A stretch of DNA of 64,000 nt from Trichuris trichiura (lineage: Eukaryota; Nematoda; Enoplea; Trichinellida; Trichuridae), in the NCBI GenBank assembly GCA_037903355.1, contig JBAJFE010000025.1, positions 1,488,001-1,552,000 of the forward strand, in the 5' to 3' direction. Of the stretch, positions 1-64,000 are shown one piece after another (within the stretch, counting starts at the first letter, position 1; the number at the start of each line of letters is the position of its first letter). Under the pieces are notes generated by a model. The model did no database searches. It was not told the origin of the DNA and saw nothing but the letters and a program-made list of their open reading frames with translations. Made by a program: the position numbers and the translations under genes.

Positions 1-430
1 ATGTACACTTTTAAAGCGCCACCGCTGCATGATATAACCAAAACCTGGCGCCATCATTTGGAAAAAGGCTTTGCATTCACTTGCCTGTGATATGAAGAAT
101 TTACTGAAAGCATGAATGACTGGTCAGCGGTTGAGACACACATTCAAATTTGGCGACTTGGTCCGCCACGACTCTTACCCTGAACAATACACAAGGCACC
201 ATATTATGGAACATATTACCTTACAAGAAACTTTAAAAACTTTTACTGGTTTCGGGAGCAACTATGCCACAAAAACTGCGTCCTCATTATTTTTTGACTT
301 TCCTGTTATATCACTCCTCATAAAGTTTGCAGTAAAGCATCTGATAGTTTCAAGCACTCCATCCATTCCTCCACCAGTTGTAGTGTTAACACCAACTATA
401 TATATACACATATAAACATATAAGAAAAGT
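1..430. other. Left-edge sequence without recognisable gene
   Basis: I see no gene, transposon end or clear satellite monomer here. A 99-codon frame at 116-415 has low-complexity composition and no domain I recognise, so I do not call it. A short TA-rich tract lies near 400-420. Satellite similarity begins at about 430. Confidence 0.4.
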
Positions 431-745
431 GCTTTGGAAGATATAGCTTTTCTTGATTCCGGTGTTCCTCAGAAGGAACTCTTCTATGCACTGAGGGGCC
501 CATGTGTGGACAACTTTAACTAATGAATATTGTGCCCCTATTGTTGTGCATACCGATATTCTGATTTTTCGGACCTCGTTTGAGCAAAGGGAAGCCGGAA
601 ATATGAAAAACGTTTGCCCTTAGATTTCTCATACAGTATCTGAACGAAAAGCAGGTACAGGTACTTTCAAAAATACACATGGGCCGTCCGCTGCGCGCTG
701 GGGAAATCCTTTCTGTAAGAGACAGCTACGAGAGCGCCTGAATGC
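430..745 (+). repeat. Partial ~460 bp satellite monomer
   Basis: One partial monomer, with the anchor GAACGAAAAGCAGGTA near 640 followed by the CAAAAATACACATGGGCCG region. It joins the 2 kb block at the same point (after GAGYCTGTT) as the copies near 37.14 and 49.53 kb, so the junction was duplicated together with the block. Confidence 0.8.
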
Positions 746-2775
746 TCCTGTGGAATGGGAAAGGGAAGGCGGAGCGATAACGAGTCTGTTCCTCCGTTCA
801 CTCCAACTGGACTTTTTATCATCAATGTTATTAATTTGTCGAAAGCATTAATTCGGAAGCAGTTTAGAGTTTGCTGTTGCAACTCATTTGCTACAAGGTG
901 CGTAAGTCAAGTTTTCAGTAGCTTCATTAAAGCGTTCCGTTTGGTTAAGCATTGTATGGTAACTTCTACTTTGTTGTTGCCTATTTTTGATAATTTGCAG
1001 TCCGTGCTATCTGCGTAGCAATGGAATTGCTGATCCTGGCAGCATTCGTTGTTATGATTTTTCTTTTGTACATTGGGCGTATTGTTCTTTCTTGTTTTGC
1101 CCTTTGATCCGCTTGTGAGAGCATAAATATGTTAGCCCTTCTAATGTCTCCATTATTTTAAGTAAGCCTTCAAATTATTAATGCAATATGCTGAAAGACA
1201 TGTCGGTGAACGGATCCTCCTGGAATTCCTGCTACATTCTTGCCTTCTTCAGCTAAGATGATCGAAGTCGTATTATCTTCTCAAACTGGTCAGCACGAAA
1301 AAATCAACTACTACAGTGGCGCAAAAAATGAAGAAAGTACTCCATTTTCATAAGTGGACTTGCTGATCTGTAAGTGGAACTTGAAAGTCAGAATACGGTA
1401 AAGAAGAAGATAGAAAAGTGACGTGTAACACGTTCGGGGTTCGATCAGGAACCTTTTCGGTGAAGTTTGACCGGATGCGTTTCGTTTCATTCTCGCCAAT
1501 AAATAAAAGCATCTATAAACCAATCTCCACCGATCGACTAAGGCCCCGGCGGGACAATACAGCTGCTTTACCGCTTAGGATATGAAGGAGTGGTTTTCCG
1601 TTGCTATTACTTAAGAAAATATGAACTAATAACTGTTATTTTGTTTTCCCCTTTTGTTTCATTCAATTTTTGTTCTCATCAATCGCTCTGTAGCTCAACT
1701 TTAAACAGTTTTCATGTTCAATACAGTTATGCTGATGCTATAAAACCGTACAATTTCGCCCTGCAATTCTTTTTATGCAGCATCACTATTTCTGTCACTG
1801 TTTGTGATTTTCAAAATAGCAGTGGTCATTGTTTTGTTTATGCCTGTCATCGGTTCATTTATTCTCCTGCATTCTATGCTTTCCTCCTTGGCATATCGCA
1901 TCTGGTAAGCTTTATTCTCTTATTTATTAAAACGAGTATATGTATGAAAATTTTCGCCGTATTTTTCAATATATTAGAGCGGTGAAACTTTGCTGCTCGA
2001 GTGCCTCGCACGTTCCTTGAAAGGTTCCCCTAATTCCAGCGCACCTTCTTTGTATAAACGATAGGGAAGCCGCTTTTAATTTCGCACATATTGCTTTCTC
2101 GTTTGTCCTGCGAAATTTAGAAATTGTTGCCTTAAAACGTAGAGTGGATATTCTGCGAGCATGTTTATTTTCCGTTGAAATTGAAGAGGTTTTCCCAGTT
2201 GTCTCTTCTTTTATCTTAATCCGGCGATATCCAAAAATAACCGTAACGATTTTCGTGTTCGTTCTCCCGTAGAATCTTCCCCACGACTGAGTTTCTCATC
2301 AGTGATCGTTTGTATCCGATTTGTGCAAAATGCGTTTCCTTTCAGTGTTTTCCGGAGAACACTTATTTCTTCCGGGATTAATGATTGTCCGCTATTGGAT
2401 TCGGGTTGATATGCCCCTTACTGTCTTTAATGCCTTCTCAGAAATAATACGAACATCCTAAGATTACATTTACATTTGAACTATAAATTCTCTACGAAAT
2501 TCTGTACCATTCTGCCTACTGTCATTTTCAATCTCCAATAGAGTCTATTCCGAACATATTTTGCAGCGTTTATAACAATAAACGTTATCTAATGAACAGT
2601 TGGCTAAAAACTCCTTCAAGTAATTTCATAAATCATTTTAAAAACCTTTTGCAAATGAGAATAGAACATAAAGATTTAGAAAGTTTACACACATACGTCC
2701 TAGTTTCTCTTTGGAAACATTCTAACGTAAGCCGAACATAAAAACGTACGATTATTTGTGGAAAACTGCACCGAA
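745..2775 (+). repeat. 2 kb dispersed block, copy 1
   Basis: A non-satellite block that recurs nearly complete at 37.14-39.12 and 49.53-51.51 kb, and 5'-truncated at 15.19-15.79 kb. All copies end at the same junction, just after TTTGTGGAAAACTGCA, where satellite resumes. About 200 bp of the expected monomer is missing at the insertion point, so this is not a clean insertion. I found no long terminal repeat or terminal inverted repeat. A 70-codon minus-strand frame at 1311-1523 is present in all three full copies, but it is short and matches nothing I know. It may be a decayed transposon or a captured genomic segment. Confidence 0.75.
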
Positions 2776-5700
2776 GTTTCACGCCGCTCTTCTATGCCCT
2801 GGGTGCCCATGGACGAAGTACTTTGACTAGCGAATATTATGCCCCCACACTTATGCAGATCATTATCCCAATTTTAGGGAGCTCGCCTGAGCAACGATCG
2901 GCCTTAAAAATGAAAAAAATTTCTTTTTGCACCCTTCCTACTGTACACGTATGAACACCTAGGTATCAGTCGTTTCAAAAACTTTCAAGCGCTGTCCCCT
3001 TCAGGCAACCCACATCTTTTGTGCTCACGACGTCTCCAAAACCGCCGAAATGCTCCTGAGAAATAGGATAGGAAGGCTGGAGCGATAACGAGTCGTTTGG
3101 ATAGCGCGATAGCTTTACGCGAAACCAAATCCGAAGCAGCGGGCGGAAACGTATTCCACCATCGTTCCTGCTTTTAAGTGGCCACGTTCAGTGGCGTAGG
3201 TCCTTTGGAAACTATAGCTTCTCCTGATGACGGGGTTCGACTAAAGCCGCTCTTCTATTCCCCAGCGGGTGCATGGACGAAGCACCTTGAATATCGAATC
3301 TTATGCCTCCACACTTACGGAGGTCAACATCCTAACCTTTCGCAGCTCGTCTGAGCAACGGGAGGCCGTAAATATGAAAAACATTTCTTTTTACACTCTT
3401 CGTACGGTAAACGAACGAAAAGGAGGTACCGATCATTTCAAAATACTCATGCGCCTTCCTCTGCGCGCTAGAAAAGTCCGTTGCTCCCGAGATGTCCGTT
3501 GAAGCGTCGAGATGCTCCTGCGCAACAGGATAAGAGAGGCACAGCGATAACAAGCTTGTTTTACTGCGTGATAGCGTCACGCGAAACGAAATTTGAAGTA
3601 GCGGCCGGAAACGGATTCCTGCGTCATTTTTGCATTTAAATGGTCGTGTTCAGTCGCGTACGAGCTTTTGCAGCTATAGATCTTCTTCACGGTTGTGTTC
3701 GACTGAAGCCGCTTTCTACACTCTGTGAGTACACTGAAGAAGTAATTTTAACTAGCCAACATTCTCGTGCTACACGTATGGACAGCTGCATTCCGATTTT
3801 TCAGAGCCCGTCTCAGATACTGGAGGCCGTAAACCGGAAAAACGCCATTTCTTACATTCTTCCTACAGTTGATGAACGAAAAGCAGGTAACATTAACTTC
3901 AAAAATACACATGGGCCGTCCGCTACGCGGCGCAGATGTTTGTTGTCTCCAAATCGTCAGTAGAAGCGCGCAATTCTTTCTGCGGGATAGCTTAGCAGAG
4001 GCTGAAAGATAACAAATCTGTTTTTCAGCCTCATAGCTTCATCAATTAACTAAACCAGGTAGCGGCCAGAAACGTATTCCTGTGTCATTTTTCTTTTCAA
4101 ATAACCGTGTTCACTTGCGTAGGATCTGTGGAAGCTATGGATTTTTTTGATGACGGTATCAGAATAAACCCGCTCTTCTATACCGTGGGGCGCAGATGGA
4201 CGTAGTACTTTAACTAGCAAATATTATGCCGCTATTGTTATGGAAGCCAACGCTGAGTTTTTTCGTAGCTGGTTTGAGCAACGGGAGGGCAAAAATTTGG
4301 AAATCTTCTCCTTTTACATTCTTCTCACAGCAGAAGAACGGCAAGCGCGTAGCAGTATTTTCAAAAATACACACCAGTAGTCTGATGCACACCTGAGAAG
4401 ACGTTTCTCTGCGAAAGGACTACAGGAGAGCTGAAGTGCTCCTGCGGAATGGGAAAAGAAAGGTTAGGCGACAACGGTCCCCTTTTTCTGCTTGATCGTT
4501 TCATCTGAAGCCAAATGGAAAGTAGGGGAGAAAAACGCATTCCTGCATCCGTCTAGCTTTTAAGTGACCGTGTTGAGTAGCGTACGTGCTTTATAAGCTA
4601 CAAGTTTCCTGAATGGCGGTGTTCAACGAAAGCTGCTCGTCTGGGCGTGCAGGGACGAAATACTGTAAGTACTGAATATAATGCCCCTCTACTTATAGAG
4701 AGCAACATTACGATTTTTCGGAGATTGATTGAGGAATAAGGCGCTGGAATAATAAAAACAATTATGGTTTCACATTCTTCATACAGTAGGTGAACAAAAC
4801 GCAGGAAGCAGTATTTTCACAAATGGTCACCAGCCGTCCGATAGGCGCCGGAGAAATGCTTTAAATCTGGAACCGTAGCAGGAGCGCCAAAATGCTTCTG
4901 CTGAATAGGAAATGAAAGGCTGAGCAATAACGAGCCTGCTTTTCTGAGAGTACGCTTCTTCTGAGGCCAAGCGGAAAGTGCTGAGCAGAATGGTTTTGCA
5001 CCATCCGCAGAGCTTTAAACGTTTGTGTCGGAGCGCATAGGAGGTTTGGAAGCCACACCTCGTCTTGATCGCGGTGTTCCACTGAACCTGCTCTTCTATA
5101 CATCGAAGGCACCTGTACGAACTACTTTAACTATTTAGTATTATGTCACTAAACTTATGCATGGAAATATCCTGCTTTTTGGAAGCTGCTTGGAAAAACG
5201 CGAAGCTGGAATTATGAAAACATTTTCTTTTTTGATACTTCATACAGTACGTGAACGAAAATCAAGTAGCAGCATGTTAAAAAATGCCCGTAGGCCGTCT
5301 GCTGTAGCTCGGAATGCCTTTTGTCTACAAGAGAGCTGTAGAAGCGCTCAAGTGTCCGTACGGAATGGAAACGGATACGCTGAGCAAAAACCAGCCTGTT
5401 TTTCCTCGCGATCCCTCCATCTTTGACGAAATGGAAAGTAGCGGCAGAAACGTATTTCTACCCGGTTCTAGCTTTCAGACAGGTCTGTTGGGTCTCGCAC
5501 GAGTCTTAGAAGCTTTTGCATCTCCTGATGGTGGTGTTCCAACAAAGTCGCTCTATAATACCCTGATGTCACCTTGAGGAAGTAGTTTAACTGGAGAATG
5601 GTATGCTCCAATACTTACGCAGAGCCATACACCTAGTCTTCAGGCCTTTTGTATTCAGCGGGAGGTCCGAAATATGAAAAACTTATGGTTTTTATCCTTC

Positions 5701-8700
5701 GTACAGTAGGCGAACGAAAAGCACGTATCATTATTTTCAAAAGTACTCATAGGCCGTCCTTTCCGCGGCGGAGAAGTGTTTTGTTTGCGGTAGGCTGTAG
5801 TTGGCTTGTAATGTTCCTGCGGAATGGGAACGAAAGTGCCGAGGGATAACCAGCCTATTTTCCCGCGCGAGGGCACTAACCGGAACCAAACCGTAAGCAG
5901 CGCACAGGAAAGTATTCCTGCAGTGTTCTTGCTTTTAAATGGCCATGATAGCCGGGTAGAAACTTGGGAAGCTAGAGGTTTCGTTCATGGAAGAGGTCGC
6001 CGAAGGACGCTCTAGTATAATGTTGACGCGCATGGACGAAGTACTTTAACTGGCGAATTTTATGATCGTATACTCATGGAAAGCAGCATTCAGGTTTTTC
6101 GGAGATCCTTTGAGCAACGCGATCTCTCAAGTATGCCAAAGGTGTGTTTTTACATTCCTCGTATAGTACGTAAACGAAAAGAATGTAGCAGTATTTTTAA
6201 ATATAGTCGCCACCGTCCCACGCGCGCCAGAGAAGTATTCTGTCTGCCAGACGGCTACATAATTGCCAAATGCTTTTGATGAATAGGAAACAAAAGGCCA
6301 AGGGATAGCGATCCAGGTTTTCTGTGCGATTGTTTCCTTAGAAACGAAATGGAAAGTGGTAGGCAGTAACCTAATTCTGCACGGTACTTGCTTTTAGATA
6401 GCTGTGTTGGGTCTCGTATCAGTCTTAGAAGCTATTGCATCTCTTCATAGCGGGGTTCGACTAAAGTCGCTCTTTTATACCCTGGGTGCACTTTGAGGAA
6501 GTACTTTAACTGGGGAATGGTATGCTCCTATACAAAAGCAGGGGCATACTCCAAGTTTTCGTACCAGCTGTGTTCAACGAGAGGCCGAAAATATGAAAAA
6601 CGTTTCTTTTTACATTTTTCATACAGTAGATGAACGAAAAGTAGGTATCAGCATTTTCAAAATTATTCATAGTCCGTCCTCTGTGCGCCGGAAAAGTCGT
6701 TTGTTTGCGAGAGGATTAGAGTAGCCCTGTAATCTTCCTCTGAAATAGGAACAAAAATGCTGAGCGATAACGAATCTGTTTTCATGCGCAATGCGTTCCT
6801 TTGTAACCAAATGGAAAGCACCGGCCAGAAACGTATTCCTGTATCACTTGTTTTTAGACAGCCACTTGCGGTTGGGTAACAACTTTGAGAGCTATAGGTT
6901 TCGCTTATGGCGGTGGCGGTGTATGACGAAAGCCGCTCTTCTATACATTGGGCGCGCATGAATAAAGTACATGAACTAGCGAATATTACGCCGCTATGGT
7001 TATGGAAAGCAACGTTGAGATTTTTCGTCGCGCCGTTGGGCAATGGGTGTGCGGGAATAAGAAATAGTTATCTTTTTACATTCTTTGTAGAGTAGATAAA
7101 CGAGAAGCAGGTGCCGCTATTTTCAACAAAACTCACACGCTGTTCGCTGCGCCGCGGTGAAGCTTTTCGTGCGTCAGAGGACCGTAGAAACGCTGTGACG
7201 CTCCTGCGGATGGCGAAGGGAAGCGCTCTGCGATGGCCAGCCTGGTTTCCCGCGCGATACCATCATCCGAAGTGAAATGGAAATTAGCGGCAGCAACCAA
7301 ACCATGCAGCATGGTAGTTTTTACATGACTGTGTTAATTCGCGTACGAGTTTTACAAGCTATTGCTTCTCTTAATGGCCATGTGCGACTAAAGTAGCTCT
7401 TCTTTGCCATGGGGCTTCAATGACGAAGTATTTTTACTGCCAAAGAGTACGCACCCATACTTCTGGAGAGCCATATACCCGCCGTTTCGAGCTCGTCTAC
7501 GCAATGGGAATCAGGAAATACGGAAAAGTTCTCTTTCTACTTTGTCCGTACAGTAGGTGTAGGAAAAGCAGGTACCAATATTTTCAGAAATATTCATGGA
7601 GCGTTCCCTGCGCACCGGGAACGTCTGTTCTTTCCGAAAGGCCTACAATAGAGCCGTAATGCTCCTGCGGAATAGGATAAGAAAGGCTGAGGTATAAAGA
7701 ACCTGCTTTTCTGCGCGATAGATTTATCCGAAACCATAGTCAAAAGAATCGCTCAGTAACCTTTTCCTGCATCATTCTTGCCTTGACACTATCTCACTAG
7801 GTGAGATAAGAACTTTGGAAGCAATAATTCACGTTTGCGGCTCTGTCCGATTAAAGCCGCTTTCGAGCACCCTTTAGGGGGCATGTTCGATCGACTTTAC
7901 GTTGCAAATATTATGCCCCTAAACCTATCGAGAGGAGCGTTGAGGTTTTTCCTACCTCGGTCGAGCGTCGGGAAGCCGGAAATAAAAAAAACTTTTCTTT
8001 CTAAATTTTTCCTACAGTAGAAGAAGGAAAAGCAGGTACAGAGATTTTCAAAATTACTCATGGGCCATCCGCCACTTGGCAGAGATGTCTCTAGTGTGTA
8101 GCAGGATTGTAAAAGCTCTGTGATACTCCTGCGGAATCAGAAGGCAAACGTGCACAGCTAAGGAGATTGTTGTTCCGCGCGATCCTTTCATACGAAACGA
8201 AGTGCAAAGTAGTCGTCGACACCTAATGCTGCAGCTTGCTGGCTTCTAAACAGGTGTGCTAGGACGCATACGAATCTCAGAAGCTATTGCATCTCTTGAC
8301 GGCGGTGTTTCACTAAAGTCCCTATTCTATACCTCGAGGCCGCATTGATGAAGTACTTTATCGGCCGAAATTATGCGCCTACACTTACCCAGAGCCATCT
8401 TCCCATTTTTCCGAGCTCGTCGGAGCATTGGAAGACCGAGAAGATGTAAAACTTCTCTTTTTACGTTCTTTGTACAGTAGAGTAACGAAACGCAGGTACC
8501 ACTATTTTCAAAAATACTCATAGGCTGTCGCATGCGCGCTGGAGAATTGTATTGTTTGCGAGTGGGCTGTACTAATGCAGTAATCCTTCCACGGAGCGCG
8601 TATTGAAACGCCGATTGATGACGAGCGTGTATTTCTTCAGGATTACTTCAGATGAAACTAAATTGAAATCAGCGAGCAAAAACGTATTCCTGCATTATTC

Positions 8701-9550
8701 TCGCTTTAAAATAGCTGTGCTAGTTTGAATAAAAAATTTGGCAGCCATCGGTTTTCTTGATGGCGGTGTACAAGGAAAGCAACTCAGCTATACCCTAGGC
8801 GCGCATCGACGACATCTTTTAAGTAGCGAATATTATGCCCTCGTACTTATGAGGGGCAACATTCGGATTTTGTAAATATTGTCTGAGCAACGGGAGGCTG
8901 GAGATCTGAGAAAAGTTTCATCTTATTTTACTTGTACAGCGGGTGATCGAAAAGCAGCTAGTAGAATTTTTAAAATCAGTCAAGAGCAGTCCGATTTGCG
9001 CTGGAAAAATTCATTATGTTAGAGTCGGCTACTGGAGTGCCAAACCGCTTTTCCTGAATAGGGAACGACAGGCGGACCGATAAGGAGCCTGTTTTTCTTC
9101 GCGATCACTTTGTGCTAATCGAAATGAAAACTGGTAGGCAGAAGCCATTCCACAACTCGTAGTGCTTTTAGACGCGCAGTACCTTTGGAAGCGATAGCTC
9201 GTCTTGATGTCGGTGTTCCACTGAACACGCTCTTCAATGCACTCTCTGCATATGTACGAACTATTTTAATTAGCTAATATTATGCCCCTATACTTATCAT
9301 AAGCGACATTCCAATTTTGCGATGCTATATTTACACACGGGCAGCTGGAAATATCAAACACATCTCTTTTTGCATACTTCCTACAGTAGATGAGAGAAAA
9401 GCAGGTAGAACTATCTCCAAACAGGTTCATAGGCCGTCCGCTGCGCGCCGAAGAAGTCTTTTGGCCACGAGACGTCCGTAGAAGTGCCGAAATTCTCCTG
9501 GGAAATAGGTTAGGAAACGGAGCCTGCTTTTCAGCCAGATAGCTTCATCC
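2775..9550 (+). repeat. Satellite array 1, ~460 bp monomers
   Basis: About fourteen to fifteen tandem monomers. The GAACGAAAAGCAGGTA-like anchor appears near 3411, 3872, 4335, 4792, 5250, 5712, 6170, 6632, 7092, 7555, 8022, 8485, 8950 and 9400, a spacing of 457-467 bp. Monomers are substantially diverged from each other. Typical conserved pieces are a GAGCAACGGGAGGC box, the anchor, TTTTCAAAAATACTCAT, GCGATAACGAGCCTG, and GTTCGACTAAAGCCGCTCTT. The first part (2.8-4.5 kb) matches 43.7-45.4 kb and the last part (7.4-9.5 kb) matches 41.3-43.6 kb, each closer to its distant partner than to its neighbours. Many 60-130 codon frames occur on both strands; I treat them as non-coding. Confidence 0.9.
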
Positions 9551-10510
9551 CAGTGATTCCCAACGGCGGTCCCAGGGACCCCTTGGGTTCCCTGGGAAAC
9601 TTGAAGGGAGCCCTGAGAAGGATTGGGGATTTAGGGAGTCCTTGAGAGATTATTGGGCTTCAGGGGATACCTGGTAGTCGGTGCCGCAAGACGAGAGTGA
9701 TCCTGCCGTTCAGGATAGTGAGGCGAGGCGGCCTGAGGTTACTCCTGACGACTATGGACCCGGGCGTGGATAAATTAGTAGCACTGCACCATACCCAGTC
9801 GTCGCACGGAGATAAGATCAAGCGACTGTCGCCTTGCTCTGAGGAAATATTGAATTTAGATTCAGTTTCGCGCAGCCCGGAGAAGAGCATCGCAGCCTGA
9901 CTTACATATTGCGCTACCATTGCTAACAGCCCAAAAAATTGAGGAAGAGGAAACCCTGGGCGGCGTTTGTACTCTGAAGGCTCCCCGATCTGCAATTAGC
10001 CGGCTTAAGTCAAGCAATACGGAAAGAACGCTTTCAGTGCCAACTAAAGAATTAAGGGATTAACGGCTTCGAATATCGTTAAGGAGCTTTAGCCGTATAC
10101 GGCAGCCTGCTTCCTTACTAACCATTTCGCTCTAGTGTAGAAAAGGAATTCAGCTTTGACTTCGCATCGCCAGGTCTTCCAGCCATTAATTGCACACTCA
10201 ACTTTTACAGCGCAAAAGATGGGGTCCTACTTGCGGCTGACAAGATCCGCAGGTTAACAAGGCTTTTAATGACAGCCCGGCTTAACTGTTTTCTCGTTGG
10301 CACACACGGTACGCAGCGAAGTCAATTCTACATTCTGCAGCCTGTTTCAGGTGTTGAACTACTTGTACAAATTCACATCAACTTAACCACAGTAGGCGCA
10401 CCTGAGGATAACAGAAGCAGGAGAATTACGTTGCGGAGAATGACGGGGGGCTCCGGCAAGTTGATGGTCGCAAAAGGGGACCCTGGCTCCAAAAAGGTTG
10501 GGAAACACTG
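9551..10510 (+). mobile_element. hAT-like non-autonomous DNA transposon inserted in satellite
   Basis: The left end reads CAGTGATTCCCAAC and the right end is its near inverse, GTTGGGAAACACTG, the typical hAT terminus (CAGNG-TTCYCAA). The flanking 8-mers CTTCATCC and TTTCATCG resemble an 8 bp target duplication with two mismatches, and satellite sequence continues across the insertion. The interior has no transposase that I recognise. A 111-codon minus-strand frame at 9660-9995 and a 118-codon plus-strand frame at 10,269-10,625 are not convincing genes, and the latter runs through the element's end into satellite. A copy lacking its left ~450 bp lies at 53,597-54,116. Confidence 0.75.
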
Positions 10511-11625
10511 TTTCATCGGAATCCAATTGCAAAGAAGCGGACAGAAACGTTTTCCAGCATTATTTCTGCTTTTAAATGGCGTCGTTCAGTCGCGTAGGTC
10601 CATTGGAAACTATAGCTTTTTTTGATGACGGTGTTCGACTAACGCCGCTCTTCTATACCCTCGGGTGCATGGACGAAGTAGTTTGGCTAGGGAATAAAAT
10701 GCCGCACAGTTACGGAGAAAAGCATCTGGATGTTTTGGAACTCGTTTGAACAACAGGAAGCCGGAAATACGAAAATCGTTTTGTAGGAGCAGAGCTTCTT
10801 GCGACGATATACGACAGATATAAGTCTTTTATTGAAAGGGTATTCTGGTTAACTTGGTGTATACGGTACAGAACAGCAATGGTGGTATGACAGCAATACG
10901 ACCAATTCGGTAACCCAAAACCATTCTCGCGACAGCCGTTTATATAGGTGTTGCGCCGTTGCTCCCTACTTAGGCGAATGACCCTTGAGAGACCATGACC
11001 CATGGAAGGACAATAGTCCAGGGAGACAACAACGCATAGGGACCGTGAGCTCAAGCATGGTGACCTTCTGCAAACCTGGGCACGGCTGTATAACAGGAGG
11101 GGGCCACAGTCACACCGCCCTACGGGTAGTCTTGGGTTAAGGCCATGCAAGGCCAAACCTCAGGTTGTTGACGTCAGCGGGTGATACAGGCACACGTTTC
11201 TTTCCATATCCCGCGTATAGTAGGTGAAGGAAAAGCAGGTAGTAGTATTTTCAAGATACTCATAGGCTGCTGCTTGCGCGGCGGAAATTTCTTTCGTCAG
11301 CAAGAGCGCTGTGACAGCGCTGTAAGTTTCTTGGTCAGTGCGAATTGAAACGCCGAGCGATAAGAAGCCTGTTTTCTGCGCGATGCGTTCATTTGATAGC
11401 AAAAAGAAATGAATGCTGAGAAACGTGTTTCTGCATGATGCTTGCTTTTGAATGTCCACTCAGGGTCGGGTAGAGACTTTGGAAGTTATTGGTTTGCTTT
11501 GTAGCGCTGCTCGATGAAAACCGTTCTTGTATGCCTTGTGCGCGCGCGGACGAAGTAGTTTACGTAGTGAGTATTATGTTCCTGTGCTTATGGAGAGCAA
11601 GACTCGGATTTTTCGAGAGAAAAAT
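10511..11625 (+). repeat. Satellite segment split by a solo LTR
   Basis: Satellite monomers continue from the hAT right end to the start of the small-gene block near 11,625. They are interrupted by the LTR at 10,782-11,194. The equivalent stretch at 54,117-54,840 lacks the LTR, so the insertion post-dates that duplication. Confidence 0.8.
10782..11194 (-). mobile_element. Solo LTR with 5 bp target duplication
   Basis: A 413 bp insertion that begins TGT and ends ACA. It is bounded on both sides by CGTTT (10,777-10,781 and 11,195-11,199) and is absent from the paralogous satellite near 54.37 kb. Read on the minus strand it has the layout of an LTR: TGTGCCTG start, a TATA box (TATATAAACG, about 10,939-10,946), a polyadenylation signal AATAAA (10,828-10,833), and an end CTCCTACA. 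I see no internal retrotransposon region, so it is a solo LTR left by recombination. The family (gypsy, BEL or copia) cannot be told from an LTR alone. A 148-codon minus-strand frame across it is not a gene. Confidence 0.8.
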
Positions 11626-12425
11626 CTGGCAGAGTTTGAAGGTTACGGTTCGTTTTTCTTTGCTTGCTGGCATGCTTTTCGTCCTCCGTAAATTAGAATA
11701 TTTTTATTTTCGAAAGCTACAGCATAATTAATAGTAGTTAGGTTTGGTTAACTGCTGCTTTGAAAACGGCAGCGAATAAGCTGTTGCAAACGCGGCAGAC
11801 TTTATAAATAAAAATGATCCTTTTCGTTTTATATTTTTCAAGAAATGCATGAACGACGTGTGTCTTCTTTTTAATCCTTTTCTGACACGCGCATGAGCAC
11901 CCATAATAGTGTTACCCGTTTTGGTTTAGGCTTAGGTAGCATTTACTAAGCGTGAGAAACAAAAAGAAAAAGTTAGGCTTATTCATTTACGACGTTTGTG
12001 TTTCTGTATTGTTAGTTTCAAAATGTTGTTGTAGGCCGAAGCCAAAGCTAGTCTTAAAGTTTACTGACGTTATCAGGGAGCGTAGTTTGCTTGTTAAGAT
12101 GTGAACGGCACTTCAGACGGTCGGCTCATTTTCGTTAAAACGCTTGGCAGTTGAATAAGGCCTCATGGAAACGGGATGCCCAATAAGCTCGCGCGTTTCT
12201 ATCGCAGAATGTTACGATTTGCCAACCTTAAGTTTACCTGGTTGTAGTTTATTATTCATAAACGTTGCAACCATTTAGCGCTATAAGTTTTAGTTTAAGA
12301 GGCTACCGAAGAAAACTAACGAGAGAATTATTAATGCGCAGGATTCTTGCACAGATAACGTAACAAAAGCTAGGCGAAGCATCTTCTTAATTGCGTCAGG
12401 AATGCTTGAATTTAAATAGACGTCT
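11625..12425. other. 3' flank of the small two-exon gene
   Basis: Single-copy-like sequence, duplicated with the gene at 46.55-47.38 kb. On the minus strand it is downstream of the small gene. It contains an AATAAA about 170 bp past the stop codon (TTTATT on the plus strand near 12,250), a possible polyadenylation signal. I see no other gene here. Confidence 0.5.
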
Positions 12426-12811
12426 TTAATTACTTTTTGCTTTTCCCCCTTCGTTCTTCTCATACTGGTTTTCCTTGTGAGCTTGAAAGTGAAATTTGCC
12501 CATTGAATGTACGGAAGTTATATCAGCCGCCTTCAAATCATCTCCTAAGGTATCTACGAAATTTGCCGGCACGTTTCTTCGACCGCTATTATCAATCCAT
12601 CCTAACTTGACCATCGAAAACGTGTCTAAAGGCACACTATAGCCAGTCTGCCTTTTGACAGTGTTGATGATCCAATCCTGCTGAGCACGTTTGAATTCCT
12701 ATGGAAAAAAGAATTTTTTTTATTGTCGTCAGCAACGTGCAAGTATACCTGCAGAGACTCTGCCTGACTTTGTAGTTCGCTTGAGTATGCGCGTGTTGGT
12801 TTCTTAGCCAT
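12426..12811 (-). CDS. Small conserved two-exon gene, copy 1 (unknown function)
   Basis: Exon 1 is 12,811-12,749 (21 codons, starting MAKKPTRAYSS) and exon 2 is 12,698-12,426 (90 codons plus TAA). They are joined across a 50 bp intron with GTATAC donor and CATAG acceptor, in phase 0. The 111-residue product starts with a basic stretch, then a Gln/Glu-rich helical part (SELQSQAESLQEFKRAQQDW), a middle with KLGWIDNSGRRNVPANF, and a charged C-terminus. I recognise no domain. A near-identical gene lies at 47,378-47,763 with the same length, intron and frame. By eye there are about eight amino-acid changes, about as many silent changes and no indels, which argues for a real gene or a very recent duplication. 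The start was chosen because it is the first ATG in frame. It could be the end of a longer gene with unseen 5' exons. A palindromic mobile element and copia lie just upstream. Confidence 0.6.
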
Positions 12812-13000
12812 ATTGCTTAGCGCGCGCGTTTGACGAATCAACCTTCTAGCTTATTGACAAATTATGACACTGTTACGCGAGACACACCGTTGAAAGTTAG
12901 TTTAAAGAAACAGTTTGCTGAAACTTTAAATTTTCGCTATAGCTCATACTAAAGCGTTAGGCAGACTTCGTCGTTTTTAACTTAATAAATGATAACTAGG

Positions 13001-13224
13001 TTGCTTCTTTTACGGATTGTAAGTCCCGTTGAAAAATTTGAATACTAAGTTTCCCGGAGCTTTCGGGTCAAACGCGACCTCGTCTTCAGCGGTCTTAAAT
13101 GATTCATTTAAGACCGCGTTTGACCCAAAAGCTCCGAAAAAATTAGTATGAAAATTTTTCAACGGAACTTACAATCCATAAAAAAAGCAGCCCAATATAA
13201 CTCTACGGTCTCGTACCAAGAAAC
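13001..13224 (-). mobile_element. Palindromic hammerhead-bearing element next to copia LTR
   Basis: Inverted arms of about 75 bp run from 13,001-13,075 and 13,110-13,190, both containing the GGGTCAAACG / CGTTTGACCC segment. The tail after the right arm contains ACGGTCTCGTACCAAGAA, nearly identical to the tail of the element at 33.8 kb. The copia LTR starts directly after the tail. A copy with the same layout is at 47,940-48,176. On the minus strand the left arm carries the hammerhead-like core annotated separately. Confidence 0.6.
13054..13092 (-). ncRNA. Hammerhead-ribozyme-like motif (CTGAAGA core)
   Basis: Read on the minus strand: CTGAAGA (13,089-13,083), a spacer with a GGTC/GACC stem and a GCGTTT loop, then GAAA (13,064-13,061), GCT and C. 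These fit CUGANGA, stem II, GAAA, a self-complementary AGCU stem III and a permitted C at the cleavage position. Flanking CCG and CGG give a 3 bp stem I. Three nucleotides sit between the core and stem II, more than in classical hammerheads, so activity is uncertain. Confidence 0.4.
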
Positions 13225-13335
13225 TGTTGTAACTTCGAACGCAGAGTACACTGTTTATTGCCAGAATACAGTGGACAGTTAACGTGATGTGTGGGATATG
13301 TAACGCGTACTGTATGAGTTGATATATCTCCAACA
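13225..13335 (-). mobile_element. Short LTR of copia element
   Basis: Read on the minus strand, the LTR begins TGTTGGAGATATATC and ends GTTACAACA, with 5 bp inverted termini TGTTG/CAACA, giving 111 bp. It is preceded by the polypurine tract TTGAGGGGGAG (13,346-13,336), which lies just after the RNase H stop codon, as expected for a 3' LTR. The next copy is at 48,177-48,288. No 5' LTR is present. The sequence beyond the LTR, TTCTTGGTACGAGACC, starts with TGGTA like a tRNA primer-binding site, but the same motif also ends the palindromic elements, so I do not call a primer site. Confidence 0.65.
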
Positions 13336-13365
13336 CTCCCCCTCAATCGATGTGTCACAATTGTC

Positions 13366-14681
13366 TTAAGTGGACTTCAACCCAAGCTGGGTCACACAGA
13401 GGCTATGCTTCGGCGAATAAAGTCCTTTAGTTAAGATATCCGCCGGCATTTGCTCTGTGGTCAAATACATTGGGTTGATGAATCCCCTCGACAAAGTCTC
13501 ACGTGCAAAGTGATATTTGATGTCAACATGCTTGGTCCTGACATGGAATACTGAATTCCGAGCAAGCATTTGAGCACCAAAATTGTCATTGTACACATCG
13601 ACTGCTTCAACAATTGACTTATCAATTTCTCGAAGGAAGGTCCTTATCCATAAGGCCTCTTTAACAGTCTCAGTTAAACTCATGTACTCAGCTTCAGTGC
13701 TGCTTAACGCCGCTGTACGCTGTTTTCTAGCTTCCCATCTCACTGCGGCATTTCCGTACTTGAAAAGGAATCCTCTATACGACTTTCTGTCAACAGGACA
13801 ACCGCCCCAATCTGCATCAGCATAACCCATTGGTGGCTTTCCTGATCGTCAATATACAAGTCCAAGATTTGAAGTGCCTTTGAGATATCATAGTATTCCC
13901 TTAGCAGCCTTCCAGTGTTCTTCAGTGTAGCTAATGTTGAATTGGCTAAGTGAACTGACAGCGTATGCAATGTCAGGTCTCGTAGCTACCGCTAAGTACA
14001 TTAGACTTCCAATTAACACCTGGTAAGGAAACCTGAGCATCTCTTCCTTGCTAACCGTAAGTGGTTTAGTCAGCTTCAAGCTGGGTGCTAGAGGAGTTGT
14101 GGCTGGCTTGCAGTTCTCCATTCCAAAACGCTTCAGAAGATTCAGCACATACAAGCTTTGAGACATCGAGATTGTTCCTTTTCTTTGATCTTGTTTGAAC
14201 TGGATTCCAAGACCATAGCTGATGGGCCCCAGATCACGGACCTTAAATGTCTTCGCCAGTTCAGTCTTAACGTCCTTTATCCACTTGACGTCGTTCGACA
14301 GCACAAAAGTGTCGTCGACATAAATTGCAACGAGCTTCAAAGCTCCATTTGTCTCTGGTACTGAATAGACACATGGGTCTGACTCTAAAGGCTTCATTCC
14401 TAAATAACGCAACTTCTCGTCTAACTTCTTGTACCATTGACGACTAGCTTGTTTAAGACCATAAATTGCTTTGCTCAACTTGCAAACAGGGTACTTCAGT
14501 TTCCGCAATTGCTGCAACCATTTACGGGCCGTGTTTAGAATTTGACTGGACAGCACCTTTTCTTGTACAATTTCCTCCAACATCTTTTCAAGCAAATCAG
14601 GTAGTTGCATGAAAATTTCTTCTTCCAAGTCACCGTTTAGAAAGGCAGTAGCAATATCAAGTTGATGAATTGAATTGAGAC
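13366..14681 (-). pseudogene. Ty1/copia polyprotein fragment: reverse transcriptase and RNase H, two stops
   Basis: One reading frame runs from 14,681 to 13,366. It opens with the copia motif LDIATAFLNGDLEEEIF, then SKAIYGLKQASRQWYKKL, the catalytic IYVDD (14,316-14,311), LVAIYVDDTFVLSND, and the RATRPDIAYAV-type end of the reverse transcriptase. RNase H follows, with YADADW, STEAEYMSL, VYNDN and the C-terminal HVRTKHVDIKYHF box, then polypurine tract and LTR. Two in-frame TGA codons (13,888-13,890 and 13,849-13,851) separate the two domains; there is no frameshift between them. Gag, protease and integrase are missing, because satellite begins abruptly near 14,682. It is therefore a 5'-truncated, inactive copy. 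The family assignment is secure. Confidence 0.92.
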
Positions 14682-15185
14682 GTAACTGGCTAATATAGTG
14701 CCTCTATACTTATGGTTAGTGCATTCCGATTTTTCAGTGCTCGTGCGAGCAACGGACAGCTGGAAACATGATAAACTGCTAGTTTTTGGATTAATGGTAC
14801 AGTAGTTAAAAGAAAAGCAGGTACCACTAATTTCAAAAATAGTGATGAGGCCTCCGGAGCGCGTGGACAAATGTTTGGCCTGCGAGAGGGCTACCGGAGG
14901 CCGCATGAAACCCTTTGTCGTCACAAAAAGACGGGTCAAACAGACACGTAACGTCTTTTCACTTTTGCGTCAAAAGAAGGCACGTCAAACTGAGACATCA
15001 TATTTTAACTGTGCGTAAATTTGTTTCACTTCGAAAAAAGGTGTTTTTAGCTTAATTAAAAAGGGTGCATGTCGACTGCAGCTGAATGTGAGAGTTGCGT
15101 GAAAAGAAAGCGAGTCAGTCTGACTTGAAATGTTATTTTGTCATCGTCGGGATAGTTTTATGTATTTGCAGTCTTTATTTGCAGT
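14682..15185 (+). repeat. Satellite-derived junction block, copy 1
   Basis: A diverged satellite monomer (anchor near 14,812) running into a non-satellite tract starting around GCATGAAACC, with ACGTAACGTCTTTTCAC and AGTCAGTCTGACTTGAAA. The same composite occurs at 19,020-19,510 and 57,480-57,970. Here it is fused to a truncated 2 kb block, whereas the other two run on into the large duplicated segment. Confidence 0.65.
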
Positions 15186-15790
15186 ATTTATGTATTTCCG
15201 TTGAAATTGAAGAGGTTTTCCCAGTTGTCTCTTCTTTTATCTTAATTCGGCGATATCCGAAAATAACCGTAACGATCTTGGTGTTCGTTCTCCCGTAGAA
15301 TCCTGCTGACGACTGAGTTTCTCATCAGTGATCGTTTGTATCCGATTTGCGCAAAATGCGTTTCCTTTCAGTGTTTTCCGGAGAACACTTATTTCTTCCG
15401 GGATTAATGATTGTCCTCTGTTGGACTCGCGCTGATATGCCCTTTACTGTCTTTAATGCCTTCTCAGAAATAATACGAACATCCTAAGATTACATTTACA
15501 TTTGAACTATAAATTCTCTACGAAATTCTGTACCATTCTGCCTACTGTCATTTTCAATCTCCAATAGACTACATTCCGTACATGTTTTGCAGCGTTTATA
15601 ACAATAAACGTAATCTAATAAACGGATGGCTAAAAACTGCTTCAAGAAGTTTTATAAAACATTTTAAAAATCTTTTACAAATAAGAATAGAACATAAACA
15701 TCTAGAAAGTCCACACACACGTCCTCGTTTCTCTTGGGAAACATTTTAACGTAAGCCGAACATACAAACGTACGATTATTTGTGGAAAAC
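15185..15790 (+). repeat. 2 kb dispersed block, 5'-truncated copy
   Basis: Matches the last ~600 bp of the 2 kb block, from TTTCCGTTGAAATTGAAG to the common end TTTGTGGAAAACTGCA. Its left side is cut at the junction with the preceding block. The 67-codon plus-strand frame at 15,095-15,298 crosses that breakpoint, so it is not a gene. Confidence 0.75.
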
Positions 15791-18700
15791 TGCATCGGAG
15801 TTTCACGAAGCTCTTCTATGCCCTCGGTGCTCATGGACGAAGTACTTCGACTAGCGAATATTCTGCCCCGATCCTTATGAAGGCTAACACTGGGATTTCC
15901 GACAGCTCGTTGAAGCAACTGGCGGCCGGAAATGTAAAAAACTTCTGTTTTTCAGCCTTCATACAATAGATGAACGAAAAGCAAGTATCAGTAATTTCAA
16001 AAATATCCATGGGAGGTCCTCCGCGCACCATAGAATCTTTCTGCCTGCCAGACAGACGTAGAAGCGCAGAAATGCTCTTCCAAAATCGGAAAGGGAACGC
16101 CGAGGGATAACGAGCCTGTTTTTCCACTCGTTAACTTCATTTGACTATAAATAGTAAGCAGCAGATAGAAACCTATTCTTGCATTATTCTTGCTTTCATA
16201 TGGCCGGCTAATGTCCCATAAAAAGTTTCGAAGCTATAGGTTTCGGTTGTGCCGGTCCACGACTAAAGCTGCTATCCAATACCCTGGGGGAGCATAGATG
16301 AAGTACTTTAACTAGCATATATTACGCCCCTACGCTTGTGGAGAGCAACATTCCGATTCTTCGAAGCCTACTGGAGCAACTGGCAGCCGGAAATATGAAA
16401 CACTTCTCCTTTTATACCTTTCGTACAGTAGATGAACGAATAGCAGGTACAAGTATATTCAAAAATACATATGCCCCGTCCGCTGCGCGCAGCAGAAGTC
16501 GTTTAATTACCCGACGGCCACAGAAACGCCACACTGCTCCGGCGTAATAGAAAGGGAAAGGTTTAGCGATAACGAGCCGGTTTTTCTACGCGAACGCTTA
16601 ATCCGAGCCAAAGATAAAGCAGCACGTCAAACGCATTCCCACATCCGTCTAGGTTTTACATTTCCGTGTTCAGCAGCGCAGAAGCTTTCTATGCCGTTGG
16701 CGTGCTTTGCATCAATGTTCTACTAATGTCACTCTTCACTCTAGGGGCGCCAGCACGACGTACTTTGACTAGCGAATGTTGCTCCCCTGTACCTATGGAG
16801 AGCAACAGTCGGATTTGTCGGAGCTGGCTGGAGCAAATGGCAACCGAAAATATGAAAAACGTCTCTTTTTACATTTGTCGTACAGTAGATGAACGAAAAG
16901 CAGGTAGCGGTAGTTTCAAAAACACTCACAGGCCATCCCCTGCGCACTGGAGAAATCTTTTGTCGGCGAGATGGCTACAGTGGACCTGTAATGGTTCTGC
17001 GGATTGGGAACGGAAGTGCCGACCGGTAACGAGGCTGTTTTCCTGCGCGATGGTTTCATTTGAAAGCAAACAGAGAGCAGCGGGCATAAAAGTATTCCTG
17101 CATCATTCCTTCTTTAAAATAGCTACTTTGGGTCGCCTAAGAACTTTGGAAGCTATAGGTTTCATTTGTTCCCCTGGCGGTTTTCGACGCAAGCCGCTCG
17201 TCTATACATTCAGCGCGCGTGGAGGAAGTAATTTGGCTAGCAAATATTATGCCGCTATACTTATGGAGAGCAATGTTGAGATTTTTCGTCGCTCGTTTGG
17301 ACAATCCACGGCCGAAAACAAGAAATAGTTCTTTTTGTACATTCTTCGTACAGTAGGTGAACAAAACGCAGGTACCGATATTTTCAACAATACTCGCAGG
17401 CTGTCCGCTGCGCGCCGGGTACCTCTTTCGTCCGTGAAAGGACCGTAGAACCGCTGTGATGTTCCTCTGGAGTGGGAACGGGAACACCAAGGGAAACTCA
17501 CCCTGTGTCGTTTGCTCATGATCACATTATCCGAGCAGAAATGGAAAGTGGCGGCAGAAACCAAATCCTGCACCGAACTAGCTTTTATACAGCTGTGTTG
17601 AGTTGCGTACGAGTCTTAGAAGCTGTTAGACTTCCTGATGGCGGTGTTTGACTGAAGTTGTTTTTCCTTGTCCTGGGGGCACGTTAATGAAGTAGTTTAA
17701 CTGCCGAATATTCTGCGCGTATACCTACGCAGAGCCATATTCCTGTTTTTTGGAGCTCGTTCGTGCAACGGGAGACCAGAAACATAAAAGCGTGTCTTTT
17801 TACATTCTTCGTACAGTAGATGAACGAAAAGGAGGTACCAGTATTCTCAAATATCCTAATTAGGCGTCGCATGCGCGCCGGAAAAGGTTTTTGTGAGGGA
17901 GAGGGCTGTAGTAGCGCTGTAGCTTCCTTGCGGAGTGGGGTTTGATACGCGGACCGATGGGGAGCCTGTTCTTCTGCGCAATGGCTTCACTCGAAACTAA
18001 ATGGAAATGAGTGCTTAGAAACGTGTTCGGTGCATCCTCCTTGCTGTTAAATAAATGCTCTTGGTCGGATAGAGACTTTAGAAGCTGTAGGATTCGTTTG
18101 TCGCGGTGATCGACAAAAGGGGCTCTTCTGTACACTGGCCGCGCATGGACGAAGAACTTTACGTAGCGAGTATTATGTTCCTATACTTATGGAGAGCAGC
18201 ATTCGGACTTTTCGAGCCACGGGAGGCTGGAAATAGGAGAAATGACTTTCTTCATACAGTAGATGTACGAAAAGCAGGTACCACGTTTTTCAAAAATACT
18301 CATAGGCCTTCGTCTGCGCGCCCGACTGGTGTTTTGTGTGCGAGAGCGCTTCAGTAGCGCAGTATCGGTTCTCTGTTATGGGAATAGTATCGCAGAAGTA
18401 TAATGAGCCCGTTTTTCTGCGCGAGGGCTTCATTTGAATACAAATTTAACGCAGCCGGCATAAACGTATCCCTGCATTATTCTGCCTTCTGGAAGCTATA
18501 GGTTTCGGTTGTAGCGGTGTTCGACCAAAACCGCTCTTGTATAGCCAGGGCGCGAATAGACGAAGTAGTTTAAGTAGCGAATATCATAGCCCCATACTCA
18601 TAGAGAGCATAGCTCAGACTTTTCCGAGATCGTTTGAGCTACGGGATGCTGGAGATAAGAAATAGTTCTGTTTTAACATTCTTCGTACAGTAGGTTAACG

Positions 18701-19020
18701 ATAAGAAGGGAGTAGTATTTTCAAAAATAGTCACTAGCCGTCTAACGCTCGCAGGAGAACAGTTTTATTTTCGAGACGGCTACAGCCGCGCCAAAACGCT
18801 TCTGCGGAAAAGATAAGGAAAGGCCGAGCGAGAACGAAGCAGTTTTTTGCGCCATCGCTTCATCGGAAACGAAATGGAAAGTTGCGGGCACAATCGTACT
18901 CCTTAATGCGTATAGCCAACAGATGGCTGTGCTGCCCCGCTATAGAGCTTTGGAATCTGCAGATTGCTATGATTGTGGTGTTCCATTGGAGCCGCACTTG
19001 TATATTCTGACGGGCGCATG
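15790..19020 (+). repeat. Satellite array 2
   Basis: Seven or so monomers, anchors near 15,970, 16,430, 16,890, 17,358, 17,822, 18,258 and 18,690. The first part (about 15.8-17.1 kb) matches 39.1-40.4 and 51.5-52.8 kb. The rest (16.85-19.0 kb) is collinear with 55.3-57.45 kb. The longest open frame in the window's satellites (220 codons at 16,666-17,328) is here; it spans more than one monomer and is not conserved as an intact frame in the paralogous arrays. Confidence 0.9.
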
Positions 19021-19510
19021 CAGGAAATTTTAACTAGCTAATATAGTGTCCCTATACTTACGGTTAGTGCCATTCTGATTTTTCAGTGCTCGTGCGTGCA
19101 ACGGGCAGCTGGAAATGTGATAAAATGCTAGTTTTTGGATTAATGGTGCAGTAATTAAAGGAAAAGCAGGTACCACTAATTTCAAAAATACAAATGAGGC
19201 CTCCGGAGTGCGTGGACAAATTTTTGGCCTGCGAGGGGGCTACCGGAGGCCGCATGAAACCGTTTCGCGTCACAAAAAAACGCGCCAGACGGACACGTAA
19301 CGTCTTTTCACTTTTGCGTCAAAAGAAGGCACGTCAAACTGAGACGTCATATTTTAACTGCGCGTAAATTTGTTTCATTTGGAAAGGAAAGGTGTGTTTA
19401 GCTCAACTAGAAAGGGTGGATGTTGACTGCAGCTGAATGTGAGAGTTGAGTGAAAAGAAAGCGAGTCAGTCTGACTTGAAAGGCTATTTTGTCATCGTCA
19501 GGATAATGCT
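19020..19510 (+). repeat. Satellite-derived junction block, copy 2
   Basis: Same composite as at 14,682-15,185: a monomer with anchor near 19,156, then the ACGTAACGTCTTTTCAC and AGTCAGTCTGACTTGAAA tract. It marks the left edge of the non-satellite part of the large duplication. The GCCTCCGG / CCGGAGGC pair near 19,197-19,250 could form a hairpin. Confidence 0.65.
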
Positions 19511-21768
19511 ATGTATTTGCAGTTAAACGTGAAAAGTAACGCATGTAAACGGTATGACGTGGATTAATTATAAAAGAGAATGACAGATTTCTTGCAGTTT
19601 TAGATTTAAAGTAACTGTTTTTAGAAAAGTGGGTGTTGCGAATTGTTTTCCAGTTTCAAAAGTGCTCATCCTTTAAGCTCTCTTTAAACAGGTTGAAGTT
19701 GCCGGTGTATAAAAGGTATGAGTAGAGAAGCAGACAGATAAAGCGCACAACTGTGCTGTTTGCTCGAAACTTTAAGAATACAGTAAAATTGAGGTAAAGA
19801 AAGAACAAAAGAATAATGGACGAAACGCAAATGAATACAATTCATAGTGGCAGGTGGACAAGAATAAAGCGATGGAACAGGGAAGCCGTAGAAACAAGGA
19901 TGATATAAAAGACGGAAAGGAAGCATAGAAGGCACCATGAGAAAGAAGAAAAAAACGACGAAGGACTATTAAAGAAGAAGGAAAGTAATAAGGTAGAAAA
20001 ATGCGAACGAAGGGAAAGAGAAAGAAGGAACAAATCTTCAGAAACAAAACGGTAGAAAAGAAGGAAGAAAAAATTATCGAAGACAATTTTGTGCCAACAT
20101 AGAGCACACCCCACTACATACAAACTTTAACGGGTTTAAACAGAGTTTAAACGATGGCGAAATCAGAAACTGGAAAATAATTGACATTTCAACAAACTTT
20201 CACCAGTTAATTCCCACCTACAATGGATAGCTGCGAATATAAATCCTTTACGATAAAAACTCTTAAACCGTGATTTTCTTTTATTGTGAACATAACGTTT
20301 ATGTAAAAGCACAACCTATATTCAGAGATGTAATTATTGCTCCTAATATTTTTTTATTATGTTGAGATTTAAGGTTTATCGCACCCTGTCGAAGGTCCTT
20401 TGAATCAGCGTTAATGACGAGCAACAATCCGCCCTGAAAGCTCTACTTGGTAAGAAAAGATGAGAAAACAATAGGTCTTATCTTTTTGTATAGTACAATA
20501 ATGGAGTAATACTCGCAGTTATTTGGAAGTGTTTCATGTGCAATATAGTTTGACCAGATAAACCAGCCTAAGTTTGTTTTCTTTTTCAATGACGATTGAT
20601 AGTTGCCTATGAAACGGACCACTTACAAAATCTATTGCAACTTTGTTATTCACTTTCCTAAGGATAATAAGTAACGTATAGCCAACATGAAAACGGAAAC
20701 ACCCGTGAAACCGAATAATTCAGTTCCCCATTAAAGATGGAACATCAAAAAGTAAATTTGTTTCAGGAACAAAGCCTCTTTGAGTTCTTTTATCAGTTGC
20801 TATGGATTTTACGGTTATAGATGCTGTATGCACTGCAATCAGTCTTTGTTCATCACACTTTTTTAGAATAAATTTGAAATACTCTAGAATCTAAGTGACG
20901 GAAAAGAGTATTATTTTTTCTTTTTGTCGATAAACTTATTCTTCTTTTACTTTTCCTATCGCTTACTAAAGAAATTACACAACTTTTAAGTGAACGTTAT
21001 CAGACTAAGCATTTAGGAATTCGTCAAAATCATATCTTTTTAAAGGGATAATCATATTTCAAAACGTTCTTTGCTCCCAATGTTTATACAATCAGAGTAA
21101 ATATCACTCTAACTGAGTAAATACGATCGTTCTTCAAGGTCAACGAAATAGGTTATCAGTTCATTATATCAGCCAGAGGGAAGAAATTGTTGGAGCATTT
21201 GTTTGCTTTAATCGTATAGTAGTCAGTGCTAATGTTTGCACTTGTAAGATGTAGCTTAACCTCTTATACGCTGAAACGATAAAATTCTATACTTACAAGC
21301 AATGTGTCAATAGTAAGTGGGTTACTCAAACGACCTTTTATCAGGTCAATCAGTGATTTGCATACCACTAAAGTAATGTGGCCGAGACCCAGACGCTCAA
21401 AATCAGTGTTCGCTCGTTCCGACTCGCAGAGCAGTTGCTCCTATGCGACTACTGCTGATTACTGCTCGTTCCTTCCAGTGGTAAATGCTGCCGGTTGGAG
21501 GATTCATTTGGAAAAGAAGAATCGCTGGAGAGGACGACAGGATGACGGTGCCGTATGGAAATGATCGACAGAAATGAAGAATTCTTGAAAAGATGATGCA
21601 CAAACCAGTTCAATGTTGCAATGAAAGATGGTGAGTATTTTAGTCTTAAACATCTTTCATTTTTTTCAACTTTTAGAGACTCGCTGTTGACGAATTAAAA
21701 GGAAATGGCGATTCGAAATTCGCGGAAAGGATGGAGCCGAGAAAATTGCCCAAACAGCGGATCGTAAA

Positions 21769-22201
21769 ATGGAACAAAGAAGAGGGCGAAAAAAAGCGAA
21801 GGACGACAATTTCAAACGGAGAGGACTATTCGAAATTCGTGAAGAGGATCGAGCAGAAAAAATTTTCCGTGCGGTCAGTCGTCTAATCGACCAAAAAAGA
21901 GGAAAGGACGACCGCTCAAAACGGGATGACAATTTCAAAACGGAGGACGAGGAAAAGACTCTCGACAGTTCATTTACACTATTTTTTAAAGTAAGAAATT
22001 TGTCGTTTTTTGCTTATGTTGATTTTTGCATTATTTTAGGTCGAAAAAAGAAAACAGCTGAAGAAACGATATTTTGCGTCGCTATTTGTCCGTCTGATCA
22101 ATCCGTCAAAATGTCAAACGACCAAATATTGTCATACCTGTGGCAGAGAAGACTCGCTCGTTTGGTATTGTCTGTTTTCTGCTGACGTCAAGTGGCAATA
22201 A
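21769..22201 (+). CDS. Candidate spliced gene with charged repeats and a Cys cluster
   Basis: The frame 21,769-21,990 encodes a very charged stretch with an imperfect ~40-residue repeat (FEIREEDRAEKIFRAVSR, then LIDQKRGKDDRSKRDDNF). It meets a 49 bp intron (GTAAGAA donor at 21,991, TTATTTTAG acceptor ending 22,039) in phase 0. The next exon, 22,040-22,201, continues for 53 codons to TAA and contains CQTTKYCHTCG, a possible zinc-binding Cys cluster. Another intron-like segment lies upstream (21,631-21,676), but the frame has a TGA just after it, so the true 5' structure is unclear and the first in-frame ATG was used. The copy near 60 kb keeps both introns but its last exon is broken. Function unknown. 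It may be a remnant of a transposon-encoded protein. Confidence 0.3.
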
Positions 22202-22930
22202 ATTTTTTAGAGTCGACCGATGTCCGTCTGTTTCGTAAAGGCATTTCAAAGGCGAAGACACTTCTGTGGACAAGAAATGGACTGGTCTTCAAATTCAGCA
22301 TATATCATCGCTGAGATTTTTCTCAGCAACTCATTTCATTCCTTCATCATCTCTGACAGAGCTGATCATATCCTGGTGTTGGGTATGAATCTCTCTGTTT
22401 TATGATGTGATTTTTTCACATCGTGAATTTTTTGTCATACTTCGCTCTTCAGCATCGTCTCCTGTTCGAAGACATGGTCTGGAATCATCTTATGGATCGC
22501 GCTCTCAGCTGATCGCGTCTCGTGATCATCATTCTCTCATTTTGTCTCCTCTCATATCTTCTCTCCTCTGAGCAGATGAGCTGTTTCTCTCATCATGTTC
22601 AGTTCTTTTCATTCAGTCTTTCATTCTCAGTCTCTCTCTCTCTCCTGGTTCATTTTCTGGGAGGGGGGTTGTCTTCGGCCAGGTTCTTTCGGTCCGATTG
22701 GTGGATCCGATTCCTGGTATTAGCACGGATCGGGAATCCGCTCCTGTATTCGAGTGTATTATGCCGGCATCCGGCGCGTTTTTTAAGTCTTTGTTTACTT
22801 AGTGGTTTTTTTGAGCAACCTTCTTCCCCCTGGTGTGATTTTTTTGATCACGTGGTTCCTTCCCCATTACCACGTTTCGAGTGACATTGCGAGTGACAAC
22901 CTCTCATGCGGTTATTTCTGAGATGGATGG
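22202..22930 (+). other. Conserved non-coding stretch with hairpins
   Basis: No gene seen. It holds a hairpin GATGTGATTTTTTCACATC (about 22,404-22,423), a TGATCACG palindrome (22,837-22,846) and a short CT-rich tract near 22,630. It is highly similar to 60,505-61,215. A 120-codon frame at 22,522-22,884 is in low-complexity CT-rich sequence and is shifted in the copy. Confidence 0.35.
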
Positions 22931-22954
22931 ATGAGTCATACCCCCTCATGCGAT

Positions 22955-23420
22955 CATTCTGACATGCAAATTTTGGGAGTACCCCGTCATGCAGTGATTT
23001 TGACATGCATTTTTGGGGGTACTCCCCTCATGCAGTGATTTTGACATGCAGATTAGAGTATTTCCCCCATGCGATGATTTTGACATGCAATTTTGAGGGT
23101 ACCCTCCGCATGCGGTGATTTTGACATGCAATTTTGAGGGTACCCTCCGCATGCGATGACATTTTTGACATGCAATTTTGAGGGTACCCTCCCATGCGAT
23201 GATTTTGACATGCAATTTTGAGGGTACCCTGCCATGCATTTTGCGATGATTTTTGACATGCAATTTTGAGGATATCCCCTCATGCTGTGGTTCTCACATG
23301 CAATTTTGAGGTTACCCTCCGCATGCGATGATTTTGACATGATCTACAGGGGTACTCTCGCATGCGATGACTTTGTCAAGCGGTTCGAGAGTACCCCCTG
23401 ATGCAATGACTTCGACATGC
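22955..23420 (+). repeat. Minisatellite, ~41 bp unit
   Basis: About eleven tandem units of roughly 41 bp built on GATGATTTTGACATGCAATT plus TTGAGGGTACCCTCCGCATGC. GGGTACCC and GCATGC are palindromic within each unit. Frames of 80-105 codons run through it on the minus strand because the unit has few stops; they are not genes. The partner at 61,240-61,810 has more units. Confidence 0.85.
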
Positions 23421-23429
23421 ACTTTTCAG

Positions 23430-24740
23430 TGATCTCCAGCATGCAATGTGTTGGATGCTACTATTTGTGTGACATCCTCATGAGATGATTTTATGGACTT
23501 GCACAGTGACTCCTTTTCATGCAATGACTATGTTAGCGATGACAATTTTCTCGCTGGATTATCATACTGTCAGCATGGTCCTTTCATGCAAGAATATTTA
23601 CGCTCCTAGGAGATATACCCTCTATGTGAAGGCAACATGCCAGTGCCAGTGCCAGATCATTCATCAGCACAGGGGTTATACACTCCATGCCTATCTAACA
23701 TGTAGGCTCAAATTCCAATCACACATCTAGGAATCATGCCCACTACTAGACCGCTGTACGTTATAGGACCCCATTAGATATTTTAGACCCATGGGAGCGA
23801 CATTCATACTTCGCATGCAGGTATATAGGTACCACAGCAATCGTATAGCTCCACGGCTTACAAGCAAGTGGTACAACTCCTAATCTCAGGTGTTGTACCT
23901 TTTAAGAATAGGCAACATGCGGTCCATTTCCATCAGAGAAGGTACGGTATAGTATCCCCATTTCAGAGCAGAATATGTTTCATGAAGGTCCATAGGTCGA
24001 TTGCTCAGTGTGAGGATGACAGAAGGTGCCAAAATTGGTGTGGATGTCTTGTGGTTTTAAACTTCCTTTTCTTTTCAACTGCTTTGTACATTTCAAATCC
24101 GTCGCATGTTGCCCTGTCGCGCTTGTCGTTAATCTTGAGGCTTTCTTGTTGTCTTTGTGACAGTAGTCCTTCCATTCTTATGCTTGTCGCTGCTGCTTTC
24201 TTCCGCTAGCATTGCGTAATCTTGCTTGAGCTCTTCAATTCCCATTGAATTGTTTTCTAACTTTTTATCCTTTCTCAAAATAATCTCTGCTGCTCACAAT
24301 TGGCCAACCGAGTTTGCATACAGTTCACATATTTTTTGTCATCACCTTTGCTCCGATTGTGCCAAATGAGCGGTCATTTTCCGACTTTGCTTTCCTTGTT
24401 ATCGCGTCCGTGACAAACGATTTGTGGATTGTGTCTTTGTGAACATATAACACCATTTGTTAACCATTGCAGACAATTTTAACCATTGTAAACTTCGCAA
24501 CTTCTACACCGTACCTCCTCTAATGAAAACCTACAAGCCCATAACCAGAATCCAACGGTCAAACGAGAGAACAATACTATCCCATACATTTGAAATTATA
24601 TACGAGCACAACGCGACACATTCAAACCTATATCATGCCATGATGTAATACATGAGGATGTCACACAAATAGATATATGAGATCACTGTCATGCAATTAA
24701 TACATGTGTGAGAATTCAATGTTATTAACACTCCCGGCAT
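23430..24740. other. No recognisable gene
   Basis: Duplicated with 61,870-63,220. It is AT-rich and carries scattered CATGC words, suggestive of a decayed extension of the minisatellite up to about 23,830. I see no domain, RNA gene or transposon end. The partner has an extra segment near 63,000-63,090 (CCCAAGTTATACCTTTCATG and following) that is absent here. Confidence 0.4.
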
Positions 24741-24749
24741 GCAAACATC

Positions 24750-26210
24750 AATTCTTACCAATGGAACAGAATGTCGTGTAGTTCTTCTTGTAGGTTCTGA
24801 CTTTCGGCTGAAACTGGATGCCCTACCAACGTATGGATGGGCGGTTATTAGTTCAAAACGGGACAAAACTTTGCCAAGACATCGAGAACAATGCACACTG
24901 CTTTGGGTCAGTTTTACTTTGGCATTTCACCCGAAGGACCTCCCAAAAATTCTTTATTTCATTATCCAATTCAGCATGCAAAACATAGAATGCAATAGTA
25001 TCACAGTGAAATACACTACAACAACTGCAATGTTGTTTTAGCCTAAAAATAATTCATTATCTATCCGTGCAACAAAAGCAATTTTTTTGTAACAACGTAA
25101 AAGACAGCTTACCGCAAACTATGCCTTTATCACACCAATATATGTGAGCAGTAGAAATGCCAAACTTGTCTCAGCTGACGATCGGTCTTTTTCAAATGGT
25201 ACTTACCAAATCATCGTCAACTGATTCATTTCTTTGTGTCCATTGTGGTAAATTCTAACACCTTGAATTCATGCTAGATTTTATCAGCTTTTTACTCATC
25301 GCTTCCTTTGCCATCAGCAATTTCCGTTCACTTTCTCTAAAACGTCACTTTGTCAACTTTAATTCACCATGACAGAACTAATAAACTTATATTCTTACCA
25401 GTGTAGAAGGACTATGACAATGATGATCATACCAATGATATACCACTGTCCATATGATATTATTAATCACAGTTTCAAGACGACCTAACATTATGCAAAT
25501 CAGCAGCAGCTACTAACGGCCGTTATCTGACCTCTGATGTAACAAAGATAAGGCAAAACGCTTACTTTAGCCCGGTCAATGTACGATTTGACCTGATTTT
25601 CCTGTTTACATTCCATCCGAGTAGCTTCTTCGATGCAAACTAACAGACCTCTTTGGCTCTATTACTTTTCCTTTCTGTTTGAACAGCGAATTTGACCTGT
25701 TTTCATTGTTTACAAATGTTCAGTTCAGTTCCCTCCGGCAACATTATCTGAAAGTTTACTTTTAGTTTACTCAAAACGAAAAGCTTTTTCTTTCTTACCT
25801 CTTTTAGAGCTTCATTTTTCCATTTGCATTTGTTTCCAATCCTCAAATACACTTACTACACAATATGAACGTTTCTTACCAAATCCGCTTAGGAGAGAGC
25901 AATTTTTTTAAACATACTGTCACCATTCCTTCGTTTCATAATGCTAAACTGAAACAATAACGTTTTAAATTTATCGTTCATACCTATTCGTTCCTTTTTG
26001 ACTTCTTTTCCCTATCCATTTAGTGATTCTGGTGTTTGCGCGAGCAACAAACACTTCACCTGCAAATGAAATTTTTTAAATTCAACTTACCTTGTCTACA
26101 ACAATTGCTAAACAGGCCAACGTCTCCAAAATGTCGGTTGCTGTTAACCTGAAAGCGACTATTAAATTTCATTTCCATTACAATCAAACGTAAAGAGCTC
26201 AAGGTTTTTC
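24750..26210 (-). other. Candidate multi-exon gene on the minus strand
   Basis: At least seven good donor sites read on the minus strand: TTG|GTAAGAA (24,755), GCG|GTAAGC (25,113), TTG|GTAAGT (25,206), CTG|GTAAGAA (25,400), AGAG|GTAAGAA (25,798), TTTG|GTAAGAA (25,880) and CAAG|GTAAGT (26,090). Open, protein-like stretches lie between them, for example ESERKLLMAKEAMSKK (after an acceptor near 25,343) and one starting MEMKFNSRFQVNSNR near 26,180 that continues in phase across a 36 bp intron into GEVFVARANTRITKW. I could not assemble one continuous frame, and some exons contain stops. The four donors that fall inside the duplication are kept in the partner. It could be a decayed gene. Product unknown. 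Confidence 0.25.
24795..24875 (-). repeat. Fragment of the CCGTTGGTAGGGC dispersed element
   Basis: Read on the minus strand: ACTAATAACCGCCCATCC followed by ATACGTTGGTAGGGCATCC. This is the outer-arm sequence of the hammerhead-bearing elements at 29.6, 34.1 and 35.7 kb. No hammerhead core is seen next to it. The duplicate is at 63,277-63,355. Confidence 0.5.
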
Positions 26211-26815
26211 CGGCTGTAAGTGCATTTTGCCGTCAACCTTTACTCTTTTTCCGGATATGCGACCGGCTGAGAGCTCACACTTCTATAGAACAATTCAAAT
26301 TTTTTATTTTTAACACATTGCACTTTCGAACAAAGGGAAAAGCGAAATTTTTGAGGGAAATCAATTCGGAAGGGAGCAAACGAAAATACGACAACGGTAT
26401 AATAGTTCGATACGACATCACAAGTGTTCTCAATCTCAAACCCACTATTATTGTCTCTCCTACCCGACAAATGGGAAGGTCAGCGGGAGCTCAGAAGGGA
26501 AAACTGATGGATACCACAAGCTGAAACCTCTCCCGCGCATACTCACTTACTGCCTTACCTATTTTCCCGTCAGGAAGTTGTCACCCTTCAAGAACCTACG
26601 CTGTCCAGCTCCAGGGTCATTTTCGCGCACACAGACCGGAACAGGACAGCACTTCCTACCACATCCCGCTACTTATTCCCACTACCTTGTTTCCTACATG
26701 GGGGGCTCGTCGCCGCGGTCTTTGCACTCAGTTCAGTGTCCACTGTCCAGCGCCCATTGACTATTGTCCGCTTTCCAGGTCCACTGTTCCTACTTCTCAC
26801 ACTGGGGACGCACGG
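26210..26815. other. No recognisable gene; start of single-copy core
   Basis: The left boundary of the single-copy region cannot be placed exactly, because the partner copy runs off the window. I see only short open frames without domains and no transposon ends. The 3' part (26,560-26,800) is C-rich on the plus strand. Confidence 0.35.
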
Positions 26816-26817
26816 CA

Positions 26818-26965
26818 GTCGACATGCGTCAGACGGCACTCGACATGCTACTCACGACATACTACATGCTACTCACGACACACGACATGCGACTCACGAC
26901 ATACGACATGCGACAGACGACACACGACATGCGACAGACGACACACGACATGCGACTGTCACATG
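26818..26965 (+). repeat. Minisatellite, 21 bp unit
   Basis: About seven units of CGACATGCGACAGACGACAC plus A, with GACATGC recurring every 21 bp (26,884, 26,905, 26,926 and others), degenerating into GACATGTGACATGC-like words up to about 27,010. Since 21 is a multiple of three, all three plus frames stay open through it, producing spurious 75-93 codon frames. Confidence 0.85.
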
Positions 26966-27063
26966 TGACATGCGGCACATGTGACAAATGACAAGCGTGA
27001 CATGTGACATGCAGATGATGCAATATTGTCGTTGTTTACTAATCTCAACGGATAGCGCCTCAC

Positions 27064-27112
27064 CCCCGCCACCCCCCTTTTTTTTTTTTGGGGGGGGCGG
27101 GGGGGCAGCTAT
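27064..27112. other. C-run / T-run / G-run fold-back
   Basis: Near-perfect inverted arrangement: a C-rich arm (CCCCCGCCACCCCCC), about twelve T residues, then a G-rich arm (GGGGGGGGCGGGGGGG). It can form a hairpin, and the G arm could form a quadruplex. Such sites are also prone to assembly or sequencing error. Confidence 0.6.
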
Positions 27113-27540
27113 CCTTTCCATGCACCTTATTCTCAAGTAGAATGTATCTCACCCGCCCTCCCCTCCGGAAACCAATATCTAAACCCACTATTCCCTATTG
27201 GATGTGAACCCCGTATGCATGCTGGAACCTATAGTGCCTACCCTCGCCCTGCCTACTGCATACTTACACGTTGATCCCGAACTTTTCCATTTTTCTCTTT
27301 CTTTTCTTGCTCCTCTTGTTGTCCCTGTTCGTTTCTTCTCGTTTCTTTTCCGTCCTCGAATTGTCTTCTTGCATCCGTTGGTATGGATCCTAAACACGGA
27401 ACCATAAACCTTATGAAATGTTGGACTGCAACCGCGATAGAAAAGACACGCGCCAGTTGAAAATTTTATTCACGCAATCACACAAAATGTATGCGTAGAA
27501 GTGTTATTCACGAAATCAACAAATTCTTTTTTTCATTGTT
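27113..27540. other. No recognisable gene
   Basis: Short frames only, in a C/T-rich context. Nothing recognisable until the hammerhead-like motif at 27,546. Confidence 0.35.
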
Positions 27541-27545
27541 TTTCA

Positions 27546-27584
27546 GAGCTTTCGGGACTGGCCAGGTCCCGTCGTCAGCAAGTC
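27546..27584 (-). ncRNA. Hammerhead-ribozyme-like motif with perfect stem II
   Basis: On the minus strand: CTGACGA (27,578-27,572), one extra C, stem II GGGAC with loop CTGGCCA and GTCCC, GAAA (27,553-27,550), GCT, C. The core and stem II are clean. Stem I is weak here (only about three pairs including G-U), and I do not see the element's arm or tail around it, so it is probably a fragment. Confidence 0.4.
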
Positions 27585-27599
27585 AGCAGTTGTCCATTC

Positions 27600-28230
27600 G
27601 AGTAATTTTCCTGAAAAAGAAATTGTTGTCACAAAAAATCTATTTGACAAAATTTACTTATCTTTTCAAGAGGAGAGCCAAATTTCTTCAAAGTCGAACT
27701 ATAAACGCGAAATTAAAATCATTTCACATGAACAACATGCAACTGCTACAATATCCTCTTCATGCTGTAACATGCACACATGCAGCAGTGACGCGACAAT
27801 GTCGAACGACGTCCAATTCGTCCCTTTTCAAATTGTTCCACACAACCATTTGGCAATTCTAAAAACCTAAAAATGCAATTCTAATCTTGAAAATTTGACT
27901 TCCTGCAAAGGGATTACCTTATCAGCATTAGTCGCCAACGCCGTCCTTATTTGCATGTCGAAAGACTAAAACGATAAGATTAAGTTCTTGAAACTGTACA
28001 GTTTCTTTTGCTCTATTGATCACCTAAAAAACCTTGTCGCTTTCCTTTGAATGCGGAATAATTGTCGCACAAAATTCATTTGCTGTGAAGGGCACATCAT
28101 ATGCTAATGACAAGATATGCTTCGACATTGTCAAGCTGAAAGAGTAAAAAGTTATCATAATAAAACTTTTATTTTATACTTACAGGAACAGCAATATCTG
28201 CTCATCATTTCGGCAAACAGATTTTTCATC
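27600..28230. other. No recognisable gene
   Basis: AT-rich sequence. A 123-codon plus-strand frame (27,491-27,862) overlaps the hammerhead motif and has no recognisable domain. I see no splice pattern that would extend it. Confidence 0.35.
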
Positions 28231-28236
28231 AGCATG

Positions 28237-28270
28237 TTGACGACAGCATGAGACGAGTCCGGAAAGCTCT
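28237..28270 (+). ncRNA. Degenerate hammerhead-like motif
   Basis: TTGACGA (28,237-28,243, first core base changed), 18 nt spacer, GAAA (28,262-28,265), GCT, C, then TGAGAAA. Spacer length and order match the other copies, but stem II and stem I pair poorly. I read it as a decayed member of the family. Confidence 0.25.
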
Positions 28271-28439
28271 GAGAAACATTGCAGAAAACTCGCTTTTGTC
28301 AAACGAGTTTTTTCAGTAAATAACACTTCGACACAAAGACAAAAAAAGTAGCAAACAAAAGGTGCGGGGTCAAAATAAGGAACTGTGTAAAGCACAGCTG
28401 CGACTAATGGAAAAGGAGGGAGAGCGATCACAGTTCAGC

Positions 28440-29550
28440 CGATGTCGTCGACGAAAGAATCGAGAAATGAAATGAAATTTACCGTGCTCTGCACACGTCG
28501 ATGCTTATTATGCAAATTTGACCGTGACCGATAAACCTTTACACTGTTTGCTTTGCAACGAGTGTGAGTGCTCGGCTGACTAAAACGGAACGAATTATTG
28601 ACACAAACTATTTACTTTACTAACATGCCAGATTGGAAGGGCAACTGCGCAAGCCTTGGGGCAAATTTTACTTTGAGTAAACATTGCCATATACAATGAA
28701 ACTTATTATTTTTTTAAAACTGAATTTGATCCTCTCTTAAACACAAATAAAAGGCGTTATTAACGTGATTGTTTCAACAGGTGAAAACAAACGCCAAGAA
28801 TCGATGACAAAATTAAAATGCAAATCTAATGAACTTTTTTTACCCAACTTCAAAAAGTAAGGTTACCGATAGAAAATAATAATGTTCCAGTAAACAAATC
28901 GCAAATGACAAAAGCTTTATTTGTGCTTCAAAGAAACTAATAAGAATTCGTCATCGATCCAACGAAAACAACAATTTTACCTGAATGTTAAACCACAAGG
29001 AAGCCGAATGAAATGAAACGATTTATCGATCAATAAATATCGTATATGCTTCCACTAAACAATCATTTTTTCCATTCCCGTATGCAATAGAAAGATGTTA
29101 ATTAATATCAATGACAGCTCAGTTCTTAATGGTCGCCATCTATTAAGAAATGGATTAACGCTGTTCTAAGATACCTCTACTGACATGGAATTGCGGAACT
29201 TATCCATTGCCAATTTTAATCTTTAATTCTTTATCATCGCATTTCTTCATCTTTTCTCACGCTCACTGAATACACCATGCACATTAGTAAGAACTTTTTG
29301 TATGCTAATTCATCTCCATAAATCATTCTTCATTCTTTTTTGACATATTTGCAAACGAGTGAAAATTTGATCCGAAGCATATTGGGTATTTAAAGCTCCA
29401 GTACGATTTATGCAAAATAATGATCAATCTGTCCAAATTATCATTGTCAAAAATAAACAAGCGTATGTTCAAATTGAAAGTGTATGATGGTTATTGTTCT
29501 GCAGTCTTTGTTCACGTTGACAGATTCATTCTTCTGTAACACAAGTTGAT
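28440..29550. other. No recognisable gene
   Basis: AT-rich, stop-rich sequence with no domain, RNA gene or transposon terminus that I can recognise. Confidence 0.4.
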
Positions 29551-29554
29551 TCGT

Positions 29555-29945
29555 AACGGCATGATGTTTCAAGGTTCTTGGTACATCTTTACCGCTTTTC
29601 CTGTTTCTTGTCCGTGTTCGTATCTGTAATTAAACGAAGCAGCTGCTCTACCAACGGATGGATGAGCGATTATTAGAAAACGATATACAGAACCAATGCA
29701 TTCATATTTATTTCAGCGCTATCCGAACATTTCAGTTTCATAGTCGGTGAGATGAAGGAGAAATCGTTTTCGGACTTCCGAAAGAGCTCTCCTCCATTTC
29801 ACTGACGATGGAACTAGAGCGTTCTGAAAGCTCTGAAATAAAAGGTTGACTCTATTGCTCCTGTACAGTTTTTCTTAATAATCGCTCAGTCATCCGTTGG
29901 TTAACCTGTTGTTTCATGTAATTACAGATACCAACAGAGAGACAA
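29555..29945 (+). mobile_element. Palindromic hammerhead-bearing element
   Basis: Outer arms are inverted: CTACCAACGGATGGATGAGC at about 29,652-29,671 faces GCTCAGTCATCCGTTGG at about 29,884-29,900, each with TGTAATT-like sequence further out. A tail with GTAACGGCATGATG and TTCTTGG lies on the left, inverse to the tail of the 35.7 kb element. The centre holds one good hammerhead core facing right and a decayed one facing left. I could not find flanking direct repeats. Confidence 0.6.
29796..29839 (+). ncRNA. Hammerhead-ribozyme-like motif, best copy
   Basis: Stem I is ATTTCA (29,796-29,801) with TGAAAT (29,834-29,839), six pairs. The core is CTGACGA (29,802-29,808). One extra T precedes stem II, GGAAC (29,810-29,814) with GTTCT (29,821-29,825), whose last pair is G-U, closed by loop TAGAGC. 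GAAA is 29,826-29,829. GCT then completes A-GCT, a self-complementary four-base stem III that can only pair between two copies, and C (29,833) sits at the cleavage position. This is the layout of dimeric type I hammerheads known from Penelope-like elements. The nucleotide inserted after A9 is unusual but occurs in some natural hammerheads. AATAAA follows immediately. Confidence 0.55.
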
Positions 29946-30199
29946 ATAAACGGCAAAAACCTTAGAAGACCTACCAAAAACCATTCGTTTTTCTGATTAC
30001 AAGTGCGCAGCATGTGTAATAAAAGAGATTAGAAGTTTGAAATTTTTACTTACGAAATAATAATGTACCTCAGTGTTTCAAAATGGAAAGAACGCATTTC
30101 ATTCCATGAAAAGGATCACAATAAAGCCCTGTTAACATAAACACGGGTTGCTTTGTAACGGGCGCCTGTTTCATGCCTAATAAATCTTCTGCAGTTTCA

Positions 30200-30390
30200 G
30201 GACATAACGGATCGTTATTTTGAAAATATTACTACCTGCCTTTCCTTCTGGTACTGTACGCGGGCTATAAAAAAAGCCTTTTTCCAAACTTCCGACCTGC
30301 AACCGCTCGAAACCGTCCAGAAAAACCGGAATGTCCCTCCGGGTAAGTACAGACGCTTAGTAATCACCCTTAATGCAATCCAGTTAAGTG
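30200..30390 (-). repeat. Isolated diverged satellite monomer fragment, inverted
   Basis: Minus-strand match to the satellite anchor region: TTTGAAAATATTACTACCTG followed by CTGTAC. It is more diverged than monomers in the arrays. Confidence 0.5.
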
Positions 30391-30499
30391 CCCCACCCAT
30401 AAAAGAACGCTTTTAATAGAAGAGAACTAGCAAGACTACCCATCGCTTACTCACCTGATCCCTGACCCGGCAGCACTACCGACAAGCTGCAAACATGGA

Positions 30500-30940
30500 A
30501 GATTTGCTTTCCGCGCGCCATTTTTCATTTCCATTCGGGTGAACCGATCGCGCTGCAAAATGGGTTCCTCATCGCTCGACAGTTGTTCTCCCATTCCGCA
30601 CGACCATTTTCGCACTCCGATAGCCCTCTCGCAGGCAAAAGTTTTCTCAAGCGCGCATCGGACGGCTGCTGAGTATTTTTGAAAATACTGCTACCTGCTT
30701 TTCGTTAATCTACTGTACCAACAATGTAAAAGAGAACTTTTTCGTATTTCCTGTCTTCCGTTGCTCAAACGAGCTCGGAAAAATCGGAATATGGTTCTGG
30801 ATAAGTATAGGGGCATAATATTCGCTAGTTCAAGTAGTACATCCATGTGCCCCCAGGGTATAGAAGAGCGGCTTTAGTCGAACACCGCTATCAAGATAAG
30901 CTATTGCTTCCAAATCTCCCTATTATACTGTCTGAAACGT
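30500..30940 (-). repeat. Isolated satellite monomer, inverted
   Basis: A nearly complete monomer on the minus strand, including TTTTTGAAAATACTGCTACC, GTTGCTCAAACGAGCTCGG and GAAGAGCGGCTTTAGTCGAAC. It lies outside any array, in opposite orientation to every array in the window. Confidence 0.8.
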
Positions 30941-30944
30941 GGCA

Positions 30945-31490
30945 TAAGTTTTTTCTTAAAAGAAAGCGTCAAAGTGATTTGATACAGATCTTCAATCGCT
31001 TGCACTACAACTGCTTAAACGGTTTCAGCAAAAAGATCAAATCGTCATGAGCAAACGGCCATTTGGTTTGTTCTCTTGGCGCTTCCAAGGTGTGTTTTTT
31101 GCGAGAGATGGTGTTTCCACTCTCCAGTATGACTCTTCCGTATAATAATGACAAGGATATTGGAATAAGAAATCGAAAACCTGTGCCTTTCACCATGGCT
31201 TAATGAGCCTGAATTACTGCAAAGCGCTCATGCACGTTACTCGACTGAAAGTCTTCATAGAAACGGGAATTTTACTCGGAAGAAATTAGGTTTTTTTAAT
31301 CGAATAGTGACCGCTGGAGGAACTTTTGCGCCAGCGAGTGATTAGCTGAAAAACGTCTACATACGTTTTTGTTTTTATGCGCGGTTGCAGCAGGCGATTG
31401 AATGCGTTTATTGCTACTGATTGTAACGAAGTCGGTTTTAAGCAATAGTAAACCTGACCATCAGTGATTCACGCACTGTAGTCCGCCATT
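30945..31490. other. No recognisable gene
   Basis: Between the inverted monomer and the hAT MITE. I see a small palindrome CTTGGCGCTTCCAAG near 31,076 and no gene. Confidence 0.35.
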
Positions 31491-31498
31491 GTTTAACT

Positions 31499-31673
31499 CA
31501 TAGTTTTTCAACCGGTTTTTGCCCCAGAACTCCCCTAGGCCTTGTCAGGGTTCCCCTAATCCTTGTAAGAGCCCACCGTTTATTGGGACAATGTCCTGCT
31601 GCATTATCCTCCAGGGCCCCCTGGCTTCCAGGGCTCCCCTAAAATCTCCCAGGGCCCACGTTGAGAAACACTG
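31499..31673 (+). mobile_element. hAT-type MITE with perfect 8 bp target duplication
   Basis: A 175 bp element starting CATAGTTTTTCAAC and ending GTTGAGAAACACTG, imperfect inverted termini of hAT type. It is flanked on both sides by GTTTAACT (31,491-31,498 and 31,674-31,681), the 8 bp duplication typical of hAT. The interior carries CAGGGCCC/GGGAG blocks resembling the left end of the 960 bp element at 9.55 kb, so the two may be related. Confidence 0.85.
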
Positions 31674-32907
31674 GTTTAACTGAAAAGAACTTCCGATCCG
31701 TTGATCATTTCGAAAAAAACGTAGCAAAATGTTAGCCACAAAAAGAGCTGTTCCCATTATCCTACGGGGTGTGCTTTTTTTTTTATTATGCATGTGCCCA
31801 TTTTAGGCAACAGTACGAAGCAGGAGAGGAGCCGCGCCGTCCAGCTGAATTGCATAGAAGCTGATCGCGTATGGCTTAGGATTGCCTTGTCTCCAAGAGA
31901 CTTATTTTATGATTTTTTTCAGGCAATCCCTGAACTAGTTCGTACCAGTTTTGGACCCCGTGCAACGCTTAAGGTACTTTTCTGTTTTTCCCAACTGTTT
32001 GTCAGGCTTTTATCGAAATCTGTAAACGTGTTTTTTCACTTATTCAATATACTAGTAGGCGGATAGAATGAAATTTTTTTCTTTAAAAATACGGTGATCA
32101 CAAACGGTGGTAATGCTGTTTTGCGCGACGTGGGCGGGAAACCATGTTACATATTTTGATTTTATTCATCAATTATTATGTATACTGAAGTTCCACATCC
32201 CGCGGCGAAGTCAATGATAGAAATCAGTTGTTATTCTGGTAAAGACGATCAAGTCGTAGTCGCTTTAAAATTGTATCTTCTCTTCTTGAAGCTGCGGAAA
32301 TATTGAATGCAACTGAGCCATTCTTGACATAATATATGCATCTTGTTCACGTTATAACAGAACTGCAAGCAGATTTGACTGACGTGGTGGCACGTTGCAA
32401 TGACAAAATGCGGTACATATAGTAAAGCAATTTTATTCATTCAATTTTTCATTTTAATGAATACCTTTTCGGCAGAAGTATAAACATAAATAACGAAGAA
32501 GAGTTGTTGGATGTTGTTCGCAATTGTATTGTTTGAACGCATGTGGCAGGGGATGCCATCAAATTGGTTACTATCGATGCACAATTCGGAAAGCAGATTG
32601 ATAGGTTCGTATTGAAAAGGTTTATAAAGATTTTATTGCTAGTTTTAGTATATCAGTTATTTAATTGTTGTTAGATTTCCGGCGGGCAGATTGAGGATTC
32701 AAAATTAATAAAAGGGGTCGTTCTAAACAAGGTTACAATTCTCGCGTTATTTTATTAGATTCCAGTTTAGAATTCCACAAATTTGAAAGTCAGACAATCT
32801 TAATTGTATCGTATTGTCAAGAATGGAATAATGTCGTCCATACTTATGCTATTTATCAGTTTTTAACTTGTACGAATGTTTAACGTTTTTGTTCGAACGG
32901 ATAATTG

Positions 32908-33126
32908 GTCTTCTGTTTCACGACTTTGGCCTGTTTGGTGTATCTGTAGGTAAACTTCAAAGTGCCTTACTAACGAATGGATGAGCAAATTGTTAGAGAA
33001 ATTACAGAACAAATTCTGTACTGCATGTTTCGGAACTGCTCTTGTTCTGTCGTCAGCAGTAACTCGTGAACCAGAAGACCAACTATGAAACAACCTAAGC
33101 CTGTTAAAAGACACCTCGTCTTTCGC
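32908..33126 (-). mobile_element. Single-armed hammerhead-bearing element, 12 bp flanking repeats
   Basis: Lies inside the CCT3 pseudogene, between AACGGATAATTG (32,896-32,907) and AACGGATATTTG (33,127-33,138), an imperfect 12 bp direct repeat. It contains the hammerhead-like core, the arm sequence (CTTACTAACGAATGGATGAGC at 32,964 onward, compare CTACCAACGGATGGATGAGC at 29.65 kb) and a tail with AAGCCTGTTAAAAGACACC similar to the other members. Confidence 0.6.
33019..33061 (-). ncRNA. Hammerhead-like motif with compensated stem I
   Basis: On the minus strand: stem I TACTG (33,061-33,057), CTGACGA (33,056-33,050), one extra C, stem II with GAAC, loop AAGAGCA and GTTC, GAAA (33,031-33,028), CAT, G, then CAGTA (33,023-33,019) completing a perfect five-pair stem I. 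The stem I sequence differs wholly from ATTTCA/TGAAAT at 29.8 kb yet still pairs. The base at the cleavage position is G, which hammerheads do not tolerate, so this copy is probably inactive. Confidence 0.45.
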
Positions 33127-33791
33127 AACGGATATTTGCTTGAGTGTTTTTCAGGCATCGTTTAAATGTTCAAATATGGCTTCCGTAACATATATGCATG
33201 AAACTAAAAAGAAAACTGTGAAAGCCTTGCGTGATAACATGAACTAAAGCTGAATTTAGTTCTCTGCTAAAAAGGTGTTTTCGATTAGGCTCAACATTTC
33301 CTCGTAATGAAAAATATATCCGTGATTCGTCGCATAAGAAGAACGGACAGTGATCGCTTAGCAAAGTATTTCCTATTAGAGACTGCGTTAATGAATTTTC
33401 AAAATTTTCTTTTAAATTTCAGATTAACAGGTGCAACGGTTGCTCACGATCCAGTCGATCTGACCGAACATGACGTAGGAACAAAAGCATCTGAACTTTA
33501 TGCAGAAACAATTGGCGCTGAGTAAATATCCAATTTGTCAAATCTTTTTTATTAGACTTTTTTTACAAATGATTGATAGGAACTTCACATTTGTGATTAA
33601 TGATGAGGACGCTGAAGCTTGCATATTGTTGCCTCGAAATCCCAATAAGGACATACTGATGGAAATGGATCGAAATTTACAAGATGCATTGCACGTTGTT
33701 GGCAATGTATTCCTGAATCCAAAAGTACTTCCCGGTGGTGGTGGTGCTATTGAAATAGCGTTGGCTCAAGTTTGGTATAGATTTATTCACT

Positions 33792-34058
33792 CATGTCGAG
33801 TTTCTTTTACGGAAAGTCTGTCCAGTTGACAATATTTCTATTCCGGAGGTTTCGGGTCAAACGAGACCCGTCTTTAGCGTTATTAATATAATATTAAGTA
33901 TATATAATAGTTATAATATTATATTAATAACGCTGTAGAGGTGTCTCGTTTGACCCGAAAGCTCCGGAATAAAAATATTGTCAACTGGACAGACTTTCCG
34001 TAAAAGAAACTCGACATGAAACTACACGGTCCCGTACCAAGAAGTTACACTTACAAAA
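33792..34058 (+). mobile_element. Near-perfect palindromic element with 13 bp target duplication
   Basis: Bounded by AGATTTATTCACT at 33,779-33,791 and 34,059-34,071. The first 227 bp (33,792-34,018) are a palindrome with arms of about 108 bp (CATGTCGAGTTTCTTTTACG at one end, its inverse at the other; centre TA-rich). A 40 bp unpaired tail follows, containing CACGGTCCCGTACCAAGAAG, the sequence also found beside both copia LTRs. Each arm carries a decayed hammerhead-like core, the better one being CTGTAGA ... GAAAGCTCCGG followed by AATAAA near 33,950-33,973. It lies in a CCT3 intron. Confidence 0.75.
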
Positions 34059-34084
34059 AGATTTATTCACTTTTGCTTATTTTT

Positions 34085-34375
34085 GAAAACAGAACGTTTT
34101 ATAACGGGCTGATGTTTCATGGTTTCTTAGATCTTCTACGGCTTTTTCCGTTCTTGTCTGCGTTGGCATCTGCAATTTAAACGAAACAGTTGCTCTACCA
34201 ACGGATGGGTGAGCGATTACTAGGAAAAATTGGACAGGATCAATACACTGAAGTTTAATTTTCATAGCTTTCGGAACGCTCTATCTACGTTGTCAGTGAA
34301 ATGGAGGAGAACTCTCCTCCATCTCACTGACGACGGAACTGCGTTGAGGTAAAAGAAAAATTGAGTTGTTGGCTC
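34085..34375 (-). mobile_element. Palindromic hammerhead-bearing element
   Basis: The left end carries the inverse of the family tail (AACGGGCTGATGTTTCATGG at about 34,103-34,122), then arm sequence CTACCAACGGATGGGTGAGC at 34,195. The centre GTCAGTGAAATGGAGGAG (34,291 onward) faces CTCCTCCATCTCACTGAC. The right half is short and decayed. It lies where a CCT3 exon is expected. Confidence 0.55.
34259..34302 (-). ncRNA. Hammerhead-like motif, one core base changed
   Basis: On the minus strand: stem I TTTCA with TGAAA, CTGACAA (34,296-34,290; G8 of the core changed to A), AACG with CGTT as stem II, GAAA (34,272-34,269), GCT and A at the cleavage position. The fold is kept, but the G8 change should abolish catalysis. 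Confidence 0.4.
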
Positions 34376-34679
34376 TCACAATAAGTTCTCCATTTATACT
34401 ATTTTTCAAGCACACAGACGCGAAAAATGAAACATTGGGCATCAACGCTATAACCGTTGAGATGGCTGACAGGAATAAGCTGAATTTGCAGAATGCATTG
34501 ACAGTTTGCCCACAAGTACACAAAAGAGCTATTGAAGTACGTTTTTCACTTTTTGTTCTCTCTTTTTTTATGTTTCAGTTTCGGACACCAATTCTGCTGC
34601 TGCACGTTGATGAAATACTAAGTGGATTGCAGAAAAAACGGACGCTGATAAATCTGAGCAGAATTAACGGCATATAAAG

Positions 34680-35669
34680 CGAAGCCAATTGAAATTTAAA
34701 ATAAAGATGTTCCAACGGAACTGTCGTTGTATTTACAAGTTGCGCAATGGTAAAGTTGTCGTAATATGTTTTTGCTGTTGAACACAGGCTGTCTTTTAGC
34801 GGGATTCCATTTTTCCGTGAAGGCCTTTCCCGCGACAGGCGAATCTCAACTGAAGACCGGTATAAAAGTATCGTTTTTGCATGCACCTTTCATTGGTGTT
34901 CAGTTTGTATTCTCATCTGAAAATGTTTCGTTTTCAACCGTTTTACGCAACTGTTGGCTGCTATAAGAGCTGACAGGTGAGCATTTATAAGTTAGACCTA
35001 AACGAAATGGTCAGTTTTAAGGATCATATTTTGCAACATGGTTGTTTAAGGTCAAAGAATCTTAGTCCGATAGAGAGACATTACGATAGGCAATATTACT
35101 ATGCAACATATTCACTGAACGTTTTACCGAAATAATTGCTGTTTCTTTCAGCAGCCTTTCCAAACTAAGTATGAACTTGTAATCAATGAAGAATCAAGTT
35201 TATACAAACGGTAAGTAAGTTTGCATAAGAAAAAAGCAAGTTACTGACAAGGAAGACATACTGTTACATAAAGTAAACGCTAACTTAAATGTATATGCAT
35301 CATTTAAACTAATTTTCTATAATCAGCTTCAAGGTGATTTTTTACTGGAAGTTTTCCATACCATTTTGGCCTCAACAAGATGAATAATAATGTGTTGTGA
35401 TGTAAGTGATTATTTTGTTTTGCCATCGGGCATCAAAGCTTTATGTTTTCAACTGCCATTAGTCTCAGCTTACCGTAGCGGCTGTTTCCGGCCAAGATAG
35501 AGACCGCCGTAGCTTCTATGGACGTCGTCACAACGGCTTTTAGATGAATTAACCAACATAAAAGTGGCATGCTGCATTAAGCAATACGTGCAGCTCACCT
35601 GTAAACTCAGTTTTCTTGTAGCAGCGCTCAGCTGGTGATTTGCAGGTTGCGTACTGTCTCATTGAGCAT
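34680..35669. other. No recognisable gene
   Basis: Downstream of the CCT3 remnant. AT-rich with short frames and no transposon ends that I can support. Confidence 0.35.
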
Positions 35670-35682
35670 ACTTTATTTGATT

Positions 35683-36102
35683 TTCATGACTTTTGTATGC
35701 GGTATGTTCTCTTGCCCGTTGATGGAGTCTGGAATTAAACCGAAGCAGATGCCCTACCAACGGACGCATTAACCGTGACAAAGGGGTGGAGGTCAGCTCG
35801 ATATGGACATCTGTGACCAGTAAAACGGGTTGTTGTTCCATACTGACTGGGGCCCCTCCCGTCTCCTATAAATACGCTCACATCGTAGTGAAAGTGACAT
35901 TACCACCATCGCTGACGACGGCACAAGGTTAGCCCGGAAAGCTACGAATCTGTTGAGTGTTTGTTCTTAATTTTCATCCGTTGGTAGGGCATTTGCTTCA
36001 GTTTAATTCCAGACTCCATCAACGGGCAAGAGAACATACCCTATTAAAGAAGTTATGAAAATCCATCGCCCCGTTAAGAACCACTCTGTCTTCAAGATCA
36101 TT
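35683..36102 (+). mobile_element. Palindromic hammerhead-bearing element with 13 bp target duplication
   Basis: Bounded by ACTTTATTTGATT at 35,670-35,682 and 36,103-36,115. Inverted arms of about 80 bp contain GGTATGTTCTCTTGCCCG and TGGAGTCTGGAATTAAACC on the left and their inverses on the right (to about 36,063). A 39 bp tail with CCCCGTTAAGAACCACTCTG follows. The centre carries the hammerhead-like core at 35,908. Read outward, each arm holds CCGTTGGTAGGGC and GGTTTAATTCC, similar to the tRNA D-arm/A-box region and B box but too close together for a tRNA. Confidence 0.75.
35908..35948 (+). ncRNA. Hammerhead-ribozyme-like motif
   Basis: CTGACGA (35,912-35,918), extra C, GGC ... GCC stem II with a nine-base loop, CG, GAAA (35,937-35,940), GCT, A at the cleavage position, then CGA pairing with TCG before the core (three pairs of stem I). 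Core intact, stems short. Confidence 0.4.
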
Positions 36103-36115
36103 ACTTTATTTGATT

Positions 36116-36540
36116 AAATAATAAATGCTATTCGTTAAGGTTGTTAAGCCATGAATGGATCGGAAGGCCCATTTTTCCCTCGTGAATTTCTGCTGCTTTA
36201 GCGAAGCAGAAACGAAAAACGCAGAACTGTTATTAGTAGTAAACTGAACTGCTGTTTCTTTATACTTGTAACGTTGTGCTTCCTATACCTTTTCTTTTCG
36301 GCCGAAGAAATTACACCATTTTTAAATCGCATGATAAGGCAGAATTCTTTTCAACGAATTGGAGGCGTAGGTTTTAAGGAATCTTGTTCTTTCACAATAT
36401 TCTTTACTTGCACCAATTCTATAAGCAAAGCGAACATCGGCAAACGCAAAACATTATCAGTTCGACGGAGACGATTACTTTTTGGTAGGAAAAGGGTTTA
36501 TTCGCATTCCACGTAAAATGGCACGAATGATCGATGCTTT
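36116..36540. other. No recognisable gene
   Basis: Right end of the single-copy core; short frames only. Satellite similarity resumes near 36,540 with AAAAATACTCATCGGCCG. Confidence 0.35.
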
Positions 36541-37140
36541 TGCAACTAAACGGGTTGCAAAAATACTCATCGGCCGTCCGTTGCGCGCAGGAGAAGTCTT
36601 TTGCCAGCAAGACGAATATGGAAGCTCCGAAATGCTCCTGCAGGACGGGAAAAGGAAGTCGGAACCATGACGAGCCTAGTTTTCTGCATGATCAATTCAT
36701 CCAAAACCAAATCCAAAATGGCAGGCAAAACCGTACTCCGCATCCTTCCAGCTATTAAATGGCCATGTTGGCTCGCGAAACATTTTTCGAGACAATAGCT
36801 TTTTTTGATGGCGGTGTTCCACTGAAGATGCTCTTCTGTACCCTGGGGGCACACGAACAAACTTTTTTAACTGGCGAATATTATCCCCTTATATTTATCC
36901 AGAGCCATATTGCGATTTTTCGGAGCTCATCTGAGCAACGGGAAGCCGGAAATATAGAAAACTTCACTTTTTGCTTTTTTCATACAGTACGTAAACGAAA
37001 AGCAGGTAAAGATATTTTCAAAAATTACATATGGGCCGTCCGCTGCGCGCTCGGGAAATCCTTTATGTCGGAGACAGCTACGAGACCGCCGGAATGCTCC
37101 TGTGCAATGGGAAACGGAAGGCGTAGCGATAACGAGCCTG
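36540..37140 (+). repeat. Satellite monomers leading into 2 kb block copy 2
   Basis: One partial and one nearly complete monomer (anchor near 36,985), ending at the same junction with the 2 kb block as at 745 and 49,530. Confidence 0.8.
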
Positions 37141-39115
37141 TTCCTCCGTTTACTCCAACTGGACTTTTTATCATCAATGTTATTACTTTGTCGAAAGCAT
37201 TAATTCAGAAGCAGTTTAGAGTTTGTTGTTGCAACTCATTTGCTACAAGATGCGTAAGTCAAGTTTTCAGCAGCTTCATTGAAGCGTTCCGTTCGATTAA
37301 GCTTTGTATGGTAACTTCTACTTTGTTGTTGCCTATTTTTGATATTTTCCGGTCCATGTTATCTGCATAGCAATGGAATTGTTGCTCGCGGCAGCATTCC
37401 TTGTTATGATTTTTCTTTTGTACATTGGGGGTTTTGTTCTTTCTTGTTTTGCCCCTTGATCCGCTTGTGAGTGCGTAAATGTGTTAGCTCTTCCAATGTT
37501 TCCATTTTTTAAGTAAGCGTTCAAATTATCAATGCAACATGCTAAAAGAGATGTCCGTGAACGAAACCTGCTGGAATTCCTATTGCATTCTTGCCTTTCT
37601 TGGCTAAGATGATCAAAGTCGTGTTATTTTCTCAAATCGGTCAGCACGAAAAAATCAATTACTATACTGGCGCAGAAAATGAAGAAAGTACTCCATTCTC
37701 ATAAGTGGATTTGCTGATCTGTAAGTAGAACTTGAAAGTCAAAATACGGTAAAGAAGAAGATAAAAACGTGACGTGTAACACGTTTGGGGTTCGATCAGG
37801 AACCTTTTCGGTGAAGATTGACCTGATGCGTTTCGTTTCGCTCTCGCCAATAAATAAAAGCTTCTCAAAACCAATCTCCACCGATCGAGTAAGGTCCCGG
37901 CGGGACAATACAGCTGCTTTACCGCTTAGGATATGAAGGAGTGGTTTCCCGTTGCTATTACTTAAAAAAATATGAACTAATAACTGTTATTTTGTTTTCC
38001 CATTTTGTTTCATTCAATTTTGTTCTCATCAATCGCTCTGTAACTCAACTTTAAACAGTTTTCATGTTCAATACAGTTATGCTGATGCTATAAAACAGTA
38101 GAATTTCGCCCGGCATGTTTTTTTTAATGCAACATCGCTCCTTCTGTCAATGATTGTGATTTTCCAAATAGCAGTGGTCATTGTTTTGTTTATGCCTGTC
38201 ATCGGTTCATTTATCCTCCTGCATTCTATGCTTTCTTCCTTGGCATATCGCATCTGGTAAGCTTTATTCTCTTATTTATTAAAACGAGTATACGTATGAA
38301 AATTTTCGCCGTTTCTTTCAATATATTAGACCGGTGAAACTTTGCTGCTCGAGTGCCTCGCACGTTCCTTGAAAGGTTCCCCTAATTCCAGCGCACCTTC
38401 TTTGTATAAACGATAGGGAACCGGCTTTTAATTTCCCACATAATGCCTTTTCGTTTGTCCTGCGAAACTTAGAAATTGTCGCGTTAGAACGTAGAATGGA
38501 TATTCTGGAAGCATTTTTATTTTCCGTTGAAATTGAAGAGGGTTTCCCAGTTGTCTCTTCTTTTGTCTTAATCGGGCGATATCCGAAAATAGCCGTAACG
38601 ATCTTGGTGATCGTTCTCCCGTAGAATCTTCCCCACGACTGAGTTTCTCATCAGTGATCGTTTGTATCCGATTTGTGCAAAATGCGTTTCCTTTCAGTGT
38701 TTTCCAGAGAACACTTATTTCTTCCGGGATTAATGATTGTCCTCTGTTGGACTCGCGCTGATATGCCCTTTACTGTCTTTAATGCCTTCTCAGAAATAAT
38801 ACGAACATCCTAACATTACATTTACATTCGAACTATAAATTCTCTACGAAATTCTGTACCATTCTGCCTACTGTCATTTTCAATCTCCAATAGACTACAT
38901 TCCGTACATGTTTTGCAGCGTTTATAACAATAAACGTAATCTAATGGACGGATGGCTAAAAACTGCTTCAAGAAGTTTCATAAAACATTTTAAAAATCTT
39001 TTACAAATAAGAATAGAACATAAACATCTAGAAAGTCCACACACACGTCCTCGTTTCTCTTGGGAAACATTCTAACGCAAGCCGAACATAAAAACGTACG
39101 ATTATTTGTGGAAAA
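37140..39115 (+). repeat. 2 kb dispersed block, copy 2
   Basis: Nearly full-length copy of the block at 745-2775, with the same left (CCTCCGTTTACTCCAACTGG) and right (TTTGTGGAAAACTGCA) limits and scattered substitutions and small indels. It marks the resumption of the duplicated, repeat-dominated half after the single-copy core. Confidence 0.8.
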
Positions 39116-42100
39116 CTGCATCGGAGTTTCACGGTCTTCTATGCCCTGGGTGCTCATAGACGAAGTACTTCGACTAGCGAATATTCTGCCCCTGTCTTTA
39201 TGGAGGTCGACATTGGGATTTCTGACAGCTTGTTGAAGCAACTGGCGGCCGGAAATGTAAAAGCTTCTGTTTTTCACCCTTCATACAGTAGATGAACGAA
39301 AAGCAAGTATCAGTAATTTCAAAAATACCCATGGGAGGTCCGCCGCGCACCATAGAATCTTTCTCTCTGCGAGACAGACCTAGAAGCGCAGAAATTCTCC
39401 TGCAAAATCAGAAAGGGAACGCCGAGCGATAACGAGCCTGTTTTTCCACTCGTTAACTTCATTTGACTATAAATAGTAAGCAGCAGACAGAAACCTATTC
39501 TTGCATTATTCTTGCTTTCATATGGCCGGCTAATGTCCCATAAAAAGTTTCGAAGCTATAGGTTTCGGTTGTGCCGGTCCACGACTAAAGCCGCTATTCA
39601 ATAACCTGGGGGAGCATAGATGAAGTACTTTAACTAGCATATATTACGCCCTTACGCTTGTGGAGAGCAACATTCCGATTCTTCGAAGCCTACTGGAGCA
39701 ACTGGCAGCCGGAAATATGAAACACTTCTCCTTTTATACCTTTCGTACAGTAGATGAACGAATAGCAGGTACAAGTATATTCAAAAATACACATGTGCCG
39801 TCCGTTGCGCGCAGCAGAAGTCGTTAAATTACCCGACGGCCACAGAAACGCCACACTGCTCCGGCGTAATAGAAAGGGAAAGGTTTAGCGATAACGAGCC
39901 GGTTTTTCCACGCGAACGCTTAATCAGAGCCAAAGATAAAGTAGCACGTAAAACGCATTCCCACATCCGTCTAGCTTTTACATTTCCGTGTTCAGCAGCG
40001 CAGAGGCTTTCTATGCCGTTGGCGTGCTTTGCATCAATGTTCTACTAATGTCACTGTTCACTCTACGGGCGCCAGCACGACGTACTTTGACTAGCGAATG
40101 TTGCGCCCCTGTACCTATGGAGAGCAACAGTCGGATTTGTCGGAGCTGGCTGGAGCAAATGGCGGCCGAAAATAAGAAAAACTCTCTTTTTCTATTCCTT
40201 GTACATAGATCAACGAAAAGCAGGTAGCAGTATTTTCAAAAAAAATTATAGACCGCCCTCTGCGCGCGAGAGAAGTCTTTTGACTGCGAGACGCTGCAGT
40301 TGCCCTGTGATTTTCCTCCGGAATGGGAGGGGAAGTGCCGACCGGTACTGAGGCTGTCTTTGTGCAATGGTTACATTTGAAATCAAACAGCGGGCAGAAG
40401 AATATTCCTGCATCATTCCTTTTTTCAAATAACTACGTTGGGTCGTGTAGAAACTTTGGAAGCTGTAGGTTTTGTTTGTTTCCTGGTGGTGATGGACGCA
40501 AGCCGCTCTTCTATACATTCAGCGCTCATGGAAGAAGTAGTTTAGCTAGCGAATATTATGCCGCTGTACTTATGGCGAACAATGTTGAGATTTTTCTACG
40601 CTCGTTTGGACAATCCGTGGCCGAAGGTAACAGATAGTTGTTTTTTCACATTCTTCGTACGATAACTGATAGAAACGCACGTACCGATATTTTCAGCAAT
40701 ACTCGCAGGCTGTCCACTGCACGCCGGATAATTCTTTCCTCCGTAGAAGAAGCCCAGAAGCGCTGTGATGCTCCTGCAAAGTGGGAACGAGAACATCGAG
40801 GGAAAGTGACCCTGCTTTTCCTCGCGATCCCTTCATATGAACCGAAATGGTAAGTTTTCGGCGGAAACAAAATCTTCCACCCGTACCAGCTTTTAAACAG
40901 CTGCGTTGAGTCGCTTACGAATCTTAGAAGCTGTTAGGTTTCCTGATGGCGGTTTGACTGAAGTCGTTCTTGTATGCCCTGGGAGCACGTTGATGAAGTA
41001 GTTTGGCCACCGAATAATATGCGCGTATACGTACGCAGAGCCATATTCCTACTTTCTGGAGCGCGTGTGTGCAACGCGAAACCAAAAATATGATAAACTT
41101 CTCTTTTTGCTTTCCGCAAAGAGCAGATGAATGAAAAGCAGGTGCTAGTAATTTCAAGATTATCCTTGAGCCGTCCCTTACGCACCACAGCCGTTTTCTT
41201 CCCAGACAGCCGTAGAAGAGCCCAATCGCCCCTGCGAAAAACTAAGAGAAACGTCCAGCGATAGTGAGACTGTTTTTCCGCGCGATCCTTTCATCCGAAA
41301 CGAAATGGAAAGTCGGGGAAGAAACCCAACCCTGCACCGTGCCACCTTTTACATAACTGTGTTAGGTCGCGTACGATTTCTTCAAGCCACTGCTTCTCTT
41401 GATGACGGTGTGCGACCAAAGTCGCTCTTCTGTGCCATGGGGCTTCAATGTCGAACTATTTTTACTGCCAAAATGTATGCGCCTATTTTTCTAGAAAGCC
41501 ATATATCCAGAATTCCGGGCTCGTCTGTGCAACAGGAGTCAGGAAATACGGAAAAATTGTGTTTTTACGTTTTTCGTACAGAAGATGTAGGAAAAGCAGG
41601 TACCGATATTTTCAAAAATATTCAGAGACCGTTCACTGCGCGCCCGAAAAGTCTTTTATCTCCGAGACACCTGTAAAAACGTTGAAATGCTCATCCGGAA
41701 TAGGATAGCAAAGGGCGACTTCTAACGAACCTGCTTTTCCGCGAGATAGATTCACCAGAACCTAAATTCAAAGTATTGCGCAGTAACCTTTTCCTGCATC
41801 ATTGTTGCTTTTGCACGGTCTCGCTAGGTGGGATAAGAACTTTGGAAACAATAATTCACGTTTGCGGCGGTGTTCGGCTAAAGCTGATTTTGAACACCGT
41901 TTTAGCGGCATGTTCCATGTACTTTACGAAGCGAACATTATGCCCCTATACTTATCGAGAGCAGCATAGAGAGTTTTCCTAGCTTAATCTAGCAACAGGA
42001 GGCCGGAAAAGTAACAAAGTTTCTTTCTGAATTCTTCGTACAGTAGATGAACGAAAAGCAGGTAGCGGTATTTTTAAAAATACTCATTTGCCGTCTGCGG

Positions 42101-45100
42101 CACGGCGGAGAGCTTCTTCGTTCGTGACGGGACCGTAGAAGCGCTGTGATTACTCCTGCTGAATGAGAAGGCAAACGTGGATCGCTGAGGAGATTGTTTT
42201 TCTGCGCGATCGTTTTATCCGAAACGAAGCGCAAAGTAGCAGCAGAAACCTAATGCTCCAGTATGCTAGCCTTTAAACATGTGTGTTAGGCTGAGTACGA
42301 GTCTCAGAAGCTATTCCTTCTCTTGACGGCAGTGTTCGACTAAAGTCGCTCTTCTACACCCGAAGGCCGCACTGAAGAAGTACTTTAACCGCCGGAATTA
42401 TGCGCCTATACTTATGCACGCCATTATTCCGATTATTCGGAGCTCGTTGAAGCACTGGAAGCCCGGGAATACGTAAAACGTCTCTTCTGACGTTCTTCAT
42501 ACAGTAGGTTAAAGAAAAACACGTGCCACTGTTTTCAGAAATACTTATACGCTGTTGCATGCGCACGGGAGAATTATTTAGCCGTCGAGAGGGCTTTAGT
42601 AATGCAGTAATCTTTCTGCGGAGTAGTTATTGAAACGCCAACCGATGATGAGCGTGTTTTTCTTCACGGTGGCTTCAGTTAAGACCAGATGGATAGCAGC
42701 CGGTAGAAACGTATTCCTGCATCATTCTTACTGTCAAACATCTACGCTAGTTTCAATAGGAAGTTCAGAAGCCATCGGCTTCTTGGTGGCGGTGTTCGAC
42801 GAGAGCAGCTCTTCTGTACCTAAGGTGCGCATTGACGAAGTACTCCAAGTAGCGAATATTATGCCCGCATACTTATGGGGAGCAGCATTCCGATTTTTAG
42901 GATATCGTTTGAGAAACGGGAGGTTGCAAATATGAGAAACTTTCCTTTTTATGTTCCTCGTACAGTAGAGGAACCAAACGCCAGTAGTACTGTTTTCAAA
43001 ATCAGTCAAGAACAGTCCGATTTGCGCTGGAAAAATTCATTATGTTAGAGCCGGCCACTGGAGTGCTAAAACGCTTTTCCTGAAAAGGAAACAACAGGTG
43101 GAGCGATAACCAGCCATTTTTCTTCGCGATCGCTTCTTCCTAAACGAAACGATAAAAGTTGGTAGGCAGAAGTCTATTCCACCACTCGTGGAGCTTTTAG
43201 ACGCGCAGGACCTTTGAAAGCGATAGCTCGTCTTGATGTCGGTGTTCCACTAGACACGCTCTTCTATGCACTGTGGGCACATGTACGAACTACTTTAATT
43301 GGCTAATATTATGCTCCTATACTTATCATTCGCGATATTCCAATTTCGCGATGCTACATTAATAAAGGGGCAGCTGGAAATATCAAAAACATCTCTTTTT
43401 GGATACCTCGTACAGTAGTTGAACGAAAAGCAGGTACAAGTATATTAAAACATGTTCCTAGGCCGTCCACTGCGCGCCGAAGAAGTCTTTTGTTAGCGAG
43501 ACGTCTGTAGAAGCGCCGAAATTCTCCTGCGGAATAAGATAGGAAAGGCCGAGCGATACGGAGCTTGTTTGTTTGCTCCATAGCTTCATGTGAATTCAAT
43601 TGCAAACAAGCGGACAGAAACGTTTCCCTGCATTATTTCTGCTTTGATATGGCCTCGTTCAGTCGCACAGGTTCTTTGGAAATCATAGCTTTTCCTGATG
43701 GCGGTGTCTGGCTGAAGCCGATCTTTTATACCCTAAAGGCGCACGGACGAAGTACTTTGACTAGCGAATATTATGCCCCCACACTTATGCAGAACAACAT
43801 CCCAATTTTAGGGAGCTCGTCTGAGCAACGAGAGGCCGTAAATATGAACAAAATTTCTTTTTGCAGCCTTCCAACTGTACACGTATGAAAAGCTAACTAT
43901 CAGCAATTTCAAAAATTTTGAAGCGGTTTCCCCTGCGCGCCACCGACATCTTTTGTGCTCGCGACGTCTCCAAAAGCGCCAAAATGCCCCTGAGAAATAG
44001 GATAGGAAGGCCGGAGCGATAACGACTCTTTTGGATAACGCGATAGCTTTACGCGAAACCAAATCCAAAGCAGCGAGCAGAAACGTATTCCACCATCGTT
44101 CCTGCTTTTAAGTGGCCATGTTCAGTGGCGTAGGTCCTTTGGAAACTATAGCTTCTCCTGATGACGGGGTTCGACTAAAGCCGCTCTCCTATTCCCCAGC
44201 GGGTGCATGGACGAAGCACCTTGAATATCAAATATTATGCCCCACACTTACGGAGGTCAACATCCTGACCTTTCGCAGCTCGTTTGAGCAACGGGAAGAG
44301 GTAAATATGAAAAACGTTTCGTTTTACCCTCTTCGTACGGTAAACGAACGAAAAGGAGGTACGGATGATTTCAAAATACTCATGCGCCTTCCTCTGCGCG
44401 TCAGAAAACTCCGTTGCTCCCGAGATGTCCGTGGAAGCGTCGAGATGCTCCTGCGCAACAGGATAAGAAAGGCACAGCGATAACGAACTTGCTTTACTGC
44501 GTGATAGCGTCACGCGAAACGGAACCTGATGTAGCGGCCGGAAACGGATTCCTGCGTCAGTTTGTTTTAAATGGCTGTGTTCAGTAGCGTACGAGCTTTT
44601 GCAGCTATAGATCTTCTTCACGGTTGTGTTCGACTGAAGCCGCTTTCTGCACTTTGTGAGTACACCGACGAAGTACTTTAACTAGCTAATGTTCTCCTCC
44701 TACACCTATGGACAGCTGCATTCCGATTTTTCAGTGCCCGTCTCAGATACTGGAGGCCGTAAACCGGAAACACGCCATTTCTTACATTCTTCCTACAGTT
44801 GATGAACGAAAAGCAGGTAACATTAACTTCAAAAATACTCATGGGCCGTTCTCTACGCGGCGCAGATGTTTGTTGTCTCTAAATCGTCAGTAAAAGCGCG
44901 TAATTTTTCCTGCGGAATAGGTTAGCAAAGGCCGAACGATAACAAATCTGTTTTTCATCCCGATAGCTTCATCAATTAATTAAACCAAATAGGGGCCAGA
45001 AACGTATTCCTGTGTCATTTATCTTTTCAAATAACCATGTTCAGTTGCGCAGGATCTGTCGAAGCTATAGAGCTTCTTGATCGCTGTATCAGACTAAAGC

Positions 45101-46340
45101 CGCTCTTCTATACCCTGGGGCGCAGATAAATGAAGTACTTTAACTAGCCAATATTATGGCACTATTGTTATGGAAACCAACGCTGAGATTTTTCGCAGCT
45201 GGTTTGAGCAGCGGGAGGGCGGAAATTTGGAAATCTTCTCCTTTTACATTCTTCTCACAGCAGAAGAACAAGAAGCATGTTGCACTATTTTCAAAAATAC
45301 GCATCAATTTTCTGATGCACGCCTGAGAAATCGTTTCTCTGCGAGAAGACTACCAGAACCGCTGAACTGCTCCTTTGGAATGGGAAACGAAAAGTTAGGT
45401 GATAACGATCCAGTTTTTGTGCTTGATTGTTTCACCTGAAGCCAAATCGAAAGTAGCAGGCAAAACCCCATTCCTGCATCCGTCTAGCTTTAGTGTGAAA
45501 AGCAGGTACCAATATTTTCAGAAATATTCATGGAGCGTTCACTGCGCACCGGGAACGTCTTTTCTTTCCGAAAGGCCTACAATAAAGCCGTAATGCTCCT
45601 GCGGAATAGGATAAGAAAGCCCGAGGTATAACGAACCTGCTTTTCTGCGTGATAGATTCATCCGAAACTGTATTCTAACTATCGCGCAGTAACCTTTTCC
45701 TGCATCATTCTTGCTTTTACACTATCTCAGTAGGTGGGATAAGAACTTTGGAAGCAGTAATTCACGTTTCCGGCGGTGATCGACTAAAGCCGATTTTAAA
45801 CACCCTTTGGGGGGCATGCTCGATCTGCTTTACGTGACGAATATTATCCCCTATCCCTATCGAGAGGAACGTTGAGGTTTTTCCGACCTCGGTCATGCGT
45901 CGGGAAGCCGGAAATAAAAAAACGTTTCTTTCTAAATTTTTCCTACAGTAGAAGAAGGAAAAGCAGGTACAGAGATTTTCAAAATTACTCATGGGCCATC
46001 CGCCACTTGGCAGAGATGTCTCTAGTGTGTAGCAGGATTGTAAAAACTTTGTGATATTCCTGCGGAATAAGAACGCAAACGTAGACAGCTAAGGAGATTG
46101 CTATTCTGCGCGATCCTTTCATACGAAACGAAGTGCAAAGTAGTCGTAGAAACAGAATGCTGCAGCTTGCTGGCTTTTAAACAGGTTTGTTAGGACGCGT
46201 ACGAGTCGCAGAAGCTATTGCATCTCTTGTCGGCGGTGTTCGACTAAAGTCGCTCTTCTACACCCTAAGGCCGCATTGACGAAGTACTCTAACGGCCGGA
46301 ATTATGCGCCTATACCTACGCAAACCCATATTTCGGTTTC
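39115..46340 (+). repeat. Satellite array 3
   Basis: About sixteen monomers, anchors near 39,290, 39,755, 40,212, 40,665, 41,128, 41,590, 42,047, 42,510, 42,970, 43,420, 43,890, 44,345, 44,805, 45,262, 45,500 and 45,955. The 238 bp step at 45,262-45,500 marks an internal deletion. Parts match array 1 in a different order (41.3-43.6 kb to 7.4-9.5 kb; 43.7-45.4 kb to 2.8-4.5 kb) and array 2 (39.1-40.4 kb to 15.8-17.1 kb). Confidence 0.9.
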
Positions 46341-46545
46341 TATTTCATGATAAATAATTTATGCACGTCATGGCAAAACGGCAACAATAGGGTATGTTGA
46401 AGCACTACTTCCCATAGCGTAATTTTTAGAGCCAACGCTATCGATAGTCCACAACGAACTTAAGTTTTTATTCCACCTATTTATTGCTTTGTTTTGGCTT
46501 GGCGTCTGATTTTGCTTGTGTTATTAGATTCACATTAATATACGC
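46340..46545. other. Short unique insert between satellite and small-gene block
   Basis: About 200 bp not seen elsewhere in the window, between the last monomer and the start of the small-gene block (AGAAAAATCTGGCAAAGTTTG). I recognise nothing in it. Confidence 0.4.
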
Positions 46546-47377
46546 TGAGAAAAATCTGGCAAAGTTTGACGGTTACGGTTTGTTTTTCTTTGCTTGCTGG
46601 CATGCTTTTCGTCCTCCGTAAATTAGAATAATTTTATTTTCGAAAGCTACACTATACTTAATAGTAGTTAGGTTTAGTTAAGTGCTGCTTTGAATACGGC
46701 AGGGAATAAGCTGTTGCAAACGCGGCAGACTTTATAAATAAAAATGATTCTTTTCGTTTTATATTTTGCAAGAAATGCATGAACGACGTGTGTCTTCTTT
46801 TTTAATCCTCTACTGAAACGCTCATGAGCACCCATAATAGTATTACCCGTTTTTGGTTTAGGCTTAGGTAACATTTACTAAGCGTGAGAAACAAAAAGAA
46901 AAAGCTAGGCTTATTCATCTACGACTTTTGTGTTTCTGTATTTTTAGTTTGAAAATTTTGTCTTAGACCGAAGCCAAAGGGAGGCTTAAAATTGATTGAC
47001 GTTGCAGCACCTTAACTGACGTTATCAGGGAGCGTCTGTTGCTTGTTAAGATGTGAACGGCACTTCAGACGGTCGGCTCATTTTCGTTAAAACGCTCGGC
47101 AGTTGAATATTGCTTCATGGAAACGGGATGCCCAATAAGCTCACGCGTTTCTATCGCAGAATGTTATGATTTGCGAACCTTAAGTTTACCTGGTTGTAGT
47201 TTATTATTCATAAAAGTTGCAACAATTTAGCGCTATAATTTTTAGTTTAAGAGGCTACCGAAGAAGACTAAAGAGAGAACTATTAATGCGCAGGTTTATT
47301 GCACAGATGACGTAACAAAAACTAGGCGAAGCATCTTCTTGATTGCGTCAGGAATCCTTGAATTTAAATAGACGTCT
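46545..47377. other. 3' flank of the small two-exon gene, copy 2
   Basis: Paralogous to 11,625-12,425 with a few small indels. It retains the AATAAA downstream of the gene (TTTATT near 47,202). No other gene seen. Confidence 0.5.
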
Positions 47378-47763
47378 TTAAGTAGTTTTTGCTCTTCCCC
47401 TTTCGTTTTTCTCATACTGGTTTTCCTTGTGAGCTTGAAAGTGAAATTTGCCCATTGAATGTACGGAAGTTATATCAGCGGCCTTCAAATCGTCGGCTAA
47501 GGTATCTACGAAATTTGCTGGCACGTTTCTTCGACCGCTATTATCAATCCATCCTAACTTGACCATCGAAAATGTGTCCAAAGGCACACTATAGCCAGTC
47601 TGCCGTTTGACAGTGTTGATGACGCAATCCTGTTGAGCACGTTTGAATTCCTAAGGAAAAAAGAATTTTTTTTATTGTCGTAAGCAACGTGGAAATATAC
47701 CTGCAGAGACTCTGCCTGTCTTTGCAGTTCGCTTGAGTATGCGCGTGTTGGTTTCTTAGCCAT
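47378..47763 (-). CDS. Small conserved two-exon gene, copy 2 (unknown function)
   Basis: Exon 1 is 47,763-47,701 and exon 2 is 47,650-47,378, separated by a 50 bp intron with GTATAT donor and CCTTAG acceptor. Product 111 residues, same length as copy 1. Differences include S to R in the Gln-rich part, W-I to C-V after AQQD, LGDD to LADD, and a changed basic C-terminus (ERGRAKTT instead of EGGKAKSN). No stop or indel has arisen in either copy, although the copia fragment beside them has stops. It might be a duplicated functional gene or two copies too young to have decayed. Confidence 0.55.
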
Positions 47764-47939
47764 ATTGCTTAGCGCGCGCGTTTGACGAATCAACCTTCCA
47801 GCTAATCGACAAATTATGACACTGTTACGCGAGACACACCGTTGAAAGTTAGTTTAAAGAAATTGTTTGCTGAAACTTTAAATTTTCGCTATAGCTCATA
47901 CTAGAGCTTTCGGCAGACTTCGTCGTTTTTAACTTAATA

Positions 47940-48176
47940 AATGATAATTAGGTTGCTTCTTTTACGGATTGTAAGTCCAATTGAAAAATTTGAATACTAA
48001 GTTTCCCGGAGATTTCGGGTCAAACGCGAGCTCGTCTTCAGCGGTCTTAAATGATTCATTTAACACCGCGTTTGACCCAAAAGCTCCGAGAAAATTAGCA
48101 TTAAAATTTTTCAACGCAACTTACCATCCGTAAAAAAAGCAGCCCAATAAAACTTTACGGTCCCGTACCAAGAAAC
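47940..48176 (-). mobile_element. Palindromic hammerhead-bearing element next to copia LTR, copy 2
   Basis: Paralogue of 13,001-13,224 with the same arms and tail (TTACGGTCCCGTACCAAG), ending at the copia LTR. The minus-strand core at 48,041-48,013 is CTGAAGA ... GAAATCTC: the AGCT stem III has become ATCT, so this copy has lost the self-complementary segment. Confidence 0.6.
48006..48044 (-). ncRNA. Hammerhead-like motif, stem III altered
   Basis: CTGAAGA (48,041-48,035) and GAAA (48,016-48,013) are kept, with CCG/CGG as stem I. The stem II arms are less complementary than in the 13 kb copy, and GCT after GAAA is TCT. Likely inactive. Confidence 0.3.
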
Positions 48177-48288
48177 TGTTCTAACTTCGAACGCAGAGTA
48201 AACTGTTTATTGGCCAGAATACAGTGGAGAAGTAACGTGATGCGTGGGATATGTAACGCATACTGTATGAGTTGATATATCTCCAACA
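48177..48288 (-). mobile_element. Short LTR of copia element, copy 2
   Basis: 112 bp, paralogous to 13,225-13,335. The start TGTTGGAGATATATC is intact on the minus strand. The other terminus is changed to GAACA. The polypurine tract is shortened to TTGAGGGGG. Confidence 0.6.
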
Positions 48289-48314
48289 CCCCCTCAATGG
48301 ATGTGTCACAAGTC

Positions 48315-48885
48315 TCTTACGTGGACTTCAATCCAAGCTGCGTCACATAGAGGTTATGCTTCGGCGAATAAAGTCCCTTAGTTAAGATATCGTCCGTCAT
48401 CTGCTCTGTGGCCAAATATGCTACGTTGACGAATCCCCTCGACAACGTCTCACGTACAAAGTGGTATTTGATGTCAATATGCTTGGTCCTGGCATGGAAT
48501 ACTGAATTCCGAGCAAGCTCTTAAGCACCGAAATTATCATTGTACACATCGATTGCATCGACAATTGGCCCATCAATTTCTCGAAGAAAAGTCCTCATTC
48601 ATAATGTCTCTTTAACAGTCTCAGCTAAATTCATGTATTCAGCTTCAGGGCTGCGTAACGCCACTGTACTGTGTTTTCTAGCTTCCCAACTCACTGCGCC
48701 ATTTCCGTACTTGAAAAGGAATCCTGTATACGACCTTCTGTCAACTGGACAACCACCCCAATCTGCGTCTGCATAACCCATTGGTCGCTTTCCTGATCGT
48801 TGGTATACGAGTTTAAGATTTGAAATGCCTTTGAGATATCATGGTATTCTCTTAGCTGCTTTCCAGTGTTCTTCAGTGTAGCCGG
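48315..48885 (-). pseudogene. Ty1/copia RNase H fragment, copy 2
   Basis: Contains GYADADWGGCPVDRRSY, SPEAEYMNLAETVKE, VYNDNFGA and HARTKHIDIKYHF, the RNase H domain and C-terminus of copia Pol, with in-frame stops (for example at 48,599-48,601). It is shorter than copy 1: satellite starts near 48,885, so the reverse transcriptase is gone. The truncation point differs from copy 1. Confidence 0.88.
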
Positions 48886-49530
48886 AAAAATGAAGAAACT
48901 CCCTTTTTTCATTCTTCGTACGGTAGATTAAAAAAACGCAGGTAGCAGTATTTTCAAAAATACTCATCGGCCGTCCTCTGCGTGCCGGAGAAGTCTTCTG
49001 TCAGCGACACGGCTGCAGAAGCGCCGAAGTGCTTCTGCGAAATAGGTAAGAAAAGGCCCAGCGATAACGAGCCCTTTTTCTGCGCGATCGCTTCATCCGA
49101 AACGAAAGGGAACGTAATGGCCAGAATCCTATTCTTGCATCCGTTGAGCTTTTAGATGGCCGTGTAGGGTTACGTTGGAGCTTTGGAAGATATAGCTTTT
49201 CTTGATGGCGCTGTTCCTCTGAAGGCACTCTTCTATGCACTGAGGGGCCTATGTGCGGACTACTTCAACTAATGAATATTGTGCACCCGTTGTTGTGCGT
49301 AGCGATATTCCGATTTTTCGAAGTTCCTTTGAGCACAGGGACGAAGGAAATATGAAAAATTTTCTCTTTAGATTTCTCGTACAGTACATGAACGAAAAGC
49401 AGGTACATTTTTTTTCAAAAGTACATGTGGGCTGTCCGCTGCGCGCTGGGGAAATCCTTTATGTCAGAGACACCTATGAGAGCGCCTGAATGCTCCTGTG
49501 CAATGGGAAAGGGAGGGCGGAGCGATAACG
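48885..49530 (+). repeat. Satellite monomers leading into 2 kb block copy 3
   Basis: Monomer anchors near 48,930 and 49,390, the second ending at the standard junction with the 2 kb block. Resembles 430-745. Confidence 0.8.
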
Positions 49531-51510
49531 AGCCTGTTCCTCCGTTTACTCCAACTGGACTTTTTATCATCAATGTTATTAATTTGTCGAAAGCATTAAT
49601 TCAGAAGCAGTTTAGAGTTTGTTGTTGCAACTCATTTGCTACAAGGTGCGTAAGTCAAGTTTTCAGCACCTTCATTGAAGCTCTCCGTTTGATTAAGCAT
49701 TGTATGGTAACTTCTACTTTGTTGTTGCCTATTTTTGATATTTTCCGGTCCATGTTATCTGCATAGCAATGGAATTGTTGCTCGCCGCAGCGTTCCTTGT
49801 TATGATTTTTCTTTTGTACATTGGGAGTTTTGTTCTTTCTTGTTTTGCCCTTTGACCCGCTCGTGAGAGCATAAATATGTTAGCCCTTCTAATGTTTCCA
49901 TTTTTTTAAGTAAGCGTTCAAATTATCAATGCAATATGCTGAAAGACATGTCGGTGAACGGATCCTCCTGGAATTCCTGCTACATTCTTGCTTTCTTCAG
50001 CTAAGATGATCGAAGTCGTATTATCTTCTCAAGCTGGTTAGCACGAAAAAATCAACTACTACAGTGGCGCAAAAAATGAAGAAAGTACTCCATTTTCATA
50101 AGTGGACTTGCTGATCTGTAAGTGGAACTTGAAAGTCAGAATACGGTAAAGAAGAAGATAGAAAAGTGACGTGTAACACGTTCGGGGTTGTATCAGGAAC
50201 CTTTTCGGTGAAGTTTGACCGGATGCGTTTCGTTTCATTCTCGCCAATAAATAAAAGCTTCTCAAAACCAATCTCCACCGATCGAGTAAGGTCCCGGCGG
50301 GACAATACAGCTGCTTTAAAGCTTAGGATATGAAGGAGTGGTTTTCCGTTGCTATTAGTTAAGAAAATATGAACTAATAACCGTTATTTTGTTTTCCCAT
50401 TTTGTTTCATTCAATTTTGTTCTCATCAATCGCTCTGTAGCTCAACTTTAAACAGTTTTCATGTTCAATACAGTTATGCTGATGCTATAAATCAGTGCAA
50501 TTTCGCCCTGCAATTCTGTTTATGCAGCATCGCTATTTCTGTCACTGTTTGTGATTTTCAAAATAGCAGTGGTCATTGTTTCGTTTATGTCTGTCATCGG
50601 TTCATTTATTCTCCTGCATTTTATGCTTTCCTCCTTGGCATATCGCATCTGGTAAGCTTTATTCTCTCATTTATTAAAACGAGTATACGTATTGAAATTT
50701 TTGCCGTATTTTTCAATATATTAGACCGGTGAAACTTTGCTGGTCGAGTGCCTCGCACGTTCCTTGAAAGGTTCCCCTAATTCCAGCGCACCTTCTTTGT
50801 ATAAACGATAGGGAAGCTGCTTTTAATTTCGCACATAATGCCTTTTCGTTTGTCCTGGGAAAATTAGAAATTGTCGCGGTAGAACGTAGAATGGATATTC
50901 TGGGAGCATTTTTATTTTCCGTTGAAATTGAAAAGGTTTTCCCAGTTGTCTCTTCTTTTGTCTTAATCCGGCGATATCCGAAAATAACCGTAACGATCTT
51001 GGTGATCGTTCTCCCGTAGAATCTTCCCCACGACTGAGTTTCTCATCAGTGATCGTTTGTATCCGATTTGTGCAAAAAGCGTTTCCTTTCAGTGTTTTCC
51101 GGTGAACACTTATTTCTTCCGGGATTAATGATTGTCCTCTGTTGGACTCGCGCTGATATGCCCTTTACTGTCTTTAATGCCTTCTCAGAAAGAATACGAA
51201 CATCCTAACATTACATTTACATTTGAACTATAAATTCTCTACGAAATTCTGTACCATTCTGCCTACTGTCATTTTCAATCTCCAATAGACTACATTCCGT
51301 ACATGTTTTGCAGCGTTTATAACAATAAACGCAATCTAATGGACGGATGGCTAAAAACTGCTTCAAGAAGTTTCATAAAACATTTTAAAAATCTTTTACA
51401 AATAAGAATAGAACATAAACATCTAGAAAGTCCACACACACGTCCTCGTTTCTCTTGGGAAACATTCTAACGTAAGCCGAACATAGAAACGTACGATTAT
51501 TTGTGGAAAA
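49530..51510 (+). repeat. 2 kb dispersed block, copy 3
   Basis: Nearly full-length copy of the block at 745-2775, same limits. The copies differ by scattered substitutions and short indels spread evenly, with no obviously protected reading frame. Confidence 0.8.
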
Positions 51511-53596
51511 CTGCATCGGAGTTTCACGAAACTCTTCTATGCCCTGGGTGCTCACGGACGAAGTACTTCGACTAGCGAATATTCTGGCCCGATCCTTATG
51601 GAGGCCAACACTGGGATTTCCGACTGCTCGTTGAAGCAACTGGCGGCCGGAAATGTAAAAAACTTCTGTTTTTCACCCTTCATACAGTAGATGAACGAAA
51701 AGCGAGTATCAGTAATTTCAAAAATACCCATGGGAGGTCCGCCGCGCACCATAGAATCTTTCTGCCTGCCAGACAGACGTAGAAGCGCAGAAATGCTCTT
51801 GCAAAATCGGAAAGGGAACGCCGAGCGATAACGAGCCTGTTTTTCCACTCGTTAACTTCATTTGACTATAAATAGTAAGCAGCAGATAGAAACCTATTCT
51901 TGCATTATTCTTGCTTTCATATGGCCGGCTAATGTCCCATAAAAAGTTTCGAAGCTATAGGTTTCGGTTGTGCCGGTCCACGACTAAAGCCGCTATTCAA
52001 TACCCTGTGGGAGCATAGATGAAGTACTTTAACTAGCATATATTACGCCCGTACGCTTGTGGAGAGCAACGTTCCGATTCTTCGAAGACCGCTGGAGCAA
52101 CTGGCAGCCGGAAATATGAAACACTTCTCTTTTTATACCTTTCGTACAGTAGATGAACGAATAGCAGGTACAAGTATATTCAAAAATACACATGTGCCGT
52201 CCGTTGCGCGCAGCAGAAGTCGTTTAATTACCCGACGGCCACAGAAACGTCACACTGCTCCGGCGTAATAGAAAGGGAAAGGTTTAGCGATAACGAGCCG
52301 GTTTTTCCACGCGAACGCTTAATCCGAGCCAAAGATAAAGTAGCACGTGAAACGCATTCCCACATCCGTCTAGCTTTTACATTTCCGTGTTCAGCAGCGC
52401 AGAGGCTTTCTATGCCGTTGGCGTGCTTTGCATCAATGTTCTACTAATGTCACTCTTCACTCTACGGGCGCCAGCACGACGTACTTTGACTAGCAAATGT
52501 TGCGCCCCTGTACCTATGCAGAGCAACAGTCGGATTTGTCGGAGCTGGCTGGAGCAAATGGCGGCCGAAAATAAGAAAAACTTCTCTTTTTCCATTCTTT
52601 GTACAATAGATGAGCGAAAAGCAGGTAGCAGTATTTTCAAAAAAAATTATAGACCGCCCTCTGCGCGCGAGAGAAGTCTTTTGACTGCGAGACGGCTGCA
52701 GTCGCCCTGTGATGCTCCTCCGGAATGGGAGGGGAAGTGCCGACCGGTACCGAGACTGTCTTTGTGCAATGGTTACATTTGAAATCAAACAGACAACAGC
52801 GGGCAGAAGACTATTCCTGCATATTTCCTTTTAACAAATAGCTACGTTGGGTCGTGTAAAAACTTTGGAAGCTATAGGTTTCGTTTGTTTCCTGCTGGTG
52901 TTGGACGCAAGCCGTTCTTCTATACATTCAGCGCTCTTGGAAGAAGTAGTTTAGCTGGCGAATATTATGCCGCTGCACTTATGGCAAACAATGTTGAGAT
53001 TTTTCTACGCTCGTTTGGACAATCCGTGGCTGAAGATAACAAATAGTTGTTTTTTCACATTCTTCGTACGGTAGCTGATAGAAACGCAGGTACCGATATT
53101 TTCAACAATACGCGCAGCCTGTCCACTGCACGCCGGATAATTCTTTCCTCCGTAGAAGAAGCGCAGAAGCGCTGTGATGCTCCTGCAGAGTGGGAACGAG
53201 AATATCGAGGGAAAGTGACCCTGCTTTTCCTCGCGATCCCTTCATGTGAACCGAAATGGTACGTTTCCGCAGAAACTAAATCTTCCACCGTAATAGCTTA
53301 TAAATAGCTGCGTTGAGTCGCTTACGAGTCTTAGAAGCTGTTAGATTTCCTGATGGCGGTTTGACTGAAGTCGTTCTTGTATTCCCTGGGGGCACGTTGA
53401 TGAAGTAGTTTGGCCACTGAATAATATGCGCGTATACGTACGCGGAGCCATATTCCTATTTTGTGGAGCTCGTCTGTGCAACGCGAAACAGAAAATATGA
53501 TAAACTTCTCGTTTTGCTTTCCGCTAACACCAGATGAATGAAAAGCAGGTACCAGTAATTTCAAGAATACCCTGGGGCCGTCCCCTCCGCACCATA
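51510..53596 (+). repeat. Satellite array 4
   Basis: Monomer anchors near 51,690, 52,155, 52,615, 53,075 and 53,538. Closest to 39.1-41.2 kb and to 15.8-17.1 kb. It ends abruptly in the truncated hAT element. Confidence 0.9.
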
Positions 53597-54116
53597 GCAA
53601 TTAGTCGCCTTAAGTCCAGCGATACGAAAAGAACGTTTTCAGTGCCAACTAAAGAATTCAGGGAATTAATAGCTTCGAATATCGTCAAGGAGCTTTAGCC
53701 GTATACGGCAGCCTGCTTCCTTAGTAGCCATTTCGGTATAGTGTCGAAAAGAAATTCAGCGTTGACTTCGCATCGCCAGGTTTTCCAGCCGTTGATCGCA
53801 CACTCAACTTTCACAGCGCGAAAGATGGGGTTCTACTTGCGGCTGACAAGATCCGCAGGTTAATAATGTTTTTAATGACGGTCCGGCTTAAATGTTTTCT
53901 CGTTGGCATACACGGTACGCAGCAACGTCAATTCTACATTCTGCAGCCTCTTTCAGGTTTTGAAGTACTTGTACAAATTCACAACAACGTAACCACAGTA
54001 GGCGCACCTGAGGATAACAGAAGCAGGAGAATTACATTGCGGAGAATGACGGGGGGCTCCGGCAAGTTGATGGTCGCAAAAGGGGGCCCTGGCTCCAAAA
54101 AGGTTGGGATACACTG
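53597..54116 (+). mobile_element. hAT-like element, left-truncated copy
   Basis: Matches the right 510 bp of the element at 9551-10,510, beginning around AATTAGTCGCCTTAAGTCC and ending GGTTGGGATACACTG, followed by CTTCATCG. The missing left part coincides with the junction to satellite, so the truncation came from rearrangement. Confidence 0.7.
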
Positions 54117-57100
54117 CTTCATCGGAATCCCATTGCAAAGAAGCGGACAGAAACGTTTTCCAGCATTATTTCTGCTTTTAAATGGCGTCGTTCAGTCGCG
54201 TAGGTCCATTGGAAACTATAGCTTTTTCTGATGACGGTGTTCGACTAACGCTGCTCTTTTATACCCTCGGGTACATGGACGAAGTAGTTTGGCTAGGGAA
54301 TAAAATGCCGCACAGTTACAGAGAAAAGCATCTGGATCTTTTGGAGCTCGTTTGCGCGACAGGAAGCCGGAAATATCAAAATCGTTCCTTTGCGCATGCT
54401 GCGTATAGTAGATGAAGGAAAAGGAGGTAGTAGTATTTTCAAAAATACTCATAGGCCGCCGCTCGCGCGGCGGAAACTTCTTTTGTCAGCAAGAGCGCTG
54501 TGGTAACGCTGTAAGTTTCGTGGGGAGTGCGAATTGAAGTGCCGACCGATAAGAAGCCTGTTTTTCTGCGCGATGCGTTGACTTGATAGTAAAAAGAAAT
54601 GAATGCTGAGAAACGTGTTACTGCATGATTCTTGCTTTTGAATGGCCTCTCGGGGTCGGGTAGAGACTTTGGAAGTTATTGGTTTGGTTTGTAGCGCTGT
54701 TCGATAAAAACCGTTCTTGTATGCCTTGTGCGGGCGGGGACGAAGTAGTTTACGTAGCGAGTATTATGTTCCTGTGCTTATGGAGAGCAAGACTCGGATT
54801 TTTCGAGGATCGTTTGAGCAACGGGAGGCTGGAAGTAGGGAGAAGATATTTTTTTTATTCTTCGTACCGTAATTGAAGGAAAAGCAGGTAGACATACTTT
54901 CAAAAATAATCGGCAGCCGTCCGACGCGCGTCGGAGAAGTACTTTATCTCCGAGACGGTTACAGGAGAGCTAAAATGTTTCTGCTGAATGGGAAACGAAA
55001 GGCTCAGGAAGAGCGGCCTGCTTTTCTGAGTGATCGCTTTCCCTTTCGATGCGATATGGAAAGTAGCGCCAGAAACATAATCCTGCAATGTTCTAGGTTT
55101 AAGACTGCTGTGTTGGTACCCGTACAACTCCTCCACGCCAATATATCTCTTGATGGCCGTGATCGTCTAAAGTTGCTCTTTTAAAGTCTGGAGGCCCCTA
55201 GAAGACGTAGTTTAACTGGCGAAAGGTATGCGTCTATAGTTAAGCGGAGGCACATTTCTGGTTTCCCAGGTGGAGTAATGAACCGAAAGCCGAAGATATA
55301 AAAAACTTCTCGTTCTACATTTTTCGTACAGTTGATACACGAAAAGCAGGTAGCGGTAGTTTCAAAAATACTCACAGGCCGACCCCTGAGCGTTGGAGAA
55401 ATGTTTTGTCGGCGAGATGCCTACAGTGGACCTGTGGTGGTCTTGTAGAATGGGAACGGAAGTGCCGACCGATAAAGAGGCTGTTTTTCTGCGCGATGGA
55501 TTCATTTGAAACCAAACAGAGAGCAGCGGGCAGAAGAGTATTCCTGCATCATTCCTTTTTTTAAGTAGCTATGTTTGGTCGCGTAGAAGCTTTGGAAGCT
55601 ATAGGTTTCGTTTGTTCCCCTGGCGGTGTTCGACGCAAGCCGCTTTTCTATACATTCAACGCGCATGGAGGAAGTAGTTTAGCTGGCGAATATTATGTCG
55701 CTACGCTTATGGAGAGCAATGTTGAGATTTTTCGTCGCTCGTTTGGACAATCCGAGGCCGAAAACAAGAAGTAGTTCTTTTTTTACATTCCTCACACAGT
55801 AGGTGAACGAAAAGCACGTACCGATATTTTCAACAATACTCGCAGGCTGTCCGTTGCGCGCGGGATACCCCTTCCGTCCGTGAAAAAACCGTAGAATTGC
55901 TGTGATGCTCGTGCGTAGTGGGAACGGAAACACTGAGGGAAACTCACGCTCTTTTTGCTCGTGATCCCATCATCCGAGCAGAAATGGAAAGTGGCGGCAG
56001 AAACCAAATCCTGCACCGTACCAGCTTTTATACAGCTGTGTTGAGTCACGTACGAGTCTTAGAAGCTGTTAGATTTCCTGACGGCGGTGCTTGACTGGAG
56101 TTGTTTTTCCTTGCCCTGGGGGCGCGGTTATGAAGTCGTTCTACTGCCGAATATTATGCGCGTATAACGACGCAGAGCCGTATTCCCGTTTTTTGGAGCT
56201 CGTTTATGCAACGGGAGACCAGAAACGTGAAAGCGTGTCTTTTTACATTCTTCGTACAGTAGATGAACAAAAAGCAGGTACCAGTATTTTCAAAAATCCT
56301 AATTAGGCGTCGCATGCGCGGCGGAAAAGCCTTTTGTGAGCTAGACGGCTATAGTGGCGATGTAGCTTTTTTGCGGAATGGGATTTGATACGCGGATCGG
56401 TAGGGAGCCTCTTCTTCTGCGCGATGGCTTCATTTGAAACTAAATTGAAAGGAATGCTCAGAAACGTGTTCAGTGCATCCTTCTTGCAGCTAAGTGCTTG
56501 CTCTGGGTTGCATAAAGGCTTTGGAAGCTGTTAGTTTCCTTTGTCGCGGTGAACCACAAAAGGCGCTCTTCTATACACTGGCCGCGCATGGACGAACAAC
56601 TTTACGTAGCGAGTAGTATGTTCCTATACTTATTGAGAGCAGCATTCGATGTTTTTGAGCCACGGGAAGCTGGAAATAAAAGGAATTTCTTTCTTCGTAC
56701 AGTAGATGTACGGAAAGCAGGTACAACATTTTTCAAAAATACTCATAGGCCTTCCTCAGCGCGCCCGACTAGTGTTTTGTGAGCGAGAGCGCTTCACTAG
56801 CGCAGTATAGGTTTTCTGTTATGGGAACGGAAACGCAGAACTATAATGAGCCCGTTTTTCTGCGCGATGGCTTCATTTGAATCCAAATCTAACGCAGCCG
56901 GCATAAACGTATTGCTGCATTATTCTGGCTTTTGGGAGCTATAGGTTTCGGTTGTGGCGGTGTTCGTCCAAAACCGCTCTTGTATAGCCAGGGCGCGCAT
57001 TGGCGAAATAGTTTAAGTAGCAAATATCATAACCGCATACTTATAAAGTGCATAGTTCGAATATTTTTGAGATCGTTTGAGCTACGGGATGCTGGAGATA

Positions 57101-57480
57101 TGAAAAAATTCTGTTTTTACATTCTTCGTACGGTAGATTAACGATAAGAAGGGAGTAGTATTTTCAAAAACAGTCATTAGCCGTCTAACGCTCGCAGGAG
57201 AACGATTTTATTTTTGGGACGGCTACAGACGCGCTAAAACGCTTCTGCGAAAAAGATAAGGAAAGGCCGAGCGAGAACGAAGCAGTTTATTGCGCTATAG
57301 CTTCATCCGAAACGAAATGCAAAGTTGCGAACACAACCGTACTCCTGAATGCGTATTGCCAGTAGATGGCTGTGTTGCCCCGCTATAGAGCTTTAGAATC
57401 TGCAGATTGCTATGATTGTGGTGTTCCAATGGAGCCGCACTTGTATATTCTGAGGGGTGCATGCAGGAACTTTTAACTGG
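54117..57480 (+). repeat. Satellite array 5
   Basis: Monomer anchors near 54,415, 54,875, 55,335, 55,808, 56,265, 56,705 and 57,135. From 55.3 kb it is collinear with 16.85-19.0 kb at the 38.44 kb offset. The first part matches 10.5-11.6 kb without the solo LTR. Confidence 0.9.
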
Positions 57481-57970
57481 CTAATATAGTGCCTCTATAC
57501 TTATGGTTAGTGCAATTCCGATTTTTCAGTGCTCATACGAGCAACGGACAGCTGGAAACATGATAAACTGCTAGTTTTTGGATTAATGGTACAGTAGTTA
57601 AAGGAAAAGCAGGTACCACTAATTTCAAAAATAGTGATGAGGCTTCCGGAGCGCGTGGACAAATGTTTGGCCTGCGAAAGGTCTACCGGAGGCTGCATGA
57701 AACCGTTTCGCGTCACAAAAAACGCGTCAAACAGACACGTAACGTCTTTTCACTTTTGCGTCAAAAGAAGGCACGTCAAACTGAGACATCATATTTTAAC
57801 TGTGCGTAAATTTGTTTCATTTGGAAAAAAAAGTGTTTTTACCTTAATTAAAAAGGGTGCATGTTGACTCCAGGGGAATGTGAGAGTTGCGTGAAAAGAA
57901 AGCGAGTCAGTCTGACTTGAAAGGCTATTTTGTCATCGTCGGGATACTTTTATGTATTTGCAGTTAAACG
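57480..57970 (+). repeat. Satellite-derived junction block, copy 3
   Basis: Same composite as at 19,020-19,510 and 14,682-15,185 (anchor near 57,600), leading into the second copy of the large duplicated segment. Confidence 0.65.
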
Positions 57971-59922
57971 TGAAAAGTGACGCACGTAAACAGTATGACG
58001 TGGATTAATTATAAAAGAGAATGATAGATTTCTTGCAGTTTTAGATTTGAAGTAAATCTTTTCAGAAAAGTGCGTATTCCGAATTGTTTTCCAGTTTCAA
58101 AAGTGCTCATCGTTTAAGCTCTCTTTCAACAGGTTGTAGTTGGCGGTGTATAAAAAGTATGAGTAGAGAAGCAAACAGATAAAGCGAACAACTGTTCTGT
58201 TTGCTCGAAGCTTTAAGAATACACCAAAATTGAGTGAGGTAAAGAAAGAACAAAAGAATAATGAACGAAACGCAAGTGAATACAATTCATAGTGGCAAGT
58301 GGACAAGAATAAAGCGATGAAATTGGAAAGCCGTAGAAACCGAGATGATATAAAAGACCGAAAGGAAGCATAGAAGGCACCATGAGAAAGAAAAAAAGAA
58401 ACGACGAAGCACTATTAAAGAAGAAGGAAAGGAATATGGTAGAAAAATGCGAACGAAGGGAAAGAGAAAGATGGAACAAAATTTCAGAAGCAAAATGGTA
58501 GGAAGGAAGGAAGAAAAGATTATCGAAGATAATATTATGCCAACATAGAGCACACCGCACTAAACACAAACTTCAACGGGTTTAAACAGAGTTTAAACGA
58601 TGGCCAAATCAGAAACTGGAAAACAAAGGACATTTCAACAAACTTTCACCAGTTAATTCCCACCTACAATGGATAGCTGTGAATATAAATCCTTTACGAT
58701 AAAAACTTTTAAACCGTGATTCTATTTTATTGTGAACATAACTTCTATGTAAAAGCACAACCTATATTCAGAGATGTAATTATTGTTCCTAATATTTTCT
58801 TATTAAGTTGAGGTTTAAGGTTTATCGCACCCTGTCGAAGGTCCTTTGAATCAGCGTTGATGGCGAGCAACAATCCGCCCTGAAAGCTCTACTTGGTAAG
58901 AAAAGATGAGAAAACAATATGTCGTATCTTTTTGAATAGTACAATAATGGAGTACTGCGCGCAGTTATTTGGAAGTTTTTCATGTGTTAAGTCGTTTGCC
59001 CGGAAAACCAGCCTAAATTTATTTTTCTTTTTCAATGACGATTGATAGTTGCCCAAGAAACCGACCGTTCACGAAATCTACCGCAACTTTGTCATTCAAA
59101 ATGCTAAGGATAATAAGTGACGTCCTTTTTTAGAGTAAATTTGAAATACCGTAGATTCTAATTGACGGAAAAGAGTATTATTTTTTCTTTTTCTCGATAA
59201 ACTTATTCTTCTTTTCCTTTTCCTATCGCTTACTGAAGAAATTAGGCAAGTTTTAAGTGAGCGTTATCAGACTAAGCATTTAGGAATTCGTTAAAATCAT
59301 ATCTTTTTAAAGGAATAATCATATTTCAAAACGTTCTTTGCTCCCAATGTTTATACAATCAGAGTAAATACGATCGTTCTTCAAGGTCAACGAAATAGGT
59401 TATCAGTTCATTATATCAGCCAGAGGGAAGAAATTGTTTGAGCATTTGTTTGCTTTAATCGTATAGTAGTCAGTGCTAATGTTTGCACTTGTAAGATGTA
59501 CCTTAACCTCTTATACGCTGAAACGATAAAATTCTATACTTACAAGCAATGTGTCAATAGTAAGTGGGTTATTGAAACGACCTTTTATCAGGTCAATCAG
59601 TGATTTGCATACCACTAAAGTATTGTGGCCGAGACCTAGACGCTCAAAATCAGTGTTAGCTCGTTCCGACTTGCAGAGCAGTTGCTCCTATGCGACTACT
59701 GCTGATCGCTGCTCGTTCATTCCAGTGGTAAATGCTGCCGGTTGGAGGATCCATTTGGAAAAGACGAATCGCTGGACAGGACGACGGAATGACGGTGCCA
59801 TATGGAAATGATCGACAGAAATGAAGAATTCTTCAAAAGATGATGGACAAACCAGTTCAATGTTGGAATGAAAGATGGTGAGTCTTTTAGTCTTAAACAC
59901 CTTTCATTTTTTCAACTTTTAG

Positions 59923-60505
59923 AATCCCGCTGACGGCTCATTAAAAGGAAATGACCATTCGATATTCGTGAAAAGAGAGCAGAGAAAATTGTCCAAACAG
60001 CGGATCGTAATCTTGACCAAAAAAGAGGACGAAAAAAAGGAAAGGACGACAGCTCAAAACGGGACGACAATTTCAAACCGAGAGGGCCATTCAAAATTCG
60101 TGAAGAGGATCGAGCAGAAAAAATTTTCCGGACAGCCAGTCGTCTAATCGACCAAAAACGAGGACGAAAAAAAGGAAAGGACGACCGGTCAAAACTGGAC
60201 AACAATTTCAAAACGGAGGACGAGTCAAAGACGCTTGACCGTTCAATTGCACTATTTTTTGAAAAGACGCTCGAAACTATTTTTTAAAGTAAGAAATTTG
60301 TCGTTTTTTGCTTATGTTGATTTTTGCATTATTTTAGGTCGAAAAAAGAAAACAGCTGAAGAAACACGATATTTTGCGTCGCTATTTGTCCGTCTGATCA
60401 ATCCGTCAAAATGTCAAACGACCAAATAATGTCATACCTGTGGCAGAGAAGACTAGCTCGTTTGGTATTGTCTGTCTTCTGCTGACGTCAAGTGGCAATA
60501 AATTT
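59923..60505 (+). pseudogene. Copy of the charged-repeat candidate gene, frame broken
   Basis: Paralogue of 21,677-22,201. Both introns keep GT-AG borders (59,878-59,922 and 60,289-60,337). The charged repeat is longer here (DRAEKIFRTASRLIDQ plus RGRKKGKDDRSK). A TAA lies immediately before the second intron, a 2 bp insertion near 60,366 shifts the last exon, and the TAT in KYCHTCG has become TAA. If copy 1 is a gene, this one is dead. Confidence 0.3.
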
Positions 60506-61235
60506 TTTAGAGTCCACCGATGTCCGTCTGTTTCGTAAAGGCATTTCAAAGGCGAAGACACTGGTCAAGAAATGGACTGGTCTTCAACTTCAGCATATAT
60601 CATCGCTGAGATTTTTCTCAGCAACTCATTTCATTCCTTCATGTTCTCTGACAGAGCAGATCATATCCTGGTGTTGGGTATGAATCTCTCTGTTTTATGA
60701 TGTGATTTTTTCACATCGCGAATTTTTTGTCATACTTTGCTCTTCAGCATCGTCTCTTGTTCGAAGACATGGTCTGGAATCATCTTATGGATCGCGCTCT
60801 CAGCTGATCGCGTCTCGTGATCATCATTCTCTCATTTTGTCTCCTCTCATATCTTCTCTCCTCTGAGCAGATGAGTTGTTTGTCTCATCTTGTTCAGTTT
60901 TTTCATTCAGTCTTTCATTCTCAGTCTCTCTCTCTCTCTCCTGGTTCATTTTCTGGGAGGGGGGTTGTCTTCGGCCAGGTTCTTTCGGTCCTATTGGTGG
61001 ATCCGATTCCTGGTATTAGCACGGATCGGGAATCCGCTCCTGTATTCGAGTGTATTATGCCGGCATCCGGCGCGTTTTTTAAGTCTTTGTTTACTTAGTG
61101 GTTTTTTTGAGCAACCTTCTTCCCCCTGGTGTGATTTTCTTGATCACGTGGTTCCTTCCCCATTACCACGTTTCGAGTGACATGGCGAGTGACAACCTCT
61201 CATGCGGTTATTTCTGAGATGGATGGATGAGTCCT
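60505..61235 (+). other. Conserved non-coding stretch, copy 2
   Basis: Partner of 22,202-22,930 with very few differences. It retains the GATGTGATTTTTTCACATC hairpin and the TGATCACG palindrome. The CT tract near 60,925 is slightly longer. Confidence 0.35.
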
Positions 61236-61239
61236 ACTC

Positions 61240-61810
61240 CCTCATGCGATCATTCTGACATGCAAATTTTGGGAGTACCCCCTCATGCACCGATTGTGAC
61301 ATGCATTTTTGGGGGTACTCCCCTCATGCAGTAATTTTGACATGCAGATTAGAGTATTTCCCCCATGCGATTATTTTGACATGCAATTGTGAGGGTACCC
61401 TCCGCATGCGACGACTTCGGCATGCAATTTTGAGGATATCCCGTCATGCGATCATTCTGACATGCAAATTTTGGGAGTACCCCCTCATGCATTGATTTTG
61501 ACATGCATTTTTGGGGGTACTCCCCTCATGCAGTGATTTTGACATGCAGATTAGAGTATTTCCCCCATGCGATGATTTTGACATGCAATTTTGAGGGTAC
61601 CCTCTGCATGCGGTGATTTTGACATGCAATTTTGAGGGTACCCTCCACATGCGATGATTTTGACATGCAATTTTGAGGATATCCCCTCGTGCTGTGATTC
61701 TGACATGCGGTTTTGAGGGTACCCTCCGCATGCGATTATTTTGACATGATGTACAGGGGTACTCTCGCATGCGATGACTTTGACAAGCGGTTCGAGAGTA
61801 CCCCCTGATG
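61240..61810 (+). repeat. Minisatellite, ~41 bp unit, expanded copy
   Basis: Roughly fourteen units versus about eleven in copy 1. The series CTGACATGCAAATTTTGGG, CATGCATTTTTGGGGGTACT, CATGCAGATTAGAGTATTTC occurs twice (from about 61,256 and 61,456) but only once in copy 1, showing duplication of a multi-unit block. Confidence 0.85.
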
Positions 61811-61869
61811 TAATGACTTCGACATGCACTTTTCAGTGATCTCCAGCATGCAATGTGTTGGATGCTACT

Positions 61870-63220
61870 ATTTGTGTGACATCCTCATGAGATGATTTTA
61901 CGGACTTGCACAGTGACTCCTTTTCATGCGATGAATATGTTAGCGATGACAATTTTCTCGCTGGAGTATCATACTGTCAGCATGGTCCTTTCATGCAAGA
62001 ATATTTACGCTCCTAGGAGATATATCCTCTACGTGAAGGCAACATGCCAGTGCCAGAACATCCATCAGCACAGGGGTTATACACTCCATGCCAATCTAAC
62101 ATGTATGCTTCAATACCAATCATACATCTAGGAATCATGCCCACTACTAGACCGCTGTATAGGACTCCATTAGATATTTTAGACCCATGGAAGCGAAATT
62201 CATACTTCGCATGCAGGTATATAGGTACCAGAGGAATGGTATGGCTCCACGGATTACAAGCAAGTGGTACAACTCCTAATTTCAGGTGTTTTATTTTTTA
62301 AGAATAGGCAACATGCGGTCCATTCCCATCAGAGAAGGTACGGTATAGTATCCCCATTTCAGAGCAGAATATGTTTCATGAAGGTCCATAGGTCCATTGG
62401 TCGGTGTGAGGATGGCAGAAGTTGCCAAAATTGGTGTGGATGTCTTGTGGTTTTAAACTTTCTTTTCTTTTAAACTGCTCTGTACATTTCAAGTCCGTCG
62501 CATGTTGTCCTGTCGCGCTTGTCGTTGATCTTGATGCTTTCTTGTTGTCTCTTTGACAGTACTCCTTCCATTCTTATGCTTGTCGCTGCTGCTTTCTTCC
62601 GCTAGCATTGCGTAATCTTGCTTGAGCTCTTCGATTCCCATTGAATTGTTTTTTTAACTTTTTATCCTTTCTCAAAATAATCTCTGCTGCTCACAATTGG
62701 CCAACCGAGTTTGCATACAGTTCACATATTTTTTGTCATCACCTTTGCTCTGATTGTGCCAAATGAGCGGTCATTTTCCGACTTTGCTTTGCTTGTAATC
62801 GCGTCCGTGACAAACGATTTGTGGATTGTGTCTTTGTAAACATATACCACCATTTGTTAACCATTGCAGATAATTTTAGCCATTGTAAACTTCGCAACTT
62901 CTACACCGTACCTCCTCTAATGAAAACCTACAAGCCCATAACCAGAATCCAACGGTCAAGCATGAGAACAATACTATCCCATACATTTAAAATTATATAC
63001 ATGCCCAAGTTATACCTTTCATGCAAAGGCAGCAGACCAGTGCAAAGAATCTAGGTTGCAATAAAATGTATGTGCATGTTAGACAAGCACAACGCGACAC
63101 ATTTAAACCTATATCATGCCATGATGTAATACATGAGGATGTCACACAAATAGATATATGAGATCACTGTCATGCAATTAGTCCATGTGTGAGACTTCAA
63201 TGTTATTAACACACCCGGCA
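61870..63220. other. No recognisable gene, copy 2
   Basis: Partner of 23,430-24,740, again with scattered CATGC words and no recognisable gene or RNA. Confidence 0.35.
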
Positions 63221-63224
63221 TGCA

Positions 63225-64000
63225 AACATCAATTCTTACCAATGGAACAGAATGTCGTATAGTTCTTCTTATAGGTTCTGACGTCCGGCTGAAACTGGAT
63301 GCCCTACCAACGTATGGATGGGCGGTTATTAGTTCAAAACGGAACAAAACTTTGCCAAGACATCGAGAACAATGCACACTGCTTTGGGTCAATTTTACTT
63401 TGGCATTTCACCTGAAGGACCTCCCAAAAATTCTTTATTTCATTATCCAATTCAGCATGCAAAACATAGAAAGCAATAGTATCACAGTGAAATACACTAC
63501 AACAACTGCAATGTTGTTTTAGCCTAAAAATAATTGATTATCTATCCGTGCAACAAAAGCAATTTTTTCGTAACAACGTAAAAGACAGCTTACCGCAAAC
63601 TATGCCTTTATCACACCCAATATATGTGAGCAGTAGAAATGCCAAACTTGTCTCAGCTGATGATCGGTCTTTTTCAAATGGTACTTACCAAATCATCGTC
63701 AACTGATTCATTTCTTTGTGTCCATTGTGGTAAATTCTAACACCTTGAATTCATGCCAGATTTTACCACCTTTTTACTCATCGCTTCCTTTGCCATCAGC
63801 AATTTCCGTTCTTTTTCTCTAAAACGTCACTTTGTGAACTTTAATTCACCATGACAGAACTAATAAACTTATATTCTTACCAATGTAGAAGAACTATGAC
63901 AATGATGATCATACCAATGATATACCACCGTCCATATGGTATCATTAATCACAGTTTCAAGACGACCTAACATTATGCAAATCAGCAGCGGCTACTAACG
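63225..64000 (-). other. Candidate multi-exon gene, copy 2 (incomplete)
   Basis: Partner of the right part of 24,750-26,210. Minus-strand donors are conserved near 63,236, 63,590, 63,685 and 63,877. The exon-like segment now reads EKERKLLMAKEAMSKKVV, differing from copy 1 by substitutions only. The frames remain ambiguous, and the window ends before the upstream exons. Confidence 0.22.
63277..63355 (-). repeat. Fragment of the CCGTTGGTAGGGC dispersed element, copy 2
   Basis: Duplicate of 24,795-24,875, with ATACGTTGGTAGGGCATCC on the minus strand. Confidence 0.5.

Follow-up and report, generated by a model that had tools for sequence, protein, structure and literature searches.

The hammerhead-like motifs considered here are mostly worn-out members of a very large hammerhead family carried by Penelope-like retrotransposons of the whipworm Trichuris trichiura, a family that departs from textbook hammerheads by one extra core base. 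From the comparison of copies, we regard it as very probable that Penelope-like elements (PLEs) and their short derivatives carry these motifs as minimal type I hammerhead ribozymes, with cleavage being predicted. Genome-wide abundance, covariation in two stems, and the recurrent position of the motif behind a PLE reverse-transcriptase frame support this assignment.

Copies in the window and in the genome

An earlier note on the window (the whole 64-kb stretch of DNA that was analysed) had described six hammerhead-like sites between 27546 and 36102. All six are present in the sequence and all were found by a covariance model built from 47 copies (E 6e-12 to 2e-4), three of them (28231, 33021, and 34259) lying outside the training set, which included 27540, 29796, 35906, and 13051-13095 (Table 1). 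Two of the six, 27540-27584 on the minus strand and 29796-29839 on the plus strand, retain an unbroken core together with both stems and a permitted cleavage base, while those at 28.25, 33.04, 34.28, and 35.92 kb are damaged; within the interval, the CUGANGA and GAAA core strands are intact at 27540, 29796, 33021, and 35906. The proposed scheme of CTGANGA, GAAA, and GCT letters is shared, with exceptions at 28.25 kb (TTGACGA), 34.28 kb (CTGACAA), and 33.04 kb (GAAACAT, then G). Likewise, the statement that stem II changes while still pairing holds across genome copies and fails at 28.25, 33.04, and 35.92 kb, where pairing is lost at once; at 34.28 kb the stem, followed outward from the core, stops after one pair, and at 33.04 kb the four GAAC/GTTC pairs hold beyond the first stem II mismatch. 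As for two further decayed cores, the one at 33.95 kb corresponds to 33927-33970, and that at 29.73 kb, located in a degraded mirror arm, is absent from the covariance-model matches. The copies are dispersed repeats, with nothing that ties them to the "single-copy core" in which the note placed them. We infer that the copies in the window are Penelope-like insertions that are dead or decaying.

Table 1. Ribozyme-like copies and associated repeats in the 64-kb window.
Positions	Strand	Feature	E value or repeat
13051..13095	-	Copy outside the noted interval; core letters intact, stem II shifted in register, H17=C	E 7.1e-9
27540..27584	-	Hammerhead of AGCU type; core undamaged, C as the extra base, stem II GGGAC/GTCCC, H17=C; stem I of 3 pairs, wobbles among them	E 6.8e-12
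28231..28275	+	Damaged hammerhead; first core base changed, stem II lost	E 2e-4
29615..29936	.	Outer pair of inverted arms, 29615-29704 and 29847-29936; each is the "tail" following a ribozyme arm	I3, 76%
29707..29842	.	Head-to-head inverted arms 29707-29768 / 29781-29842 round the 29.8-kb copy; left arm a degraded mirror	I5, 76%
29796..29839	+	Hammerhead of AGCU type; core undamaged, U as the extra base, stem II GGAAC/GTTCT, H17=C; stem I of 6 pairs	E 6.1e-12
33021..33062	-	Damaged ACGU-family copy; CAT in place of CGT, followed by G; mismatch at the first stem II pair	E 8.5e-5
33791..34019	.	Head-to-head inverted repeat, 106-nt arms, holding 33840-33883 and 33927-33970	I2, 94%
33840..33883	-	Damaged copy, GGGTC/GACCC family	E 1.7e-6
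33927..33970	+	Damaged GGGTC/GACCC-family copy, mirroring 33840-33883	E 4e-6
34259..34302	-	Damaged copy; core reads CTGACAA, no stem II left, 5 pairs in stem I	E 2e-6
34321..34350	+	Mirror copy, truncated, 5' half	E 0.28, weak
35701..36040	.	Element with 64-nt inverted tail arms, TATA-like CTATAAATA, and the frame remnant and 35.9-kb ribozyme inside	I4, 97%
35759..35860	+	Penelope protein-frame remnant (P0011, 73.5% identity); 52 nt separate its end from the 35.9-kb ribozyme that follows	
35906..35950	+	Core letters all kept; stem II out of register, stem I of 3 pairs, H17=A	E 3.6e-10
48003..48047	-	Copy outside the noted interval; GAAATCT	E 1.5e-6

Across the 72.7-Mb genome, the fixed scaffold CTGANGACGG...CCGAAAGCT occurs 2867 times, each with intact CUGANGA and GAAA core strands, against 0 occurrences of the reversed pattern, and CTGACGAN{10,22}GAAAGCT matches 1148 times against 7 for its reverse. 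Since CTGACGA with any stem accounts for 1148 matches, at least 1719 of the 2867 carry another base at N7, and CTGAAGA and CTGATGA families make up more than half of the 2867. Conservation of the core letters is not independent evidence, because sites were picked by the core pattern.

Core, stems I and II, and the extra pyrimidine

The nucleotide between CTGACGA and stem II, previously noticed in several window copies, is nearly fixed: among CUGANGA copies it is C in 2867, U in 221, and a purine in 49. In textbook type I hammerheads stem II adjoins A9 with no insertion; here, when the extra nucleotide is left out, the stem II run is 0 in 86 of 89 AGCU sites, and when it is included the run reaches at least 5 in 56 of 89. 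Stem II has five pairs and stem I three to four in the family (0-2 pairs at 26 of the 89 sites).

Covariation was measured over 47 non-redundant sites, i.e. the 89 less 42 near-identical ones, with one row (L042:994-1035) misaligned in its 5' part. Stems I and II together score 0.532 against 0.250 in shuffled sets, none of 500 shuffles being as high, and 81.0% of cells are paired against 64.1% (0/500); alignments slid out of register score 0.208 or less. Double changes are present in all eight stem pairs. The short stem I, whose variation was absent from the earlier description, also changes with pairing kept, its third pair occurring as UA, CG, GC, and AU. Two of the five measures are weak, namely both-side changes (8 vs 6.6; 79/500 shuffles) and further pair types (23 vs 20.0; 26/500). 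In the pair-by-pair test no excess over shuffles is seen for the second pair of stem I or the first pair of stem II, nor, in the sparsest set (30 sites), for the first pair of stem I, and RNAalifold predicts stem II and not stem I, pairing the extra base with a core G.

The base at the predicted cleavage position, H17, is C at 49, U at 25, A at 13, and G at 2 of the 89 AGCU sites, so that it is other than G in 87; the same holds for 24 of 27 sampled ACGU sites, G following CGU in the other three. The U at 16.1 that accompanies a non-G cleavage base is present, and N7 is C at 66, A at 13, and U at 10 of the 89 sites. The two observations on which the earlier note let its reading depend thus both came out in its favour: the copies read covary, and intact copies with a permitted cleavage base exist. 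A few of the 89 sites (e.g. L020) have no stems and probably fit the loose consensus by chance, yet the probability that chance explains the family as a whole is negligible, being already contradicted by both reversed-pattern counts and by the covariation score.

A self-complementary segment in place of stem III

The AGCU segment is, as first described, self-complementary, and a sister family bears ACGU, the sequence that the earlier note had named for Penelope elements and the usual self-complementary segment of Penelope minimal hammerheads. Among letter pairs on the scaffold, AGCU occurs 2867 times and ACGU 359 times, the other 14 combinations totalling 209; one subfamily carries AGAU, which is not self-complementary, at 15 places among the matches listed. 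Stem III consists of A-GC-U or A-CG-U only, which is unable to close in one molecule and able to pair between two.

The Penelope-like host

The link to Penelope elements, previously drawn by analogy, is borne out by protein-coding remnants. In a tblastn search of the fetched loci and the window with 120 PLE proteins, those listed of 2295, 13 distinct sites (one within the window) show a PLE reverse-transcriptase frame whose end lies 24-126 nt ahead of a ribozyme on the same strand; this count omits overlapping loci, L058 (where the match runs 16 nt into the ribozyme), and L041 (at a distance of 329 nt). The stem II families at these sites are GGAAC, GGGAC, AGCTC, and GATAC, together with one ACGU copy, i.e. 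the arrangement is that of AGCU families with CTGACGA plus a single ACGU copy; in the few CTGAAGA and CTGATGA loci read, no PLE frame lies just before the ribozyme. RVT_1 was identified in the frames of L071 (E 3.9e-11) and L073 (E 1.2e-8), whose closest relatives are Trichuris suis and T. muris proteins, and relatives of the frames carry PF00078, PF28514, and PF26215. The L071 frame aligns along its length with P0053, which bears a PF01541 GIY-YIG domain, and the alignment reaches the start of the GIY-YIG part (VVYELRCG-CNASYIGETG); a Pfam search of L071 at E<=10 makes no GIY-YIG call.

In addition to the copies with a ribozyme behind the frame, other copies (L083 and L080) have the ribozyme at the 5' start of the PLE. 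In L083, TATATAA lies 43 nt before the ribozyme start and the frame ATG 177 nt after it, and the tail continues into the PLE frame. A reading of the approximately 200-nt units as SINEs was dropped, the L083 tail being the start of a PLE. Direct and inverted pseudo-LTRs with a tail are found at L079, L080, L083, and L086. Two marks of an endonuclease-type PLE, a Penelope-kind reverse transcriptase and direct plus inverted pseudo-LTRs with a tail, are present, the former for the CTGACGA families and one ACGU copy.

Many short copies have inverted ends (56 nt at L013, and the 64-nt arms in the window), as would be expected if the motifs were the inverted termini of a DNA transposon or MITE and resembled hammerheads by chance, and at L074 two head-to-head GGGTC-family ribozymes do flank a DDE transposon, a relative of which at L077 matches PF03184 (E 7.8e-24). 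This transposon, however, looks nested, because its own ends (3221-5567, with TA on both sides) lie inside the spacer of the ribozyme pair and its L077 relative has no ribozyme-like sequence at its ends. Given also the thirteen ribozymes behind a PLE frame, the existence of direct tandems, and the L083 tail that enters a PLE frame, a transposon origin is very improbable overall and is contradicted for the CTGACGA families.

Arrangement and start points of copies

Close pairs (within 300 bp) on contig C1 are head to head in 12 of 12 and 5 of 5 cases among the matches listed, and same-strand close pairs occur off this contig at L108 (218 bp) and L109 (98 bp). Direct tandems were found in three of the loci read, L107, L108, and L109, the first being a three-copy tandem of 475-bp units with a minimal ribozyme. 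Taking the C of CTGA as 0, with the predicted cut after +31 or +32, only one of 186 similarity starts falls at the cleavage site (+29 to +36; L004, at +33), a count biased in that loci were mostly fetched for holding a ribozyme and the four queries match each other's families; L086 (+25) and L006 (+28) are nearby. Among the others, 67 lie at -17 to -8, 36 at -7 to +5, 47 beyond +36, 18 before -40, 14 at +6 to +28, and 3 at -40 to -18. That short head-to-head copies mostly begin ahead of the ribozyme, and seldom at the predicted cut, suggests that their template was uncut RNA.

Retention of sequence 5' of the cleavage site would also suit a motif maintained as a hairpin of the Penelope tail, in DNA or cDNA or for protein binding, with its hammerhead likeness inherited and no longer used, and extended palindromes do put many ribozymes into long foldbacks. 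Moreover, the available part of PMC11167929 reports for the PLE PAc that ribozyme mutants had no effect on insertion in vitro, that no RNA-seq reads start or stop at the cleavage site, and that the ribozyme does not cut without the protein. A binding hairpin, however, has no need for a stem I across the GAAA-GCUH junction, for a free N7, or for scarcity of G at H17, nor does it require one scaffold to bear two different self-complementary letter pairs, and we therefore consider this alternative unlikely.

Proposed mechanism

Under the preferred reading of the motifs as PLE ribozymes, we hypothesize that transcription starts approximately 13 nt upstream of the ribozyme, at the TATA promoter in the pseudo-LTR. 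Two ribozymes may then join via AGCU into a shared four-pair stem III, perhaps with help from the PLE protein; cleavage just past the base that follows GCU would separate tandem transcripts. Reverse transcription might start within the RNA, in the tail approximately 200 nt downstream, and proceed to the RNA 5' end, which would generate short copies running from start to tail. Two such cDNAs could become joined head to head if both cut target strands act as primers, or by self-priming.

The extra pyrimidine may also act as a built-in lock, although we hold this idea to be a doubtful one. G12 is the general base of the hammerhead, and in a lone RNA the pyrimidine could pair with it, which would add a single C-G or U-G pair to stem II and keep the ribozyme inactive. 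AGCU or ACGU pairing of two ribozymes, or binding of the PLE protein, would free G12 and permit cutting. If true, cleavage would sense tandem or protein-bound transcripts, sparing short start-to-tail RNAs for reverse transcription.

Significance

Minimal hammerheads in Penelope elements are already known, and their role is called unknown in the available text of one review (PMC7761336); the whipworm variant is distinguished by its extra pyrimidine, 3-4 bp stem I, AGCU segment, and lack of an Rfam match. Rfam searches returned 0 hammerheads in the window at the gathering score and no hammerhead family among matches at E<=10 in 9.6 kb of the window or in six loci, and a genome search with RF00163 gave 0 matches, control genomes being equally silent. 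As the Rfam models tried do not see the whipworm families, annotation can miss such families. Matches to microRNA models in the Rfam runs fall largely on foldback repeats. Open-licence literature on hammerheads with Trichuris or Trichinella, or on Penelope-like elements with Trichuris, yielded nothing on this ribozyme. More generally, thousands of copies in which stem III takes two self-complementary forms, stem II falls into many families, and a core insertion is nearly fixed amount to a natural mutational scan of a ribozyme, and the copy start points bear on whether cut or uncut RNA serves as template.

Comparison with known systems

De la Pena and Flores are said to have described in 2001 a viroid hammerhead that, like the whipworm family, has one extra core nucleotide; there it is reportedly an A after A9 in one viroid, whereas here it is C or U, pairable with a core G, in thousands of copies.

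The closest likeness is to the minimal type I hammerheads of PLEs and Terminons (Cervera and de la Pena 2014; Lunse et al. 2017, via the accessible parts of PMC7761336 and PMC6155905), with which the whipworm family shares the type I order, an almost absent stem III, the pseudo-LTR location, thousands of dispersed copies, and a proposed action as dimers. As far as those sources go, it differs in the nearly fixed pyrimidine between CUGANGA and stem II, in having AGCU as the main segment beside an ACGU family, in a stem I of 3-4 pairs, and in its whipworm host.

Small direct tandem repeats with type I hammerheads, as in the 475-bp units of L107, recall animal non-LTR retrozymes, for which the portion of PMC7229834 at hand specifies 150-450 bp tandem units, canonical type I hammerheads, and circular RNAs; the whipworm ribozyme is instead of the minimal form, and three tandems were read. 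As to element anatomy, PLEs have direct and inverted pLTRs, a tail, and a TATA box (PMC3846280, in part), and their reverse transcription starts internally, with both target strands cut and extended (PMC11167929, in part). According to the same excerpts, the endonuclease-type Penelope of Adineta vaga and PAc of Anolis, whose ribozyme required its protein, resemble the whipworm elements in direct and inverted pLTRs, head-to-head copies, a TATA box, a tail that includes the start of the open frame, and a ribozyme near the 5' start. The PAc frame starts inside stem II, whereas the ATG of whipworm L083 lies well downstream of the ribozyme start.

Hammerhead-like motifs in the window and the genome

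All six sites that the earlier note had named from the sequence alone are present, with letters matching its description; two (27540 and 29796) are intact and the other four carry damage when stems are scored outward from the core. A covariance model, whose training set included the window sites at 27540, 29796, 35906 and 13051, recovered all six at E<=2e-4 together with four further copies, among them the decayed core claimed at 33.95 kb.

Features of the window and of the fetched genome loci (L numbers)
Feature	Position	Strand	Details
Hammerhead, intact	27540-27584	-	CTGACGA-C-GGGAC...GTCCC-GAAA-GCT-C; stem I of 3 pairs
Hammerhead, intact	29796-29839	+	CTGACGA-T-GGAAC...GTTCT-GAAA-GCT-C; stem I of 6 pairs
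Hammerhead, damaged	28.25 kb		First core base altered
Hammerhead, damaged, ACGU type	33021-33062 (33.04 kb)		CAT then G; stem II pair 1 mismatched
Hammerhead, damaged	34.28 kb		Core CTGACAA
Hammerhead, damaged	35.92 kb		Stem II register
Further copy	13051-13095		E<=2e-4
Further copy	33840-33883		E<=2e-4
Further copy	33927-33970		E<=2e-4
Further copy	48003-48047		E<=2e-4
Frame, then ribozyme	35759-35860		
Frame, then ribozyme	L010, L011, L012, L013, L022, L023, L026, L057, L059, L061, L070		
Frame, then ribozyme	L094		ACGU copy
TCP-1/cpn60 chaperonin exon-like stretch	33602-33772	+	PF00118, E 2.3e-10
RVT_2 (copia) reverse transcriptase fragment	13888-14703	-	E 5.6e-39
Near-identical stretches	13050/48002		About 35 kb apart
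Near-identical stretches	22414/60709		About 38 kb apart
Tigger-like DDE transposon	L074 3221-5567		
Tigger-like DDE transposon	L077 about 3440-5560		PF03184, PF03221
Direct tandem, 475 bp	L107 (G000:C1:2085200-2086900)		GGGCC-stem family; inverted copy flanking; retrozyme-like unit

Ribozyme copies at 33021, 33840-33970 and 34259 surround the chaperonin stretch, apparently placed in introns. The two near-identical pairs hint at repeated segments inside the window.

The hammerhead-like motif family is not a chance occurrence. In the 72.7-Mb genome the pattern CTGACGAN{10,22}GAAAGCT is matched 578 + 570 times, versus 2 + 5 when reversed, and the fixed scaffold CTGANGACGGN{9,14}CCGAAAGCT 2867 times versus 0. 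Rfam did not recognise the variant in the stretches tried.

Stems, core and covariation

Among 89 distinct sites read with their flanks, in which the core is present by selection, skipping one nucleotide after CTGANGA gives a stem II run of at least 5 in 56, while skipping none leaves a run of 0 in 86. Stem I has exactly 3 pairs in 52 sites, at least 3 in 63 and 0-2 in 26; the variable core base is C in 66, A in 13 and U in 10, and the cleavage-site base C in 49, U in 25, A in 13 and G in 2. Covariation was found among the copies, and the proposal that stem II varies with its pairing retained holds: in an alignment of 47 sites with near-duplicates removed, paired cells reach 81.0% versus 64.1% and the covariation score 0.532 versus 0.250 in shuffles that ignore relatedness (0/500 reach either value), and all 8 pairs show two-sided changes. 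Slid structures score at most 0.208; as controls they account for relatedness, though the comparison favours a structure that was itself worked out from these sequences. Two further covariation measures are weak (matched by 79/500 and 26/500 shuffles), some individual pairs in the 89-site reading do no better than shuffles, and stem I is absent from the unaided RNAalifold prediction.

The nucleotide noticed between core and stem II is indeed common to the copies, being nearly always a pyrimidine in the AGCU scaffold (C in 2867 and U in 221, versus A or G in 49). RNAalifold predicts a pair between this base and the core G, and in one copy the predicted energy is -9.7 kcal/mol with the pair formed against -7.1 with the C left unpaired. 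On this secondary-structure estimate the extra pyrimidine might form a lock, opened by a partner ribozyme or a protein of the Penelope-like element (PLE), a reading we consider improbable. Such opening is not far-fetched, since an Anolis PLE ribozyme is described in PMC11167929 as cutting only in the presence of its protein.

AGCU and ACGU in place of stem III

Judging from its letters, A-GC-U has no closure within itself and can pair with a second copy. The self-complementary segment first seen in the window recurs as AGCU in 2867 scaffold copies and as ACGU in 359, together 3226/3435; the middle letters otherwise start with A or U (78), or are G then non-C (102) or C then non-G (29), and many of these copies look like one-step changes. 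Counter to the rule is AGAU in the subfamily GGAACCAGTTGAGTTCC, at 15 places among the matches listed. In a sample of 27 ACGU-type sites (L087-L106), the type to which window site 33021-33062 belongs, stem I has at least 4 pairs in 17 (ACUG/CGGU, ACCG/CGGU), and the cleavage position holds A in 23, G in 3 and C in 1.

A Penelope-like host element

RVT_1 frames in L071 and L073 end a short way upstream of a ribozyme. The closest relatives of the L071 frame are RT proteins of Trichuris suis (69%) and T. muris, which points to a whipworm genome; the frame also aligns with P0053, a protein carrying PF01541. When 120 of 2295 relatives were compared with the fetched loci and the window, there were 13 distinct sites where the match stopped 24-126 nt ahead of a ribozyme on the same strand. 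Copies differ in where the ribozyme stands, some having it at the 5' start of the PLE and some behind the frame, which is the pattern expected of pseudo-LTRs (pLTRs); no single copy among the loci read has both.

On the element strand of L083, TATATAA lies 43 nt upstream of the ribozyme and the frame's ATG 177 nt downstream of the ribozyme start, inside a tail that also occurs alone at other places; an inverted tail stands ahead of this element. L080 holds two head-to-head PLE starts (1568 bp, 96%). For the CTGAAGA/CTGATGA families (at least 1719/2867), no PLE frame was seen just before the ribozyme in the loci read; in L074 a DDE transposon lies between two such head-to-head ribozymes and looks nested in their spacer.

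Short and head-to-head copies

With the C of CTGA counted as 0, 67/186 similarity matches begin at -17 to -8 and 1/186 at the cleavage site, a count biased by loci mostly chosen for holding a ribozyme and by four queries that cross-match families. The ends at -17 to -8 would fit an RNA 5' end, since transcription from a TATA box at -43 would be expected to begin near -13. The arms of L004, L086 and L006 begin at +33, +25 and +28, near the cleavage site, possibly because cut RNA had served as template.

On contig C1, neighbouring sites no more than 300 bp apart lie head to head in 12/12 cases for CTGACGA-GCT (100 places among the matches listed) and 5/5 for ACGU (71 places among the matches listed); random placement expects 0.56 and 0.20 adjacent pairs in any orientation. 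Close same-strand pairs are found elsewhere, in L107-L109. By eye, the tails of both L083 and L107 contain a possible hairpin AACGGG...CCCGTT that may signal where reverse transcription begins.

Comparison with known elements

Adineta Penelope elements have pLTRs in direct and inverted orientation, palindromes at their junctions, tails and TATA boxes, and self-priming has been proposed for them (PMC3846280). For PAc, the Anolis PLE, PMC11167929 reports that in vitro both strands are cut and extended, reverse transcription starts internally and the ribozyme is dispensable. Head-to-head copies would arise alike by self-priming or by cutting and extension of both strands. Two reviews describe hammerheads in all available Penelope sequences, usually minimal and without helix III, some of them arranged in tandem and perhaps active as dimers, and call their role unknown (PMC6155905, PMC7761336). 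The kind is therefore known; set against these descriptions, what makes the Trichuris family a variant is its extra pyrimidine, the presence of both AGCU and ACGU, and a stem I of 3-4 pairs.
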